Positions 1 through 64,000 of a stretch of DNA of 64,000 nt are shown here, piece by piece (the first letter of the stretch is position 1; each line of letters starts with the position of its first letter). Both the position numbers and the translations under genes were made by a program. The stretch covers positions 1 to 64,000 of the forward strand of contig CALXMA010000003.1 in the NCBI GenBank assembly GCA_944389345.1. Reading direction: 5' to 3'. A model generated the notes under the pieces. That model did no database searches. It was not told the DNA's origin and saw only the letters and a list, made by a program, of their open reading frames with translations. The DNA comes from an uncultured Alphaproteobacteria bacterium (GTDB lineage: Bacteria; Pseudomonadota; Alphaproteobacteria; Rs-D84).

Positions 1-21
1 CATGCCTAAGATACACACCAA

Positions 22-65
22 GACAAAAAACACCACGTTCCGTTTCTGATCCCGTATGAACGTGG
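22..65 (-). terminator. Long hairpin with T-tract, minus strand
   Basis: Bases 33-40 (CCACGTTC) and 58-65 (GAACGTGG) are perfect complements around a 17-nt interior. Read on the minus strand the hairpin is followed by a run of six T. It looks like an intrinsic terminator or a leader attenuator for a gene left of the window. The autotransporter already has its own terminator at 278-304, so a second transcript may end here. The rest of 66-277 is A/C-rich on the plus strand and I see no convincing gene in it. Confidence 0.5.
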
Positions 66-277
66 CCCTATACCCAACATTCTAATTAAAACACCAACCA
101 AAACAAAACACCCACTACCCCCCGCCCTACCACCATCATCACAGACAACGCGCAACAATTCGTTTTACTTTGACGCCATGCACGAACATACAATCCAACA
201 ACAACGGTTGCCCCAACCGCACCGCCACAACGGTCGTGACCAGCATCATAACCAATATGCCATAAAAGAAATGATAT

Positions 278-304
278 AAAAAAATCCCCGCCGATTGGCG
301 GGGA
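278..304 (-). terminator. Terminator of the autotransporter gene
   Basis: An 8-bp perfect stem (TCCCCGCC at 285-292 with GGCGGGGA at 297-304) and a 4-nt loop are followed on the minus strand by seven T. It lies 9 bases past the stop codon of the autotransporter. Confidence 0.85.
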
Positions 305-312
305 ATAATTCA

Positions 313-3300
313 TCAGAATCTGTACGATCCCGAAACCTTGATATTATGCAATTGGATTACCTGGTTATATTGATACCGATAATCGATACCAAACTGCAAC
401 CCATTCGCAGACAAGAATTCTACACCACCGCCGATATTCGCCCACAGCGGGTCAACATCGACATTATATTTGGTGTACTGATGCGCCGGCGCGAATTTGT
501 ACTTAACAAAATCTGGTGCCCCCAACACATCATATTCGATACCTGCGGACGCATATGGACGAATCTGGAACCACGCAGACGGATATATACGTTTCTGGGC
601 CGTCAACGAATAACCCGGCGTCAGAATCAGATAACCATCTGACTGCATATCCATATAGTCTTGGCCACCGGCATGTTCGGTTATATCAAAACCAAAGTTA
701 TAACCGACACGTGCATACATATTGCCAACGACATATTCGTTCAACCAATCGTGCAACAGTCCCCATTCACTAATGACACTGAACGCGGTGCCACTGCCGT
801 CAATATGGTCAACAAACGTCTGGTCGCGCGAAATATCCAACATATGTACGTCCAAGAACGCATTACCGTACAAACGTGTCTTTTCGCCAAAGGTCTTCAT
901 CATATAACCACCGACCCCGATGTTCAAATCATCGACATCCAACCCGACCGTTCCACGCACAGATTCACCCGGTCTGTATCCCAATTCGACAACATCGGAA
1001 TTATCGCCATTTGTGTTGGACACATGCCCCGTCACACCGACGATTAATGTTTCAGACTGTTGCCAATCAAAACCACCAGAAACGCGGAATCTGTCGCCTT
1101 TGACACGCTTATCATCGGACACATCCTGGCTGAACATGCCGTATTCGACATCTAACCAAGCCTTTTTCAAATCGCGATTACGATTCCAAATGAATTCATC
1201 AAACATCCGATCTTCGAACGAACGGAAATTTGTATGTTCATTCAACGTAATACTGCCAACGACCTGTTCCAGTTCACGCGGTTGGAACAAACGGCTGAAT
1301 CGCGCCAGCGGTTCCCCATGTCCGGTCATTTGATAGTATTCCATACGGTCATACAATTCATTGGCCATTTCTTCGAAATTCGTACCTTCGAATATCGCCG
1401 GTATAATTTCGATTGGCGAATTCGGCGAAAATCCAGTGTTCATCATTTGACCTTGGACCAATTTATCCAACGCATCAGACGCAGAAATTTCGCCATCTGT
1501 TACATCTTCGACCCCTGCGACAACATCTTCTGGGTCAAACACCTGGATTGGTCCACCGAACTGCGGATCGAACACAACATACAAACTGTCGGCCAACCCA
1601 TCGCCATCCGTATCACGTTCCGTTATATACGCAGGCAATTCTTTGCGCGGGTTAGACATATTGTATTCATTTGATACCGCCAAATACGGCACACAAATGG
1701 AACCATCGGCATTACAGAACTTTATATCCAAATTACGCAGGCTTTCGAAACCTTCGGCCGTGGCCAATCCATCTTCGGCATGCAACAGCCAAATTGCCGA
1801 ACCTTGGTCAACGATTTCGAACAACGTAATACCAAAATCTGGTGCAATTGTCGCAGAACCGCCCGCAACACCGGAAATAACACTGTTCAGTTTTTTACCA
1901 ACGGTAATCAGTGCCCCCCCACCATTTTCTGGATTTGGATTTGTAATTTCGCCGACTTTGTTATCTTCGGTAATTTCAACCGATGCCCAGTAATTCTGCG
2001 CGGACGTATTGCCAACACCATCGCCATACGGCAAAATGGCCGCCCACAAATCGCTGTTGTTATTGATGGTATAATTACCCGTGATGTTCAACCGTTTTAA
2101 TCCCATAAAGTCCACACCACCGGAAACACTGCCATCAATATTCGCAACAATCCAAGAATCTTCTGGGTTATTAACGAATCGCAAATCCAACGCGTCTATA
2201 TCCCCAGACACATTGATATCACTGGCGTTAACAATCATAGAACCCGACGCCTGGTCAATACCGGCAACGTCGAACGCGGTTGCAAAGATTTCATACGAAT
2301 CAGATGCCACGTTCACATCACCATTTACCAACTGGCCTTCAAAGTTCTGATACAGCGGTCTGTTTTGCGTTGTAAACGTACCATCATTGGCATTCAATCC
2401 TGCACCCGCCAGTGTGATTACACCAACGGAACCAACATCGAACGTATCAACTGTTGTGTATCCACTGCCAGAATCCAGCAACAAATTACCAGAATTCGCA
2501 ACAGATTTAACATTGATGCCATTCTGCGCCACAATCTGTAAATTTCCGCCATTATTCAGCATGTTCGCAGAAACATCACCGGCGACCAAACGCAAAGATG
2601 TCCCGTCGTCCAAACTAATATTACCGCCGAACCGCGCGCTGTTTGCGACCGTCCAAACACCGTTTCCATCATTTACGATATAATCACCCGTAACATTCAA
2701 AGAATTTGCCGAAAAATCAACATCAGACGCCAACAAATTCAATGTTCCCGTCTGACCGGTTGTTCCCTGGGCGATATCACCATTAACAACGACATCACCA
2801 CTTGCGATAACATCGGCAACGCTGACCGCATCGATATTAACGACCGCGCCTTCTGCGATTGTCATACCATTCATCGTGGTTGTACCATTTGCCTTGACAT
2901 TCACTGTTCCGGCATTAACGACCGCATTCCCCATCGCAACGGTCTTGTCAGATTCAAACGTAATCGTGCCACTGTTGGCAACATCGCCAACCTGAACCGT
3001 AACACCATCGGCCAAGAACGTACCGCCAGACTGAACCTGGACCCCGCCATCAACGATAACCGCACCCTGTGGCGCTTCCAGATTTAATGTCTTGTCGCCC
3101 AAATCAATTGAACCACCGACAACAACCTGGGCATCATTAGATTTCAACGTCAAATTATTAACGCCCGACCCAACGACAGTCCCACTGACCGGCTTTGGTG
3201 ATGGCGCCAAACCATCAAACCACAGATTTCCCGCCAGATGCAATTCCTTGTCCGTTGTAATTTGTGTACCATTTGCCAACAACACACTTCTGTCATCGAC

Positions 3301-5367
3301 AAACAAAGAACCCAAATCCGCATCATCCACCGTCAAGTTTAATGTTGCACCATTTTCAACTTCTACGGCCCCAGACACAGACAAATAATCAGTACCCGTT
3401 GCACCAAACGCAATTGCATTATTGGTACCAGACAATTTTACGCCCTGGTCTACGAAAATAGTCGCGGCATCAAACGTGATACTGCGTCCCGACAGAGACG
3501 TATTAACAATGTTTCCACCAATATGAATAGATGCATTATCCGTACCGCCGGCACTGTTAAATGCACTTAATACAAATCCCTGATTCCCATATGCAGCAAC
3601 ATTAACATCACCATCTGCTGTGGAATCACCCGCAACATTAACATTTCCCGCGATATTCACAGATGCACCCGCCGCCAATTTATGTGTTGCGGTATCAATA
3701 TTCATAACACCGCCACTGACATCAACACCACCGGAAACGGTTACACCACCGCTTAACGCATTCAGATTTAATTCGCCACCATTAACATCGATTGCACCGA
3801 TGGTCATATATGGTAAAACATCCTGGCCGGTACTGGACCCCTGAACATTTAATTCGCCACCATTTGCGGTCAACACACCACCGACATTAATTGCATACGC
3901 ATTCAGTTCCAACTGACCCGATTCGTTTGTGACGTTTTGTGTAATTGTGATAACGCCATCACTGGTCGTAGACAATATTTCTAACCGTTCCCCAGAATTC
4001 GAAACACTGCCACTGTTGGAAAAATTACGACTGCCGATTGTCAGCGCCCCATCCGCGGTCACAGACATTGTACCGGCGCTGTTCGAAACACTGCCATTAA
4101 CCGCCAACGTAGACGCAGAATCCACCTGGGTATCGACGGCAACATTATCAGACGAAATTCCGCCATTGATAACAATGCCGGCCCCACTGGACAACGTCGA
4201 TTCGATATTCAAAATTCCGCCATGGTTGGTCACGGAACCACCACCACGCACAGAATCCCCAACGACTAACGCCTGGGCTTTGATATTCATATTTGCATCG
4301 GCATTATATGACACACCACTGGTCAAACCGTTAACAATCGCGCTGTTTATTTCCAGTGTATCCGCCGTTACCTGTAAATCAAAACTGTTTAATCTGTTTT
4401 GGAACACCGCAATCCAATCATCGGCATTATCGGTGCCCAAATCCAAAGTTCCCGTAATTAATTCGAACTGGTTTCCATCGGCCATCGCGCTGATATCGAT
4501 ACCATGTTCAAAGACCGTTGCACCACTGACATTAACTCTTAAATCGCCACCACTGACAAACGACGGATTCGCGGAATTACCGCCCTGCACCGTCAGATTA
4601 TCCGCAACAATAACCATTTTGCCACTGTGATCTGTACCAAAGTCAGCATCATTTTTCATAGTACCACTGACGGTAATATCACCGGCACTAATATTCATTT
4701 CGGAATTAGAATTAGAAATATTGCCCGCGTTCAACGCACCTTCGGTTTTAATAATCATATTCCCGGCGCGATCAGAATTTTCAATTGACCCCGTCACGGT
4801 TATAGATTCCGTGCCATTGATATTTGTTGTTCCGGTCCCAGTATTGCTGAATCCGCCCATAGACAACGGCCCACTGACGTCCAGCACGGTATTTCCGCCA
4901 CTGACGGCAACCATACCACCGACGGTCATTGATTCCGCACCATCTTCTTGTCCCGTTGTACTGGGCGTACCCTGAATCACCAGTCCGTTATCCGCACTGA
5001 TTCCATTGGTAACATTTAACGTACCAACGTCGCGCATAGACAAATATCCATTTGCATCGATACTGTCAAACGTTGCGTTATACGTTGTCCCCAACGAGTT
5101 TTGCAGATTCAAAACATACCCATCTGCAATAGACAACAGCCCATCAACAGAAATATCGCCCTTGGTCGTCAGGGTATAATTTTCCTGGTTAATATCTGGT
5201 CCTGTGAACAAGGCCGAATTATCTTCGACCGTTGTACCTATGTACATTGCACTGACATCAATACCGTCTTCGAACGTAGTATTTGTGACCAATCCACCGG
5301 TAAAAGGTTCGGCCCATGCACCGACCGGCGCCAGGCACAACATAAAAAATATTGTCTTTTTCATCAT
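313..5367 (-). CDS. Large autotransporter (type V secretion) adhesin-like protein
   Basis: The 1684-residue protein starts with a signal peptide (cleavage near GAWA-EP, residue 19-20). About 1250 residues of low-complexity, G/N/V/D-rich passenger follow, built from short strand repeats of the type VSGGVDVSGG, as in beta-helix passengers. A D/E-rich linker at about 1270-1320 leads to a C-terminal autotransporter beta-barrel of roughly 280 residues ending in SGSYRF, with the terminal aromatic residue recognised by the BAM machinery. By family knowledge the barrel sits in the outer membrane and the passenger is exposed outside. No protease triad or other catalytic motif was seen, so adhesion is a guess. 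It diverges from enolase, and a TATAAT-like -10 lies at 5397-5402 on the minus strand. Confidence 0.9.
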   Translation of the reverse strand: MMKKTIFFMLCLAPVGAWAEPFTGGLVTNTTFEDGIDVSAMYIGTTVEDNSALFTGPDINQENYTLTTKGDISVDGLLSIADGYVLNLQNSLGTTYNATFDSIDANGYLSMRDVGTLNVTNGISADNGLVIQGTPSTTGQEDGAESMTVGGMVAVSGGNTVLDVSGPLSMGGFSNTGTGTTNINGTESITVTGSIENSDRAGNMIIKTEGALNAGNISNSNSEMNISAGDITVSGTMKNDADFGTDHSGKMVIVADNLTVQGGNSANPSFVSGGDLRVNVSGATVFEHGIDISAMADGNQFELITGTLDLGTDNADDWIAVFQNRLNSFDLQVTADTLEINSAIVNGLTSGVSYNADANMNIKAQALVVGDSVRGGGSVTNHGGILNIESTLSSGAGIVINGGISSDNVAVDTQVDSASTLAVNGSVSNSAGTMSVTADGALTIGSRNFSNSGSVSNSGERLEILSTTSDGVITITQNVTNESGQLELNAYAINVGGVLTANGGELNVQGSSTGQDVLPYMTIGAIDVNGGELNLNALSGGVTVSGGVDVSGGVMNIDTATHKLAAGASVNIAGNVNVAGDSTADGDVNVAAYGNQGFVLSAFNSAGGTDNASIHIGGNIVNTSLSGRSITFDAATIFVDQGVKLSGTNNAIAFGATGTDYLSVSGAVEVENGATLNLTVDDADLGSLFVDDRSVLLANGTQITTDKELHLAGNLWFDGLAPSPKPVSGTVVGSGVNNLTLKSNDAQVVVGGSIDLGDKTLNLEAPQGAVIVDGGVQVQSGGTFLADGVTVQVGDVANSGTITFESDKTVAMGNAVVNAGTVNVKANGTTTMNGMTIAEGAVVNIDAVSVADVIASGDVVVNGDIAQGTTGQTGTLNLLASDVDFSANSLNVTGDYIVNDGNGVWTVANSARFGGNISLDDGTSLRLVAGDVSANMLNNGGNLQIVAQNGINVKSVANSGNLLLDSGSGYTTVDTFDVGSVGVITLAGAGLNANDGTFTTQNRPLYQNFEGQLVNGDVNVASDSYEIFATAFDVAGIDQASGSMIVNASDINVSGDIDALDLRFVNNPEDSWIVANIDGSVSGGVDFMGLKRLNITGNYTINNNSDLWAAILPYGDGVGNTSAQNYWASVEITEDNKVGEITNPNPENGGGALITVGKKLNSVISGVAGGSATIAPDFGITLFEIVDQGSAIWLLHAEDGLATAEGFESLRNLDIKFCNADGSICVPYLAVSNEYNMSNPRKELPAYITERDTDGDGLADSLYVVFDPQFGGPIQVFDPEDVVAGVEDVTDGEISASDALDKLVQGQMMNTGFSPNSPIEIIPAIFEGTNFEEMANELYDRMEYYQMTGHGEPLARFSRLFQPRELEQVVGSITLNEHTNFRSFEDRMFDEFIWNRNRDLKKAWLDVEYGMFSQDVSDDKRVKGDRFRVSGGFDWQQSETLIVGVTGHVSNTNGDNSDVVELGYRPGESVRGTVGLDVDDLNIGVGGYMMKTFGEKTRLYGNAFLDVHMLDISRDQTFVDHIDGSGTAFSVISEWGLLHDWLNEYVVGNMYARVGYNFGFDITEHAGGQDYMDMQSDGYLILTPGYSLTAQKRIYPSAWFQIRPYASAGIEYDVLGAPDFVKYKFAPAHQYTKYNVDVDPLWANIGGGVEFLSANGLQFGIDYRYQYNQVIQLHNIKVSGSYRF

Positions 5368-5462
5368 ATTTCTGTTTGTTTAGAATTAGTTTTATGATTA
5401 TATTATTGCACAATTCGTCGAATAAGACAAGACGGAACTGTATCAAAAACGAATATTTTTAG

Positions 5463-6743
<1,281 letters not shown>

Positions 6744-6755
6744 TAACGGAACAAA

Positions 6756-6962
6756 ATGACCATACCATTTGACATTTTGACTGTTTTGAAATACGCACTG
6801 GCAATTATGCTGACGCTGGCGATTGTGCTGGCGCCGGCATGGCTGGCGCGTCAAACGGGCAAATCGAAACAGGACATGATACTGGTCCGCTTGGCCAGTT
6901 GGATATTCCTGTGGACGGGCATTGGGTGGTTATGGTCATTATTTTGGTCTGCAAAAAAATAA
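6756..6962 (+). CDS. Small membrane protein, superinfection-immunity (Imm)-like
   Basis: The 68 residues have two hydrophobic segments (about 9-27 and 47-64) around a basic turn (ARQTGKSKQ). The second segment contains WTGIGWLWSLFW, which resembles the GWTxIGWVxALIWA signature of the Imm_superinfect family, named after phage T4 Imm. Many bacteria carry such small proteins with unknown function. It lies 12 bp after eno and before a bidirectional terminator, so it probably rides on the eno transcript. The family call rests on one motif; it could be an unrelated two-helix membrane protein. Confidence 0.6.
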   Translation: MTIPFDILTVLKYALAIMLTLAIVLAPAWLARQTGKSKQDMILVRLASWIFLWTGIGWLWSLFWSAKK

Positions 6963-6985
6963 ACCGCGCAAAACGCGGTTTATTT
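6961..6985. terminator. Bidirectional terminator between eno operon and Cys-rich gene
   Basis: AAACCGCG (6961-6968) pairs with CGCGGTTT (6974-6981) around a 5-nt loop and is followed by a T-rich tract (TATTTTATATTT). It overlaps the stop codon of the small membrane protein. The Cys-rich gene on the other strand ends about 50 bp away. Confidence 0.75.
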
Positions 6986-7032
6986 TATATTTGGACGTGA
7001 AGAAACCCCGCACAAAAGAATCCGAAAAATCG

Positions 7033-7584
7033 TCAATAATAACAGTTGGCCGTGTATTTATACGTACCACTGCCATCTGAACCGGTTGTACCAGACGGAA
7101 TATAACATGACGATATACTGGTTGAACCCGACGGTGATGTTCCCGGTGATGGACATGACGCGCACCCACTGCCACTCTTGTACGTGCCACTGTTACAAAC
7201 AAATGTGGAACCATTGCCACCCGCACATGTCGCATTGGTCGGACATTTTGTACAGCCCGCAAATGCCGATGTTGCCGTTCCATAATACCCCGATGCACAT
7301 TTGTATGTCATACTGGTAGTCTTACACAACGGTGTTACATGACAACTACTACTACATGTCGCTGTCATATTGCGGTTTGTTGTTGTCGTAACACCATTAG
7401 CGGTACGCGTAGATGTCTTGCAACTGGTACAGAAAGTAGTATTTGTACATCGTGAATCATACGTTATACTGCCACCACAACCGATTGGGCAGTTATGCGG
7501 GCAACAATTAGGTGCCCCATACGCACCCGGCCCGATTGGCACGCACAACGCGCCAACCGCGATTAATTTAAGTATATGTTTCAT
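7033..7584 (-). CDS. Small secreted Cys-rich protein, family member 1
   Basis: The 183-residue protein has a signal peptide (MKHILKLIAVGALCVPIG, cleavage near GAYG-A) and then over 20 cysteines in spaced pairs, with EGF/TNFR-like phrases such as CASGYYGT, CTKCPTNATC and CASCPSPGTS. The C-terminus is CYIPSGTTGSDGSGTYKY followed by TANCYY. It shares the repeat style and the last 40 residues with the proteins at 13312-13953 and 62671-63207. I chose the ATG at 7584, which has GGGGGA about 6 nt upstream, over an ATG four codons earlier. Function is unknown; an exported disulfide-bonded surface or adhesive protein is plausible. It sits behind a leader of about 300 nt with an attenuator. Confidence 0.85.
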   Translation of the reverse strand: MKHILKLIAVGALCVPIGPGAYGAPNCCPHNCPIGCGGSITYDSRCTNTTFCTSCKTSTRTANGVTTTTNRNMTATCSSSCHVTPLCKTTSMTYKCASGYYGTATSAFAGCTKCPTNATCAGGNGSTFVCNSGTYKSGSGCASCPSPGTSPSGSTSISSCYIPSGTTGSDGSGTYKYTANCYY

Positions 7585-7886
7585 ATTTTCCCCCATTTTT
7601 GCTTTTAATTACATTCACCGCCGAACGACGACGAATAAACAAAAACCGCCAAAATCTGGATGGCGGTCGGGGCGTTCAAAAAACATAAAAACGAAATGTT
7701 CCCGTGGCCTTTGGGTATTCCCTGTGGTATATCCACGGCACCCCGACCTTTTATGTCGGGGACGATAAATCAGCCACGCAAAATGAATGCGTTGCCTTTT
7801 CGTCGGATTTCCGGTGCCCATCGGCACCGCGTTTTTATGGGATTTTGAAGTCCCTGAATCCAACATCCCTGTCAGACTCACCGAAA
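7585..7886 (-). ncRNA. Structured leader with C4-like antisense core and attenuator (leader 1)
   Basis: The leader runs on the minus strand from a TATAAT promoter to the Cys-rich gene. Hairpins in order: 7875-7880 with 7855-7860; 7812-7829 (CGGTGCC/GGCACCG); 7755-7761 with 7741-7748 (CCCCGAC/GGTCGGGG); then the core 7740-7701, reading CCGTGG, TATACCACAGG, hairpin, AAAGGCCACGGG. The GGTCGGGG at 7748-7741 can also pair perfectly with CCCCGACC at 7672-7665, which overlaps the terminator stem. The core resembles phage C4/CI antisense RNAs from memory of the family; this was not searched. Leader 2 shares the order and much of the sequence. Confidence 0.65.
7641..7667 (-). terminator. Attenuator terminator inside leader 1
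   Basis: ACCGCCA/TGGCGGT stem (7661-7667 with 7645-7651) with a 9-nt loop, followed on the minus strand by TTTTTG. It lies about 55 nt before the start codon of the Cys-rich gene, so it must be read through or disrupted for expression. The pairing partner for the upstream GGTCGGGG overlaps its 5' arm. Confidence 0.75.
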
Positions 7887-7915
7887 ATTATACTTTATTC
7901 CCCCATCAAACACAA
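7887..7915 (-). promoter_or_regulatory. Promoter of leader 1
   Basis: On the minus strand, TTGTGT (7915-7910), a 17-bp spacer and TATAAT (7892-7887). Leader 2 has the same layout, TTGTTT-17-TATAAT, and both are followed by TTTCG and the first leader hairpin. Confidence 0.65.
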
Positions 7916-7965
7916 GACAATATTGGCCGGCCACCGACGCCACATCATACAAATCGGCCATTTAT

Positions 7966-8940
7966 TACATTGCACCCACGCACATGCCACCCCGCGTCAT
8001 CACACACCAACCAAACAAACCAGAAATAAAAAAAAGGGGCGCGAAACGGCCCAACCACCATCGCCATCCCACGTAATTACCGCCCCCAATACCACACCGT
8101 ATCACAAAAAGTCAAAGCCCGATAACCGCCCCATTTCACGCACAAAGACAACACAATCGGACACCGAAACACATTGTTTCGCACAAATCAACACCCACGC
8201 ACCCGCCATCCCGCGTCATCACACACCAACCAAGCAAATCAGAAATAAAAAAGGGGCGCGAAACGGCCAACCCACCATCGCACACCCAACATAATCTAAT
8301 CGGATTAAACATCCCCATCTAACCCACACCGTATCACAAAAATAAGGCCGGCGCCCGATAACCGCCCCACCGACCGCCCCATTTCACGCACAAACACAAC
8401 CCAATCGGACACCGAAACACATTGTTTCGCACTAATCAACACCCACGCACACGCCACCCCGCATCATCACACACCAACCAAACAAACCAGAAATAAAAAA
8501 AAGGGGCGTAAAACAACCCAACCACCAACGCCATCCCACGTAATTACCGCCCCCAATACCACACCGTATCACAAAAAGTCAAAGCCCGATAACCGCCCCA
8601 CCGACCCAACCATCTCACGCACAAACACGACACAATCGGCCACCGAAACACATTGTTTCGCACTAATCAACACCCACGCACACGCCACCCCACATCATCA
8701 CACACCCAATATAATCTAATCGGATTAAACATCCCCATCTAACCCGCACCATGCCACAAAAATAAAGCCGGCGCCCGATAACCGCCCCATTTCACGCACA
8801 AACACGACACAATCGGACACCGAAACACATTGTTTCGCACTAATCAACACCCACGCACCCGCCACCCCACATCATCACACACCAACCAAGCAAATCAGAA
8901 ATAAAAAAAGGGGCGCGAAACAGCCAACCCACCATTTCGC
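7966..8940. repeat. Degenerate tandem array of a composite 180-250 bp unit, non-coding
   Basis: About 1 kb in which the plus strand is very rich in A and C and poor in G and T. Recurring modules: a 17-nt palindrome CGAAACACATTGTTTCG at 8165, 8413, 8644 and 8821; an ACCCACGCAC...CATCATCACACACC block at about 7974, 8192, 8440, 8671 and 8850; a poly-A/GGGGCG block (AGAAATAAAAAAAGGGGCG); a CCCGATAACCGCCCC block at four places; ATAATCTAATCGGATTAA at 8291 and 8711; and CACGTAATTACCGCCCCCAA at 8071 and 8538. Unit spacing is 248, 231 and 177 bp. No open reading frame is conserved between units. It could be a protein-binding or chromosome-organisation site, or a decayed repeat. Confidence 0.85.
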
Positions 8941-8966
8941 GCCAACAATAGCGATTAATTCAGCAA

Positions 8967-9122
8967 TTATTTTTCGTACTGGGTATCATGAACATTCACA
9001 CCACACGCCAGAAACTTGGCCGCAAAATTCACAGCCTTTCTACCCTTTTTATATCCGGCACCAGCACCCTTTTCTTCCAACGCCTGGACCCCGGATTTGT
9101 AAACATTCGTTTTCTCAGTCAT
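8967..9122 (-). CDS. 51-residue hypothetical protein
   Basis: A small soluble basic protein beginning MTEKTNVYKSG, with a central KKGRK cluster and a C-terminal NVHDTQYEK. I chose the ATG at 9122, which has AGAGG about 10 nt upstream; it lies about 40 nt downstream of a consensus promoter, TTGACA-17-TATATT. A strong promoter and a ribosome site make it likely to be a real gene. No family is recognised. Confidence 0.6.
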   Translation of the reverse strand: MTEKTNVYKSGVQALEEKGAGAGYKKGRKAVNFAAKFLACGVNVHDTQYEK

Positions 9123-9161
9123 TTTCAATGCCTCTTTCAAAAACATCTCTCTGACAAGGCG

Positions 9162-9190
9162 AATATATACCAATAATTATTTTTTGTCAA
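9162..9190 (-). promoter_or_regulatory. Consensus promoter of the 51-residue gene
   Basis: Minus strand TTGACA (9190-9185), a 17-bp spacer and TATATT (9167-9162). Confidence 0.75.
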
Positions 9191-9220
9191 GTATTTTAAT
9201 ACACCACCTGGTCAGACAAA

Positions 9221-10843
9221 CTATTTTGCACATCCGTACATTCCGCACACCCCGTCATCACCCGGCGTAACGTATTCTTCGACCACGGCAATTGGTCCCG
9301 GGTTTTGCGGTGCCTGGGCGGGCACAGCATTTGGATATTCGGTATAGTGCACTTCTTTGATAACCTGGACACGGCGGTTTGCGGCATTTGCAACGCCATC
9401 ACCGGTCTGCACGGCCAAATCTTCTTCCCCGGCGGAAACCGCGACAATCTGGCTGGACGGGATACCGTATTTAATCAGCATTTTTTGCACGGCTTCGGCA
9501 CGACGGCCACCCAACGCATAATTGTAATCAGAATCCCCCATCGTATCAGTATGCCCAATCACAGACACCTTGATATTTTTGTTTTCCTGGGTTGCGGATG
9601 CCAACTGTCTGATTAAATCTTCGTATTCCGGTTTAATCGTTGCCTGGTCAAAATCAAACCGAATTTCAAAGACCTCTTCCATCACGCGCTGTTTTGGTTC
9701 CAACGGAATCTGTTGAACCTTGATAAAGGTCTTTTCGTATGTCTTTTCACTGTTTGCAGTATTCTGGATTTGGTCCAACCGCGCGTTAATCGCGGCCAAT
9801 TCCGCCCGCATAGCCATCATCATATTGATAAATTCTTCACGTGTGACCAATTCATCACTGACCTGTGGAATTTCGGCCACAGGCTCGGCCGGCTGGCTGG
9901 GCGCGGGTTCCGCAGATTTCTTAACACAGTTCACATCGCCATCATGCGTACATTCACGCACACTGTTGTCATTTATATTATTGCTGTCGCTGATGGTTTT
10001 GTCGCCACCATAAATGTTTTGATTAAACACCATCGGACGCACAGGTTCCGGATTAATCAAATGCTTTGGCACATTTACGTTATTTACAATAATAACACCT
10101 TCGCGCGATTTACCGGCGCCACTGACGGCGTTCATATTACGCGTATCAGGATAATATTCTGGGGTCTGTCGACTGGACATTCCGCCACGTTCAACCGCGA
10201 CCGTAACATCGCCCGTCGTACTGACCGACGTCTTGGTTGTCTGGGTTGTTGTACGACTTTGCACAGATTTATTATCCAAAACCTTGCCACCTTCGCAATC
10301 ACGCAACGCGGTCATAGTTTTGTAATATCTGTCGCGACATTCATTTGCAGTCCCCGTCTGGCCACTGGCCGTTGCCGACAACCAGCAATCGAATTTCGCC
10401 TGGGCCTCGGCCGCCAATTGCGGTTGTGTCATACTGGCATCATTTTTCAATTGGTCCAGCAAATCATTGTACGCGGTATACAATTCGAACGACGTCTGTT
10501 CGTCTTCGATTACCCAGTTATCCAATGTTTCTGGAAAAGGAACCTCGCCCGAGAATGCGGCCACGGCCTTTTGCGCGAACAATTCGCCCATATCTGGATA
10601 TCCACTGGTCCGCGCGTTATAAATAGCATAAGAACGATAATTCATCGCCAACTGATTCAAAAAGGAATCCTGGTGTGGTGCGGAATATACATCCAATCCT
10701 TCGACATAGTCCACCGTTGGTGTTGCCATCGGCACGGCGTCGTCATTTCCCGTTCCCGCGCATGCGCCCAAAGACACGATTGCAACGGTCGCCATCACCC
10801 GCGATATTACCCACCCAGATGTCAGATATTTATTTTTTCTCAT
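9221..10843 (-). CDS. OmpA-family outer-membrane lipoprotein with peptidoglycan-binding domain
   Basis: 540 residues. A signal peptide ends in a lipobox (LGAC, Cys at about 28), so the N-terminus is probably lipidated. A long middle region contains a T/S-rich stretch (about 190-215), a P/A/E-rich linker (SAEPAPSQPAEPVAEIP) and a short coiled coil with LAAINARLDQIQN. The OmpA C-terminal domain follows at about 385-495: IRFDFDQATIKPEYE, IGHTDTMGDSDYNYALGGRR with its peptidoglycan-binding Asp and Arg, and ANRRVQV. The family ties the outer membrane to peptidoglycan non-covalently. It is much longer than Pal, so this is not simply pal. Its promoter is at 10870-10898. Confidence 0.9.
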   Translation of the reverse strand: MRKNKYLTSGWVISRVMATVAIVSLGACAGTGNDDAVPMATPTVDYVEGLDVYSAPHQDSFLNQLAMNYRSYAIYNARTSGYPDMGELFAQKAVAAFSGEVPFPETLDNWVIEDEQTSFELYTAYNDLLDQLKNDASMTQPQLAAEAQAKFDCWLSATASGQTGTANECRDRYYKTMTALRDCEGGKVLDNKSVQSRTTTQTTKTSVSTTGDVTVAVERGGMSSRQTPEYYPDTRNMNAVSGAGKSREGVIIVNNVNVPKHLINPEPVRPMVFNQNIYGGDKTISDSNNINDNSVRECTHDGDVNCVKKSAEPAPSQPAEPVAEIPQVSDELVTREEFINMMMAMRAELAAINARLDQIQNTANSEKTYEKTFIKVQQIPLEPKQRVMEEVFEIRFDFDQATIKPEYEDLIRQLASATQENKNIKVSVIGHTDTMGDSDYNYALGGRRAEAVQKMLIKYGIPSSQIVAVSAGEEDLAVQTGDGVANAANRRVQVIKEVHYTEYPNAVPAQAPQNPGPIAVVEEYVTPGDDGVCGMYGCAK

Positions 10844-10869
10844 AAAACTTCCTTTCTGTAATCCCCTTT

Positions 10870-10898
10870 ATTATACGATTTTTTGACATACTAGTAAA
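10870..10898 (-). promoter_or_regulatory. Promoter of the OmpA-like lipoprotein gene
   Basis: Minus strand TTTACT (10898-10893), a 17-bp spacer and TATAAT (10875-10870). The DNA beyond it, 10920-11100, is A/C-rich on the plus strand (ACCAACCACACACC phrases) and shows no gene. Confidence 0.6.
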
Positions 10899-11100
10899 GC
10901 GAAAAAGTACACCGAAAAACACAACGTTTTTAATTCACCGGGTCGCCGCATTACCAACCACACACCCCGACGCCAACACCAACCACACACCCGCCCCACC
11001 AACAACAATGCGCCCCAACACCCGCAACCCATCAACCAGATAAAAAGTACCCCAGAAATCCGATAATATACCAGAACAATTTGCCACGTATTTTTACATA

Positions 11101-11133
11101 AAAAAAAATCGGACGTCCAATCCGAACGCCCGA
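11101..11133 (-). terminator. Terminator of the 267-residue secreted protein gene
   Basis: ACGCCCGA (11126-11133) pairs with TCGGACGT (11109-11116), one G-U pair, followed on the minus strand by eight T. Confidence 0.8.
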
Positions 11134-11138
11134 TAAAT

Positions 11139-11942
11139 CTATCTGCTTAAAACCTGTGTCGCCAATGCCCCAATCGACCCCAGTCCGCCACTTAATCCCC
11201 CTGTGGTCAAACTGCCCACGGATTGCATAATCGTACTGGTATTTGTGGGCTCGCCCAAGTTATTAATTGTATCGGTCAAAAACTCACCCCACATTTGGCG
11301 TTTTTTTGCACTTAACCGCGAATAAGAACATTTTTCTATTTTGTCCATCAACCGCGTTGCCATTGTCATTTCAGACGGCGTATAATCCGCGGTCGTAAAA
11401 TCGACCAAGTTAAAAATATCATAAATATCGGACACGGTAACCTGTTTATTTGCGGAACAAGACAACGTGCCATCGGAACAGTACGTTGCGACGCCAACCT
11501 TGGGGAATCCCGCCCATACCATACCATCGTTGCCATCGCCCGCGAAATAGTCATAACAAATATTGTCCATTTCTGTTCCTGCGGCAATCTGAACCGCGTT
11601 ACGATACCCCCCATTGGCGGTACGGCATTTTTCGCGACGCAGTCTTTTTCCAACCTCGTCCGCGGTCATGGCACCTGTTTTGGCCCACGCCTTGACAATA
11701 TTATCAACAAAGGTTATTTCTTGCGAACTGGGGATACATTCGTTTGTCAGTTCTTTTTGTTTTGCGCTTAATTGCTGAACACTGCTGATTAAACTTAATA
11801 CGGTTGGCACCAAACTGGCCGCGCCATCGGTCCCAGACGATTCCTGGGGCGCAACGGTCGGCGCCTTGGTAATAGTAACGGCATGCGCGCCCCCCACCAT
11901 GCACACGATTGCCCCAATAAAAACAGCCAGAATTTTTTTCAT
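11139..11942 (-). CDS. Secreted protein of unknown function
   Basis: 267 residues when started at the ATG at 11942, which gives a clean signal peptide (MKKILAVFIGAIVCMVGGAHA). The open frame extends further upstream, but that extension runs into the divergent lptC gene and lacks a signal peptide. The mature part has a short coiled segment (SSVQQLSAKQKEL), six or seven cysteines, and a G/S/L-rich C-terminal tail (TTGGLSGGLGSIGALATQ) that might form an amphipathic or membrane-interacting helix. No domain is recognised. It is divergent from lptC. Confidence 0.75.
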   Translation of the reverse strand: MKKILAVFIGAIVCMVGGAHAVTITKAPTVAPQESSGTDGAASLVPTVLSLISSVQQLSAKQKELTNECIPSSQEITFVDNIVKAWAKTGAMTADEVGKRLRREKCRTANGGYRNAVQIAAGTEMDNICYDYFAGDGNDGMVWAGFPKVGVATYCSDGTLSCSANKQVTVSDIYDIFNLVDFTTADYTPSEMTMATRLMDKIEKCSYSRLSAKKRQMWGEFLTDTINNLGEPTNTSTIMQSVGSLTTGGLSGGLGSIGALATQVLSR

Positions 11943-11994
11943 CTCTCTTTGAACTGGATTATAGCACAAAAATGACACAGAATAAATATAAAAA

Positions 11995-12510
11995 TTGCTT
12001 TTTCGTTCTGGTCGCGCTAAACTGTGCCACGTGCAAGGCGACAAACGCAGTTTTATTATATTCACAAAACACAGACGTCTAAAACGCCTGTGGCAGTTTT
12101 TCTTTACCGGATGGGGTCTGGTAATGGTTGTTGCCCTGATTGCGGGTTCGCTGTTCACGCGCCAGTTGCTGTGGACGCCGATATCCGCGATAAATATGAC
12201 CGACATTGTCAGTAATCAGTTCAAGATGTCCGGGGCGTCGTTTTACGGCACGGACAAGAACGGCCACCCGTTCAGTATTAATGCCGAAACAGGTCGCCAA
12301 GAATATGATAATCCCGACAAAATATTACTGACCCGGGTATCTGGCACAATAACCCGTAAATCCAACGGCAAGAATATCACAGACGACATAACGGCCGATG
12401 GCGGGTATTTTAATCGTCGCGACCGAACGATAACATTGCTGGACAATGTCCACGTTGATTCCAGCGACGGCAACAAAATCAGAACAGATGAATTGGTGAT
12501 AAAATTATGA
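11995..12510 (+). CDS. lptC: LPS export protein LptC-like
   Basis: About 171 residues: a basic N-terminus (KHRRLKRLW), one transmembrane helix (about 38-56) and a periplasmic beta-jellyroll region (FKMSGASFYGTDKNGHPFSI, then DGGYFNRRDRTITLLDNVHV), the usual LptC layout. By family knowledge LptC passes LPS from the LptBFG transporter to LptA. The stop overlaps the lptB start (ATGA), so the two are translationally coupled. The start is uncertain: the first in-frame start is a TTG at 11995 and a GTG at 12031 is possible, neither with a clear ribosome site. LptA, often found between these two genes in proteobacteria, is absent here. Confidence 0.82.
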   Translation: MLFRSGRAKLCHVQGDKRSFIIFTKHRRLKRLWQFFFTGWGLVMVVALIAGSLFTRQLLWTPISAINMTDIVSNQFKMSGASFYGTDKNGHPFSINAETGRQEYDNPDKILLTRVSGTITRKSNGKNITDDITADGGYFNRRDRTITLLDNVHVDSSDGNKIRTDELVIKL

Positions 12511-13238
12511 TAAAACAATCTGTATTACGCATAGAACACCTGTCCAAGGCATACGGCAAACGTATGGTTATTCGCGACATATCGATGGAGGCACACCAAG
12601 GCGAATCCGTTGGATTGTTGGGGCCGAACGGCGCGGGCAAAACAACGGCGTTTTATTGTATAACGGGCCAACTTAGTGCCACAGGCGGTCAAATATTTTT
12701 GAATTCCCAGGACATAACCCACCTGCCGTTTTACCAGCGCGCCCGCCTGCACATAGGCTATCTGCCCCAGGAAAACAGTGTTTTCCGTGGTCTGACGGTG
12801 GAACAAAACATAATGGCAATACTGGAAGTTGTCGAACCCAGCCGTAAAAAACGCAAAAAGAAATTGGATGCATTACTAGAAGAATTTTCTATATCAAACC
12901 TGCGTCGCAGTCCTGCGACGGCACTGTCTGGGGGTGAACGCCGACGCGTAGAAATTGCGCGTGCGTTGGCCAACGACCCCAAATTTATATTACTGGACGA
13001 ACCATTTGCGGGCATTGACCCAATTGCGGTAAACGAAATCCGCGACCTGGTGTCCCAGTTAAAAAACCGTGGTCTGGGCGTAATCATAACTGACCATAAT
13101 GTACGTGAAACATTGGGCATCACAGACCGCAGTTATGTGTTGCATGACGGGAAAATTTTGAAACACGGAACAACATCCGAAATCGTCCAAGACGAAATGG
13201 TAAAAAAAGTATACCTGGGCGAAGATTTTACGATGTAA
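12507..13238 (+). CDS. lptB: LPS export ABC transporter ATP-binding protein LptB
   Basis: 243-residue cytoplasmic ATPase that powers LPS extraction with LptFG. Walker A is GPNGAGKTT, the Q-loop is YLPQENSVF, the signature is ALSGGERRRVEIARAL, Walker B is FILLDEPFAGIDP and the H-loop is ITDHNVRET. The length and the C-terminal VYLGEDF are typical of LptB rather than of amino-acid importers. The ATG overlaps the lptC stop by 4 nt. Confidence 0.95.
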   Translation: MIKQSVLRIEHLSKAYGKRMVIRDISMEAHQGESVGLLGPNGAGKTTAFYCITGQLSATGGQIFLNSQDITHLPFYQRARLHIGYLPQENSVFRGLTVEQNIMAILEVVEPSRKKRKKKLDALLEEFSISNLRRSPATALSGGERRRVEIARALANDPKFILLDEPFAGIDPIAVNEIRDLVSQLKNRGLGVIITDHNVRETLGITDRSYVLHDGKILKHGTTSEIVQDEMVKKVYLGEDFTM

Positions 13239-13257
13239 TCAATATCACTATTTAACA

Positions 13258-13281
13258 CAAAAAACGCGGGCATGCCCGCGT
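13258..13281 (-). terminator. Terminator of the second Cys-rich gene
   Basis: ACGCGGGC (13264-13271) pairs with GCCCGCGT (13274-13281); read on the minus strand the stem is followed by TTTTTTG. On the plus strand there is no T-run, so lptB may end elsewhere or by read-through. Confidence 0.7.
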
Positions 13282-13311
13282 AGTGGATGTGAAAAACCCT
13301 GTAAAAACCGT

Positions 13312-13953
13312 TTATTCTTTGTAATAGCAATTCGCCGCATACTTGTACGAACCGGTACCATCGCTCCCGGTATACCCCGACGGGATATAGCAAGACGTTA
13401 TACCAGTAGAGCCACTGACACTGGTTCCCGGCGACGGACAATCACGACACCTTATAAAACCACCATCATTCGGCATATACTGACCGGCGGGACAACTCAA
13501 AACAAGTGGTGGCTTTTCTTCGCAACCGGTACCGGCATCATTTTTTTGATACCCGGCCTTGCACACAAACGTGGAACCATTACCACCGGAACATGTCGCA
13601 TTTGCGGGACACCGTGTACAGCCGGACGTTTGACTGGTTGCCGTACCATAATACCCAACCGCACATTCATACGATGTTACATTTGTAATTTCGCAACTTG
13701 GCGTAACAATATTGTTTACACACGACGTTTTTATACTCCGGCGTCCCGTAACCGCAATACCATATGAATTGATCTGTGTTCCCGTACCACTGCACGACGA
13801 ACAAAAACTGAGATCGGTACACAACGGCGAAGTGCCACCCGGGCAGAACTCGATCGCCAAGTAACAACAGTTGAATTCAGCAAGCCCCCATGCCGGCGAT
13901 CCGATTGGCACACACAGCGCGCCAACCGCGATTAATTTAAGTATATTTTTCAT
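13312..13953 (-). CDS. Small secreted Cys-rich protein, family member 2
   Basis: 213 residues with a signal peptide (MKNILKLIAVGALCVPIGSPAWG) nearly identical to that of the 7033-7584 protein. The mature part has more than 20 cysteines; phrases such as CAVGYYGTATSQ, CTRCPANATCSGGNGSTFVC and CRDCPSPGTSVSGST match the same positions in the paralogue. The C-terminus is CYIPSGYTGSDGTGSYKY then AANCYYKE. An insert of about 25 residues (EEKPPLVLSCPAGQYMPND) is specific to this copy. The ATG at 13953 has GGGGGAAAAG upstream and was preferred over an upstream in-frame start. Function unknown; probably surface-exposed or released. Confidence 0.85.
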   Translation of the reverse strand: MKNILKLIAVGALCVPIGSPAWGLAEFNCCYLAIEFCPGGTSPLCTDLSFCSSCSGTGTQINSYGIAVTGRRSIKTSCVNNIVTPSCEITNVTSYECAVGYYGTATSQTSGCTRCPANATCSGGNGSTFVCKAGYQKNDAGTGCEEKPPLVLSCPAGQYMPNDGGFIRCRDCPSPGTSVSGSTGITSCYIPSGYTGSDGTGSYKYAANCYYKE

Positions 13954-14282
13954 TTCTTTTCCCCCATTTTCATTTTGCAACGATGCCCGAACGAACATCG
14001 AACTATGAAAAAAGACCGCCGAAGCAATGGCGGTCGGGGAGTTAAGAAAATCACATCAGAGAATGACCCCCGTGGCCTTTGTGTGCATCGGCACACTGTT
14101 GTATAGCCACAGGCTCCCCGGCCAAGGTGAACAAGCACCCTGAATCGGGAAGAAAAAATAAAAAGCGCAAATCCGCGCCAAGTATTTTCTCAGTCGGATT
14201 ACAACGCGATTTTCACAATCGCACTGCTCTGATAAAGGATTTCTTACGTCCCCGAACCAACGTCCCCATTGGTTCACACGAA
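13954..14282 (-). ncRNA. Structured leader with C4-like antisense core and attenuator (leader 2)
   Basis: Minus-strand leader of about 330 nt. First hairpin GAACCAA/TTGGTTC (14275-14269 with 14260-14254), then GGGGACGTAAGAAATCC and AATCCGAC as in leader 1. CTTCCCG (14152-14146) can pair with CGGGGAG, part of GGCCGGGGAG (14123-14114). The core, GCCTGTGGCTATACAACAG, a GTGTGC/GCACAC hairpin and AAAGGCCACGGG (14114-14069), differs from leader 1 mainly in its central hairpin, whose stem is kept while the sequence changes. GGCCGGGGAG can instead pair 9 of 10 with CTCCCCGACC (14041-14032), which overlaps the attenuator stem. Confidence 0.65.
14008..14035 (-). terminator. Attenuator terminator inside leader 2
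   Basis: GACCGCC/GGCGGTC stem (14035-14029 with 14020-14014) and an 8-nt loop, followed on the minus strand by TTTTTTC. It lies about 60 nt upstream of the Cys-rich start codon, as in leader 1. Confidence 0.75.
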
Positions 14283-14311
14283 ATTATACAATATACGCCA
14301 AATAAAAACAA
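14283..14311 (-). promoter_or_regulatory. Promoter of leader 2
   Basis: Minus strand TTGTTT (14311-14306), a 17-bp spacer and TATAAT (14288-14283), immediately downstream of the carD terminator. Confidence 0.65.
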
Positions 14312-14336
14312 TAAAAAACCGCCGTTCGTCGGCGGT
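14311..14336 (-). terminator. carD terminator
   Basis: ACCGCCG (minus, 14336-14330) pairs with CGGCGGT (14324-14318) around a 5-nt loop, then TTTTTTATTG on the minus strand. Confidence 0.8.
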
Positions 14337-14357
14337 CAATCAAAATGCCCAAAATTA

Positions 14358-14921
14358 TTATTCTTCATCATCTTCGGCGTCATCGTCTTCATCAACGTCA
14401 ACGGCATTCAAATCTATTTCCTTTGGCACGCCCAAAATATCTTCGATTTTTTCAGACGCACTGTCCAAATCCATTTTATGCAAAACGGCAAATTCTTGGG
14501 CCATACGTTCCAATGCACGCAAATACAACTGTCGCGCGGAAAACGTCATGGTATCTGTGGCGTTTCGCCGTTGCAGGTCGCGTACAACCTCGGCCAGTTT
14601 CATTGGATCGCCAGAATTAATATTTTCTTCGTATTGTGCGGCCCGGCGCGCCCAAATCATACGTTTTGTTCCGGCCTTGCCCTTGGCGGATGCAATGGCC
14701 TCGTCCATTTTGCGTACAGACGTCAACGGACGCAACCCGGAAATTTCCGCGCGTTCAACCGGCACCCGCAACGTCATATGATTGCGTTCGAATTCTATGA
14801 CCAACATTTTTATTTTCTGGCCACCGATATTTTGTTCTTCGACCCGAACCAATTTTCCAACGCCCTGGGTTGGATATACGACATACTGTCCTGTCTTAAA
14901 ATCTAACTTCTTACTTGGCAT
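14358..14921 (-). CDS. carD: CarD/CdnL-family RNA polymerase-binding transcription regulator
   Basis: 187 residues. The N-terminal RNA-polymerase-interacting Tudor-like domain (residues 7-70) is clear: FKTGQYVVYPTQGVGKLVRV, IGGQKIKMLVIEFERNHMTLRVPV. The C-terminal helical DNA-binding part (about 75-150) follows, with WARRAAQYEENINSGDPMKL and MTFSARQLYLRALERMAQE. It ends in an acidic tail (VDEDDDAEDDEE). Family members stabilise the open promoter complex, especially at rRNA and ribosomal-protein promoters; CdnL is the alphaproteobacterial version. It is monocistronic with its own terminator. Confidence 0.93.
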   Translation of the reverse strand: MPSKKLDFKTGQYVVYPTQGVGKLVRVEEQNIGGQKIKMLVIEFERNHMTLRVPVERAEISGLRPLTSVRKMDEAIASAKGKAGTKRMIWARRAAQYEENINSGDPMKLAEVVRDLQRRNATDTMTFSARQLYLRALERMAQEFAVLHKMDLDSASEKIEDILGVPKEIDLNAVDVDEDDDAEDDEE

Positions 14922-15057
14922 AATTTTGGATACCTTTTAACAGTTGCCATTCTCTCTGTCCCACGTATTATAGCACAAAAAACCCGAAAAACAAATAATT
15001 GACTGCAAAAAATAAATGCGCCCATACGGACGCATTTTCAAACAACAACCATGACAC

Positions 15058-15615
15058 CTATCTGATTGCCCGACGCAGGGACCCAGACGTTCTGCGAATA
15101 CCGGATTCACGACTGCCTTCGGTGGAATTTTCGGCAACGGCGCACGTCCATCTGCCACCTTGCAAAACCGCGGTCTGACCATCTGGACAGTCCGGTTTTT
15201 CCAGATTCCATGCGAAACAACTGCCCCGCAAATACGAACTGTACGTGGCATTATCGTCCCCACCGTACGTATACGCGCCATATTCCGGGTTCCAATAACC
15301 TTCGGGTTCGCCACTGCACCATTTACGGTCGCCAAAGCATTCAACGCAATTTCCATCCGCGTCGCACAATTCCATCGGATAAGACGTTGATTTATACCCG
15401 GTATTCGCCCGTTCATTATTTCCCATGGGCTTACCCGTTTCCAAATCGCGACACCACAGTTTTTCGCATTTTTTTGCACTGATGCCGTCAATATCACTGC
15501 GATCAACCATAATATATCCGGCACCGCATGTAACACCGGTACTGGCCGACGGCGCGGCATTTGCCACCCCAAAAATACAACTGATGCCGATTAAGGAAAA
15601 TAAAATCTTTTTCAT
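15058..15615 (-). CDS. Secreted Cys-containing protein of unknown function
   Basis: 185 residues with a signal peptide (MKKILFSLIGISCIFGVANA-A). The mature part has about 10 cysteines in spaced pairs (CDADGNCVEC, RKWCSGEPEGYW, LRGSCFAWNLEKPDC) and a basic C-terminal tail (SGIRRTSGSLRRAIR) that could be exposed or proteolysed. It does not carry the CYIP...ANCYY ending of the other Cys-rich proteins and has no leader hairpins, so I do not place it in that family. No domain recognised. Confidence 0.75.
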   Translation of the reverse strand: MKKILFSLIGISCIFGVANAAPSASTGVTCGAGYIMVDRSDIDGISAKKCEKLWCRDLETGKPMGNNERANTGYKSTSYPMELCDADGNCVECFGDRKWCSGEPEGYWNPEYGAYTYGGDDNATYSSYLRGSCFAWNLEKPDCPDGQTAVLQGGRWTCAVAENSTEGSRESGIRRTSGSLRRAIR

Positions 15616-15679
15616 GCCTAATTCTCTTTTACTGTTATTTTACACGTTTTGACAATATATTGCAAATGACTTTTTCATA

Positions 15680-15716
15680 AAAAACGGGACGAATTTTATA
15701 CCGCCCCGTTTTTTTA
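15680..15716 (-). terminator. Terminator downstream of the BamE-like lipoprotein gene
   Basis: ACGGGACG pairs with CGCCCCGT, with one mismatch, around a 10-nt A/T-rich loop (15682-15709). Poly-A on the left and poly-T on the right allow function on both strands. Confidence 0.6.
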
Positions 15717-15718
15717 TA

Positions 15719-16147
15719 CTATTGCCCCAAACCCGCCGGCGAAAAACGCCCAACATTATTAAACAGTTCTTGCAAGGCATTCAATTCTATGGCCGCCGGG
15801 ATTTCCGTTTCGTCTTCGGAAATAATGACAGTTGGCAAATCTTGGTCATGCAAAATTTTTATATCAGACACACGATTACCATCAACCCACGCCAACAACA
15901 CGGTCTGGTTATCATACTTTAACGGCAACGGCCCACGATAGTTTTCATCGGCGCCATAATAAATCCATACTTCGTCCCCGTATATTGTTTTAACCTGGGG
16001 CGAACCAATTTCATCCGTTAATTGACGCGTTGTTTTAATATCTGCCACCACCGTTTCCAAATCAGGCGGGAATACATAACCGCGATGCTTGGTCTGGAAC
16101 GTGCACGCCGTCATTAACACCGCAAAAAATAAAACAAATTTTTTCAT
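15719..16147 (-). CDS. BamE/SmpA-OmlA-like outer-membrane lipoprotein
   Basis: 142 residues started at the ATG at 16147, which gives a short signal ending in a lipobox (AVLMTAC, Cys at about 14). The mature sequence has the BamE fold phrases: an opening turn followed by IKTTRQLTDEIGSPQVKTIYGDEVWIYYG, then strand-rich LAWVDGNRVSDIKILH. BamE supports the BAM complex that inserts outer-membrane proteins. The C-terminal extension (EIPAAIELNALQELFNNVGR) is predicted helical. The family assignment is by pattern only. Confidence 0.75.
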   Translation of the reverse strand: MKKFVLFFAVLMTACTFQTKHRGYVFPPDLETVVADIKTTRQLTDEIGSPQVKTIYGDEVWIYYGADENYRGPLPLKYDNQTVLLAWVDGNRVSDIKILHDQDLPTVIISEDETEIPAAIELNALQELFNNVGRFSPAGLGQ

Positions 16148-16198
16148 ACCCCAAATGTACACCAAATCAACTAACATACGCAACAAAAAAACATTACA

Positions 16199-16220
16199 AA
16201 AAACGGGGCGTTGCCCCGTT
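16199..16220 (-). terminator. nifJ terminator
   Basis: AACGGGGC (16202-16209) pairs with GCCCCGTT (16213-16220), 3-nt loop; minus-strand reading continues into TTTTTTG. Confidence 0.85.
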
Positions 16221-16222
16221 TC

Positions 16223-19200
16223 TTATCCTTCACCATTTTCTTTAACAACTGGCGAATTCATCATCGCAAAATGCGCAATGTATTTTTTCAATTCATCGCG
16301 ATATCGATTATTTTCCTTGGCCTGTTCCACCAAACGGTCAAAGTGTGGATTAACCGCACGGGCGGCGTTAAAACGACTTTCTGTCTTCAAGAAATCTTCC
16401 AACGGCGTCGTCTGGTCCAAATTAGAATCCATTGTCAACGGATTGTGTCCATCCAACAACAGCGACGGATCAAACCGATACAACGGCCACGCCCCGGTGG
16501 ATACCATCTGGGCCTGGTGTTCGGCCCCATTCTGCAACGCAAACCCATGCGCAATGCACGGCGCGTACGCCAATATGATTGATGGTCCGGGGAACGCTTC
16601 GGCTTCACGGAATGCACGAATCGCCTGAACCTGGTTCGCGCCCAACGCAATCTGGGCAACATAGGCACCCGACATCATGGCAATCATACCTAAGTCTTTT
16701 TTGGCGTGTTCCTTGCCCCCGATGGCGAACTTCATACTGGCCCCGAACGGTGTTGCCTTGGACTGTTGCCCACCAGTGTTGGAATAACCTTCGGTATCCA
16801 GAACCAATATGTTTACATTTTCACCACTGTGCAACACATGGTCCAAACCACCGTATCCGATATCATACGCCCAACCATCACCGCCAATAATCCACACAGA
16901 CTTGTCAACAATTTCGCCAATCAAACTGCGTGCCATATCCGCGCGTGGCGAATCGATTTTCGCCAATTGCGCGCGCAAATTTTGTTCGATTTCACGTTGC
17001 TTGTCCGGATTACGTTCGGCCATAATTTCTTCTACATTTGCAATTCCCAATTCGAACAGCAAACCTTTCAGCGTATCCCGCTTTTGATTCAATGCAATAC
17101 GCATACCCAAACCGTATTCTGCATTATCTTCGAACAAAGAATTAGACCACGCCGGCCCGCGCCCATTTGCGTCATGCGTCCACGGCGTCGTCGGCAAATT
17201 GGCCCCATATATAGACGAACAACCTGTTGCGTTTGCGACAACCATTCTGTCGCCGAACAAATGCGACATCATTTTGATATACGGCGTTTCGCCACAACCC
17301 GCACACGCACCCGGGAATTCAAAATAGTGTGGCAACAATTCGATATGCTTTGGCAAATTCAGATTTAATTTTTCGCGTGGCATATCTGGGATTTTTTGCG
17401 CGTTATTGAATGCCTGTTGCTGGGCATCGGCATCCTTTAACGCAACCATGGCCAACGCATGCACAGGACAATTTTTCACACAAATATTACACCCCGTACA
17501 ATCGGCCGGTGAAATATTCAGTGTAAAATACATATCCGCCCCCAGTTCTGGCGTTTTCATCGGAACGACAATGACGCCATCGCGACGTGCGGCATCGGCC
17601 TGGTCAGGCGTCATCGCCTTGATACGTATGGCGGCATGCGGGCACAGCATGGAACATTTGCCACATTGAATACATTTAGACAAATCAACCGACGCAACCC
17701 GTTCCGAAATTGCGCGCTTTTCATACTTTGCGGTACCCACAGGATACTGCCCCGCCCCAAATTCGCCATCCACACGGAAACGCGACACCGGCAACGCATC
17801 GCCACGCTGTGCGGCCATTTCACCCAACGTACCGGCTATCTCGGCCGGGGTATCCAACGTCATCGCGGGAACAAAATCCGGCGAGAGTTCAGACACAGAC
17901 GACGGCAATGTGTATTCGTGTAAATACTCAGATGCCTTGTCCACCGCGGCCCAGTTTGCCTGAACAATGTCCATACCTTTCTTTTTGTATGTTTTTTCGA
18001 TTGCGACCTTGGCACTTTGTGCGGCAACCGCCGGATCAATCACATGCGTCAAATTAAAGAAATTCAACATAATGAACGTATTAATACGATTCCCCAGCCC
18101 CAATTCCGCGGCCGCAGAATTCGCGTTCAAGAAAAACACACGTGCCCGCATACGAATCAGATGTTCCTGGGTATCACGTGGTAAATTTGCGAATGCGACA
18201 TCTGGCGCCATGGATGTATTAATCATAACGGTTCCACCCGCACGCAATCCACGGAACACATCAAACCGCTGTGCAATCATAAAATTCGAAACGCTGATAA
18301 AATCGGCAACTTCGACCAGATATTGGCTTTTTATCGGTTTATCAGAAAATCTGATATGCGACGCGGTCAAACCGCCCGACTTTTTCGAATCGTACACCGC
18401 ATAAGATTGGGGATACAAATCAGAATTTTCACCAACAATTTTCACAATATTTTTAACCGCACCAACAGTACCGTCTGAACCGATACCGTACAATATGGCC
18501 GTTTTGAAATTATCATCTTGGACCTGGAACGCCGGATCCGTTTTCAGCGACAGCCCCGTTAAATCGTCATCAATTCCAACGGTAAAATTATGATGCAACG
18601 TCCCCAGCATCATATTTTCATACACCGCCTTTACATCACGTGGCTTAAATTCTTTGGAACCCAATCCATATCGTCCACCGAACACATTTGCCCGGTCCCC
18701 AACAACAGTTTTAACATCTTGGTACAACGGTTCCCCCAGTGCCCCAGGCTCTTTTGTTCTGTCCAGAACCGCAATATTTTTAACCGTTTTTGGCAACGCG
18801 TTCAAGAACGCATCACCCGGGAACGGACGGAACAGATGAATTTTAACCAAACCCAACCCCGACGGCATATGCGCCAACGTTTCTTCGATGGTTTCACACG
18901 CACTGCCCATTGCGACAATAACGTGTTCTGCATTGGGATCACCAACATAATCCACCAGATGATATGCACGTCCTGTTAACGTTGCGAATTTATCCATACA
19001 TTCTTGGACAATTTCGGGCGTTTTCGCATACAGTGGATTTGCGGCCTCGCGTCCTTGGAAATAAACATCAGGATTCTGTGCCGTACCACGAATCGTGGGC
19101 TTATCTGGGGTCATACCCCGCGCACGATTTTGCAACACCAATTCATCAGGTATCATTTCGCGCAACACATCATCGCCAATTCTGTCTAAACGAGATTCTT

Positions 19201-19729
19201 CATGGCTGGTACGGAACCCATCAAAGAAATGTAAAAATGGCACACGTGCACGTAACGTAGACGCATGCGCAATTGCCGCCATATCGTGCGCCTGTTGCAC
19301 ATTATGACTGGACAGCAACGCAAACCCGGTTGACCGCACAGACATAACATCACTGTGGTCGCCGAAAATAGACAACGCATGCGTGGCCAATGCGCGCGCC
19401 GCCACGTGCATAACGAACGGCGTCTGTTCACCGGCAATTTTATACATATTCGGAATCATTAATAACAATCCCTGGGATGCGGTAAACGTCGTCGCCAAAG
19501 CCCCCATCTGTAACGCCCCGTGCATTGCCCCGGCGGCCCCGCCTTCGGATTGCATTTCGATTATTTGCGGAATTGCGCCCCATATATTTTTCTTGTGCTG
19601 GAACGACCATTCATCCGCCAATTCGCCCATAGTACTGCTGGGGGTGATTGGATATATCGCCGCAAAATCAACACATCTGTACGCGACATCAGCCGCCGCC
19701 CAGTTTCCATCAACAATTAAATTAGCCAT
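16223..19729 (-). CDS. nifJ: Pyruvate:ferredoxin (flavodoxin) oxidoreductase
   Basis: 1168 residues, full length for the fused homodimeric enzyme. It decarboxylates pyruvate with CoA to acetyl-CoA and CO2, reducing ferredoxin or flavodoxin, and is typical of anaerobic metabolism. Domain I (GNWAAADVAYRCVDFAAIYPITPSS) and II (HVIVAMGSACETIEETLAH) are at the N-terminus. The gamma-type domain is at about 400-600. Two 4Fe-4S motifs lie at about 680-750 (CIQCGKCSMLCP, CTGCNICVKNCP). The TPP domain carries CAGCGETPY, GDGWAYDIGYGGLDHVL and DTEGYSNTGGQQSK. It stands alone with its own terminator. Confidence 0.97.
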   Translation of the reverse strand: MANLIVDGNWAAADVAYRCVDFAAIYPITPSSTMGELADEWSFQHKKNIWGAIPQIIEMQSEGGAAGAMHGALQMGALATTFTASQGLLLMIPNMYKIAGEQTPFVMHVAARALATHALSIFGDHSDVMSVRSTGFALLSSHNVQQAHDMAAIAHASTLRARVPFLHFFDGFRTSHEESRLDRIGDDVLREMIPDELVLQNRARGMTPDKPTIRGTAQNPDVYFQGREAANPLYAKTPEIVQECMDKFATLTGRAYHLVDYVGDPNAEHVIVAMGSACETIEETLAHMPSGLGLVKIHLFRPFPGDAFLNALPKTVKNIAVLDRTKEPGALGEPLYQDVKTVVGDRANVFGGRYGLGSKEFKPRDVKAVYENMMLGTLHHNFTVGIDDDLTGLSLKTDPAFQVQDDNFKTAILYGIGSDGTVGAVKNIVKIVGENSDLYPQSYAVYDSKKSGGLTASHIRFSDKPIKSQYLVEVADFISVSNFMIAQRFDVFRGLRAGGTVMINTSMAPDVAFANLPRDTQEHLIRMRARVFFLNANSAAAELGLGNRINTFIMLNFFNLTHVIDPAVAAQSAKVAIEKTYKKKGMDIVQANWAAVDKASEYLHEYTLPSSVSELSPDFVPAMTLDTPAEIAGTLGEMAAQRGDALPVSRFRVDGEFGAGQYPVGTAKYEKRAISERVASVDLSKCIQCGKCSMLCPHAAIRIKAMTPDQADAARRDGVIVVPMKTPELGADMYFTLNISPADCTGCNICVKNCPVHALAMVALKDADAQQQAFNNAQKIPDMPREKLNLNLPKHIELLPHYFEFPGACAGCGETPYIKMMSHLFGDRMVVANATGCSSIYGANLPTTPWTHDANGRGPAWSNSLFEDNAEYGLGMRIALNQKRDTLKGLLFELGIANVEEIMAERNPDKQREIEQNLRAQLAKIDSPRADMARSLIGEIVDKSVWIIGGDGWAYDIGYGGLDHVLHSGENVNILVLDTEGYSNTGGQQSKATPFGASMKFAIGGKEHAKKDLGMIAMMSGAYVAQIALGANQVQAIRAFREAEAFPGPSIILAYAPCIAHGFALQNGAEHQAQMVSTGAWPLYRFDPSLLLDGHNPLTMDSNLDQTTPLEDFLKTESRFNAARAVNPHFDRLVEQAKENNRYRDELKKYIAHFAMMNSPVVKENGEG

Positions 19730-19814
19730 TTCTTTATTCCCTTGTGAAAATCATACGGGCTATATCATACCCCCAAAATTAGAACAAGGCAAGATTTATC
19801 AAAATATTGACAAA

Positions 19815-19843
19815 AACAAAAACCGGGTCAAACCCGGTTTTTT
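19815..19843 (-). terminator. ctpA terminator
   Basis: AACCGGGT (19821-19828) pairs with ACCCGGTT (19832-19839); A-run before and T-run after, so it could work in both directions. Confidence 0.8.
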
Positions 19844-19844
19844 A

Positions 19845-21305
19845 CTATTTATCTTTGGCCGCATCCCCAGAATCATCATCGGAATCTTTTGCTTTGGAAT
19901 CTGCATCGGCATCATCGTCGCCCAAGATTTCCGCATCTAACACCGCCTGGCTTTCTGGCGTGGCGGGCACCACGGACGCCCGTTCTTTTAACGTTGCCAT
20001 TGCGCGCACCATATCCATTGCGCGTTGCAACTGATAATCCAATGCGTCTTTTTCTTCATCGGTCAGTTCTTCTTCATCGTCATCAGACTTCTTTTTATTT
20101 TTATCAGAATCCGCATCTTCGTTTTTCAGCGAATTTTTGAATGACGCTTCGGAATACAGACTTTCTTTACGTTCCAAAACCTCTATCTTGCTTTGCAAGA
20201 CTTCTATATCCGGGGTAATACCTTCGTTCTGAATAGACCGCCCCGATGGCGTATAATACCGTGCAATAGTTATATGAATTGCCGTTCCATCCCCCAGTGG
20301 TTTTTGCTGTTGAACACTGCCCTTGCCGAACGATTGCGACCCCATAACCAGCGCACGTCCATTATCCTGTAACGCCCCAGCCACAATTTCCGATGCCGAC
20401 GCCGAACCATGATTAATCAACACGACAACAGGCTTTCCATTGGCCAAATCACCCGGTTTGGCATAGTTCCGTTCAATATCAGTCTTTTGCTTGCCCCTGG
20501 TGGAAACAATTTCCCCCGCGTCCAAGAACGCATCTGCCACATCAATGGCCGCGGTCAAATAGCCACCCGGATTATTACGGACATCCAATACATACCCGAT
20601 AACATCTTCTTTTTCCAGTTTTTCCAACGCCTTGTTTATTTCCTTGGACGTGGTTGCACCGAAATCAGAAATACGAATATATCCGATTTTTTCATCGGTA
20701 TCTTCTTCGGCGTCTGCCATTGTTTTTACTTCATATTTAACAGATTCCACCTTTATAATTGCACGTTTCAGCGTAATTGTACGTGGTTCTTCGCCTTCGG
20801 ATACAACGGTCAATTTAACCTTGGTCCCGGGACGCCCCTTCATTTTTTTAGTCGCCTGGTTTAACGTCATATCAAACACAGGTTCATCATCAATATGTGT
20901 TATATAGTCCCCTGCCTTAATCCCGGCCTTGTCCGCGGGCGTATCGTCTATGGGCGAAATCACACGCACGGCACCACGGTCGCTGGTAATCTGAATACCC
21001 AAGCCCCCAAATTCACCCAACGATTTATCGTTAAATTCCTTGAAATCATCGGCCGACAGATACGACGAATGCGGGTCCAGTGCCTGCAACATACCGTTCA
21101 TTGCCGATTCCAGCATTTTTTTCTCGTCCGCTTCTTCTACGAAATTATCGCGTGCAACTTCGAACACCAGTGCAAACTTCTTTAATTGTTCATAAATTTC
21201 TTCATCCGTCAGGTGTTCCACAGGTTCTTCATCTTTCGCCTTGTCTGCACCGACGGCGGTAATTGGCACCAACAAAGCCACCAGAACCATAAATTTTTTC
21301 AGCAT
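19845..21305 (-). CDS. ctpA: C-terminal processing peptidase, S41 family (CtpA/Prc)
   Basis: 486 residues from the ATG at 21305, which opens a signal peptide (MLKKFMVLVALLVPITAVGA). A PDZ domain spans about 85-165 (GLGIQITSDRGAVRVISPID, DYITHIDDEPVFDMTL). The tail-specific protease domain has the catalytic Ser in GSASASEIVAGALQDNGRAL and Lys in SQSFGKGSVQQQ. An acidic, charged C-terminal region (DSDKNKKKSDDDEEELTDEE and an AKDSDDDSGDAAKDK tail) is unusually long. The periplasmic enzyme cleaves proteins at their C-termini. In many alphaproteobacteria it directly follows envC; here a Fic/kinase cassette on the other strand lies between them. Confidence 0.93.
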   Translation of the reverse strand: MLKKFMVLVALLVPITAVGADKAKDEEPVEHLTDEEIYEQLKKFALVFEVARDNFVEEADEKKMLESAMNGMLQALDPHSSYLSADDFKEFNDKSLGEFGGLGIQITSDRGAVRVISPIDDTPADKAGIKAGDYITHIDDEPVFDMTLNQATKKMKGRPGTKVKLTVVSEGEEPRTITLKRAIIKVESVKYEVKTMADAEEDTDEKIGYIRISDFGATTSKEINKALEKLEKEDVIGYVLDVRNNPGGYLTAAIDVADAFLDAGEIVSTRGKQKTDIERNYAKPGDLANGKPVVVLINHGSASASEIVAGALQDNGRALVMGSQSFGKGSVQQQKPLGDGTAIHITIARYYTPSGRSIQNEGITPDIEVLQSKIEVLERKESLYSEASFKNSLKNEDADSDKNKKKSDDDEEELTDEEKDALDYQLQRAMDMVRAMATLKERASVVPATPESQAVLDAEILGDDDADADSKAKDSDDDSGDAAKDK

Positions 21306-21418
21306 TACTAATCCCTTTCGTAAAAATTGAAAAACATATCGTGAATACAGCATAAAACAAAAAGACACAACCCGCAACACGATTTTTGCCACTTTCCACA
21401 GAAATTTCACAAAAAATA

Positions 21419-21446
21419 TTGACAAAATTAATTTAAGGGTTATATT
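21419..21446 (+). promoter_or_regulatory. Promoter of the Fic-like/kinase-like cassette
   Basis: TTGACA (21419-21424), a 16-bp spacer and TATATT (21441-21446), about 28 bp before the ATG. Confidence 0.65.
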
Positions 21447-21474
21447 TACAGTAAACAATGGTGGTATATCAGAT

Positions 21475-22197
21475 ATGACAAAAACGCCTAAATACAAGAA
21501 AGTTATAGAACAAAATCGTGAAACGATAACCAAAATGTTATCGGGTGCCGACACTGTAAAGCGCCTGAATAACCTGAATTGGTTGCGTCACGAAATTGCA
21601 TATAATGAACCGCGAATATTGTTTTATATCCCGGCACGCGAACAATTGCCATATCTGGACTATAATTCCATGCGCAACCTGGGCGAAGCATACGATTACA
21701 TTATAAATAATCCACAAAAAACAATAGATATGACCGAAATATGCAAGGTCCACAGTATCCTGTGCCATAACACATATATCCAGGGTGGCATATTCCGTAC
21801 GACACCCAAGATATTGGAAATCAATGTTAACGGCCACAGAATGCATACACCTGATGCGTCCCAGATACTGTCGCGCATGAATGAAATTGTATTCAAAATC
21901 AACAACACCGAAGACACATTGAACCGTGCATTCAACGCCCATTATGACCTGATTGCATTACAACCGTTTGATGACTTTAACAAACGTACATCACGCCTGA
22001 TTATGAATTGGATTCTGGTCCAGGGCGGATATCGTCCAATTGTGTTCAATCAACCAACAGATAAACAAAAATACAAAGACGCCATAATTGCAATGGCATC
22101 TGGGAATTACAAGCAATATGCGTCATATATGTCTGCATGCATGGTCCGTACCCAGCGTGAAATAATAAACCTGTTAAAAACGTCAAAAACGTTATAA
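21475..22197 (+). CDS. Fic-domain protein with degenerate active site
   Basis: 240 residues. The Fic fold is recognisable: ICKVHSILCHN helix, GIFRTTPKILEINVNG (the GxYR...V.I.G strand), a turn with PDASQILSRM, then FNAHYDLIALQPFDDFNKRTSR and LIMNWILVQGGYRP, closing with YKDAIIAMASGNYKQYASYM. The signature HPFxxGNGRxxR is replaced by QPFDDFNKRTSR, so the catalytic His and both glycines of the anion-binding loop are gone. Canonical AMPylation is therefore unlikely; it may be a pseudoenzyme or use other chemistry. No signal peptide. It is followed 9 bp later by a kinase-like gene. Confidence 0.8.
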   Translation: MTKTPKYKKVIEQNRETITKMLSGADTVKRLNNLNWLRHEIAYNEPRILFYIPAREQLPYLDYNSMRNLGEAYDYIINNPQKTIDMTEICKVHSILCHNTYIQGGIFRTTPKILEINVNGHRMHTPDASQILSRMNEIVFKINNTEDTLNRAFNAHYDLIALQPFDDFNKRTSRLIMNWILVQGGYRPIVFNQPTDKQKYKDAIIAMASGNYKQYASYMSACMVRTQREIINLLKTSKTL

Positions 22198-22206
22198 GGG
22201 GGCCCC

Positions 22207-23133
22207 ATGTCGGACAAGATAAAAAATCTTAAAAATCATGGACGCGAAACATACGCCGTATACTACGGCGATGAATTCGTACTGAAACGCCCATTACCGA
22301 CATTTAATGACGTGGCCAAGAACGCATGGTTGGCCAAACAGCACGCAACCAAGAAAATCATTGATGAAATTCGTTCGGTTGGCAACCCACTGTACAATGT
22401 TCCGGCGATGAAATTCGTTAATGATGACGAATACCAGATTCTGGAAGAACGTGCCCCCGGCGAACCGTTAACCCCCAGTGTTTACGCCAGACTGACGCGT
22501 CGCCAACAATTTGAAATTATAAATTCTTTGGCCAGTTTTCTGGTTGATATGAATGAATTAAAACCGATTGGCGATTTGGAACACCATAAAATATCCCACG
22601 AATTAAAATTTTCGCGTCTGGATAATTTTATCGAAAATAAAATGTCAATATGGTTTACAACCGCCGAAATAAAACAAATGGCGCACATCCGGGACCAAAT
22701 CGGCACATTTGAATACGACACACGCCTGGCATGGTCGCACGCAGACCTGAATTCTGGCAACGTGTTATACGACACATTATCCAGCAAATTGTCATTCATT
22801 GATTTCGCCGAAGCCAGTTATAAATACATATACCGCGATATATTCGCCCCATTACAAATAGAATTGGATATATACAAACGGGTATACGAAACATATTGCC
22901 AATTGCACGACAAACGCCTGTATACGATGCCGGGGTTAAAAAACGAAAACCTGCGCGAAATTATGAAATACAGAATTATGGTTGTATGGTTGCGCCGTTT
23001 TATCAAGGCCGCAGATGACCTGCGCGTCACCCCGGCCAGTCAAAAAGGCATAAACAACAACATGGAAAAAGTGTTCTTTATGCGTCGCCAGATGCAGAAT
23101 TTCATTAATCTGGAACAACAGTTTTCCAAATAA
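22207..23133 (+). CDS. APH/choline-kinase-fold phosphotransferase-like protein
   Basis: 308 residues. The N-lobe has FVLKRPLP with a candidate ATP-binding Lys and a hinge at YQILEERAPGEPL. The C-lobe has the Brenner-type catalytic motif WSHADLNSGNVLYD (HxDxxxxN) and a metal-binding FIDFAEAS, both intact, as in aminoglycoside-phosphotransferase-like kinases. The substrate is unknown; these kinases act on antibiotics, sugars, choline or proteins. It lies 9 bp after the Fic-like gene with a G-rich ribosome site (AAGGGGG) and so forms a two-gene operon. It ends 6 bp from the convergent envC-like gene. Confidence 0.85.
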   Translation: MSDKIKNLKNHGRETYAVYYGDEFVLKRPLPTFNDVAKNAWLAKQHATKKIIDEIRSVGNPLYNVPAMKFVNDDEYQILEERAPGEPLTPSVYARLTRRQQFEIINSLASFLVDMNELKPIGDLEHHKISHELKFSRLDNFIENKMSIWFTTAEIKQMAHIRDQIGTFEYDTRLAWSHADLNSGNVLYDTLSSKLSFIDFAEASYKYIYRDIFAPLQIELDIYKRVYETYCQLHDKRLYTMPGLKNENLREIMKYRIMVVWLRRFIKAADDLRVTPASQKGINNNMEKVFFMRRQMQNFINLEQQFSK

Positions 23134-23139
23134 CCGCGC

Positions 23140-24219
23140 TTAATCTTCTTCTTTGAACAGATTGGACGGGTTAACGGCCTTGTCGCCCCGTCGTACTTCC
23201 AGATACATTTCTGGCTTATCCGGGTCCATACGTCCGATTGGTTCGCCCGCCAACACATCTTGGCCCAGCATAACATTTATTTCGCCCAAATTGGTCATAA
23301 CGGTGTTGTACCCATTTTTATGGGACATAATTATCACCTTGCCAAATCCCTTGAAATTATCGGCAAATTTCACCGTTCCGTCCGCGGGCGCCATCACCAA
23401 CGCATTTCCACGCACACGAATCCGCCACCCATCAGACTTTAACCCCAACGCGGTTTTTTCGCCAAAGCGCACAACAACGCGTCCACGCACAGGCTTGTTT
23501 AACTTACGAATTGAAAATCGCGAATCGGACGACATTTCGGAACTCCCCACGCCGGCGGACAACTCTGAAATAGTCTTTGCGCGCGCCGACAAATCGCGCA
23601 ATTTTTTCTGCAACGCAGATTGCTGGGTTCGCAATTTTTGGTTCTGCGCAGACCGCGTTCGCAGTAATTTGTCTAATTCATCTTTTTCATTTGCATAGCG
23701 TTTCGCCGTTCTGTCCAATTTTTCTTTTTCGATTGCGCGCGCATCACGAACGCGGGCCAGTTCTTTGATTTGTTCGTTGGCGTTTTTTATTTCGGCATCA
23801 AAATTATCCGCCGCCCCCGACAATATCGCAGACGTTAAAACATAATCGCGCATATTTTCAGAATCGAAATTCGGGTGTGATGCAACGAATAAAATTGTCG
23901 ATGTGGCATTGGCAATACGTTCCTGGTTTTTCGCCAATTCCCGTTCTAATTCGTCCTTTTGTGCATCTAATTCTTTTATTTTTTTTGCGACGGCACTGCG
24001 TTGTTCTTCCAGTGTGCTTACACGGTCGGCAACCTTAACCAATTCTTTTTTTGTTGATTCAATCTGTCGACTGGACGATTTAACCTGTTGTTCCAGTTTT
24101 TTATTCTGTTGTTCTGTTTTTTTAATCTGTGCCTGGATATTGGCCAACTCGCTGGCACTGTGCACAGGCTGTACGGCAAAAATTCCCCCCAATAAAAAAA
24201 GCGCAAATAATTTTTTCAT
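23140..24219 (-). CDS. envC: EnvC-like murein hydrolase activator (degenerate M23/LytM)
   Basis: 359 residues from the ATG at 24219, with a signal peptide (MKKLFALFLLGGIFAVQPVHS-A). A long coiled coil covers about 20-235 (IQAQIKKTEQQNKKLEQQVK and onward). The C-terminal LytM domain is at about 260-355 (MAPADGTVKFADNFKGFGKV, GQDVLAGEPIGRMD, MYLEVRRGDKAVNPSNL). The zinc-binding HxxxD and HxH of active M23 peptidases are missing, with EMYLEVRR where HLHFEVR would be, exactly as in E. coli EnvC. The family activates septal amidases. Its usual neighbour ctpA lies beyond the opposite-strand cassette. Confidence 0.88.
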   Translation of the reverse strand: MKKLFALFLLGGIFAVQPVHSASELANIQAQIKKTEQQNKKLEQQVKSSSRQIESTKKELVKVADRVSTLEEQRSAVAKKIKELDAQKDELERELAKNQERIANATSTILFVASHPNFDSENMRDYVLTSAILSGAADNFDAEIKNANEQIKELARVRDARAIEKEKLDRTAKRYANEKDELDKLLRTRSAQNQKLRTQQSALQKKLRDLSARAKTISELSAGVGSSEMSSDSRFSIRKLNKPVRGRVVVRFGEKTALGLKSDGWRIRVRGNALVMAPADGTVKFADNFKGFGKVIIMSHKNGYNTVMTNLGEINVMLGQDVLAGEPIGRMDPDKPEMYLEVRRGDKAVNPSNLFKEED

Positions 24220-24267
24220 ACCCCACATATTGTACCAAATTCGTATAAAATTGCAAAACAAACAGAC

Positions 24268-24293
24268 AGCGGGCGCCCGAAACGCCCGCCATA
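24268..24293 (-). terminator. Hairpin between tyrS and envC-like gene
   Basis: GCGGGCG (24271-24277) and CGCCCGC (24285-24291) form a 7-bp stem with a 7-nt loop. On the minus strand only a T-rich stretch, not a clean T-run, follows, so termination may be partial. Confidence 0.45.
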
Positions 24294-24297
24294 TTTT

Positions 24298-25515
24298 TTA
24301 TTTTTTCACCACCACGCGCAAGAATGTCTTTTTACCCTTTTGCACGACAAACTCATCCGCGGGCGAAACATTTATTTTCCAATCCGCAACCTTGTTGCCA
24401 TCAATCTGCACGCCCCCCTGTTCTATCATACGACGCGCTTCGGACTTAGACGGGAACAATTTTGCCATCACCAAGAAATCCAAAACGCCCATATCGCTCG
24501 GCATTTCTATTTCTACACTGGGCATATTTTCGGCATCACGCGCACCACCGAACAGTGAATCCGCCGTTTCCTGGGCCGCCACCGCGGCATCGTGTCCATG
24601 CGCAATTTCCGTTGCGGCGAACGCCAAAATCTTTTTTGCTTCGTTTAATTCCGCCCCCTGTAACGCGGACAACCGCGCAATTTCATCCAATGGAATTTCT
24701 GTAAATATTTTCAAGAACTTTTCCACTAAATCGTCCGGGGTATTGCGAAAATATTGATAATATTCATACGGCGATGTTTTATCTTCATTCACCCACACCG
24801 CATTTCCCGCAGACTTGCCGATTTTTTCACCGCGCGAATCTGTGATTAACGCCGTGGATAAAACGAACGCCTCTTTGCCCAGTTTTTTACGGATTAGTTC
24901 CACACCCATAATACTGTTGCCCCATTGATCCGCACCACAGAATTGCAATGTGCAATTATATTTTTTATACAGCGTTAAAAAATCCACCGCCTGAAAAGTC
25001 ATATAATTAAATTCCAAAAACGTCATCCCGTTTTCCAGACGTCTGCGCACACTTTCCATAGACAACATACGTGGCACGGTAAAATCGGTCCCATATTCGC
25101 GCAAGAATTCCATATGACTGTAATTTTTCATCCAATCATTGTTATCCACCATAATTGCATCGGTCGCGCCATCACCAAATCTGATAAACTTGGATATAGA
25201 TTTACGCAATCCGGCACAGTTATGTTCAATTTGTTCATCGGTCAACATTGGCCGCCCCTTGTCGCGTCCCGACGGGTCGCCAATACGTCCCGTGGCCCCA
25301 CCAACCAATGTAATAGGTTTGTTTCCATATTTCTGGAACCATCGCATTAACATCAACGACGCCAAATGTCCGACATGCAACGAATCGCCGGTTGGATCCG
25401 TACCCCAATACGCAACAACCTGGCCGGCGTTCAACGCATCATTCAATCCGTCCATATTAGACGCCTGATTCAAGAAACCGCGCGCCTCTAATTCCCGCAA
25501 CAAAGCATTCTGCAT
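24298..25515 (-). CDS. tyrS: Tyrosyl-tRNA synthetase
   Basis: 405-residue class I synthetase that charges tRNA-Tyr. The HIGH-type motif is TGDSLHVGHL and the KMSKS-type motif is KIGKSAG. The tyrosine-binding region is typical (YWGTDPTGDSL, FLEFNYMTFQAVDFLTLY, QFCGADQWGNSI). A C-terminal S4 RNA-binding domain covers about 345-405 (LFPSKSEARRMIEQGGVQID). It lies in a minus-strand run from rpsB to the envC-like gene. Confidence 0.97.
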   Translation of the reverse strand: MQNALLRELEARGFLNQASNMDGLNDALNAGQVVAYWGTDPTGDSLHVGHLASLMLMRWFQKYGNKPITLVGGATGRIGDPSGRDKGRPMLTDEQIEHNCAGLRKSISKFIRFGDGATDAIMVDNNDWMKNYSHMEFLREYGTDFTVPRMLSMESVRRRLENGMTFLEFNYMTFQAVDFLTLYKKYNCTLQFCGADQWGNSIMGVELIRKKLGKEAFVLSTALITDSRGEKIGKSAGNAVWVNEDKTSPYEYYQYFRNTPDDLVEKFLKIFTEIPLDEIARLSALQGAELNEAKKILAFAATEIAHGHDAAVAAQETADSLFGGARDAENMPSVEIEMPSDMGVLDFLVMAKLFPSKSEARRMIEQGGVQIDGNKVADWKINVSPADEFVVQKGKKTFLRVVVKK

Positions 25516-25539
25516 TTTAATTACCTTTTTTATTTATTA

Positions 25540-25965
25540 TTAACGCATACGCCCCAAAAACAACCGCAAATTACTTTCCGTGCTTAACGTCGGTGTGATT
25601 CCACGTCCAATCAACGCACGAAATAACGCAATACGAAACAAGAATCTGTCTTCTGCATCAAAATATTTATAGACAAATTCCTTGATTGCATAATCACTGA
25701 CCGGTTGAATACAAAACGACAACCGCCCACGACACACCCACACGGCGGGCAAAACAAACGGTTGACTGCGCCCCAAAGAATACATTTTGTCGCCCACATT
25801 GACCGCACCTGCGACACGTGGCGCAATGACACCTTTTTTGGTTTTGTTTCCGTTTATAAAATCAGACATAAACACATGACGTTCTATGAAACCATGCCTG
25901 TTTTTTAATAAAACATTGGACCACAAATCGTGATTATCTATGTCATATACAATATACTTTTCCAT
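25540..25965 (-). CDS. 141-residue hypothetical protein (MEKYIV type)
   Basis: Starts MEKYIVYDIDN at the ATG at 25965, with AGGGTTGGG upstream. A soluble alpha/beta protein with no signal peptide. A strand-rich N-terminal half (HVFMSDFINGNKTKKGVIAP, then VGDKMYSLGRSQPFVLPAVWVCRGRL) leads to a helical C-terminus (DAEDRFLFRIALFRALIGRG). The protein encoded by the next gene upstream in the run (26076-26471) has the same start and a similar layout, so the two may be distant paralogues. No family is recognised. Confidence 0.7.
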   Translation of the reverse strand: MEKYIVYDIDNHDLWSNVLLKNRHGFIERHVFMSDFINGNKTKKGVIAPRVAGAVNVGDKMYSLGRSQPFVLPAVWVCRGRLSFCIQPVSDYAIKEFVYKYFDAEDRFLFRIALFRALIGRGITPTLSTESNLRLFLGRMR

Positions 25966-26075
25966 ACCCAACCCTGTCCAGAAAACAATAGCACCGACGA
26001 CGCAAATTTTCCATAAAATAATATCCCACCGCCCAACAAATGCGCGATGGGATTAATACCCAGATAGCAACCAGA

Positions 26076-26471
26076 TTATTTCTGGTTTTGTCGTTGAATT
26101 AACATAATATCACGAACCAAAGACCCCGTTGATTTCATTCCGCGTCGATGCAAAGAATTCTGAACCGCGCGACAAAATCTGAATTTATCAAAACTAAATT
26201 CGCCCAGTCCCGGTATCAAATCGTAAACAGTCCGCGCCCGCAATATTCCATCTGGCGACAAACCGAACAACATATTACCCCCGAACACATACGCCAATTG
26301 CAAATCTTGGTCATATTTCGAAGAAAACACATCAACACGCGTGCCGGCCGGCAACACAGGCGCGAATTTGGCCGGGAACAACGCCTCGATTTTGCGTCCT
26401 GTATTCACCATATTAACGTGAACCATCTGGTCGGCAACGACAAAAGCAGATTGAACTGTATATTTTTCCAT
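26076..26471 (-). CDS. 131-residue hypothetical protein (MEKYTV type)
   Basis: Starts MEKYTVQSAFVVADQ. A strand-rich first half (RVDVFSSKYDQDLQLAYVFG, GNMLFGLSPDGILRARTVYD) is followed by a helical C-terminus (FDKFRFCRAVQNSLHRRGMK) that parallels FLFRIALFRALIGRG in its neighbour. No signal peptide or catalytic motif. It sits between tsf and the 25540-25965 gene in a minus-strand cluster of translation genes; a regulatory role would be speculation. Confidence 0.7.
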   Translation of the reverse strand: MEKYTVQSAFVVADQMVHVNMVNTGRKIEALFPAKFAPVLPAGTRVDVFSSKYDQDLQLAYVFGGNMLFGLSPDGILRARTVYDLIPGLGEFSFDKFRFCRAVQNSLHRRGMKSTGSLVRDIMLIQRQNQK

Positions 26472-26496
26472 TTTATTTTTTTCAACCCCGACACAC

Positions 26497-26526
26497 AGAA
26501 ATCCGGCGAATACACGCCGGATTTCT
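26497..26526 (-). terminator. Perfect 12-bp hairpin after tsf
   Basis: AGAAATCCGGCG (26497-26508) pairs with CGCCGGATTTCT (26515-26526), 6-nt loop. Read from tsf there is no strong T-run after it, so it may protect the rpsB-tsf mRNA 3' end or act as a partial terminator. Confidence 0.55.
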
Positions 26527-26548
26527 GGGAAACATTATCTTATAAACA

Positions 26549-27418
26549 TTACGACAACATTTTGGCAACTTCGTCGGCCAAATTGTCTTCGCGTTTCTGG
26601 ATGCCTTCGCCCAAAACAAAGTACGCAAACCCAGCCAATTTACCACCGGCTTCTTCTACGACTTGCTTTACGCTCTTGGACGGATCCATAACGAACGGCT
26701 GTTCTTCCAAAACAGTTTCGGCATAGTATTTGTGAATACGACCCTGGACCATTTTTTCAACAACCTGTTCTGGTTTGCCCGCGGTTGCCCCAGATTCAAT
26801 AAAGACCTTCTTTTCACGTTCGATGGCCGCCGGATCAACATCGGCGATTGTCATATATTCTGGTTTATTCGCGGCAATATGCATGGCGATTTTATTTCCG
26901 ATTTCGTCAATCTTGTCAGAATCACCATTGATTGCGACGACAACACCAATCTGGCCCATACCCGGCACCAACGCATTGTGAACATAAGAATAAATATGAT
27001 CGCCCGAAACCTTGGCAATACGACGCAGATTCATATTTTCACCGATTGTCGAAATCGCATTTGCGATATCATCTTTGACGGCATCCATTGTTGCATCAAA
27101 ATCGCCCTTTAATTCCATTGCCTTGGACGCGACATCGGCGACCAATTTCTGGAACTTGTCGTTTTTCGCAACAAAGTCTGTTTCTGCATTAACTTCGACA
27201 ACGCAACCCAAATCATCACATTTAACAACTGTGACCAACCCAGACGCGGCGACACGCCCTGCCTTGGACGCGGCCTTTACGATACCCTTCTGGCGCAACC
27301 AATCGGCGGCGGCTTCGATATCACCGTTTGTTTCGACCAATGCCTTTTTACAATCCATCATACCCGCAGATGTTTTTTCGCGCAGTTCTTGGATTAATTT
27401 AGTGGTTATTTCTGCCAT
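26549..27418 (-). CDS. tsf: Translation elongation factor Ts
   Basis: 289 residues. EF-Ts exchanges GDP for GTP on EF-Tu. The N-terminal UBA-like part (ITTKLIQELREKTSAGMMDC, KKALVETNGDIEAAADWLRQ) and the core (VEVNAETDFVAKNDKF with the TDFVAKN EF-Tu contact) are clear. The ATG at 27418 was chosen for MAEITTKLIQELR and the GGGGGA ribosome site. It follows rpsB in the classic operon. Confidence 0.97.
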   Translation of the reverse strand: MAEITTKLIQELREKTSAGMMDCKKALVETNGDIEAAADWLRQKGIVKAASKAGRVAASGLVTVVKCDDLGCVVEVNAETDFVAKNDKFQKLVADVASKAMELKGDFDATMDAVKDDIANAISTIGENMNLRRIAKVSGDHIYSYVHNALVPGMGQIGVVVAINGDSDKIDEIGNKIAMHIAANKPEYMTIADVDPAAIEREKKVFIESGATAGKPEQVVEKMVQGRIHKYYAETVLEEQPFVMDPSKSVKQVVEEAGGKLAGFAYFVLGEGIQKREDNLADEVAKMLS

Positions 27419-27485
27419 ATTTTCCCCCATATTTGTTTTCTGTGGCACGGCGGGGAACCGCCATGCCACCACAGTTGTTAGATAA

Positions 27486-28343
27486 TTATTTGTCGGCCTT
27501 TTCCGCCTTGTCCATCAATTTACTGCGACGTTCTGCGCGTGCTTCGGACGTTTTAGATTTCTGGCGTGCTTCTTTATCTTTGATATCCGCTTCGAAATCA
27601 TCGGCGACGCCATCCATATCGGATTCGACCTTTTTACCGGCCACCCCGCCCAGACGTTTTTCGATACCGGACAGAATCGCATCAACGAACAAATCACAGT
27701 ACAATTGGGTTGCACGCGACGCATCGTCATTACCCGGCACTGGGTAATCAACCAGTTCTGGGTTTGCATTCGTATCACAGATTGCGATTGTCGGAATATC
27801 CAAGATTTTTGCTTCGCGTACTGCATTAATTTCGCGTGGCACATCGATAACGACCATGGCCTGTGGCACACCGTGCATTTCCAAAATACCGCCGAAAATC
27901 GCACGCAGTTTTTCAACTTCTTTGGTCATTACGCCAACTTCTTTCTTGGTCAGGCCCAATTTATCTGCGTTTTCGATATCAGATTCCATCTTTTTCAAAC
28001 GACGGATAGACTGAGAAACCGTTGTCCAGTTGGTCAACATACCACCCAACCAACGATTGTTAACATAGAACTGTCCGCAACGTTCGGCGGCATCTTTGAC
28101 AATATCTTTGGCCTGATGCTTGGTCGCAACGAACAAAATTTTACCACCGGCGGCGGCAATCGCCTCTAACGCGACCAACGCGCGATGCAACAACGGCGCC
28201 GTTTTATTCAAATTAATAATATGAATTTTGTCTTTTACACCGTAAACATATGGTGTCATTAACGGGTTCCAGCGACGGGTATGGTGGCCAAAATGTACAC
28301 CGGCTTCCATCAACTGTTTCATAGTAAATGTTGGCAAAGCCAT
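27486..28343 (-). CDS. rpsB: 30S ribosomal protein S2
   Basis: 285 residues. Typical S2 blocks: MKQLMEAGVHFGHHTRRWNP, YGVKDKIHIINL, FVATKHQAKDIV, NNRWLGGMLTNW, IAICDTNANPELVDYPVPGN. The C-terminal extension (about 235-285) is rich in Lys/Arg/Asp/Glu, as is common in alphaproteobacterial S2. It is the first gene of the rpsB-tsf operon and has a structured leader. Confidence 0.97.
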   Translation of the reverse strand: MALPTFTMKQLMEAGVHFGHHTRRWNPLMTPYVYGVKDKIHIINLNKTAPLLHRALVALEAIAAAGGKILFVATKHQAKDIVKDAAERCGQFYVNNRWLGGMLTNWTTVSQSIRRLKKMESDIENADKLGLTKKEVGVMTKEVEKLRAIFGGILEMHGVPQAMVVIDVPREINAVREAKILDIPTIAICDTNANPELVDYPVPGNDDASRATQLYCDLFVDAILSGIEKRLGGVAGKKVESDMDGVADDFEADIKDKEARQKSKTSEARAERRSKLMDKAEKADK

Positions 28344-28375
28344 TTTAATATCCTTTGTTTTCTGTTGTTATCCTC

Positions 28376-28428
28376 GCCGTTCGCGAAACCAAATTTTCAT
28401 TTGGACAGAAACTTGTTAACCGAACGAC
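28376..28428 (-). promoter_or_regulatory. Structured 5' leader of rpsB
   Basis: On the minus strand, GTCGTTCG (28428-28421) pairs with CGAACGGC (28383-28376), closing an inner hairpin CCAAAT-GAAA-ATTTGG (28404-28389) with a GNRA loop. It lies about 35 nt before the rpsB start. Many bacteria autoregulate rpsB by S2 binding its leader; this element fits that role but is not shown to do so. Confidence 0.6.
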
Positions 28429-28572
28429 TGTGTCCTTCACGCAAAAACGTGTAGCGGGATAATAGACTAAAACACCACAAAAATCAAGTAAAAATTGTTT
28501 TTTGTCAACCATCATCCATATTTTGTACAACTATTTGACAAAACTAATTTTTCGTATAAACATTGTCTTACA

Positions 28573-30414
28573 ATGAGGTTCGCCCGCATACTGCTTTTAT
28601 CATGTTATATGACCACACCATACACTGGTGCCCTGGCCCGATATACGCCTGGTCTGGACTGTTTGGATTCCGAATATGCCGATGCCCACCCGGCCGAATG
28701 TGGCAAAAAATCGTATTTTACCGCCACAACAATATCAATGATGTCTGGCGCGACATTATTGGGTGGCGCACTTGCCTGGCTTGGTATGTCGGCATGGGGT
28801 AATGAAACAGACAGCGCCGACCCGACACAAACATTTCAACCAACATTACCGGCATACAACATGGTGGGTGGCGACGTTGAATCAATACACCTGGCAACCG
28901 CAACCACAACCCCAGAATACGAAAAAAACGCGAACCAATATGACGACATTCGTTTGGGTTATTCCATCGCCCGCGGTTTTACAGGACGCGGTTCAACAAT
29001 TGCGATACTGGATTCTGGCGACGACACATGGCACGGATACGCGGTCGCAACGATTGCATCTGGGCCAATATCACCAAACGCCACGGTACAGCAATACAAA
29101 ATTGCCAACAGCCCAACAGATTTTTTACCATATTCCGACATAGGCGACGTAATACAATCCGCATCTGATGCAGACATTTTTAACGCCAGTTGGTCCGTTC
29201 CCATGCGCGCGACAGAACTGGCATCACGCCAACAATTAATCCGACTGACCAATGAACACTTTGTCAGCCAACTGATTCAATCGGCGAACCGTGGCGCCAT
29301 TTTTGTTTGGGCGGCCGGGAATGATGCCAGCGCACAAAGCAGTTTATTATCCGCGATGCCGGCGGTAATTCCAGAATTACAGGGCCACTTTGTAAACGTC
29401 GTCGCCTGGGACACATCAAAAAATACCCTGGCCGATTACAGCAACGCATGTGGCATAACAAAACAATGGTGCATAACCGCACCCGGCACAGGCATTTCCG
29501 TTGGGCACCAACATGCCACCGGGACCAGTTTTGCGACCCCAATTGTATCATCTGCCATTGCTGTAATCAAAGAAGCGTTCCCATATATGTCCGCACCCGA
29601 AATAACATCACTGTTATTTGAAACGGCACGGGATCTGGGTGAACCCGGGGTTGATGACATATACGGCCACGGAATGCTGGACCTGGAACGCGCAACCCGC
29701 CCGGTGGGCGTACCCCTGGTCCCAATCGATGGCGCCCCGGCCCAAGAATTACACGCGGTCCGTATGCCTGGCACCATTGCCCGCAACATAATTGATACAA
29801 ATCCGCAATTCGCATACTTTGATAAATACGGTCGCGCATTTAACGCGAACATATCAGATATAATTTCAATAAAAAATCCAGGCATCGGATTTCAACGTCT
29901 GCGCGCCACCCCAGAAATTAATGTGTTAAAACTGGGTGCGCTGGAATTCGGACTTATGACCAGTGATATTGTTCTTGGTGATGGATTTATGCAGACACGT
30001 GGTAATGATATGTTTAATTTTGTCGGCACAAAAAATTCTATTACTTTTGGCGACATAACCCTGACCCAGCGCATCAGAATCGCATTTGGCACGCCACAGA
30101 CAACCACGAATTCTGTTATAACTAATTTTTCCAATATTTATATGACATCAATCGGCCTGGACGCACAATACCAAGATTGGACATTCGGGATTTCTATCCC
30201 AGACACCATTATCGACGGCACAATGACCATGCGATTACCAACCGGAAAAAACGCCACAGGAACCATTATCTATCGCGATTATTCCATAGACCTGATGTCA
30301 CGTCCCGCCATAGAATATTCCGCATCATACAAATCCATCACCGCCAGTTTTGTTGACTATCCATACGGCACCGATGAATTCTTTATCATGGTCAAAGGCA
30401 ACATAAAATTTTAG
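28573..30414 (+). CDS. Secreted subtilisin-like (S8) serine protease, probably surface-anchored
   Basis: 613 residues from the ATG at 28573. A weak signal or anchor is near the N-terminus (ARILLLSCYMTTPYTGALA) and a hydrophobic Ala/Gly segment at about 55-72. The triad is complete: Asp in STIAILDSG, His in DTWHGYAVATIASG, Ser in GTSFATPIVSSA, with the oxyanion Asn in FVWAAGND. Asp and His are only about 7 residues apart, unusually close. The C-terminal 200 residues are strand-rich and end in FIMVKGNIKF, resembling a small outer-membrane barrel. The start lies only about 6 nt past the expected transcription start and has no ribosome site. It precedes the alpha-2-macroglobulin gene. Confidence 0.85.
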   Translation: MRFARILLLSCYMTTPYTGALARYTPGLDCLDSEYADAHPAECGKKSYFTATTISMMSGATLLGGALAWLGMSAWGNETDSADPTQTFQPTLPAYNMVGGDVESIHLATATTTPEYEKNANQYDDIRLGYSIARGFTGRGSTIAILDSGDDTWHGYAVATIASGPISPNATVQQYKIANSPTDFLPYSDIGDVIQSASDADIFNASWSVPMRATELASRQQLIRLTNEHFVSQLIQSANRGAIFVWAAGNDASAQSSLLSAMPAVIPELQGHFVNVVAWDTSKNTLADYSNACGITKQWCITAPGTGISVGHQHATGTSFATPIVSSAIAVIKEAFPYMSAPEITSLLFETARDLGEPGVDDIYGHGMLDLERATRPVGVPLVPIDGAPAQELHAVRMPGTIARNIIDTNPQFAYFDKYGRAFNANISDIISIKNPGIGFQRLRATPEINVLKLGALEFGLMTSDIVLGDGFMQTRGNDMFNFVGTKNSITFGDITLTQRIRIAFGTPQTTTNSVITNFSNIYMTSIGLDAQYQDWTFGISIPDTIIDGTMTMRLPTGKNATGTIIYRDYSIDLMSRPAIEYSASYKSITASFVDYPYGTDEFFIMVKGNIKF

Positions 30415-30521
30415 CCCTTCTACCCGACACCGGCACGTTGTTGCAAAAATCAAACAAAAATAATTTGATTATTGGCGTTTTCACTTATAATATAAATTAC
30501 TGTCAAAGGAAGGGCTTTTCT

Positions 30522-33500
30522 ATGCAACGCAAACAATCTGTAAAACGTCAACAATCCACAAAATCACGCACGACGCGCACGGGCACGATTAATCAAAAAA
30601 AATCGCACATTTTACGCAAACTGATATGGGGACTGGGCGGATTAATTGTGTGCGGGATTATTGCTGTTTCTGCATATTTCATCGTACGTAATAACGCAAA
30701 TAAAACCGAACTGGGGGCGAATATTTCTGCACCCGCACCGGCCGAATTCTTTGACAATAACACCATGTTTTTTGCGACAAACGGTGGTATCCCAGATGTA
30801 AATAACGACCGCGAATTGCATAACCCCGACGCGTTTTCAATAACATATTCTGTTGAATCTGGTGAATATCGTCCGGCATTCGATGTGAACATTGATGAAT
30901 CAGATTTGACCCAATATGTAAAAATAACGCCTTTTATCCGTGGCACATGGAAAATAAATGGCGACACTATAACATTCTATCCAGAATCTTGGTGGCCCGC
31001 CGGCACAAAATTCACGGTAAAGACAGATAAAAAATTATTCAACCCGGACACCCGCCCAAACACATTACGCACATCATTCACAACCCCGGACATTACGGCA
31101 ACAATCGATAATTTCAATATGTACCCCGCACCAAACGATAAAAAATCTGTGATTGGTGTTGCGGTCATATCATTTAATTACGAAATTGATACATCACATT
31201 TTGATGACAAAGTATCGGTAAAACTGGACGGCGACAAATTGGGCTTTACGACAAAATTTGATAAATTCCACCGTACCGCATTCATAATAACCGAACCGGT
31301 AAAAATCACATCAGAACCACAAATTATACGCGTAAAGTTAAACCGCGTGCCGGCAATGTCTGGGGATTCCCGCACAGAAAAAATCAACGCCAATCTGACA
31401 CTGGAATCGGCGGATAATATATTCAAAATCGCAAATATGGAAACCGCGGTTGCCGATGATACAGACGGCAATGCACAACAGTTAATATTATTAAACACCA
31501 CAACATCCGCACGTTCTGGAATTGATTGGTCAAAATATATAACCGCATATTTATTACCGAAATATCATGACGATTCCGAACGTGCAAACGAAACACCACA
31601 CACATGGGCACGCGACGAAATCACCGATACTGTTTTACAAGAATCCGAAAAATTAACAATTACACCAATGGATTTTGCGACCCCGAACGGTGTTTTCCAG
31701 TACGCATTTTCATTCGACGTATCGGATAAAACCGCGCGTTATATTTACATGGACATAAAACCGGGCGCAGATTCTGAAAATGGTTTTACAATGAAAAACG
31801 GTCTGACCGGTGTATTACCCGTTCCGTATCCCGAACGCGCGGTCAAAATTGCGGGGTCTGGGGCGCTGTTATCACTGGCCGGCGACCGCCAATTGGGGAT
31901 TGTTGCACGTGGTGGTGTTGACACGGCATACGTTAACCTGTACAAAATAAAATCATCTGAAATCAATCATCTGATATCACAAACATATAATGTATTCGCC
32001 CAAAGTATGGAATTCAAATCTTATGCATTTGGCGTATACGATATGTCTGTCGTATTCCAGAAAAAAATATCATTTGCGAATCCGTCCATGACACGCACAG
32101 ATTATGCATCTGTTGACCTGGGCGATTACCTGGACAGAACATACGGCGACAACACGGGCATATTTATTGTTCAAACAGGCACATCGGAAAATCAAACAGA
32201 ATTCAACGACAAACGTCTGATTTTATTAACCGACATGGGCATAATACGCAAAGTCAATCTGGACGGTTCATCGGCGGTATTTGTATCAAAACTGTCGGAC
32301 GGAACACCGGCGGGCGACATTGAAATATCTGTATTGGGTCGCAATGGTAATGCGGTATGGGCCGGACGCACGGACGCGAACGGTCGCGCCAACATCCCAG
32401 AATTGCCATGGTCTGAATATCGTGGTGCACGCGAACCCGTGGCGGTCGTTGCGCGCAATGGCAATGACGTATCATTTATTCCATACAACGCATACAATCA
32501 ACAGGTTGAATATTCTAAATTTGATATAGACGGAATATATACAACCGCATCAACGCCACTGAACGCATTTATGTTTTCAGATCGTGGAATCTATCGCCCG
32601 GGCGAAGAACTGACAATTGGTGCAATCGTCAAAAACAAAACCTTTACCGCGTTGGCGGGCATACCCGTTAAATTCCAGATGTACGATTCGCGTGGTCGCG
32701 TTGCGATGGAAAAAACATTTTCGTTAAAACCAAACGGAATGTTCGACCTAGAATTTGATATCCCAAACGACGCGCCATTGGGTTCATGGACCGCATATTT
32801 GTATTCATTGACGTCAACGAACAATCTGGATGATATGCTGGGGATGACGACATTCAATGTCCAAGAATTTACCCCCGACACAATGAAAATCACCGCGAAT
32901 ATCAACGGCGCACTGGATGACGGATGGATTCCATCAGACAATATAACCGCTAACGTTTCATTGCGTAATTTGTTTGGCACCCCCGCATCAGACAGACGCA
33001 TATCCGCGCATGCAACACTGACACCAACCAAGTTTGCATTTCCCGAATACCCAGAATATGAATTCACACCGAATTTTATATCTGGCACGGGACTGGCCGA
33101 CAATACCGCACGTCGCGCGCAAACATTTACCGCGGATTTAACAGACACACGTACGGACGCAAATGGTACGGCAACATTGGCACTGGATTTCAATCAACAT
33201 ATTCCGAATGGCACATATACATTGACATTGAACATTCGGGGATTTGAATCGAACGCCGGCACGGGTGTACAAACAAACATAACAACCCAGGTATCGGATT
33301 ATAAATACTTAATCGGATGGCACGCGAATTCTGACCTGGAATACATAAATACTAATGCCCCACGCACTGTGAATATTGTCGCACTGGACCACACCGCGAC
33401 ACCGACCGCGGTACCGGATTTAACATTACGTATTATACGTCGCGAAAACCAAACCAGTTTGGTCAAAGACTATAACAATTTCTATAAATACCAAACCGTG

Positions 33501-36311
33501 TCACGCGACCACATCGTGTCCCAAAACAAAATAGACATCCCCACAACTGGCACAGACATAAAACTGGATACGACAACCGGTGGCACATATTTTGCACAAA
33601 TTGTCGATGCATCAGATCGTATCTTGGCCAACATAGAATATTTTGTTGCCGGCACAGAAAACACGTCTTTGGAAACAGACACAACGGCCGAATTACAAAT
33701 AAAACTAAATCGCAATCAATACGCACCCGGCGATGATATCAGTGTCAGCATTACCGCCCCATACACAGGTACGGGCCTGATAACAATTGAACGGGATAAA
33801 GTATACGCATACAAATGGTTCCGCACGAATTCGACTTCGTCGATTCAACACATTACCCTGCCCGATGGTTTTACAGGCACGGGATACGTAAACGTGTCAT
33901 TTGTCCGCGATATAAACAGTCGCGACGTATTCACAACACCATACGCATACGCGGTGGCACCGTTTTCTGCGGACACATCGGCCCAAGAAATAAATATATC
34001 GTTGGACGTGCCCGAAAAAATCACGAATAATCAACTGGCTGTAAAATACACGACATCGGCCGATTCAGACATTATGATATTTGCGGTAAATCGCGGAATA
34101 TTACAGGTTGCAAAATATCAAATACCGAACCCGATTGCGCATTTCTTTGAAAAATCTGCATTACAGGTCAGCACATATCAAATATTGTCATTATTATTAC
34201 CAGAATATAAAATCTTGCGCGAGTATGCCAAAACCGGCGGTGGCGATTACGGTACCACGGATGGCGCCGGCGCAATCGCACAAAATCCATTTGCGCGCAA
34301 CAACCTGCCACCGGTCGCATTTTATTCTAAAATAATTCACACACGCGCAAACGTGCCCGGCACAGTAAACTTTGAAATTCCGGACTATTTCAATGGCGAA
34401 CTGGCCGTGTTTGCCGTGGCGACGAACGCAACCGCGGTTGGTTCTGGGGACACAAAAACATTGGTGCAATCGCCGGTTATAATATCCACATCTGCACCAT
34501 TGGCGGTGGCACCGGGCGACACATTCAAAATAAATTCTGTCATCACCAATATGATACAGAATTCTGGCCCAAACACACCCGCCACGGGCACAATATCTGC
34601 GACGTCGGGTCTGGAAATAACCGGGAACACAACACAAACCGGAACAATATCGGAAAATTCAGACCGGCTATTCACATTCGATGCCCGCGCCACGGATAAA
34701 CTTGGCAATGCAGACATAACCGTACAGGCAACTTTGTCGCCAACGAACGCAGACAATATGTCCCGCACATCTACCACAGGATTATCTGTACGGCCCGCGA
34801 CAACATACACAACAAAAATCACAACGGGCATAATGGATTCCGACACAACAACGGTGTCCAAATTCCATACAGATATGTACCCAGAACAAATGACGAATCA
34901 CCTGTATGTATCGCGCGGTGCACTGGGGATGATTATGCCATTGTTTGAATACTTGCGTAATTACGAATACCCATGCACAGAACAACTGGTATCACGTGCG
35001 ATGCCGTACGCAATTATCCCGACAAACGATTTTCTGGGGATAGACCATGATGCATCAAACAAGAAAATATCAGAAACAATCAACGCGTTAAAAAATCGCC
35101 AAAATTATGACGGTTCATTTGCGCTGTGGCCCGGGGACATATCTGCGCGCGACACCGCATCAGATGCAAACACGGCATACTTGACCGCATATACAGTACA
35201 CTTTTTAACTATTGCACGCGACATGGGATTTGCCGTACCGAACGAAATGTTATCACGCGGAATTGATTACCTGCGTACATACGCGGGTCAAACAATAACA
35301 GACGACGCATCGGCACGCGCAACCGCATACGCAATTTATACAGTATCTATTAATGATTACGTCACAACGAATTACATAGATACATTTACCCAATATGCGA
35401 ATGAAAATATCCCCGAATGGGAATCTGGGTTGATGGGCGCATATATCGCATCATCATACAAGATATTAAAACAAGACGACATCGCATACGATTTAATAGA
35501 AAAATACGCTATGTCTGATCGCCCACAATTTGAATATTTCAACATGTATGATAATAATGTTGCGAATGACGCGATGTATTATTATCTGATGGCGCGCCAT
35601 TTCACCCCCAAAAACATCACAGAATCCAATGCGATATGGAACTATGTATCATCTGGAAACTATGACGCGTACACATCGGCAATTGTGATTATGGGATTAA
35701 CCACGGCCCCAGACACAGATTCAATTTCTGAAATCGGCATTACCACAAATTCTGACACTGCAACAATAACCACAGAATCAGAATCTGGCATAATCGCAAC
35801 AATTCCATCAGACGCCACAGAACTGGAATTAAAATGTCCGTCATGTTCAACCGATTCGCCGTTATTCTATACGATATACCAGGCGGGATACCCGACACAT
35901 ACGTCGCCCACATCTGATGGCCTGGAAATATCCAGAAAATATTACGATGCAAACGGGAACCAGATTACATCTGCAACGGTTGGCGATACAATTACTGTAA
36001 AAATATCTGCCCGAACACGTGGCGACACGAAACACGCGGACAACGTTGTAATTGTCGATTTATTACCGGGCGGATTTACCCCAACCCCGGATTCAATAAC
36101 GGGCGACATGGAATTTTCAGAATCCCGCGAAGACCGTGTTCTGATTTACACAGACCTGGATCGTACAACGCACGAATTCACATACACTGTAACCGCTGGT
36201 GCGATTGGGAAATTTACGATACCGGCCATAACGGCGGAATCAATGTATAATTCTGCGATTCGTGCAACCGACGACACAGGCACATTTACGGTATTAAATG
36301 AATCGAACTAA
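30522..36311 (+). CDS. Bacterial alpha-2-macroglobulin with thioester motif
   Basis: 1929 residues from the ATG at 30522, which has AAGGAAGGG upstream. A basic N-terminus precedes one transmembrane helix (about 37-58); there is no lipobox, so it is anchored in the inner membrane rather than lipidated as in E. coli YfhM. Macroglobulin-like domains follow, with the A2M bait and family region (DRGIYRPGEELTIGAIVKNK at about 690, then SDRGIY context). The thioester CTEQ is in EYPCTEQLVSRAMPY at about 1490, in the complement-like helical domain (AYLTAYTVHFLTIARDMGF). The C-terminal domain has VVIVDLLPGGFTP. Family members trap proteases that breach the outer membrane. pbpC overlaps its 3' end. Confidence 0.95.
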   Translation: MQRKQSVKRQQSTKSRTTRTGTINQKKSHILRKLIWGLGGLIVCGIIAVSAYFIVRNNANKTELGANISAPAPAEFFDNNTMFFATNGGIPDVNNDRELHNPDAFSITYSVESGEYRPAFDVNIDESDLTQYVKITPFIRGTWKINGDTITFYPESWWPAGTKFTVKTDKKLFNPDTRPNTLRTSFTTPDITATIDNFNMYPAPNDKKSVIGVAVISFNYEIDTSHFDDKVSVKLDGDKLGFTTKFDKFHRTAFIITEPVKITSEPQIIRVKLNRVPAMSGDSRTEKINANLTLESADNIFKIANMETAVADDTDGNAQQLILLNTTTSARSGIDWSKYITAYLLPKYHDDSERANETPHTWARDEITDTVLQESEKLTITPMDFATPNGVFQYAFSFDVSDKTARYIYMDIKPGADSENGFTMKNGLTGVLPVPYPERAVKIAGSGALLSLAGDRQLGIVARGGVDTAYVNLYKIKSSEINHLISQTYNVFAQSMEFKSYAFGVYDMSVVFQKKISFANPSMTRTDYASVDLGDYLDRTYGDNTGIFIVQTGTSENQTEFNDKRLILLTDMGIIRKVNLDGSSAVFVSKLSDGTPAGDIEISVLGRNGNAVWAGRTDANGRANIPELPWSEYRGAREPVAVVARNGNDVSFIPYNAYNQQVEYSKFDIDGIYTTASTPLNAFMFSDRGIYRPGEELTIGAIVKNKTFTALAGIPVKFQMYDSRGRVAMEKTFSLKPNGMFDLEFDIPNDAPLGSWTAYLYSLTSTNNLDDMLGMTTFNVQEFTPDTMKITANINGALDDGWIPSDNITANVSLRNLFGTPASDRRISAHATLTPTKFAFPEYPEYEFTPNFISGTGLADNTARRAQTFTADLTDTRTDANGTATLALDFNQHIPNGTYTLTLNIRGFESNAGTGVQTNITTQVSDYKYLIGWHANSDLEYINTNAPRTVNIVALDHTATPTAVPDLTLRIIRRENQTSLVKDYNNFYKYQTVSRDHIVSQNKIDIPTTGTDIKLDTTTGGTYFAQIVDASDRILANIEYFVAGTENTSLETDTTAELQIKLNRNQYAPGDDISVSITAPYTGTGLITIERDKVYAYKWFRTNSTSSIQHITLPDGFTGTGYVNVSFVRDINSRDVFTTPYAYAVAPFSADTSAQEINISLDVPEKITNNQLAVKYTTSADSDIMIFAVNRGILQVAKYQIPNPIAHFFEKSALQVSTYQILSLLLPEYKILREYAKTGGGDYGTTDGAGAIAQNPFARNNLPPVAFYSKIIHTRANVPGTVNFEIPDYFNGELAVFAVATNATAVGSGDTKTLVQSPVIISTSAPLAVAPGDTFKINSVITNMIQNSGPNTPATGTISATSGLEITGNTTQTGTISENSDRLFTFDARATDKLGNADITVQATLSPTNADNMSRTSTTGLSVRPATTYTTKITTGIMDSDTTTVSKFHTDMYPEQMTNHLYVSRGALGMIMPLFEYLRNYEYPCTEQLVSRAMPYAIIPTNDFLGIDHDASNKKISETINALKNRQNYDGSFALWPGDISARDTASDANTAYLTAYTVHFLTIARDMGFAVPNEMLSRGIDYLRTYAGQTITDDASARATAYAIYTVSINDYVTTNYIDTFTQYANENIPEWESGLMGAYIASSYKILKQDDIAYDLIEKYAMSDRPQFEYFNMYDNNVANDAMYYYLMARHFTPKNITESNAIWNYVSSGNYDAYTSAIVIMGLTTAPDTDSISEIGITTNSDTATITTESESGIIATIPSDATELELKCPSCSTDSPLFYTIYQAGYPTHTSPTSDGLEISRKYYDANGNQITSATVGDTITVKISARTRGDTKHADNVVIVDLLPGGFTPTPDSITGDMEFSESREDRVLIYTDLDRTTHEFTYTVTAGAIGKFTIPAITAESMYNSAIRATDDTGTFTVLNESN

Positions 36312-38709
36312 TAACAGATTTGCCAAATTAAAAAATTCTGTGGCGCGACACATCAAACGCCACAGAATTTTATATGGCACAATTGCGTGCATTGGTCTGG
36401 CGTATGTAATTACTAAGATATTTTTTACCCCACCATTATTAAACGACACACATTTCGGTCGCGCATACTTTGACAGAAACGATAAACTATTGCGCATCAC
36501 ATTAACCGCGGACGATAAATACAGACTGTTTGTTCCCCTGGACGAAATCAACCCCGCCCTGGTGCGCGCAACAATTTTATACGAAGATAAATTCTTCAAA
36601 TACCATCCCGGGATAAACCCCGTATCATTAATGGCGGCAACAAAAAATTATTTTACACCCAACGCCCGCCAGATTGGTGCATCAACCATAACGATGCAGG
36701 TTGCACGTATAAAATACGATATGAACACCACGACAATCTGGGGAAAACTGAAACAAATTGCCGTGGCAATTTATATTGATGCGTTCTATTCCAAGGACGA
36801 AATTATCCAGGCATATTTGAACATGGCCCCGTATGGCGCGAACATAGAAGGCATAGAATCCGCGTCTTTGATTTATTTTAATAAACATGCACGCGATTTA
36901 ACCACAATCGAGGCAATAACATTGGCCACGATTCCACAAAACCCTGTAAAGCGCGGTTTGAATACGGCAACTGGGATAAAAAATATTATGAACATGCGCG
37001 CTGATTTAGTAGAACGTTGGATATCCGAAAATCCATCCGACACAACATTACGCACATTGGCCCGCATGCCAATCAACGCGCGCACACCGCGTGATTTACC
37101 ATTCTTGGCGCCTCATTTCACAGACTATGAAATATCGCGTCATAATAATTATTGGTCTGACCTGGGGCCACACGAATCGTCTGTTCAAACGACACTGGAC
37201 ACAGATTTACAAAACGCGATGACCCGTACATTATTGAACGAAATTTCACGCCGACACAGTACCGGCGTACAAAACGCGTCCGCAATATTGTTAAATTATA
37301 AAACGATGGAAACATTGGCATACATTGGTTCCGCCGACTATTTTGATAAATCCATATACGGACAAAATGATGGTGTTCGTGCCCGGCGCAGTCCCGGTTC
37401 CACATTAAAGCCACTGATATACGCGACCGCGGTTGACATGGGATTAATTCATTCGATGACATTATTGCGCGACGCAAAAATAAATTTTGGCGTATACGCA
37501 CCTGAAAATTCAGACAGTGAATTTTTTGGTCCGGTTTTGGCACGCGACGCCCTGACCCATTCGCGTAATATACCCGCGATTGATTTATTGCGAAAAATAG
37601 GCACAAAAAACTTCTATAAAATTTTGCACGATTCCGGTGTAACTGGATTAAAATCTCCGGACTATTATGGTATATCCGTCGCCCTGGGTGGGGCCGAAGT
37701 TTCTATGTACGAACTGGCCGATATATATGCGACAATGGCGAACCTGGGACTGCGCCGACCGATTCGCACAGAACGCGACATTGCCCCAGAAAACGGCACA
37801 CAACTGTTAAGCCCCGAAGCATTCTTTATCACCCTGGACATGTTGGCGCACCAAGGCACCCCAACCGACAAAATTCCATTTGCACGCCACCAATCCAACA
37901 CATTGCGCCATTATTGGAAAACCGGCACATCATCATCGTTTCGTGATGCATGGACGGCGGGCATATTCGGCGACTTTGTGTTAATTGTATGGGTCGGTAA
38001 TTTTGATGGCACACCAAACAATGCATTCAGTGGCGCCAAAACCGCGGCACCGATATACTTTGCGTTGGCAAATACGGTTGCAAAATACTATGCGTCACAT
38101 GGCGCACCATTGCATAACAATAACTTTCTGCGCCCAGATATGAATATATCAACCGTACAAATGTGTGATGGCGTTGGCGGACTGGCCGGGAAATATTGTC
38201 CTAAAACAACAACGGCATATTTTATTCCTGGGAAATCGCCGATTAACACATCCCAGATATATCGCGCCATCCCCATAGACAACGCCACAGGATTACGGGC
38301 ATGTAATAATAACCCCAAAACAACGCACATGATGGTATACGAATTTTGGGAACCGGAATACTTGGATATGTTCAATCGTGCGGGAATAACGCGCAACACC
38401 CCACCACCATTCATGCCAGGGTGTGATTTGGACGCCATCGCCCAGATGCGCACACGCCCGGTTATAGCATCACCGATACAGGACACAAAATATGTCATAA
38501 CATCGGATTCCGACACACAACCCGTCGTATTTCGTGCATTATCAGATATGCCCGACGTACAGATGTTTTGGTTTCTGGACGACGAAATGTTGGGCACAAC
38601 AACATCGGGCGAAACATTAACCAAACACGTTGACATCGGCACCCACACGGTCCGCGTCATTGACGAACTGGGGTCCGGTACGACCCTGGAATTCAGCGTT
38701 GTAAAATAG
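36298..38709 (+). CDS. pbpC: Penicillin-binding protein 1C
   Basis: 803 residues. One transmembrane helix (about 25-43). The glycosyltransferase 51 domain has EDKFFKYHPGINP with the catalytic Glu, QIGASTITMQVAR and YLNMAPYGANIEGIE. The transpeptidase domain has SPGSTLKPLIYATAVDMG (SxxK), HSRNIPAIDLL (SxN) and YWKTGTSSSFRDAW (KTG). A C-terminal BiPBP_C domain (about 710-803) closes the protein. The ATG lies 14 nt inside the alpha-2-macroglobulin gene, so the pair is translationally coupled. In other bacteria this pair is thought to repair and guard the wall after envelope breach. Confidence 0.96.
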   Translation: MNRTNNRFAKLKNSVARHIKRHRILYGTIACIGLAYVITKIFFTPPLLNDTHFGRAYFDRNDKLLRITLTADDKYRLFVPLDEINPALVRATILYEDKFFKYHPGINPVSLMAATKNYFTPNARQIGASTITMQVARIKYDMNTTTIWGKLKQIAVAIYIDAFYSKDEIIQAYLNMAPYGANIEGIESASLIYFNKHARDLTTIEAITLATIPQNPVKRGLNTATGIKNIMNMRADLVERWISENPSDTTLRTLARMPINARTPRDLPFLAPHFTDYEISRHNNYWSDLGPHESSVQTTLDTDLQNAMTRTLLNEISRRHSTGVQNASAILLNYKTMETLAYIGSADYFDKSIYGQNDGVRARRSPGSTLKPLIYATAVDMGLIHSMTLLRDAKINFGVYAPENSDSEFFGPVLARDALTHSRNIPAIDLLRKIGTKNFYKILHDSGVTGLKSPDYYGISVALGGAEVSMYELADIYATMANLGLRRPIRTERDIAPENGTQLLSPEAFFITLDMLAHQGTPTDKIPFARHQSNTLRHYWKTGTSSSFRDAWTAGIFGDFVLIVWVGNFDGTPNNAFSGAKTAAPIYFALANTVAKYYASHGAPLHNNNFLRPDMNISTVQMCDGVGGLAGKYCPKTTTAYFIPGKSPINTSQIYRAIPIDNATGLRACNNNPKTTHMMVYEFWEPEYLDMFNRAGITRNTPPPFMPGCDLDAIAQMRTRPVIASPIQDTKYVITSDSDTQPVVFRALSDMPDVQMFWFLDDEMLGTTTSGETLTKHVDIGTHTVRVIDELGSGTTLEFSVVK

Positions 38710-38712
38710 ATA

Positions 38713-39588
38713 TTACAACAAGAAATCAGTTATATAATTAAACGAAATACCGAATATTAAATTACTGCCGTAATCTTTGGCACCGCGCGCCTTGGCCAAT
38801 CTGTATTGGACGTATGGTCCCATTGTAAAATTCCCCCACAGATTTGTATCCAAACGCACAACCGCGCTTAAATCACGTTCTAAATCGGTACTGATATATC
38901 TGGAATAAGACAAATATTCACGATAATACCCATCGGTTGATAATTTAACACCTTCGCGGATGTTATAGTCAACACGCCATCCAATTTCCGCACCAAACTT
39001 GCTGTTCTGACTGCCGGCATAGGTAAAATCATATTCGTGTATTCCGGTCAAATACAGACTTTTTAATATCTCGTGCGCGAACAAAGAAATACCCGCACTG
39101 GAACGCAGAATGTTCTGTCGTGGTGAATCATCACTGTCTGCGAATTGCGTTTCATACGCCGCACGTACCGTGGGTCCAAATTTGAATCCCGAAAATTCCC
39201 AGCATTCATACGACAAATCACTGGAATATTGAATTTTGTCGGCGTTTTCGTCGGTTGTCGCGGGTTCGTTATACGGCTTTAACGTTGTTTTTCCGTATTC
39301 CATAAACAAACTGTTGTCCCATTTGAATTTATTTTTCGTAAATTCCAAAATAGTATCAAACACACCCTTGATATAATCTTGACTGGTGGCATTCAACGCA
39401 GACACGGGCGAATTCAAATATTCACCTGCATTATCAACCTGGGTCTTGGATAAATCCAACCCGACCCGTCGCACATTTAATTGCAACGTTTTCGTATCAT
39501 TTGATACCCCAAACAGTGGTGTATCATCACCCGCAAAAGCCCCCGCTGGCACACACGCCAGGAATAAAATCAGCGATATTTTTTTCAC
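38713..39588 (-). CDS. Outer-membrane beta-barrel protein, unknown
   Basis: 291 residues with a signal peptide (MKKISLILFLACVPAGAFA-G). The mature protein alternates hydrophobic and polar residues in strand pairs, with aromatics at strand ends (KWDNSLFMEYGKTTLKPY, FGPTVRAAYETQFAD, SLYLTGIHEYDFTYAG, NFTMGPYVQYRLA), and ends GISFNYITDFLL. It looks like a barrel of 10-12 strands. Converges with pbpC with a 3-bp gap. Substrate or function unknown. Confidence 0.75.
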   Translation of the reverse strand: MKKISLILFLACVPAGAFAGDDTPLFGVSNDTKTLQLNVRRVGLDLSKTQVDNAGEYLNSPVSALNATSQDYIKGVFDTILEFTKNKFKWDNSLFMEYGKTTLKPYNEPATTDENADKIQYSSDLSYECWEFSGFKFGPTVRAAYETQFADSDDSPRQNILRSSAGISLFAHEILKSLYLTGIHEYDFTYAGSQNSKFGAEIGWRVDYNIREGVKLSTDGYYREYLSYSRYISTDLERDLSAVVRLDTNLWGNFTMGPYVQYRLAKARGAKDYGSNLIFGISFNYITDFLL

Positions 39589-39624
39589 AGTCCACCTGCC
39601 TAAAAAATCTATAAAAACCAGAAA

Positions 39625-40242
39625 CTATTTCAGTATATGCAGAACGCCATTTTGGTCGGCATATTGCCACCCCGCCTCACGCAACGCGATTGTAAATTCT
39701 GCACGATTTGCGACAGGCACCTCTATGGTAATTTGATTACCATTGATATATTGTGTTGCCAAATTAATTCCTTCGGCACGGGCAATACGTCGCAATTCCA
39801 TCCAACCCGCCAATCTGTCAGACATAACGGCCTGGACCACAAATACATCACCGGTTCCGCCATCCGTCAACCAGTTTTGTACATTATTTTCCGTCAGCCA
39901 ATTACGTGCCAAATCACGATTAACCGTCATGGTAATATTCGCAGAATACGTCGTATCAGACTGTTGTTCACCATCGACACTGGACGATGTTATCAGTTCG
40001 GTCAACTGCGCATCAGACGAATTCTTAATCAATTCATCCAACTGTTCCACATTGGCGTATTGCTTCAAAACATCGGTAATAATCTGACGTCGTGCTTCGT
40101 TAAACGCCATATTTTTTGCGGTTGACGCGGTATCACTGGTAATGTTCACCGACGCCACCGACTGTAATTCTGCACCATGCGCCATCATCGGAACGACAAT
40201 GGCGCACAGTCCCATAATCAAAAACTTTCTTACACTAACCAT
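39625..40242 (-). CDS. Periplasmic protein of unknown function, DUF2066/LPP20-like N-terminus
   Basis: 205 residues. Signal peptide MVSVRKFLIMGLCAIVVPMMAHGA. The next segment, SVNITSDTASTAKNMAFNEARRQIITDVLK, has the ...A...A...A..I...V periodicity seen in DUF2066 and LPP20/FlgT-N periplasmic proteins, followed by a strand (TTYSANITMTVNRDLARNWL). The C-terminal half repeats an alpha/beta pattern (VFVVQAVMSDRLAGWMELRR, NQITIEVPVANRAEFTIAL). Family assignment is tentative. It lies 12 bp downstream of the barrel gene at 40255-41697 and is probably co-transcribed. Confidence 0.65.
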   Translation of the reverse strand: MVSVRKFLIMGLCAIVVPMMAHGAELQSVASVNITSDTASTAKNMAFNEARRQIITDVLKQYANVEQLDELIKNSSDAQLTELITSSSVDGEQQSDTTYSANITMTVNRDLARNWLTENNVQNWLTDGGTGDVFVVQAVMSDRLAGWMELRRIARAEGINLATQYINGNQITIEVPVANRAEFTIALREAGWQYADQNGVLHILK

Positions 40243-40254
40243 ACTTGTATCTTA

Positions 40255-41697
40255 TCAGAATTTTGCATTAATTCCGACGCGAACACCCATAGACTTATAG
40301 AAAGAATCTATTTCGCCATTGGTCGAACATACCCAACCTGGGCAACTTTCTTCCAAATCTTTAATGTTGATGGCGGTCGCACTGCCGTTATCTGGATCCA
40401 GCATAGCGGTTTCATCACCACCAAAATCGTCGTTCAAGATTTGATTATACCAATCGGTGTAATAGTTCCCGTCCAGATACGTTTTCGCGTCTGCACCACT
40501 GACGGTATAGTAATCATACGTTATACCAATCGATAATGCAACATAATCCGACAGCGCCGTTGTCCAGTTAGCCAACAGTCCCAAATGAAATGCCCCAAAC
40601 ATACCGGCTTCGTCTTCGACACTTTTCGGATGTTGCCAGTCAAAACGATACGGTTGATCACCAACAGATTTATATCCCGGCAACCCCAGTTCGATACGAC
40701 CATTCACAGAATTATTCTGATTTATGTCATACACCATATCCAACGCCAAATACGGCCCCATCCATGTTGTTTCGTACGAATGACTGGTTCCTGGTTGCTG
40801 ATAGTAATACGTACTGCCCGTATCAACCCATTCTGCATTATCGGGTATACGCATTGGTTCATTAATATCTTCGCGCCATATAATCTGTTGTTTGCCATCA
40901 GCCAAATGAACAATTATTGCAGGATCGCATTGCACTTCGCCATTGACTTCGAAACATGCGGTTGTATCCACAGACAGCCCATAATTATTTTCGGTTTCCA
41001 ATTTATATTTCAAATAACGGAATCCCACAGACGGTGTAAATTTCACACCCCCAATCTGGAACATATCGGTCAGACCAAACCCAAAATTAAATCCCATCAT
41101 ATTACCGCCCTTGCTGGTACCGACGGACATAGCATGACCAATTTGTTGACCAATTTCGTTTTCGGTTCCGGCCTCGATCCATGTTGTGACCAAGAACCCA
41201 CCATTTGAAATATCGTCGTCAACCATTCTGGTTTCGCCCCACTGTATACCATATTTGAATCCGGCATCAACCTGTAACGTTGTCTTGCCCAAATCAAACG
41301 CGTACCCGGCGGACAAATCAAACACATTCCACGCCAAATTATCATAACTTAAAATACTGCCAGATTCCGCCATTTCGAACTGCCACTGGCCGATTTCGTG
41401 TGTAATTCCGGCATTCAACCAGAACCCAGATTTACCAGATTGTTGTTGTACACCGGTCGCCTGTTGCGGTTGCGTGGCAACATTTGCCGTATTGCTGTAC
41501 GGACTGGTATACCGCGACGTATTATACGACGGTGTTGAATAGCGTGAATATTGACTGGAATACCCAGACTGACGTCCTGCATATGTCTGCGACGCATAAC
41601 TGGATTGTGGCGATTGATATGTACCTGTATAGTACGTACCCGCCGCATTTGCGACGAACGGCACAAACATCAAAACAAGCAAAGAAACTTTCTTCAT
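40255..41697 (-). CDS. Outer-membrane beta-barrel protein, possibly omptin-like
   Basis: 480 residues. Signal peptide (MKKVSLLVLMFVPFVANA-A), then a low-complexity Y/S/T/Q-rich stretch (about 20-75). The barrel part starts near 95. Order and style of motifs resemble omptins: SGSILSYDNLAWNVFDLSAG near the first strands, GGNMMGFNFGFG, YLKYKLET, SYETTWMGPYLALDM, and a final YKSMGVRVGINAKF ending in Phe. I could not confirm the omptin Asp/His catalytic residues, so a different barrel is possible. Contains four cysteines in extracellular-type loops. Confidence 0.65.
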   Translation of the reverse strand: MKKVSLLVLMFVPFVANAAGTYYTGTYQSPQSSYASQTYAGRQSGYSSQYSRYSTPSYNTSRYTSPYSNTANVATQPQQATGVQQQSGKSGFWLNAGITHEIGQWQFEMAESGSILSYDNLAWNVFDLSAGYAFDLGKTTLQVDAGFKYGIQWGETRMVDDDISNGGFLVTTWIEAGTENEIGQQIGHAMSVGTSKGGNMMGFNFGFGLTDMFQIGGVKFTPSVGFRYLKYKLETENNYGLSVDTTACFEVNGEVQCDPAIIVHLADGKQQIIWREDINEPMRIPDNAEWVDTGSTYYYQQPGTSHSYETTWMGPYLALDMVYDINQNNSVNGRIELGLPGYKSVGDQPYRFDWQHPKSVEDEAGMFGAFHLGLLANWTTALSDYVALSIGITYDYYTVSGADAKTYLDGNYYTDWYNQILNDDFGGDETAMLDPDNGSATAINIKDLEESCPGWVCSTNGEIDSFYKSMGVRVGINAKF

Positions 41698-41800
41698 TTT
41701 ATTCCCCTACATTACGATTATCACGCATATTATATCATAAAAAGATTGAAAACAAAAACGCTTCTTGATAAATTTGAATACATGCCTGGGCCCGTGCAAA

Positions 41801-41938
41801 CTGCGGACGTGGCGACTACGTAGCGAAGCGAAGTGCCGCCGTGTTGTGGAACTTTGCCACCGATATCAACTGCGGACGTGGCGACTACGTAGCGAAGCGA
41901 AGTGCCGCCGTGTTGTGGAACTTTGCCACCGATATCAA
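41801..41938 (+). repeat. Two tandem 69-bp repeats beginning with a tRNA-Leu 5' fragment
   Basis: Units 41801-41869 and 41870-41938 are identical. Each starts CTGCGGACGTGGCGA, and the last 13 of these bases equal the first 13 of the tRNA-Leu that follows at 41941. Then comes CTACGTAGCGAAGCGAAGTG and a tail ending in CGATATCAA. The tRNA therefore sits where a third unit would start. The region 41703-41800 shows nothing recognisable. Confidence 0.95.
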
Positions 41939-41940
41939 CT

Positions 41941-42026
41941 GCGGACGTGGCGAAACGGTAGACGCACAGCACTAAGGATGCTGTGGATTAAAATCCGTGG
42001 GGGTTCGATTCCCCCCGTCCGCACCA
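41941..42026 (+). tRNA. tRNA-Leu, anticodon AAG
   Basis: 86 nt including an encoded CCA. Acceptor GCGGACG pairs with CGTCCGC, discriminator A. Anticodon stem CAGCA/TGCTG holds loop CTAAGGA, giving anticodon AAG for CUU/CUC. The long variable arm is that of a class II tRNA (Leu) and the T-arm is GGGGG-TTCGATT-CCCCC. A34 is uncommon for bacterial Leu tRNAs, which usually have GAG here. Confidence 0.93.
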
Positions 42027-42104
42027 ATTTCACCACTTAATATATTAACAAAACACTTGCCCCGTTTTTCAAATTTTTGCTAACATCTGATATAAGTATA
42101 CGGA

Positions 42105-45100
42105 ATGAAGGGAATCAGATTAATCTTTACGTGTTTCCTGGCACTGTGGGCATGTGTTGAATTCGGTGCCATTGCCGCGACGGAAACTGACAATACACAT
42201 GGCGTATCACGCCGTGGGACATCTGTTGTTTCTGCGGGTCGCCAGACATCATCCACATCAACACGTGGCAACGATACGACAACAACTTCATCACGCACAT
42301 CTGGTACATCGTCATCTGTACGCAACCGCGACACGGCGTCAACGGGTCGTTCCGGGGTTGTCGTACGCGAAACCACACCGCGCACCACGGCGACAAATAC
42401 CGGCGACGTTTCCGCACGCACGGCAACAACTGTTTTACCACGTGGCACAACCAAGACCGGAACCGTGGTATCGGTTCCCGCCCGCACAACAACTGCGCGC
42501 ACCGGGACCACAACCGTATCACGCACGGCCACACAGAACGTTCCTGCACGCGCAACAACAATATCGCGCACGGCGACACCGGCGACAAAAAATGTATCAC
42601 GCACGGCCACAACATCCCGCGACGCAATTGCCCGTCGTGGCATATCGACAACCACGGCCCGCGCCGGCATCACCGCCGAAGAAATAATGAACCGCGACTA
42701 TACCACCTGCCGAGAGGTTTATTACAGTTGCATGGACGAATTCTGTGCCAACAAGGACAGCCAGTTAAAACGTTGTGCTTGTTCATCACGCGTCAATGAA
42801 TTCGACGATGTCAAAGAACAATTGACCGAAATCGAAGACAGACTGTTGGACTTCAATCAACGCCTGCTGACGGTCAACATGGACCGCGAAGATGCCGAGG
42901 CTTTATTCCAAGCCACCGAAGGTGAATTGGCATTCCAACAAGAAGACACGTCTGCATCCAAAGAATTACTGGACGAAATTTCCGAAAAATTAAACGACAC
43001 ATTCGACACCAGCACGTTTGATGCAAACCTGTCCCCTATTACATTAACATTAAACGTTGACGCCGCATTCGACAGTGTTGATTCACTGGCCGGCGCGGGA
43101 ACAACATTACGCACAGGTCCCGACCTGTACAGTGCGGCCCTGCCGGTGTGTCGCGAAATGGCGATGGAGGTTTGCACCGACGCCGAATTGGACATAGTGG
43201 AAAGCGGATACCAAATGGCCATAGAACAAGACTGTAACACCGTGGCCAAGGCGTACGAAACACAACAGCAACAGGCACGTGAAAAAATCCGCGAAGGCAG
43301 TGCATTACTTGATATGTCGCGCCTGGACATATACCAGAAACGTAATTCGGATGACATTTTAACATGTAAATCCAAGATGTTGGATATGTTGACCAATACA
43401 TCTGTTTGTGGTCCCGACCTGCAACAGTGCTTGGACATCAGCGGGCAATACATAGACCCATCCACCGGCCAGGCAATTTTGACATCTAACTTGGTAAATC
43501 TGAACAACTTGATATCTCGTCCTGGTCCGGGTCAGACATGGACGGGCGCGCCGGGTAATTATAAATTTGTACAGTACCTGGAATCCAAAAAAATGTTTTT
43601 GGAATCTGCAACCGAAAATTGCCAGGATATCGCCGACCACGTATGGGATGATTTTATCGAAGACGCACTGGCACAAATTAAATTGGCCCAAGAAGAAAAA
43701 ATGGAAGAAGTACGCCAGGGTTGCACCACATTAACCACCCAATGTTTAACAGATTCCGCCGAATCCCTGGAAGAATTTGATGCCCGCGCGCTGTCTATCT
43801 TTGGTGTCGAAGCGGACAAAACCGTAAAACAAATGTGCGCCCAGGTTCAAACCGCATGTACGGCATTATTGGACACGGTCGATGGTGGCACAGATTGGGA
43901 TACGGGTATGACAGAAATTGCCACCGACAAAACATACGAAACAATTATGCAAACCTGTCGCGAGGTTGGACGTTCCTGTATTATCCAGTCGTGCAAATCG
44001 ATATCTGGTAATTTCGGACTGTGTGAAAACATCGAAACGTCCGTTAACCGCAAGGCAATTATTAACCGTACGGCGTGCTGGAACGAGGTTTTGGATTGCG
44101 TGGCATCTGCGGGTCTGGATTCAATCAACAAAATTACAGACCAATATCAAAATCATCTGGACGCAGAAACACGCGCATTCTATACAGAATTATATGGTTC
44201 GTATAACATTGCGGACATAACCAACGACGAACTAGAAGGTGATTTTGCCGGTGAATCATGTATCTTGGGCGACAACGGCAATTGCATATTCGATATATGC
44301 GCCGACGAATGCGGATACGATTCGGCCGGTGGTGCAACATATTCCAAACTGGACAGCGATGAATGCCAGGTATGCCGTTTGGCGGAACGCATCTGGGGCA
44401 ATTGCGAGGCCCACCCCGCCAGCAATCTGTCCAACGACGAATCGCATAACCAAATAAAAATACCTTTGTCCGATCCAATAACCGGCGAAAAGAACGATAC
44501 ATTATTATCTTGGTTTGCGCGCAACACCAACACCGAAGATTCAAACGTCAGTTGCCGTGATACATCATGTGGACCTGGGTATACACCGTTCTGGGATCCC
44601 GAGGCACAATCCACCGTATGCGTCTTAGAGGCGAATATATCCGACGACGGCATGCTGTGCCCACTGGAAACATTCTGGCGCTTTAACACGGGTGGCGGTT
44701 CCACAAACTGTTGCAGAAGTGGTGACAGCACACCTGGTAAACGCGATGCGTTTGGAAATTGTTGCCTGGGCAGTGTAACGGGCAATTCCATAAGCCATCT
44801 GAATTGGGAAACAACCACGGGGTACAGTAATTCCAACGCCGCCAGTTCACCAATTGTTCCGACAACAGAAACCGTGGCCGCCGGTGTCCAAGAAACCGCC
44901 CAGGGATTCTGCCTGCCATCTGGTGCAACATTTGTAATGGCGTTCCCGCTGACTGGTGATACGGCATACTATGGAACGGGAATCGGGTTCTTGTTCTGTG
45001 TTGGTTCAATCAGTGCGTCAAACGAAACCACAACATACCCATCGGGACAAACCCTGACATGCAGTGGCGATTTCATCGTCGTGACCAAGGACGGTCGGTA

Positions 45101-45275
45101 TATGATTCCGCACTATTCCAGTGGCGACGCAACACCAATGCCCGACATATATTATCGTGGCAATGATGATTCGGGCCAATGCAATTACACATATTCTGGT
45201 GGCGCATGGTCATGGTCATCCAACGATGGTGCCCAGTGTACCGCATCGCCCAAAAATTATATTATTCAGTATTAA
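42105..45275 (+). CDS. Large secreted Thr/Arg/Ser-rich and Cys-rich protein, unknown
   Basis: 1056 residues with a signal peptide (MKGIRLIFTCFLALWACVEF, cleavage near AIAA-TE). Residues about 28-190 are low complexity, dominated by T, R, S and A (phrases SRTAT, ARTTT). A Cys-bearing helical region follows (CREVYYSCMDEFCANKDSQL, KRCACSSR) with coiled-coil potential (EQLTEIEDRLLDFNQRLLTV), then further helices with CxxxC pairs up to about 680. The C-terminal 350 residues are Cys- and Gly-rich (CGPGYTPFWDPEAQSTVC, GGGSTNCCRSGDSTPGKRD) and end NYIIQY. No family recognised; a surface structural or adhesive protein is plausible. Confidence 0.8.
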   Translation: MKGIRLIFTCFLALWACVEFGAIAATETDNTHGVSRRGTSVVSAGRQTSSTSTRGNDTTTTSSRTSGTSSSVRNRDTASTGRSGVVVRETTPRTTATNTGDVSARTATTVLPRGTTKTGTVVSVPARTTTARTGTTTVSRTATQNVPARATTISRTATPATKNVSRTATTSRDAIARRGISTTTARAGITAEEIMNRDYTTCREVYYSCMDEFCANKDSQLKRCACSSRVNEFDDVKEQLTEIEDRLLDFNQRLLTVNMDREDAEALFQATEGELAFQQEDTSASKELLDEISEKLNDTFDTSTFDANLSPITLTLNVDAAFDSVDSLAGAGTTLRTGPDLYSAALPVCREMAMEVCTDAELDIVESGYQMAIEQDCNTVAKAYETQQQQAREKIREGSALLDMSRLDIYQKRNSDDILTCKSKMLDMLTNTSVCGPDLQQCLDISGQYIDPSTGQAILTSNLVNLNNLISRPGPGQTWTGAPGNYKFVQYLESKKMFLESATENCQDIADHVWDDFIEDALAQIKLAQEEKMEEVRQGCTTLTTQCLTDSAESLEEFDARALSIFGVEADKTVKQMCAQVQTACTALLDTVDGGTDWDTGMTEIATDKTYETIMQTCREVGRSCIIQSCKSISGNFGLCENIETSVNRKAIINRTACWNEVLDCVASAGLDSINKITDQYQNHLDAETRAFYTELYGSYNIADITNDELEGDFAGESCILGDNGNCIFDICADECGYDSAGGATYSKLDSDECQVCRLAERIWGNCEAHPASNLSNDESHNQIKIPLSDPITGEKNDTLLSWFARNTNTEDSNVSCRDTSCGPGYTPFWDPEAQSTVCVLEANISDDGMLCPLETFWRFNTGGGSTNCCRSGDSTPGKRDAFGNCCLGSVTGNSISHLNWETTTGYSNSNAASSPIVPTTETVAAGVQETAQGFCLPSGATFVMAFPLTGDTAYYGTGIGFLFCVGSISASNETTTYPSGQTLTCSGDFIVVTKDGRYMIPHYSSGDATPMPDIYYRGNDDSGQCNYTYSGGAWSWSSNDGAQCTASPKNYIIQY

Positions 45276-45310
45276 CAACGTAAAAACGGAGAGTTTAACG
45301 CAAACAGTAC

Positions 45311-45339
45311 TTGACAAATAACAAAAATTGCATTATATT
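45311..45339 (+). promoter_or_regulatory. Consensus promoter placing the start codon at +1
   Basis: TTGACA (45311-45316), a 17-bp spacer and TATATT (45334-45339). The ATG of the next gene starts 6 bases after the -10 box, where transcription should begin. Confidence 0.8.
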
Positions 45340-45344
45340 CGTCA

Positions 45345-45554
45345 ATGAACGAACAAAAAAACGACACGGTCATCTATGCAACAAATGGACAGTATATGAT
45401 GAGATATGGCGCGTTTTTATCAATACCTGGACGGGCGTCCGATTATCGGTCGCCACAGGGGTTTGACGGCGCCTGCGTGGGGGATACGGGGGGCACGTTT
45501 TCATCTGGGACCAAATGCGATACATTTGATGATTTTGTGTTAAAGACTAAATAA
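45345..45554 (+). CDS. 69-residue hypothetical protein, probably leaderless mRNA
   Basis: Small soluble protein (MNEQKNDTVIYATNGQYMMR) with two cysteines (FDGACVGDTG and GTKCDTF) and no signal peptide. No Shine-Dalgarno sequence is present, but a consensus promoter puts +1 at or next to the ATG, and a strong terminator follows the stop directly. This isolated promoter-gene-terminator unit argues for a real gene. No family recognised. Confidence 0.65.
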   Translation: MNEQKNDTVIYATNGQYMMRYGAFLSIPGRASDYRSPQGFDGACVGDTGGTFSSGTKCDTFDDFVLKTK

Positions 45555-45580
45555 AGTCCGGATTTTTTCCGGGCTTTTTT
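45555..45580 (+). terminator. Terminator of the 69-residue gene
   Basis: AGTCCGG (45555-45561) pairs with CCGGGCT (45569-45575), one G-U pair, followed by TTTTTTG. Confidence 0.85.
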
Positions 45581-45645
45581 GCTTTTGTTGGGAAAAAAAT
45601 CATAATCCTGACAAAGGCCAACGCCAAACCAAAGGAGGCACACAA

Positions 45646-46113
45646 ATGAAAAACATCAAAAAAATAATACCGTACAAATTACGGACATTAATACCCGCAT
45701 TGGGCTTGGCCGGTCTGGCGACGGCATCATTAACCAGTTGCGAAAAAGAACCGGAAACGCGCGATGTAGAATTGTTTTTTCATACCGGTGATTATTCCAC
45801 CGTTCTTTACCAAGACAGATACGGAAACCGCGAACCCAGCCTGATGGCAAAAACGTACGCGAACGATCCGACGGTTGGCACTATATACCTGGTTCCAATT
45901 GGAACATGGAGCACCTATGTGGCCAGCACGATTACCAACATGCGCAAGGTTTTACTGGAACCACTGTTCGATTATTCGCCGAAATTCAAGGGCAAAGGCG
46001 ATTTCGATTTCTATCCTGGGGCGCCATCTGAAATCCCCGAAGACAGTTTATGGATTGTCAGCAAGGGATTTACCATCAACAAATATCGCCCATCAACCGA
46101 TTATCAACGTTAA
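45646..46113 (+). CDS. Lipoprotein of unknown function
   Basis: 155 residues with an excellent ribosome site (AAAGGAGG). The signal peptide ends in a lipobox (TASLTSC, Cys at about 29) followed by EKEPETRD. The mature part is compact and strand-rich (VELFFHTGDYSTVLYQDRYG, GTIYLVPIGTWSTYVAST, FDFYPGAPSEIPEDSLWIV). The Cys followed by EKEPE looks like lipoproteins of Bacteroidetes, but composition matches its neighbours, so transfer is only a possibility. Own terminator at 46115-46140. Confidence 0.8.
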   Translation: MKNIKKIIPYKLRTLIPALGLAGLATASLTSCEKEPETRDVELFFHTGDYSTVLYQDRYGNREPSLMAKTYANDPTVGTIYLVPIGTWSTYVASTITNMRKVLLEPLFDYSPKFKGKGDFDFYPGAPSEIPEDSLWIVSKGFTINKYRPSTDYQR

Positions 46114-46114
46114 C

Positions 46115-46145
46115 AAAATCCGGCATTAATGCCGGATTTTTTTAT
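46115..46145 (+). terminator. Terminator of the lipoprotein gene
   Basis: AAAATCCGGCAT (46115-46126) and ATGCCGGATTTT (46129-46140) are perfect complements, followed by more T. Confidence 0.85.
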
Positions 46146-46264
46146 TCGCACCACCCATTCCGTTCACTTTTTAACAATTGACAATCCCGGCAAAAAAATG
46201 CAAACATTCAAATACAGATATGCATAAAAATACGGGCGGGAAATTCACACATAACGGAATTAAA

Positions 46265-47440
46265 ATGAAAAAAATATTTTTCACAATGTTATGTTTATTT
46301 ATTGTTAATACGGGCGCCATGGCGGTTGAAACGTGCAGCCAGGATCAAGATGGCAACTGTTCCATAGGTTGTGAACCGGACGGTCTTGGTGGGTGCGAAG
46401 TATGTTCCCCCGGGTCGTATAAATCCGCGGTAAATAAATTACCATGTACAAAATGCGTATTTCCAACCGGCGCCACGCAAAAACAGGACGATGTATCTGG
46501 TCTGACCACCGCCTGTTCATGGCAGGCCGAATGTGACGCGGACGAATATTGGCAGACGTCCACGGGTGGCATCAGTACGTTTGGCTGTACCCCATGTGGC
46601 GAACATTATACATCAAAACGGACCCAAGGATTCGGACTAAGCGGACGTGGCACCACCGCCACCGGGGCCAGCAGTTATTCCAAGGACGCTGTTTGTGATG
46701 GCATTGTTTACACAATAACACTGGAAAAAAATTTAACAAACTTTCTTGAAACACCCAAATATGCATACGTAAAATACGGAACGGGTTTTTCTGCCAATGA
46801 AAACGGCCCGTTCAAATACACCGGCGTCGAACCGGGCGTAACCCCAAGCATGAAATGGTTTCAAGATTTCTTAGGCTATTACACAGCGAAAACGGGCGGG
46901 TCCATACGTTTCAATTCCGAAGGTGGCACAACCGGCACGGCAACAAACCCAACAACATTCAGAGAACACACAACATTATATGGCCGCTGGAATGAAGAAG
47001 CCGTAAAATTCACCGTGAATTATTACAGCGATTCTGGGATGCAAACCTTGTTCGCATCCAGCACGTGCGAAATGGGCGGATCATGCCTGGCCCGAACCGA
47101 TGGTCCATCACAATCGGGCAAGGTATTTGCCGGTTGGCAATGTGGCGCGGGCTGTTCTGGTCCCGTTGAACCGGGCACCCAGATTCCCGAACCAACCGAA
47201 GAATACTATCTGACCAACGAACCCGTAAAATTATACGCACGCTTTGAAAGTTGCCCCGCCGGATACTATTGTGCCAGCGGTGTACAAAACAAATGCCCGG
47301 CTGGTATGACCACATCTGGTGGCGCGTCCAGCATAGAAGACTGTCATATGGTACGTGGTTCCAGTGGCACAAAATTTTGCAACGGAACCGGTGCTTGCTT
47401 TACCCTGCCCGGGACGGGAACGATACCATACAATCCATAG
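46265..47440 (+). CDS. Secreted Cys-rich protein with InlB/Listeria-Bacteroides-like repeat
   Basis: 391 residues from the ATG at 46265, which opens a signal peptide (MKKIFFTMLCLFIVNTGAMA). The N-terminal third has EGF/TNFR-like Cys motifs (CSIGCEPDGLGGCEVCSPGS, CTKCVFPTGATQ, CTPCGEHYTS). The middle has strand repeats of the InlB B-repeat type (TLYGRWNEEAVKFTVNYYSD, then FAGWQCGAG, YARFESC). A final EGF-like block is CPAGYYCASGVQNKCPAGMT. It lacks the CYIP...ANCYY ending and the leader RNA of the other Cys-rich family. Probably a surface or released protein binding host or peer structures. Confidence 0.8.
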   Translation: MKKIFFTMLCLFIVNTGAMAVETCSQDQDGNCSIGCEPDGLGGCEVCSPGSYKSAVNKLPCTKCVFPTGATQKQDDVSGLTTACSWQAECDADEYWQTSTGGISTFGCTPCGEHYTSKRTQGFGLSGRGTTATGASSYSKDAVCDGIVYTITLEKNLTNFLETPKYAYVKYGTGFSANENGPFKYTGVEPGVTPSMKWFQDFLGYYTAKTGGSIRFNSEGGTTGTATNPTTFREHTTLYGRWNEEAVKFTVNYYSDSGMQTLFASSTCEMGGSCLARTDGPSQSGKVFAGWQCGAGCSGPVEPGTQIPEPTEEYYLTNEPVKLYARFESCPAGYYCASGVQNKCPAGMTTSGGASSIEDCHMVRGSSGTKFCNGTGACFTLPGTGTIPYNP

Positions 47441-47444
47441 TGTT

Positions 47445-47963
47445 TTATAAAACTATTTTGGAAATTGCATCGCGCACGGAACAAATTTCGTCATCACTAA
47501 ATTTTCCCAACACCCAATCTGCGGGGTCGATTTTCAGGTCAAAATCACGTGGATGTCCAATACCAATTCTGATTCTGCGGTATTCGTTTCCAACATTGGC
47601 GTCAATTGATCGGATACCATTGTGCCCCGCACTGCCCCCGCCAATTTTTTCGCGCAACGCCCCCGTCTTCAAATCCATATCGTCATGAATCACGACCAGA
47701 TTTTCCAACGGAATCTTGTAAAAATTCATCAGTTCGCGCACGGCGACACCACTGTTATTCATAAAAGTCTGGGGCATGGCGAATATTGTCCGCACACCAT
47801 CATGCACCCCAGAATATACCAGCGCATTATGTTCTTTGCGCCATGTGGCATCATCTGGCACCAATGACCGCACCGCCATAAAGCCAACATTATGTCTGGT
47901 ACGTTCATACTGGGCCCCGGGGTTTCCCAATCCGACCACCAAAAACGGTTTATTTTCTTGCAT
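47445..47963 (-). CDS. pth: Peptidyl-tRNA hydrolase
   Basis: 172 residues. The enzyme releases peptides from dropped-off peptidyl-tRNA. Conserved blocks: FLVVGLGNPGAQYERTRHNV with the catalytic His, MPQTFMNNSGVAVRELMNFY, VIHDDMDLKTGALREKIGG with the Asp, and SAGHNGIRSIDANVG. Slightly shorter than the E. coli protein at the C-terminus. It converges tightly with the Cys-rich gene (4-bp gap). Confidence 0.96.
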   Translation of the reverse strand: MQENKPFLVVGLGNPGAQYERTRHNVGFMAVRSLVPDDATWRKEHNALVYSGVHDGVRTIFAMPQTFMNNSGVAVRELMNFYKIPLENLVVIHDDMDLKTGALREKIGGGSAGHNGIRSIDANVGNEYRRIRIGIGHPRDFDLKIDPADWVLGKFSDDEICSVRDAISKIVL

Positions 47964-48008
47964 ATATATCTCTTTTTTTTATTATAATATCACACAAAGG
48001 AGAAAAAT

Positions 48009-48542
48009 ATGAAATTAAAATATCTGGGGATTTTAGGCGTTGCGACATTGGCATTTTCTGGGTCTGCAAACGCAGAATTATTGTTTGATTTATATGCTGG
48101 GGCAACCATCGGCGCGGGCGCGGCCACAGAATTTGCAGATGACGCAACCCACACAGATTCTGCCCAATCGTATGGCGCGGTACTGGGGCTGGATATACCA
48201 TTGGTTCGTTTTGAACTGGAATACGATTACCTGAATAACGACAGTGCAAAATTGCACATGGGAATGATAAACCTGTACGGTAAAATGCCGTCCACGGTCG
48301 TACACCCATACCTGGGGGTTGGTGTTGGTAATGTATTCGGTGGCGACGCACACGATCTGGATGTGGATTCCGCCGTCGCATACCAAGGTATGTTGGGTGT
48401 CACATTTGACGTCCCCGTATTGCCAATAAAAATCGACGCCGAAGGCCGGGCGATATACATTCCAAACCTGTACCAGGTTGCAGACATTAAACCAGATTTA
48501 TTGCAATACGAAGTTCGCCTGAAATTACGCTATGTATTTTAA
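48009..48542 (+). CDS. Small outer-membrane beta-barrel (OmpA-like barrel)
   Basis: 177 residues with AAAGGAG upstream and a signal peptide (MKLKYLGILGVATLAFSGSANA). Eight-strand style alternation: LLFDLYAGATIGAGAATEF, AVLGLDIPLVRFELEYDYL, VHPYLGVGVGNVFGG, AYQGMLGVTFDVPVL, and a final YEVRLKLRYVF ending in Phe. Fits the small OmpA/OmpW-like barrels. Function unknown. Confidence 0.8.
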   Translation: MKLKYLGILGVATLAFSGSANAELLFDLYAGATIGAGAATEFADDATHTDSAQSYGAVLGLDIPLVRFELEYDYLNNDSAKLHMGMINLYGKMPSTVVHPYLGVGVGNVFGGDAHDLDVDSAVAYQGMLGVTFDVPVLPIKIDAEGRAIYIPNLYQVADIKPDLLQYEVRLKLRYVF

Positions 48543-48548
48543 TTGATT

Positions 48549-48569
48549 ACCGGGTTACACCCCGGTTTT
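48549..48569 (+). terminator. Terminator after the small barrel gene
   Basis: ACCGGG (48549-48554) pairs with CCCGGT (48561-48566), followed by TTTTA. Weak T-run. Confidence 0.55.
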
Positions 48570-48595
48570 ATGGTCTGGGATTATGGGGATAAAAA

Positions 48596-51376
48596 ATGCT
48601 GACACTAATAGACGGTAATTCCATTCTTTTCCGCGCCTATTATGGCGTGCACAGTCGTCTGACACGTTCGGACGGCACCCCAACCGGGGCGGTTTACGGA
48701 TTTTTCAATATGATATTACCGATATTGGCGCGCGCCCAACCAAACGATTCGTTTGTCTGTGTATTTGACGCGTCCCGCATATCTTTCCGCCAAGACATAT
48801 ATCCCCAATACAAGGCCAATCGCCCAGAAACGCCGACCGACCTGATTACCCAATCGTACATGGTACGCGACGGCGTGGCATCTATGGGAATTCCAGTGTT
48901 ATGTATTCCCGGGGTCGAAGCGGATGATGTCATCGCCACATTGGCCACAGAAAACTGTAACGCCCCCGACGCAACACGCATCATCACCAGCGACAAGGAT
49001 TTGATGCAACTGGTATCCGATTGCGTATTTCTGTACGACGGGATGAAGGACCGTGAAATTCGCACCCCCCAGGTAATTGAAAAATTCGGTGTTCCCCCAG
49101 ACCATGTCATAGATGTACAAAGTTTGATGGGCGATTCGTCTGACAACGTTCCGGGCGTTCCGGGCATTGGTCCGAAAAAGGCGTCTGAATTAATATCAAA
49201 ATTTGGTTCTTTGGACGAATTATACAATCACTTGGATGATATTCCAAACGAACGTACACGCAACCTGTTGCGCGACAATCGTGAAATGGCGTATATTTCC
49301 AAACGTTTGGTCACATTGAAACGCGACGTCGATTTATCAGGTTTAACCATAACGCCATTTGTATTTAATACACCTGGGGCGCTGGATTTTGTTCGCACTA
49401 AATTGGAAAGTAATTCTTTGATTACAAAAATTGAAAAATTATTTCCATCCGAAAAATTCGATGCATCAACGTATACCGCGCCACCTGCATACGCCGGTTC
49501 GGTATGCGAAACAGAGGCGCCATCAAACACCCCATCTACCGTCGCACCCAAAGGATTAAAATTAACCTATGAAACAATTTCTGACCCATATGCACTGGAT
49601 AAATTCTTGTCCACGGTCCGGGACAAAATTGCACTGGACACAGAAACGACGGGGTTAAATTACCTGGACGCAAAACTGGTTGGAATATCACTGGCAACAG
49701 ATGATACCCACGGGGTGTATATTCCGATTCAACACCGCGCGCCTGGGGGCGATTTATTCACAGGCGACACATTGGCGCCAAACCAATTAACACTTGATAC
49801 GGTACGCGACCGCCTGTGGCCGATTTTGACCAACAAGAAAATTACCAAGGTTGGCCATAACCTGAAATACGATTTGCACATATTGGCGAATATGGGATGG
49901 AATATATCCGACATTGCACCAATTGATGACACCATGCTGATTTCATACGCATTGCATGGTACATTACACGGTCATGGGCTGGACGAATTGGCGCAAAAGT
50001 ACTTGGGGCATACAAATATTTCTTTTGCGTCATTATTTCCGCCCAAAACCCGCGACGCAGATATGCACTTTGATGCGCTGGACATATCCCAGGCCACACC
50101 ATACGCGGCCGAAGATGCGACAATATGCATGGCGTTGTACAACCTGATGCGCCCGCAACTGGATGCAAACGAAAAATTAAAAGATTTATATGAAACGTGC
50201 GATTTACCACTGATGCCTATTTTGGTAAAAATGGAACGCGCGGGGGTGCTGGTAAACAAAAACGGACTGCAACAATTATCCGCGGTCTTTCACAACCAAT
50301 TGACCAAACTGGAATCAGAAATTTGGCAATTGGCGGGACGCGAATTTAATATCGCCAGTCCAAAGCAACTGGGCACGATTTTATTTGACGAATTAAACCT
50401 GCCGGCGAATCGGAAACGTTCCACAGACGCAGAAACATTGAACGAATTAATTGACGCCCATCCAATTATTGAAAAAATACTAAATTGGCGTTCTATTGCA
50501 AAATTGGCGGGCACATACGCCGACGCCCTGCCCCGCCAGATTGCCCACGACGGGCGCATTCATACAACATACTTGCAAACCAGTACGAACACGGGACGCC
50601 TGTCCAGTCGTGATCCAAACTTGCAAAATATTCCAATAAAAACAGAACTGGGCGAAGAAATCAGAAAATGTTTTGTTGCCCCCACGGGTCGCGTATTAAT
50701 CTCGGCGGATTATTCCCAGATACAATTGCGCCTGTTGGCGGACGTTGCGAATGTTCATACATTCAAAGAAACATTTAACGCCGGCACAGACATTCACGAA
50801 CAAACCGCGCGCCAGATATTCGGCATTGCACAAAACGCGCCGGTACCGCGCGAACTGCGCCGTGCGGCCAAAACCGTAAATTTTTCTATTATTTATGGCA
50901 TATCGTCATTTGGTCTGTCGAACCAGTTGGGTATTTCCCGCGCGGACGCCCAACAAATCATAGATTCTTATATGGCGGGTTTGCCGGAAATTCGTGATTA
51001 TATTGAATACATCAAAGATTTTGCGACAAAAAATGCGTGCGTTTATACCCCATGGGGTCGTCGCATTGAATTGCCCGAGGTTAAAAATCCACGCATGCGT
51101 GCGTACGCCATGCGTGCCGCGGTTAACGCCCCAATCCAAGGATTCGAAGCAGACCTGATGCGTCGCGCAATGGTGAACCTGGACCGCGACATAATCCAAC
51201 CAAACGCGGACAAGATAAAAATGATTATGCAGGTACACGACGAAATCATTTTTGAATGCGATGCCGATGTGGCGGACGAATTCGCAAAAAAAATAGAAAG
51301 CGCCATGGAAAACGTCGCCCAGTTATCGGTACCATTGTCCGCGGATTATGTAATTGGGAAATATTGGGGCAAATAA
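48596..51376 (+). CDS. polA: DNA polymerase I
   Basis: 926 residues with all three domains. The 5'-3' exonuclease covers residues 1-290 (GNSILFRAYYG, SDKDLMQLVSD, GDSSDNVPGVPGIGPKKASE). The 3'-5' exonuclease is at about 330-520 with DTETTGLNYLDAKLVGISLA and HNLKYD, and its acidic residues are kept, so proofreading should work. The polymerase has motif A SADYSQIQLRLLAD, motif B RRAAKTVNFSIIYGISSFGL and motif C MQVHDEIIFE. It fills gaps and removes primers in replication and repair. Confidence 0.98.
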   Translation: MLTLIDGNSILFRAYYGVHSRLTRSDGTPTGAVYGFFNMILPILARAQPNDSFVCVFDASRISFRQDIYPQYKANRPETPTDLITQSYMVRDGVASMGIPVLCIPGVEADDVIATLATENCNAPDATRIITSDKDLMQLVSDCVFLYDGMKDREIRTPQVIEKFGVPPDHVIDVQSLMGDSSDNVPGVPGIGPKKASELISKFGSLDELYNHLDDIPNERTRNLLRDNREMAYISKRLVTLKRDVDLSGLTITPFVFNTPGALDFVRTKLESNSLITKIEKLFPSEKFDASTYTAPPAYAGSVCETEAPSNTPSTVAPKGLKLTYETISDPYALDKFLSTVRDKIALDTETTGLNYLDAKLVGISLATDDTHGVYIPIQHRAPGGDLFTGDTLAPNQLTLDTVRDRLWPILTNKKITKVGHNLKYDLHILANMGWNISDIAPIDDTMLISYALHGTLHGHGLDELAQKYLGHTNISFASLFPPKTRDADMHFDALDISQATPYAAEDATICMALYNLMRPQLDANEKLKDLYETCDLPLMPILVKMERAGVLVNKNGLQQLSAVFHNQLTKLESEIWQLAGREFNIASPKQLGTILFDELNLPANRKRSTDAETLNELIDAHPIIEKILNWRSIAKLAGTYADALPRQIAHDGRIHTTYLQTSTNTGRLSSRDPNLQNIPIKTELGEEIRKCFVAPTGRVLISADYSQIQLRLLADVANVHTFKETFNAGTDIHEQTARQIFGIAQNAPVPRELRRAAKTVNFSIIYGISSFGLSNQLGISRADAQQIIDSYMAGLPEIRDYIEYIKDFATKNACVYTPWGRRIELPEVKNPRMRAYAMRAAVNAPIQGFEADLMRRAMVNLDRDIIQPNADKIKMIMQVHDEIIFECDADVADEFAKKIESAMENVAQLSVPLSADYVIGKYWGK

Positions 51377-51400
51377 AAATCCCGCAAATGCGGGATTTTT
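51376..51400. terminator. Bidirectional terminator between polA and the DUF805 gene
   Basis: ATCCCGC (51379-51385) pairs with GCGGGAT (51390-51396), flanked by A-run and T-run. Confidence 0.85.
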
Positions 51401-51403
51401 TTA

Positions 51404-51895
51404 TTATTGTTTATTAAATTTGTGATACGGATTTCCTTCTACCTTGGTCGGCAATATGGAAAATACAAAGAATACAACCGACACAAAGAACGCCAATCCC
51501 GGCACCATTGCCAGCAACCATAACATCATCCACCACGCACTTAACCCGACATCATGCAACCGACGCACAGTTATTGAAATCCATGGTATAAACATCGCCA
51601 TACCGCCAAAGACAAACAACAGCGCCAAAATGGCCACACCGGGCATCAACATCACATCATGCCACCAAAACGGCCACATCGCATATTCGAATGTGCCGAC
51701 CACCATCACACATAACAGCCAAACAATAAAAATCAAAAAGGTCATTAAATACGACCACCAATATTCAGACCGCGACGATGTCCCCGCCCATTCGGTAAAC
51801 CCACGGCACCAAAACGCACCATAGGCCTTGAACATATTAGTGTATTTCACACTGTCTAAAATCTTTTTTTCTTTCTTTGCTGTTTTTGTTGGCAT
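51404..51895 (-). CDS. DUF805 family membrane protein
   Basis: 163 residues. The N-terminal cytoplasmic part contains the family hallmark FKAYGAFWCRGFTEWAGTSS followed by RSEYWWSYLMTFLI. Four transmembrane helices follow, and the second hallmark, ISITVRRLHDVGLSAWWMML, lies between them. DUF805 proteins (YhaH type) are small inner-membrane proteins with no proven function. Confidence 0.9.
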   Translation of the reverse strand: MPTKTAKKEKKILDSVKYTNMFKAYGAFWCRGFTEWAGTSSRSEYWWSYLMTFLIFIVWLLCVMVVGTFEYAMWPFWWHDVMLMPGVAILALLFVFGGMAMFIPWISITVRRLHDVGLSAWWMMLWLLAMVPGLAFFVSVVFFVFSILPTKVEGNPYHKFNKQ

Positions 51896-51940
51896 ATAAA
51901 AATCCTTTTAACTACCTGACAATTATACCACAAACAAATA

Positions 51941-51967
51941 AAAAATACACCCCGCAATCACGGGGTG
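51941..51967 (-). terminator. rpsU terminator
   Basis: CACCCCG (51948-51954) pairs with CGGGGTG (51961-51967); minus-strand reading continues into TATTTTTTATTTG. Confidence 0.8.
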
Positions 51968-51977
51968 CAATCTTAAC

Positions 51978-52184
51978 CTAGAATCCAAAGACCATACGTT
52001 GTTTTGACTGACGTTTTTTTTCATTACGCACGGCTTCTTCTTTCAAACGTTTGCGTTTAGTTGTGGGTTTTTCATAACGCTGACGTTCTTTCATTTCGCG
52101 GTACAAACCCTCTTTCTGGGATTTACGCTTTGCGACACGCAACGCCTGTTCGACGTTATTATCGCGAACCAGAACTTTCACCAT
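51978..52184 (-). CDS. rpsU: 30S ribosomal protein S21
   Basis: 68 residues starting [19 protein letters not shown], with the family's basic helical tail ([18 protein letters not shown]). S21 sits near the anti-Shine-Dalgarno region of 16S rRNA and helps initiation. The ATG at 52184 is 9 nt from GGGGG, better spaced than the upstream ATG at 52190. Confidence 0.95.
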
Positions 52185-52219
52185 ATACATTCACCCCCTT
52201 TAACGCACTTCTTATTTTG

Positions 52220-52295
52220 TGGTGGAGCTGATCAGACTCGAACTGACGACCCCCTGCTTGCAAAGCAGGTGCTCTACCAACTGAGCTACAACCCC
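52220..52295 (-). tRNA. tRNA-Ala, anticodon TGC
   Basis: 76 nt with encoded CCA. Anticodon loop TTTGCAA in stem CTGCT/AGCAG. The acceptor stem contains the G3-U70 wobble pair that identifies alanine tRNAs, and discriminator A. Confidence 0.97.
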
Positions 52296-52384
52296 AAAAC
52301 TTTGCCTTTACACACTTTCTTGTTCTGAAAGCCCCCTAATTTTATACACTTTTACGCATATTGTCAAATTAAAAATGAAACCGC

Positions 52385-54310
52385 ATGAATTTAATCTTTC
52401 ACTGGACAGATTTTATCCCGCCCCTTATAATTGCCAACATGACTACGAAAATCAAAACAGGCATAAAAAATTTTATTCATGGTGATGAAAAAAACGCACG
52501 AATTAAATGGTCGTTGTACGGTCGTGTATGGCGTGAAATTGGCCGGCCACAGTTAAAATGGCTGATATTCGGCATATTAGCAACAATAATTGCCGCCGGC
52601 GCCGAAGCGTATACAATCACCCTGGTGCAACAGGTTGTGGACAAGGCCTTTATACAAAAAAGTATGACCCACATATACTTTTTCGGTCTGCAAGTCATCG
52701 CCGCATTCGGGGTCAAGGGTATATTTACATACGCAAAATCACTGTTGATGGCCAAGGCCGGCCTGGGCGCCAGCGCAAAATTACAACAGCGCATTTATAA
52801 CCACATGGTTAAAATGAGCATTTCAAAATTCTATGGCGACGGCATTGGTAAAAATCTGAACTATTTTAATGTCCAGGCCACCGCCGTACTGAACCTGGTG
52901 ACCAGCACGATTGTCAACACCATCCAACAATTTGCCACATTGGCGATGGCATTGGGATTAATGATATATTATGCCCCCCAGATGTGCGCAGTGCTGTTAT
53001 TCTTGGTACCCGCAATACTGATACCCATGACATTAATCATGCGTCGTCGTCGCAAACTGTCGCGCGAATCTTTTGGAATTGCGAACGAAGTATCGCAACA
53101 GTTGAATCAAACACTGCACGGCATAAAAACCATCCAGGCGTTTGGTACCGAAGAATTCGAAACCAAAAAATTCGCCCACGTATTAAATTCTTCTATTACC
53201 AATTCATACAAAGGAACCCAGGCATTTGCCCTGCAATCACCATTACTGGAATTAATGATATCGATTGGCCTGTGTATGGCACTGATTATCGGTGGTCATT
53301 TTATCGTCAGTGGCGCAATAACGACGGGTGATTTCACGGCATTCTTGTTGGCATTAACGGCGGCGTACAAACCCGCGCGCAGTATTACCAGTACCAGCAA
53401 CACAATGCAACATGGCTTGCTTGCGGCCGAGGTTTTATTTGATTTCTTGGACAGTCGCCCCGAAATCACCGATACCGCAAACGCACGCGAATTACAACCC
53501 GGCAATATGTCGGTTGAATTTGACAACGTTTCATTTGCATACAATCCGGGCGAATTAGTCTTGCGCGACATTAACCTGACGGTACCCGCCGGCCACGTTT
53601 GCGCACTGGTTGGTCCGTCTGGTGGTGGCAAAACCACGTTATTCAATTTAATAGAACGTTTTTACGACCCGACACACGGCCATGTAAAAATAAATAATAC
53701 AGACATAAAAAAATTCACACTGAAATCTTTGCGCCATAATATTGCAGAAGTATCCCAAGACGTATTTCTGTTCAACGGCACAATCGCCGACAACATACGA
53801 TACGGCACACCCGACGCCACGGATGAAATGGTGGAACACGTGGCAAAACTGGCAAATGCGCACGATTTTATTATGGAATTGCCACAAAAATATCAATCCC
53901 AGGTTGGCGAAGACGGCGCATTACTGTCTGGTGGCCAGAAACAGCGAATCGCCATTGCGCGCGCGATATTAAAAGATGCACCCATCTTGTTGCTGGACGA
54001 GGCGACATCCGCATTGGACACGCACAGTGAAAAATTAATTCAATCCGCCCTGCGCGATTTGATGCGTGGTCGCACCACTTTTGTTATCGCGCATCGCTTG
54101 TCAACAATACTGGATGCTGATATAATATGTGTTGTCAAAGACGGTCGTATCATAGAACGTGGAACCGATGCAGAATTGGTGAAATTGAACGGCGAATATA
54201 AAAAATTGCGCGACATTCAATTTCAATCGGACACAACATCGGTAAAACCATCACGAACCGCCAATAAAAAGACTGGTACCAAGAATGCAAAAAAACACAG
54301 TGGAAAATAA
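52385..54310 (+). CDS. msbA: MsbA-type lipid A/lipid exporter (ABC, fused permease and ATPase)
   Basis: 641 residues. Six transmembrane helices in the first 350 residues (WLIFGILATIIAAGAEAYTI opens TM1), with the coupling-helix region NEVSQQLNQTLHGIKTIQAF. The ATPase has Walker A GPSGGGKTT, Q-loop EVSQDVFLF, signature LSGGQKQRIAIARA, Walker B ILLLDEATSALD and H-loop AHRLSTI. It flips lipid A-core across the inner membrane. A start at 52439 is equally possible as neither has a clear ribosome site. The basic C-terminal tail (TANKKTGTKNAKKHSGK) overlaps the next gene by 26 nt. Confidence 0.9.
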   Translation: MNLIFHWTDFIPPLIIANMTTKIKTGIKNFIHGDEKNARIKWSLYGRVWREIGRPQLKWLIFGILATIIAAGAEAYTITLVQQVVDKAFIQKSMTHIYFFGLQVIAAFGVKGIFTYAKSLLMAKAGLGASAKLQQRIYNHMVKMSISKFYGDGIGKNLNYFNVQATAVLNLVTSTIVNTIQQFATLAMALGLMIYYAPQMCAVLLFLVPAILIPMTLIMRRRRKLSRESFGIANEVSQQLNQTLHGIKTIQAFGTEEFETKKFAHVLNSSITNSYKGTQAFALQSPLLELMISIGLCMALIIGGHFIVSGAITTGDFTAFLLALTAAYKPARSITSTSNTMQHGLLAAEVLFDFLDSRPEITDTANARELQPGNMSVEFDNVSFAYNPGELVLRDINLTVPAGHVCALVGPSGGGKTTLFNLIERFYDPTHGHVKINNTDIKKFTLKSLRHNIAEVSQDVFLFNGTIADNIRYGTPDATDEMVEHVAKLANAHDFIMELPQKYQSQVGEDGALLSGGQKQRIAIARAILKDAPILLLDEATSALDTHSEKLIQSALRDLMRGRTTFVIAHRLSTILDADIICVVKDGRIIERGTDAELVKLNGEYKKLRDIQFQSDTTSVKPSRTANKKTGTKNAKKHSGK

Positions 54311-55076
54311 TTTTGTTCAGACACCAAAACTGGTATGCGTAAAAACGCCACGTGGTCGCTATACATTGAACACGGTGAACGCAAACGGCGACATGCGCCG
54401 GGTGAAATCTGTTGGTTTTGGCGCCGAACCGTTCCAAATTGTGTCCCAATTCCCGGGTACGCCATTTGTCGCAATAAAACGCTATGTCGCGACAAAAACG
54501 GGAAACCAACCATGTTTGTATTTATTAAATACACAAACGGGAAAAATAGATGAACAAACGCGCAACGGCGTTGCGGGCGTTTCATATAATCCACAAACAC
54601 GCACGTTTTATTTTGAAAAAAATTTACAAATGTTCACCGCAAACGATGCTGGTGCGATGAATATATTACTGATGTGGTTGTTATTACAACGCCAAACAGA
54701 TTCCGCGATAATTCAGAAAATTATGGAATCCCCATCATCCGTATACGCGGTATGCGCCACAACGCATGGCACGCCAATGATGGTGGTACCACACAAACCA
54801 CGCACACGGATAAAGCATCGCCGGTTGCGTAAAAACCGCAAACTTCGCGCGCGCAATAAACGACGCATCACATTGAACCAGGTTCGAAAAAAACGTAAAC
54901 CCGTTCGCATGACGCGTCCGGCAATGCACGCAAAATTTGAAATTCCATATGCACTGAAATCCGCCAATCCGATTCGGTATGGCAAACCACGCATTAACGC
55001 AAATAATATGCCAAACATGGGAATCCCGGTGGATTACGCGCGCATAATAAATCACCAGTTGGCGCACACACGCTGA
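54285..55076 (+). CDS. Hypothetical protein sharing a domain with the next gene
   Basis: 263 residues, no signal peptide. Residues about 20-110 form a strand-rich block (RGRYTLNTVNANGDMRRVKS, YLLNTQTGKIDEQTRNGVAG, VSYNPQTRTFYFEKNLQMF) that parallels a block at about 205-310 in the 55130-56773 protein. A hydrophobic helix is near 121-133 (NILLMWLLLQRQ). The C-terminal 90 residues are extremely basic (RTRIKHRRLRKNRKLRARNK), suggesting nucleic-acid or acidic-surface binding. It starts inside the msbA 3' end, so it is co-translated with it. Confidence 0.75.
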   Translation: MQKNTVENNFVQTPKLVCVKTPRGRYTLNTVNANGDMRRVKSVGFGAEPFQIVSQFPGTPFVAIKRYVATKTGNQPCLYLLNTQTGKIDEQTRNGVAGVSYNPQTRTFYFEKNLQMFTANDAGAMNILLMWLLLQRQTDSAIIQKIMESPSSVYAVCATTHGTPMMVVPHKPRTRIKHRRLRKNRKLRARNKRRITLNQVRKKRKPVRMTRPAMHAKFEIPYALKSANPIRYGKPRINANNMPNMGIPVDYARIINHQLAHTR

Positions 55077-55129
55077 CAGAAAACACAATTTGGGAAAAAC
55101 AGAGAGGGAAAACACAAAGAGAATAATTT

Positions 55130-56773
55130 ATGTCAAATGCTATCGATTCGAATAACAAACTAATAGAAACCCTTATCTCTGACCCAGAAATTGCAAAAAT
55201 CGTTGCCGATTTACGTAATACAATTGTAAACTTGTCAGACGCCCTGACAAAAAAATTAACAGAAATAATCCTGGCGAACACATTGCACAACGTGCAAATC
55301 GCATCGGAACAACGCGTTGATGCAACAATCGGCCAAATCGCACAACCACAAAACGATACTGTGCCCCCAGCCCCAGAAAAAACAATTATCGCGGAACCCG
55401 CGCCGGAACAGAACCAAGAAGCAATCGTGTCCGCCAACGCGACACAACCAAAACAACCCAAACGGCGCAAAACACCGGCATACACCACCATTAACGACCA
55501 TGCATTACGCGCCTTGTATTATTACAGAAAAAAGGTCCAACAACCAATTGAACCAGAACTGGATGCGGAACTGACGCGCCGTTTTGCGGGATACGACCCA
55601 AAGACCCAGCGTTTCACATCAAAACGCGTGCACACCACGGACAACACAAACACCCGGGAATCTAAATCGGTCGCGACGCATCAACCCCCGAAAACACCGG
55701 CACCGCGCCCCGCCCACAGAATTCCATTATATTCACGCATAACATCTATCAAGGCGGAACGCCCGCGTTATTCGTTATTTTTTAACAACGGCAACGGCGA
55801 GATTTCTGTTTTACGCACGGCACATGCAGAATACGATTTATATTTATACGACGAATTGGCAAATTGGGCAATTATTCGGAAAAAACAAAGTGTTCTGGCA
55901 AACTTGTACCAATTATTCATCATCGATTTGACCGATGGTCGCGTTTTACCGTGCTCTAAGAAAGGGGTCAAGATTATCCGATACGACACGAAATCGCACA
56001 AGTTATTCATAGACAAAGAAAACGTAAGTTCAAAAATTGTCGTATCACCGAATCGCGCCACGGGCACTGTTTTTCACGCATTGCCAACCGCCGAAACGTT
56101 AAAGGCGCAATCTGAATCTAAATTCACGGTATTCATCGATGCCCAGGGTCGCGAAACATCATATCCATTAATGCAAATCAAACCGATTGAAAAGTATGAT
56201 GAAATGAACGCACGTGTGGATTCGATTATGTCGTCCATTGGCAAATCGCCAAACGTTGTACCAACACAAACGGGACAAAAGAATGACGCGATTGTGGCGG
56301 AACAAACCACCGTGCAACCCGTGCCGACGAAACGCACAACCACACCAACACCGGAAAAAAACGCCGAACAAAATACCAATTATATGATGGTTGACGTTAA
56401 ACCTGGTAAAACCACACTGAACGGATTGTATAACGACGTTTACATAAACGGTAAACGTATGTTTCACAATCATGTTAATACCACGGTAAAATTATTCTGC
56501 GACGATACAATTGTCGCCATTCATGGAATAATCACAGATAACAATAATTATCCCCAGGCACCAATATGGATGGTATACGACACCAACATGAAACTGCGTA
56601 TACCGACCCAACGTCATGCGTTCTCTAAATATTATATCCAGGGCAAACGTGTTGCAGAAACCGATAACGCATTGTGCATAGTATTGTCAAATGGTGCGAA
56701 CGCATACCTGGACACCGAACGCATGAAAAAACTGGCGGGACCGCGCCGATTCAAATTGGAAAAAGAAAGATAA
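55130..56773 (+). CDS. Hypothetical protein with two strand-rich domains
   Basis: 547 residues, no signal peptide. The helical N-terminus (about 10-60) is followed by a P/A/Q-rich, K/R-rich disordered linker. A domain at about 205-310 (RPRYSLFFNNGNGEISVLRT, YQLFIIDLTDGRVLPCSKKG, VKIIRYDTKSHKLFIDKENV) matches the pattern of the previous protein. A second linker precedes a C-terminal strand-rich block (about 425-535: LNGLYNDVYINGKRMFHNHV, PIWMVYDTNMKLRIPTQRHA). Function unknown. It ends in a strong terminator and lies downstream of msbA, perhaps in one operon. Confidence 0.75.
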   Translation: MSNAIDSNNKLIETLISDPEIAKIVADLRNTIVNLSDALTKKLTEIILANTLHNVQIASEQRVDATIGQIAQPQNDTVPPAPEKTIIAEPAPEQNQEAIVSANATQPKQPKRRKTPAYTTINDHALRALYYYRKKVQQPIEPELDAELTRRFAGYDPKTQRFTSKRVHTTDNTNTRESKSVATHQPPKTPAPRPAHRIPLYSRITSIKAERPRYSLFFNNGNGEISVLRTAHAEYDLYLYDELANWAIIRKKQSVLANLYQLFIIDLTDGRVLPCSKKGVKIIRYDTKSHKLFIDKENVSSKIVVSPNRATGTVFHALPTAETLKAQSESKFTVFIDAQGRETSYPLMQIKPIEKYDEMNARVDSIMSSIGKSPNVVPTQTGQKNDAIVAEQTTVQPVPTKRTTTPTPEKNAEQNTNYMMVDVKPGKTTLNGLYNDVYINGKRMFHNHVNTTVKLFCDDTIVAIHGIITDNNNYPQAPIWMVYDTNMKLRIPTQRHAFSKYYIQGKRVAETDNALCIVLSNGANAYLDTERMKKLAGPRRFKLEKER

Positions 56774-56800
56774 AAAACGCGGGATTCCCCGCGTTTTTTT
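56772..56800. terminator. Bidirectional terminator between the hypothetical gene and clpB
   Basis: AAAAACGCGGG (56773-56783) and CCCGCGTTTTT form a long stem with a 4-nt loop (ATTC), overlapping the stop of the 55130-56773 gene. Confidence 0.85.
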
Positions 56801-56818
56801 ATTTATCACACAATCGGT

Positions 56819-58876
56819 TTATTGCACCGTCAGTTCTTTGCCATGAACGTCAACATATACGGTACTGCCTTCGCCGACACGCCCCGACAGAATCAAATCT
56901 GCAACCTTGTCTTCGACCGCGGACGTAATCAAACGCTTTAATGGACGGGCGCCAAACACCGGATCATATCCGTTATTGCCCAACCATTGTATGGCTTTGT
57001 CAGACACCTCTAAACCGATACGACGTTCGGCCAAACTTTTTTCCAAATTGCGCAGTTGTATCCGCACAATACCGGCCATAACGTCTTTGCCCAGTGGATT
57101 AAAGAACACGATTTCGTCGATACGATTTATAAATTCCGGACGAAAACTTTTCTTTACCGCATCCATATCTGGCAAATTACTGGTCATAATGATGATGGTG
57201 TTTGTAAAGTTCACCACATGACCCTGGCCATCTGTCAACCGTCCATCATCCAATATTTGCAAGAACACATTGAACACATCAGGATTCGCCTTTTCGATTT
57301 CATCGAACAACAAAACCTGATACGGACGACGACGCACGCTTTCGGTCAACACACCACCTTGTTCGTACCCAACATATCCCGGGGGACTGCCAATCAGACG
57401 CGACACAGAATGCGGTTCCATATACTCACTCATATCGATACGCGTCATCGCGGTATCGTCGTTAAACAGATATTCTGCCAACGCCTTGGCCACTTCGGTT
57501 TTTCCGACCCCGGTTGGTCCCAAGAACATAAAACTGCCCGACGGACGATGCGGATCAGACAATCCCGCCCGACTGCGCCGTATTGCACGCGCAACAACCG
57601 TCAACGCATGATCTTGGCCAACGACACGCTTGCGCAGTTCATCTTCGATATTTAATAACTTGGACTGTTCTTCCATACTTAACTTATCTGCCGGCACCCC
57701 GGTCCATTTGCTGACCACGGCGGCGATATGTTCTGGCAACACCGTCTTGTATTCACGCGCATCCGCATTCATTTTACGGATTTGTTCTTCCAGTTCTGGA
57801 ATTTTTCCATACTGCAACGCAGACGCTTTTTCGTAATCACCATTACGCATAGCGGTCGCAACCTCGGCCTTGGCCGAATCCAGCGCCGCCATCGCATCAG
57901 ACAACGCGCGCATTTTACCCTGCTCTTCGCGCCACTGGGCGGTTAACGTATCAGATTCAGCCTGGGTTTCTTTTATTACTTTTTCTAATTCCGCCAAACG
58001 TTTTTTAGATTCTTCATCTTTTTCTTTTTTCAACGCCTGTTGTTCTATTTTCAATTGCATTAAATGCCGATCAACCTCGTCCAGTTTTTCTGGTTTTGAT
58101 GCAATTTCTATACGAACGCGCGCGGCGGCTTCATCGATTAAATCGATTGCCTTGTCTGGTAAAAATCTGTCTGTTATATAACGACTGGACAACCGCACGG
58201 CCGACACCAACGCGGCATCAGAAATTCTGACCCCGTGATGCCCTTCGTACTTTTCTTTTAACCCGCGCAAAATTGAAATAGTATCATCAACGGTCGGTTC
58301 ATCGACATAAACAGGTTGGAATCTGCGCGCCAACGCAGGGTCTTTTTCAATATATTGCCGATATTCGTCCAACGTCGTTGCCCCCAAACAGTGCAATTCC
58401 CCACGTGCCAACATCGGCTTAATCAAATTACCGGCGTCCATAGAACCTTCGCCCTTGCCGGCCCCAACCAGCGTATGCAATTCATCAATGAACAAAATAA
58501 TTTGTCCATCAGAATCTTTGACCGCCTTTAATATCGCCTTGAAACGTCCTTCGAATTGACCGCGGAACATTGCGCCCGCCATCAACGCGCCCATATCCAG
58601 CGACAATAACTTTTTCTTTAATAAATTTTCTGGAACATCCCCGGACACGATTCGTTCGGCCAAACCTTCGACAATTGCGGTTTTACCAACCCCCGGATTA
58701 CCAATCAGCACGGGATTATTTTTTGTACGCCGTGACAGCACCTGAATAGTGCGACGTATTTCTTCGTCCCGCCCGATTACAGGATCTAACTTGCCATCGG
58801 TCGCCAATTTAGTAAAATCGGTTGTATATTTAGCAATGGCCTGTTCGGGTGTTTCTTGCATTTCTTCTGGATTCAT
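56819..58876 (-). CDS. clpB: ClpB disaggregase lacking the N-terminal domain
   Basis: 685 residues. It begins at the first AAA+ module ([20 protein letters not shown]), with Walker [14 protein letters not shown] and the pore loop MFRGQFEGR. The coiled-coil M-domain is at about 265-390. The second AAA+ module has [20 protein letters not shown], Walker [35 protein letters not shown] and a C-terminal [16 protein letters not shown]. ClpB is normally about 860 residues with a Clp_N domain first; here that domain is absent. A further gap of some 20 residues lies between MTSNLPD and [10 protein letters not shown]. With DnaK it rescues aggregated proteins. Confidence 0.95.
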
Positions 58877-59040
58877 GTTTTATCAATCTCCTTGTATTTT
58901 CCAACTATATATAGTATCACAACCCCCATTTTCAAGGTACAGGAAACAAAACATTGATTTTTTATCCCCAATTGAAAAACCAGATTTTTTGTGATATAAT
59001 TCCCCGAACACGCGCAAAAAGACAAAGAATAAAAGAATTC

Positions 59041-59067
59041 TTGACTTTTTGGGATTTTTATTATAAA
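59041..59067 (+). promoter_or_regulatory. Possible promoter of rpmB
   Basis: TTGACT (59041-59046) and TATAAA (59062-59067), with a 15-bp spacer that is a little short, about 30 bp before the start codon. Confidence 0.45.
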
Positions 59068-59096
59068 TTATGCGCCAGTTATCAAAGGATTATAAT

Positions 59097-59471
59097 ATGC
59101 CACGCGTATGTAAGGTTACAGGTAAGAAAACAATGGTGGGAATGAACGTATCCCACTCGGAACGCCATACCAAGCGTACATTCTTGCCGAATTTGCAAAA
59201 ATTAAAGTTTCACAGCGATATTTTGAATCGCGATTTTTCACTGCGTATTTCTACGGCTGGTCTGCGCACATTGACCAAGCATGGCGGTCTGGACGCCTAT
59301 GTAATGTCCAAATCTCCATCGCGTCTGACCCCGGAAATGGTGGCGATTAAGCGTGCAATTAACAAAAAAATTGGTCCGGCGGAAAAACCGGCCAAGAAAC
59401 CGGCGCACAAGGCGAATCGCAGTGCACGCCTGGTAAAAAAGGTAGAAGCACGCAAAAACGCGACAAAATAA
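59097..59471 (+). CDS. rpmB: 50S ribosomal protein L28
   Basis: 124 residues. MPRVCKVTGKKTMVGMNVSH is the L28 zinc-ribbon-like start, then SERHTKRTFLPNLQ and SLRISTAGLRTLTKHGGLDA. The basic C-terminal extension (KKPAHKANRSARLVKKVEAR) is longer than in E. coli (78 residues) but common in alphaproteobacteria. AAAGGA precedes the ATG by 8 nt; the upstream in-frame ATG at 59070 lacks one. Confidence 0.96.
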   Translation: MPRVCKVTGKKTMVGMNVSHSERHTKRTFLPNLQKLKFHSDILNRDFSLRISTAGLRTLTKHGGLDAYVMSKSPSRLTPEMVAIKRAINKKIGPAEKPAKKPAHKANRSARLVKKVEARKNATK

Positions 59472-59487
59472 CACGCGTTTTGGTTTT

Positions 59488-59572
59488 GGCCCCGTGGCGG
59501 AATTGGTAGACGCGCTTGACTCAAAATCAAGTTCTGCAAGGAGTGTCGGTTCGAGTCCGACCAGGGCCACCA
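59488..59572 (+). tRNA. tRNA-Leu, anticodon CAA
   Basis: 85 nt with encoded CCA. Anticodon loop CTCAAAA in stem CTTGA/TCAAG gives CAA (codon UUG). Long variable arm, T-arm GTCGG-TTCGAGT-CCGAC. Acceptor GGCCCCG pairs with CAGGGCC with one C-A mismatch at position 6-67, which may weaken or mark processing. Confidence 0.9.
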
Positions 59573-59885
59573 AAGATATAAACCACCTTTTAGGTGGTTT
59601 TATTTTTGGTCCTGCGTCGGACGAGAAGAGTCCGACCAGTATCGGGCCCCGCAAAAAAATATTTTTGTGGGTGATTTCGCCACCAGAAATATAAACCACC
59701 TTTTGGGTGGTTTTATTTTTGGTCCTGTGTCGGACGAGAAGAGTCCGACCAGTATCGGGCCCCGCAAAAAAATATTTTTTGTGGGTGATTTCGCCGCCAA
59801 AGATATAAACCACCTTTTGGGTGGTTTTATTTTTGGTCCTGTGTCGGACGAGAAGAGTCCGACCAGTATCGGGCCCCGCAAAACT
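59573..59885 (+). repeat. Three tandem 113-114 bp units, each with a terminator hairpin and a tRNA-like 3' piece
   Basis: Anchors AACCACC at 59581, 59694 and 59808. Each unit has AACCACCTTTT(A/G)GGTGGTT followed by a T-rich tract, then GTCGGACGAGAAGAGTCCGA and CCAGTATCGGGCCCCGC. The stretch GAGTCCGACCAG is identical to the T-arm/acceptor junction of the tRNA-Leu just upstream. Units 1 and 2 end in GTGGGTGATTTCGCC(A/G)CCA. There is no conserved frame of convincing protein type. The first hairpin is a good terminator for the tRNA. Confidence 0.93.
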
Positions 59886-59900
59886 ATGTTCTATACGGAC

Positions 59901-59925
59901 AAAAAAAACGGGGCAAACGCCCCGT
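59901..59925 (-). terminator. clpX terminator
   Basis: ACGGGGC (59908-59914) pairs with GCCCCGT (59919-59925), 4-nt loop; minus-strand reading ends in eight T. Confidence 0.85.
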
Positions 59926-59927
59926 AA

Positions 59928-61202
59928 TTATGCGACCTTTTTCGTATTACGTAATATTTCCACGGGCGCCTTTTTCCCGGCAACCACATCTTTATCTATT
60001 ACAATTTCGGCCAAGTCTTCTTTTTCTGGCGCATCAAACATCGGTTGCAACAAAATCTTTTCCAGTATACTGCGCAACCCACGTGCACCCGTCTTGCGTT
60101 CGACCGCCATTTTTGCGATTGCACGCAACCCGTCATCGGTAATATTCAAATGCACGCCGTCCATTTCCAACATAGCCGAAAACTGTTTTACGATTGCATT
60201 CTTTGGTTCGGTCAAAATCTTGACCAGCGCACTTTCATCTAAATCTTGCAATGTCGTTATAATCGGCAGGCGTCCAACCAATTCCGGGATGATTCCGAAT
60301 TTAACCAAATCTTCGGGTTGCACATCGCCCAGTCGATTTTTTTGTTCACGTTCTTTTTTGGACAAAACATCTGCGCCAAAACCGATGCCTGCGCGTTCAT
60401 TTGTACGCGCCCCGATAATTTTATTCAACCCATCAAACGCCCCACCACAAATAAACAGAATCTTGGATGTATCCAATTGCACGGTGGCCTCGCCCGGGTG
60501 CTTGCGCCCTGCACCACCGGCGGGCACATTGGCGACGGTACCTTCGACCAACTTTAACAAGGCCTGTTGCACACCTTCGCCCGACACGTCGCGGGTCAAC
60601 GACGGGTTTTCAGACTTGCGTGCAATTTTATCAATTTCATCGATATAGATTATACCGCGACTGGCACGTTCCACATCAAAATTCGCGTTTTGCAACAACC
60701 GCGTTAAAACACTTTCCACGTCATCACCGACATAACCTGCCTCGGTCAAAGTGGTTGCGTCTGCGATTGCGAATGGCACATCCAATATACGCGCCAACGT
60801 CTGGGCGAACAGTGTTTTTCCCGTCCCCGTCGGACCAATCAGCAACACATTAGACTTTTGTATTTCAACCTTGGTATTTTGGGCGACGCTGTGTCGTTTA
60901 TAGTGATTATACACCGCCACCGACAAAGTCCGTTTTGCATCATCTTGTCCGACAATATATTCGTTCAAGAAATTATAAATCTGACGTGGTGTTGGCAACT
61001 TGGACGTATCATGTCCGATTTCACTGCGCTGGTCATCGGCCATAATATCATTGCATAAATTAATGCATTCGTCGCAAATACAAACATTGCGTCCACTGAT
61101 TAATTTTTTAACCTCATAGACCGCCTTGCCACAAAAACTGCAAAATTGTGGTGTCGTATTTTCTTGGTTTTCCGCCCCAGATTTTACTTTATCGTCGCTC
61201 AT
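59928..61202 (-). CDS. clpX: ATP-dependent Clp protease ATP-binding subunit ClpX
   Basis: 424 residues from MSDDKV at 61202. The N-terminal zinc-binding domain has [11 protein letters not shown] and [10 protein letters not shown]. Walker A is [12 protein letters not shown], the pore loop is [10 protein letters not shown], Walker B is [13 protein letters not shown], with the RKHPGE loop and a C-terminal [13 protein letters not shown]. It unfolds tagged proteins and feeds them to ClpP; in alphaproteobacteria it also drives cell-cycle proteolysis such as that of CtrA. It lies 38 bp downstream of clpP in one operon. Confidence 0.98.
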
Positions 61203-61240
61203 TCCCGTTTGTCCCCGTCTTGGTAAAATCAACTGTTTTT

Positions 61241-61822
61241 TTATTTACGTTTCAGCACGCCATCAATCAGGCCGAAATCTTTGGCCTCGTCCGGCGTCAT
61301 CCAATTATCGCGTTCCATGGCATCGAACAGTTCTTTTTCTTTACGTCCTGTAAATTCAGCCATTTGCTTAATCAACGTCTGTTTATTTTTCTGATACTGT
61401 GCCATACGAATTTCCATATCGGTAATTTGTCCTTCGGCGCCGGCCAACGGCTGGTGTATCATGATTTGCGTATTTGGTAAAACAAAACGTTTTCCCTTTT
61501 CCCCGGCCGCCAACAGAACCGATCCCATGGACGCCACCAGTCCCATACCAATGGTTGACACAGGCGCCTTGATATATTGCATAGTATCCATTATCGCCCA
61601 CCCGGCGGACACATCACCCCCCGGCGTATTAATATACAAAGAAATATCTGCATTTGGATTTTCAGATTCCAAGAACAACAATTGCGCCACAATCGTATTG
61701 GCCATACCCGGTTCAATTTGTCCATTAATCATAACAATACGATCACGCAACAGTCTGGAATAAATATCAAACGAACGTTCACCACGTGGCGATTCTTCGA
61801 TTACAACTGGTATCAAAGACAT
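61241..61822 (-). CDS. clpP: ATP-dependent Clp protease proteolytic subunit
   Basis: 193 residues. Catalytic Ser in [11 protein letters not shown], His in [12 protein letters not shown] and Asp in [15 protein letters not shown]-terminal [20 protein letters not shown] gives the axial-pore loop and [15 protein letters not shown] is the handle region. It forms the tetradecameric serine protease chamber used by ClpX. First gene of the clpP-clpX operon. Confidence 0.98.
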
Positions 61823-61932
61823 TACTAAATCCTTACTTTTTTACACCAAGAACTATATCATACAAAAACCCGATTCGCGAATTTATCATATATATAGTCC
61901 CCAAACACAAAAATACAACCCACATTTTTATG

Positions 61933-61960
61933 TTGACAAATTTTACTTATAGTATATCTT
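61933..61960 (+). promoter_or_regulatory. Promoter of the 127-residue gene
   Basis: TTGACA (61933-61938), 16-bp spacer, TATCTT (61955-61960). Confidence 0.55.
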
Positions 61961-61986
61961 GTTTCTAAAAGGAATTTTTATAAAAA

Positions 61987-62370
61987 ATGACACAAGAACA
62001 CACAACTGGTTTTTATATGCTGGAAATGGCGCGTTTGAAACGGTTAATCGCGACATCTGTTGCCGAACACCAGAAAGTTTACGACGCGAACGTAAAAAAC
62101 GTCGCCGAAATCCAAGAACTGCGGAAAAATCCGGCCCAAGATTTCGCGGCCCACATATTCGGTTATGCCGATATTGACCCTGATTCTGGTGAAACAATCG
62201 AATTACGCCAAGAAATTTTGGCCATGAAATCTGATTACGACCTGGCACACACAGAAATGATGACGTCGCCCGCGTACCAGAACATCAGACTGTCCGAATT
62301 ACGTTTTCTGCAAAGACAAAGAAAAACAATATCGAACCTGATTAAAAAAATTGCCCGCACGCGTGAATAA
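61987..62370 (+). CDS. 127-residue hypothetical helical protein
   Basis: Entirely helix-forming and charged, no signal peptide (MTQEHTTGFYMLEMARLKRL, HQKVYDANVKNVAEIQELRK, LRFLQRQRKTISNLIKKIAR). Coiled-coil heptads are likely over about 15-48 and 70-125. AAAAGG lies about 15 nt upstream of the ATG, rather far. It is divergent from clpP and has no recognised family. Confidence 0.65.
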   Translation: MTQEHTTGFYMLEMARLKRLIATSVAEHQKVYDANVKNVAEIQELRKNPAQDFAAHIFGYADIDPDSGETIELRQEILAMKSDYDLAHTEMMTSPAYQNIRLSELRFLQRQRKTISNLIKKIARTRE

Positions 62371-62429
62371 GACATTCGCATACTTATTTAATCTTGCAAA
62401 TATTTATTTTTAACGATAACATGATATTT

Positions 62430-62670
62430 GTGAATGGGTGTTCCATTCATGGGGTGTAACGACCTCTGCACACGCGTCGGAATATAATCTCGTGGCGCAT
62501 CAATTGCGCTATTTTTACTATTACGACGAAAAACAAACTCCTGATTTTATGGGTCAGGAGGGTCGCGGAATATCAAATACGCGACACAATTCGTGTGATT
62601 GTCGTTAACCTCCTGACCACCAAATTTTGTTGGTGGTTTTTCATTTCGAAAAACATCAGGAGTCCAGACA
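62430..62670 (+). ncRNA. Structured leader with alternative pairings and attenuator (leader 3)
   Basis: A leader of about 240 nt. The first hairpin TGAATGG-GTGTT-CCATTCA (62432-62450) is followed by GGGGTGTAA, much as in leaders 1 and 2. Then come four segments: CTCCTGA (62538-62544), GGTCAGGAGG (62552-62561), CCTCCTGACC (62609-62618) and TCAGGAG (62656-62662), which is the ribosome site. The second pairs perfectly with the first (7 bp) or the third (10 bp); the fourth can pair with the first or third. Inside the 10-bp stem lie the GTCGCG/CGCGAC and ACAAT/ATTGT hairpins. The C4-like core of leaders 1 and 2 is not obvious here. Confidence 0.65.
62617..62641 (+). terminator. Attenuator terminator inside leader 3
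   Basis: CCACCAA (62617-62623) pairs with TTGGTGG (62630-62636), then TTTTT. Its first two bases are also the last two of the CCTCCTGACC arm, so the two folds compete. Confidence 0.75.
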
Positions 62671-63207
62671 ATGAAAACAAATTTTATATTACACATTGGG
62701 ATATTTGCGATACTAACCACAATACCCAACATCGCCAATGCAATTGGCATCGGTGGTACTGGTTGTATTCAAGGCCCCGGCATGACTTGCGAATGTTCTG
62801 GTGGAAGCAACGCTGGTGCAACATGCACGGTAAATTCACAATGCCCTGGTGGAACATGCGTAAACGTCGGCGGCGGTATAACGCCGCCCACCCTTTGCAC
62901 CCCAGAAAACTGCAAACCGACCACAACCGGTTGGGGTTCATGCGGTGTTGGCGCCAATTCGTATGTCGAATGCGAAGCAACCGCCGAATGCGTGAACAAT
63001 TTGTGTGTACGTGGCCAAAATTACCGTTGTGTTGCCGGCGCATACGGCAACCCCAGCGCATCAAACGAAACCGCCTGTGCACCATGCCCATCACCCGGAA
63101 CATCGGCCGCGGGTTCGACCAGTCAATCCGATTGTTATATTCCGGCCGGAACCACCGGGTCGGACAGTACGGGCACGTATAAATATACGGCCAATTGTTA
63201 TTACTGA
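62671..63207 (+). CDS. Small secreted Cys-rich protein, family member 3
   Basis: 178 residues with a signal peptide (MKTNFILHIGIFAILTTIPN, cleavage near NIANA-IG). The mature N-terminal half is Gly/Cys-rich and specific to this copy (CIQGPGMTCECSGGSNAGAT, CPGGTCVNVGGG). The C-terminal half matches the paralogues: CVAGAYGNPSASNETACAPC, then PSPGTSAAGST, CYIPAGTTGSDSTGTYKY and TANCYY. Ribosome site CAGGAG lies 8 nt before the ATG and is part of a leader sequence that can be sequestered. Function unknown; exported, disulfide-rich. Confidence 0.85.
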   Translation: MKTNFILHIGIFAILTTIPNIANAIGIGGTGCIQGPGMTCECSGGSNAGATCTVNSQCPGGTCVNVGGGITPPTLCTPENCKPTTTGWGSCGVGANSYVECEATAECVNNLCVRGQNYRCVAGAYGNPSASNETACAPCPSPGTSAAGSTSQSDCYIPAGTTGSDSTGTYKYTANCYY

Positions 63208-63224
63208 TGCATTTCCCCCAAAAA

Positions 63225-63254
63225 ACATTCCCCCATCTTGGGGGAATGTTTTTG
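63225..63254 (+). terminator. Terminator of Cys-rich gene 3
   Basis: ACATTCCCCC (63225-63234) and GGGGGAATGT (63240-63249), 5-nt loop, then TTTTG. Confidence 0.85.
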
Positions 63255-63291
63255 TTATTACGCGCGCATATATGGGGTACGCCAATTTCAT

Positions 63292-63318
63292 AAAAAAATC
63301 CCCATTTCGGGGATTTTT
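63292..63318 (-). terminator. ccrM terminator
   Basis: TCCCC (63299-63303) pairs with GGGGA (63309-63313), with flanking A and T runs that extend the stem; the minus-strand side ends in TTTTTTT. Confidence 0.75.
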
Positions 63319-63327
63319 CACAACACC

Positions 63328-64000
63328 TTATGCAACCTTCTTCATATCGCGCTTTACATCACGTATGTATTTACGCAATTCATCAATTGGCACCTGGGTC
63401 CCATCACGCCGTTCCGCAGACCAATAATCCCATCCGTTAAAACTGACACAATGTTGCAAACGCGCGGCCATAACATGAATAGATGCCTTGCCCATCAACG
63501 GATGCACCAATTGTCCATCACGTGCAATCATGACACGTTCACCACGCGGACTGACCAAAGTCTGACCAACATACAGCAACCCTGCCTCGATTAATTCCTT
63601 GAACGCGACGCGAATTTCGGCGCGTTTTGGTGTGGCCACCTCAATCCCAGACAAATCAATGGGCTTTACCGCATCAACACGCGCACGTGCGGCGGCAACA
63701 TAATCTTCTTCCCGTTCAATACCGATAAAATTGCGCCCCAATTCCTTGGCCACGGCGGCGGTTGTACCACTGCCCAAGAACGGGTCCAAAATAACATCCC
63801 CCTGGCGGGTTGACGCCAAAATCACCCGACGCAATAAATCCATAGGCTTTTGAGTATTGTGCAAACTTTTACCATCAGAATCTTTGACACGTTCTTCGCC
63901 CAAACAAATATTTATATTCCAATCAGACCGCATCTGTTTGCCACCATTTAACTTTTTCATTGTTTCATAGTTAAACGTGTACTTACCGGTCTTACGTGGT
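63328..64000 (-). CDS. ccrM: CcrM-type adenine-N6 DNA methyltransferase, 3' part (5' end beyond window)
   Basis: The frame stays open to the right edge of the window, so about 224 C-terminal residues are present. They include KTGKYTFNYETMKKLNGGKQ, THNTQKPMDLLRRVILAST-type target-side motif (seen as HNTQKPMDLLRRVILAST), the SAM-binding LDPFLGSGTTAAVAKELGRN, FIGIEREEDYVAAA, and a C-terminal RAMA domain (EIRVAFKELIEAGLLYVGQT to SFNGWDYWSAERR). CcrM methylates GANTC late in the alphaproteobacterial cell cycle and tunes transcription. An internal ATG at 63960 is not the true start because the upstream frame is conserved CcrM. Confidence 0.93.
   Translation of the reverse strand, partial: PRKTGKYTFNYETMKKLNGGKQMRSDWNINICLGEERVKDSDGKSLHNTQKPMDLLRRVILASTRQGDVILDPFLGSGTTAAVAKELGRNFIGIEREEDYVAAARARVDAVKPIDLSGIEVATPKRAEIRVAFKELIEAGLLYVGQTLVSPRGERVMIARDGQLVHPLMGKASIHVMAARLQHCVSFNGWDYWSAERRDGTQVPIDELRKYIRDVKRDMKKVA

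Follow-up and report, generated by a model that had tools for sequence, protein, structure and literature searches.

The leader of a gene for a secreted Cys-rich protein, found in a 64,000-nucleotide stretch of DNA from an uncultured alphaproteobacterium (the window), is best read as an sRNA-Xcc1-like antisense RNA switch that targets itself as C4 does and would hold the gene in check by attenuation, a reading given a probability of about 70%. The sRNA-Xcc1 RNA itself looks like a C4-type self-targeting antisense RNA, because its phage and plasmid copies precede antirepressor or symE genes and have the same target site upstream, often again on the ribosome-binding site.

Architecture of the leader

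Leader 1 comprises about 296 non-coding nt on the minus strand, from a -10-like box to the ATG at 7584-7582 (Table 1). TATAAT or TATACT boxes occur at the equivalent position in most other leaders of the same genome; inspection of the sequence upstream of the leader 1 box found no consensus -35. Folding of leader 1 is far above that of shuffled versions (z -4.66, 0/100). Its core contains a conserved internal loop, ATACNACA/AAA, which is unpaired and is enclosed, together with P3, by P2. The most variable portion of the target site is part Y, which gives the specificity. The terminator hairpin is missed by a simple terminator scan because its loop is 9 nt long. Further upstream, the intergenic region 7973-8912 holds about 1 kb of degenerate direct repeats, with units of 149-161 nt that are about 70-96% identical and spaced 177-467 nt apart.

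A sequence-only reading had named a TATAAT box, strands A, B, and C, a terminator, and a gap of about 300 nt, and a sequence check finds each of them on the minus strand where it was placed. That description did not include the antisense site that determines specificity (7849-7830 with 7693-7675).

Table 1. Coordinates of the leader RNAs and their parts in the window
Feature	Position	Strand	Basis or remark
Leader 1, putative -10 box TATAAT	7887-7892	-	Sequence
Target part X (TTCAAAA), complementary to X′ of the core (7849-7843 with 7681-7675)	7843-7849	-	Matched changes across leaders
Target part Y (CATAAAAACG), complementary to P4 loop Y′ (7839-7830 with 7693-7684)	7830-7839	-	Permutation and site-restricted tests
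Strand A (CCCCGAC), anti-P1, pairs with strand B	7755-7761	-	Sequence; A:B recurrence
RNA core, sRNA-Xcc1-like (P1, P2, P3, P4)	7657-7748	-	RF02221 match; R1 model 84.3 bits; covariation
Strand B (GGTCGGGG), 5′ strand of P1	7741-7748	-	RF02221 match, covariation
P2, CCGTGG 7738-7733 with CCACGG 7707-7702	7702-7738	-	RF02221 match, covariation
P3, GGG 7722-7720 with CCC 7715-7713, inside P2		-	RF02221 match, covariation
Y′ (CGTTTTTATG), loop and 3′ strand of hairpin P4, antisense to Y	7684-7693	-	
X′ (TTTTGAA), P4-P1 junction, antisense to X	7675-7681	-	
Strand C (CCCCGACC), 3′ strand of P1, final 4 nt common to the terminator	7665-7672	-	
Intrinsic terminator, GACCGCCA-loop-TGGCGGTT and T tract	7641-7668	-	Hairpin 7668-7644, then T's
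Shine-Dalgarno-like TGGGG, can pair with CCCCG of strand C	7591-7595	-	Sequence complementarity
Downstream gene, 183-aa protein, signal-like N-terminus, 11% Cys in mature part	7033-7584	-	
Second leader, core	14024-14123	-	Target X 14246-14240, Y 14234-14227; heads Cys-rich gene 13953-13312
Third leader, short 75-nt type, core	62552-62626	+	Target X 62457-62463, Y 62469-62474; heads Cys-rich gene 62671-63207

Family identity and fold of the core RNA

The core of leader 1 matches the sRNA-Xcc1 model RF02221 over its full length (model 1-87 of 87, 36.8 bits, E 4.5e-5), the single meaningful Rfam match in the leader. The score falls short of the curated cut-off of 53 bits, and the RNA is filed as a divergent relative of sRNA-Xcc1, uncertified as a member. 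The sequence-only reading had assigned it to the C4 family instead, which did not hold up: the C4 model RF01695 finds no match at E≤10 in leader 1 and none anywhere in the window's own genome. The C4 RNA of phage P1, used as a control, scores 68.8 bits with RF01695 and has no match to RF02221; a cross-match between C4 and sRNA-Xcc1 in phage P1 was sought and none was found.

The sRNA-Xcc1 fold, in which P1 encloses P2/P3 and P4, is present with covariation. Across 86 core sequences 95.9% of cells are paired and 16/21 pairs show double changes (0/500 shuffles); the alignment was fitted to the model and is thus biased towards it, and slid controls fall from 0.44 to about 0.07. The core structure was set by hand and then realigned with a covariance model. 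RNAalifold on a MAFFT alignment recovered P1 only, because P2-P4 vary in length. The sequence-only reading was to count as refuted if a C4 match and covariation among homologous leaders were both missing; the C4 match is absent but covariation is strong, so it is not refuted on this ground.

The antisense site and its matched changes

A compact bipartite site, X-CC-Y, lies upstream of the core, about 90 nt away in the general layout and about 45-125 nt across leaders; it is complementary to the P4 loop (Y′) and to the junction behind P4 (X′). The site is present in nearly all of 120 homologous leaders; at a few loci (e.g. L101, L119) the best-scoring site lies elsewhere or is weak.

Since the site is chosen by complementarity, each core was also made to search other leaders as a control. 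Complementarity was 34.8 in the own leader versus 26.3 in other leaders (s.d. of the mean 0.37), a difference reached in 0/100,000 permutations over 68 non-redundant loci. When the comparison was restricted to the site, the values were 34.8 and 17.5, and the own site was the unique best in 75/84 cases. Similarly, among 20 distinct leaders of the window's own genome, matched core-site pairs averaged 33.6 and mismatched pairs 16.0, which suggests that the RNA copies inside one genome are largely orthogonal. In that genome 20/22 leaders have their own target, and two (C1:60399 and C14:613) have no clear matched site.

The possibility that leaders of this clade generally have a second target at the start codon, equivalent to a2/b2 on the ribosome-binding site, was also considered and gave a weak signal only. 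Complementarity of X′ was 14.2 versus 13.0, the own leader was best in 5/65 cases, and the result for Y′ was not significant; the signal is probably due in part to base composition.

Terminator and competing strands

The sequence-only reading had proposed a real terminator overlapping strand C and a pairing of strand B with its upstream copy A, and both recur beyond leader 1. A terminator hairpin followed by a T tract is found in 114/120 leaders, and an A:B run of at least 5 bp in 64/68 non-redundant leaders. The 5′ arm of the terminator overlaps strand C, at the end of P1, by 3-4 nt in 82 of the 114 terminator-bearing leaders. Because both use the same 3-4 nt, full P1 and full terminator are predicted to be mutually exclusive. 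Antitermination may be partial, since P1 would destroy only half of the terminator stem.

Partition-function folding predicts that X is paired with a probability of 0.77, Y with 0.81, and A:B with 0.73, and that P1 forms with a probability of 0.03. Blocking the X-Y site raises the predicted value for P1 from 0.03 to 0.26. Three-strand competition of the type known from the CI RNA of satellite phage P4 is therefore present within one leader. The same reading had likened strands A, B, and C to seqA, seqB, and seqC of that phage; a C4-like working logic stands, but the A/B/C pairs constitute a switch between P1 and anti-P1 and are not the specificity site.

Strand C can also face the ribosome-binding site. 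Its complementarity to the Shine-Dalgarno sequence is 14.2 versus 12.0 in the window's own genome (0/20000 permutations), a pairing that is strong only in the 75-nt type and weaker in the long type. The third leader is an example: its strand C (CCTCCTGA) could base-pair with TCAGGAG, the Shine-Dalgarno sequence of the gene behind it. Many cores begin with GGT, and CC follows P1 after 0-2 nt in 89/116; these features would be compatible with RNase P release at the 5′ end of P1, but the terminator sequence could explain this CC.

Copies in the genome and the bacterial family

A covariance model, R1, was built from the RF02221-matching sequences of the window's GTDB family. Run on the genome from which the window comes, it gives 23 matches (E<1), 22 of which were counted as leaders (13 of the long type and nine of the short 75-nt type). 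Across the family, R1 matches occur in 38/40 genomes and in all 13 genera, with up to 53 in one genome. RF02221 itself finds matches at E≤0.01 in 90/142 genomes of the same GTDB family and copies over the cut-off in 4/142, reaching 58 bits. The leader RNAs mostly lie 35-75 nt before start codons.

The genes behind them encode predominantly secreted proteins. In the window's own genome, all 21 assigned downstream proteins have a signal-like N-terminus versus 14/39 window genes, where the call follows a simple rule rather than SignalP and the 39-gene background includes some of the same leader-headed genes. At least 6% Cys is found in 18/21 downstream proteins versus 4/39 window genes. Family-wide, 88/106 downstream genes have a signal peptide. 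Pfam gave no family for the two Cys-rich downstream proteins tested, one of them the product of 7033-7584.

The Cys-rich proteins that were compared share a C-terminal block, CPS..GTS..G(S/T)T....CYIP(S/A)GTTGSD, which is possibly an anchoring or sorting domain. The products of 7033-7584, 13312-13953, and 62671-63207 have unrelated middles and the common C-terminal sequence CPSPGTS..CYIP(S/A)GTTGSD..GTYKYTANCYY. Elsewhere in the window, 313-5367 on the minus strand encodes a 1684-aa secreted repeat protein of autotransporter-like appearance with no Pfam match. Other long secreted proteins of the family that resemble it sit behind the same leader RNA (e.g. L023, L045).

Relatives in phages and plasmids

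RF02221 matches over the cut-off occur in 39/398 genomes drawn across the phylum. An external set of 34 sRNA-Xcc1 loci over the Rfam cut-off, 30 from this survey and four others, carries the upstream X-Y site (37.3 versus 29.6; 0/50,000 permutations). In these loci X-Y is also repeated on the ribosome-binding site (28.4 versus 20.7; 0/50,000; 27 loci with a near start codon).

The sRNA-Xcc1 RNAs of phages and plasmids lie directly upstream of antirepressor or symE genes. Ten downstream genes were scanned with Pfam, among them eight from external loci picked by eye as antirepressor-like or SymE-like and one picked as unknown; they gave BRO-N (three), KilA-N (two), P22_AR_N, pRha, ORF6N, and SymE, and one was without a family. 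In the annotated phages Aaphi23, Pmp3, IFTN1, and P27 the RNA is just upstream of ant or antirepressor genes, and in phage 4316 it is just upstream of a KilA-N gene. The annotated phages carry both the upstream site and the one on the ribosome-binding site, the latter partial in IFTN1. One locus within the window's bacterial family heads a phage Rha gene and is a plausible bridge between the phage and chromosomal forms. That homologues front phage antirepressors bears out the earlier suggestion that a phage-type RNA was taken over ahead of secreted-protein genes; for on/off variation of the DNA, which had also been suggested, there is no evidence. Because phage and plasmid homologues exist, these loci show that location in integron cassettes is not required for sRNA-Xcc1 RNAs.

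Several further features were seen. A Neisseria gonorrhoeae record has a second, weaker sRNA-Xcc1-like match (L061:2210-2280, 33.9 bits) between the first RNA and a KilA-N gene. Proteins of about 120-190 aa lie behind sRNA-Xcc1 RNAs in several genomes (L159, L175, L176, L185, L186); they share the motif V..KGK.R..DA near their start, and the one tested had no Pfam match. A below-cut-off match to isrK (35.1 bits) falls on the a1/b1 region that precedes C4 in phage P1 (L060:48230-48311), a hint that isrK and upstream target regions of this sort may be related.

Comparison with known RNA systems

The sRNA-Xcc1 RNA was mapped as an 88-nt RNA in Xanthomonas (PMC2996969). It was also found upstream of symE in integron cassettes, where a divergent mechanism was suggested (PMC12444791). 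Leader 1 resembles it in the full-length model match, the P1-P4 fold, the upstream X-Y target, and the place directly upstream of a gene. It differs in having an intrinsic terminator that overlaps P1 and no clear ribosome-binding-site copy, and in heading a secreted Cys-rich protein instead of an antirepressor or SymE. A literature search found no paper linking sRNA-Xcc1 with antirepressors; the collection was limited, so novelty is not proven by this absence.

The likeness to C4 of phages P1 and P7 (RF01695; a1/b1 sites RF03163) is one of organization. In both, the outer stem is closed by B and C, the 5′ end is GGT, the antisense parts are the loop of the second hairpin and the junction that follows, and the upstream target has the order X(a)-Y(b). 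Phage P1 C4 likewise has an anti-P1 strand upstream (ACGCCC/GGGCGT), and the succession of target, anti-P1 strand, RNA, and 3′ strand of helix P1 is common to leader 1 and the annotated C4 region of that phage. The full phage P1 layout, with a1/b1 upstream, then C4, then a2/b2 at the start of icd, is matched by the phage sRNA-Xcc1 loci. By contrast, leader 1 is without a C4 model match, and phage P1 has the second target on the icd ribosome-binding site, has no overlapping terminator, and controls an antirepressor.

For satellite phage P4, the antisense element of the CI RNA is seqB itself, and termination depends on Rho. Common to that system and these leaders are three mutually exclusive strands per leader and premature termination as the output. 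Here, however, B/C is a structural stem, the specificity lies in X′-Y′, and the terminator has the sequence of an intrinsic one. In Acinetobacter baumannii, the 'Group 1' sRNAs (PMC5320573) are likewise multi-copy, chromosomal, and C4-type, with a variable a′ region, and were suggested to be a bacterial adaptation of a phage RNA. Those RNAs match C4 and have no assigned self-target genes, whereas each RNA here is in the leader of its apparent target gene.

Proposed mechanism and alternative readings

The sequence gives good support to a self-targeting, attenuating leader of C4 type. In the nascent leader, X-Y would pair with X′-Y′ and strand A with strand B. Strand C would then be free, the terminator could form, C could also cover the Shine-Dalgarno sequence, and the gene would be off by default. 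Alternatively, the core would fold as the mature RNA with P1 closed, weakening the terminator. Once P1 is closed, the RNA could be excised. The probable enzyme is RNase P, acting at the GGT with which P1 begins; C4 is freed by this enzyme too, at a 5′ end of sequence GGW, and its pairing segments are a′ and b′ (PMC5320573). Once free, the RNA of about 90 nt could be active in trans against X-Y in its own leader. In phages, the RNA would also repress translation via the second X-Y copy on the ribosome-binding site; here this copy appears to be mostly lost, with the terminator taking over its role. Repression, given this loss, would depend either on the terminator or on pairing with the Shine-Dalgarno sequence; read-through might even be what the RNA promotes. 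The C4 RNA of phage P1 acts as a repressor.

Read-through is central to a more tentative proposal, which the analysis considers unlikely. About 20 secreted-protein genes would each have their own orthogonal RNA as a private address; the released RNA would capture X-Y, P1 would form, and read-through would be promoted, so that a lineage with genomes of about 1 Mb would have turned a phage immunity RNA to its own use. A purely cis-acting attenuator or riboswitch is held to be equally doubtful. In such a leader the X-Y/X′-Y′ and A/B/C helices would alternate in response to ligand or protein binding or to transcription speed, without release of any RNA. The predicted ground state of a single molecule is indeed the off state, terminators are nearly general in these leaders, the ribosome-binding-site copy is mostly lost in the clade, the unpaired ATACNACA/AAA loop could be a binding site, and cis pairing, too, would produce matched changes inside a transcript. 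Nevertheless, Xanthomonas contains a discrete RNA of this family (PMC2996969), and the phage homologues target the ribosome-binding site in C4 fashion, for which a released or re-pairing RNA is needed. Moreover, variation in Y among the copies within a genome exceeds what a cis helix would need if the ligand were shared.

The remaining explanations are much less probable. The published reading of sRNA-Xcc1 is that of a virulence sRNA with many distant targets (PMC12189769; PMC2996969); applied here, it would mean trans action on unrelated mRNAs and adjacency to genes by chance. It is very improbable given that the leader of each RNA holds its best and co-varying targets and that the position directly upstream of a gene is conserved. 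Still harder to credit is a genuine C4 RNA: the order of parts and the antisense use of the second hairpin loop and junction are the same, but the RF01695 searches of leader and genome and the phage P1 control all speak against it. Mobile DNA without a regulatory function, dispersed as a repeat, deserves equally little credence. Copy numbers of up to 53 per genome would suit such an element, but not its placement, mostly 35-75 nt before start codons, the enrichment of signal-peptide genes behind it, the matched antisense changes, or the terminator overlap.

Significance

The RNA sRNA-Xcc1, which has been known since 2010 and interpreted as a virulence sRNA, gains a concrete, testable target, namely the leader it sits in and the gene that follows, and its family is tied to the C4 immunity RNAs of phages. 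The leaders described here represent a large chromosomal take-over, extending to all 13 genera of a bacterial family with dozens of copies per genome at most, mostly before secreted proteins and each with its own recognition sequence. Mutually orthogonal antisense switches of this kind lend themselves naturally to expressing surface proteins one at a time, and the leader set is a ready source of orthogonal RNA parts. If the private-address proposal is true, each gene would have a self-reinforcing heritable on/off switch, opposite in sign to C4 in phage P1.
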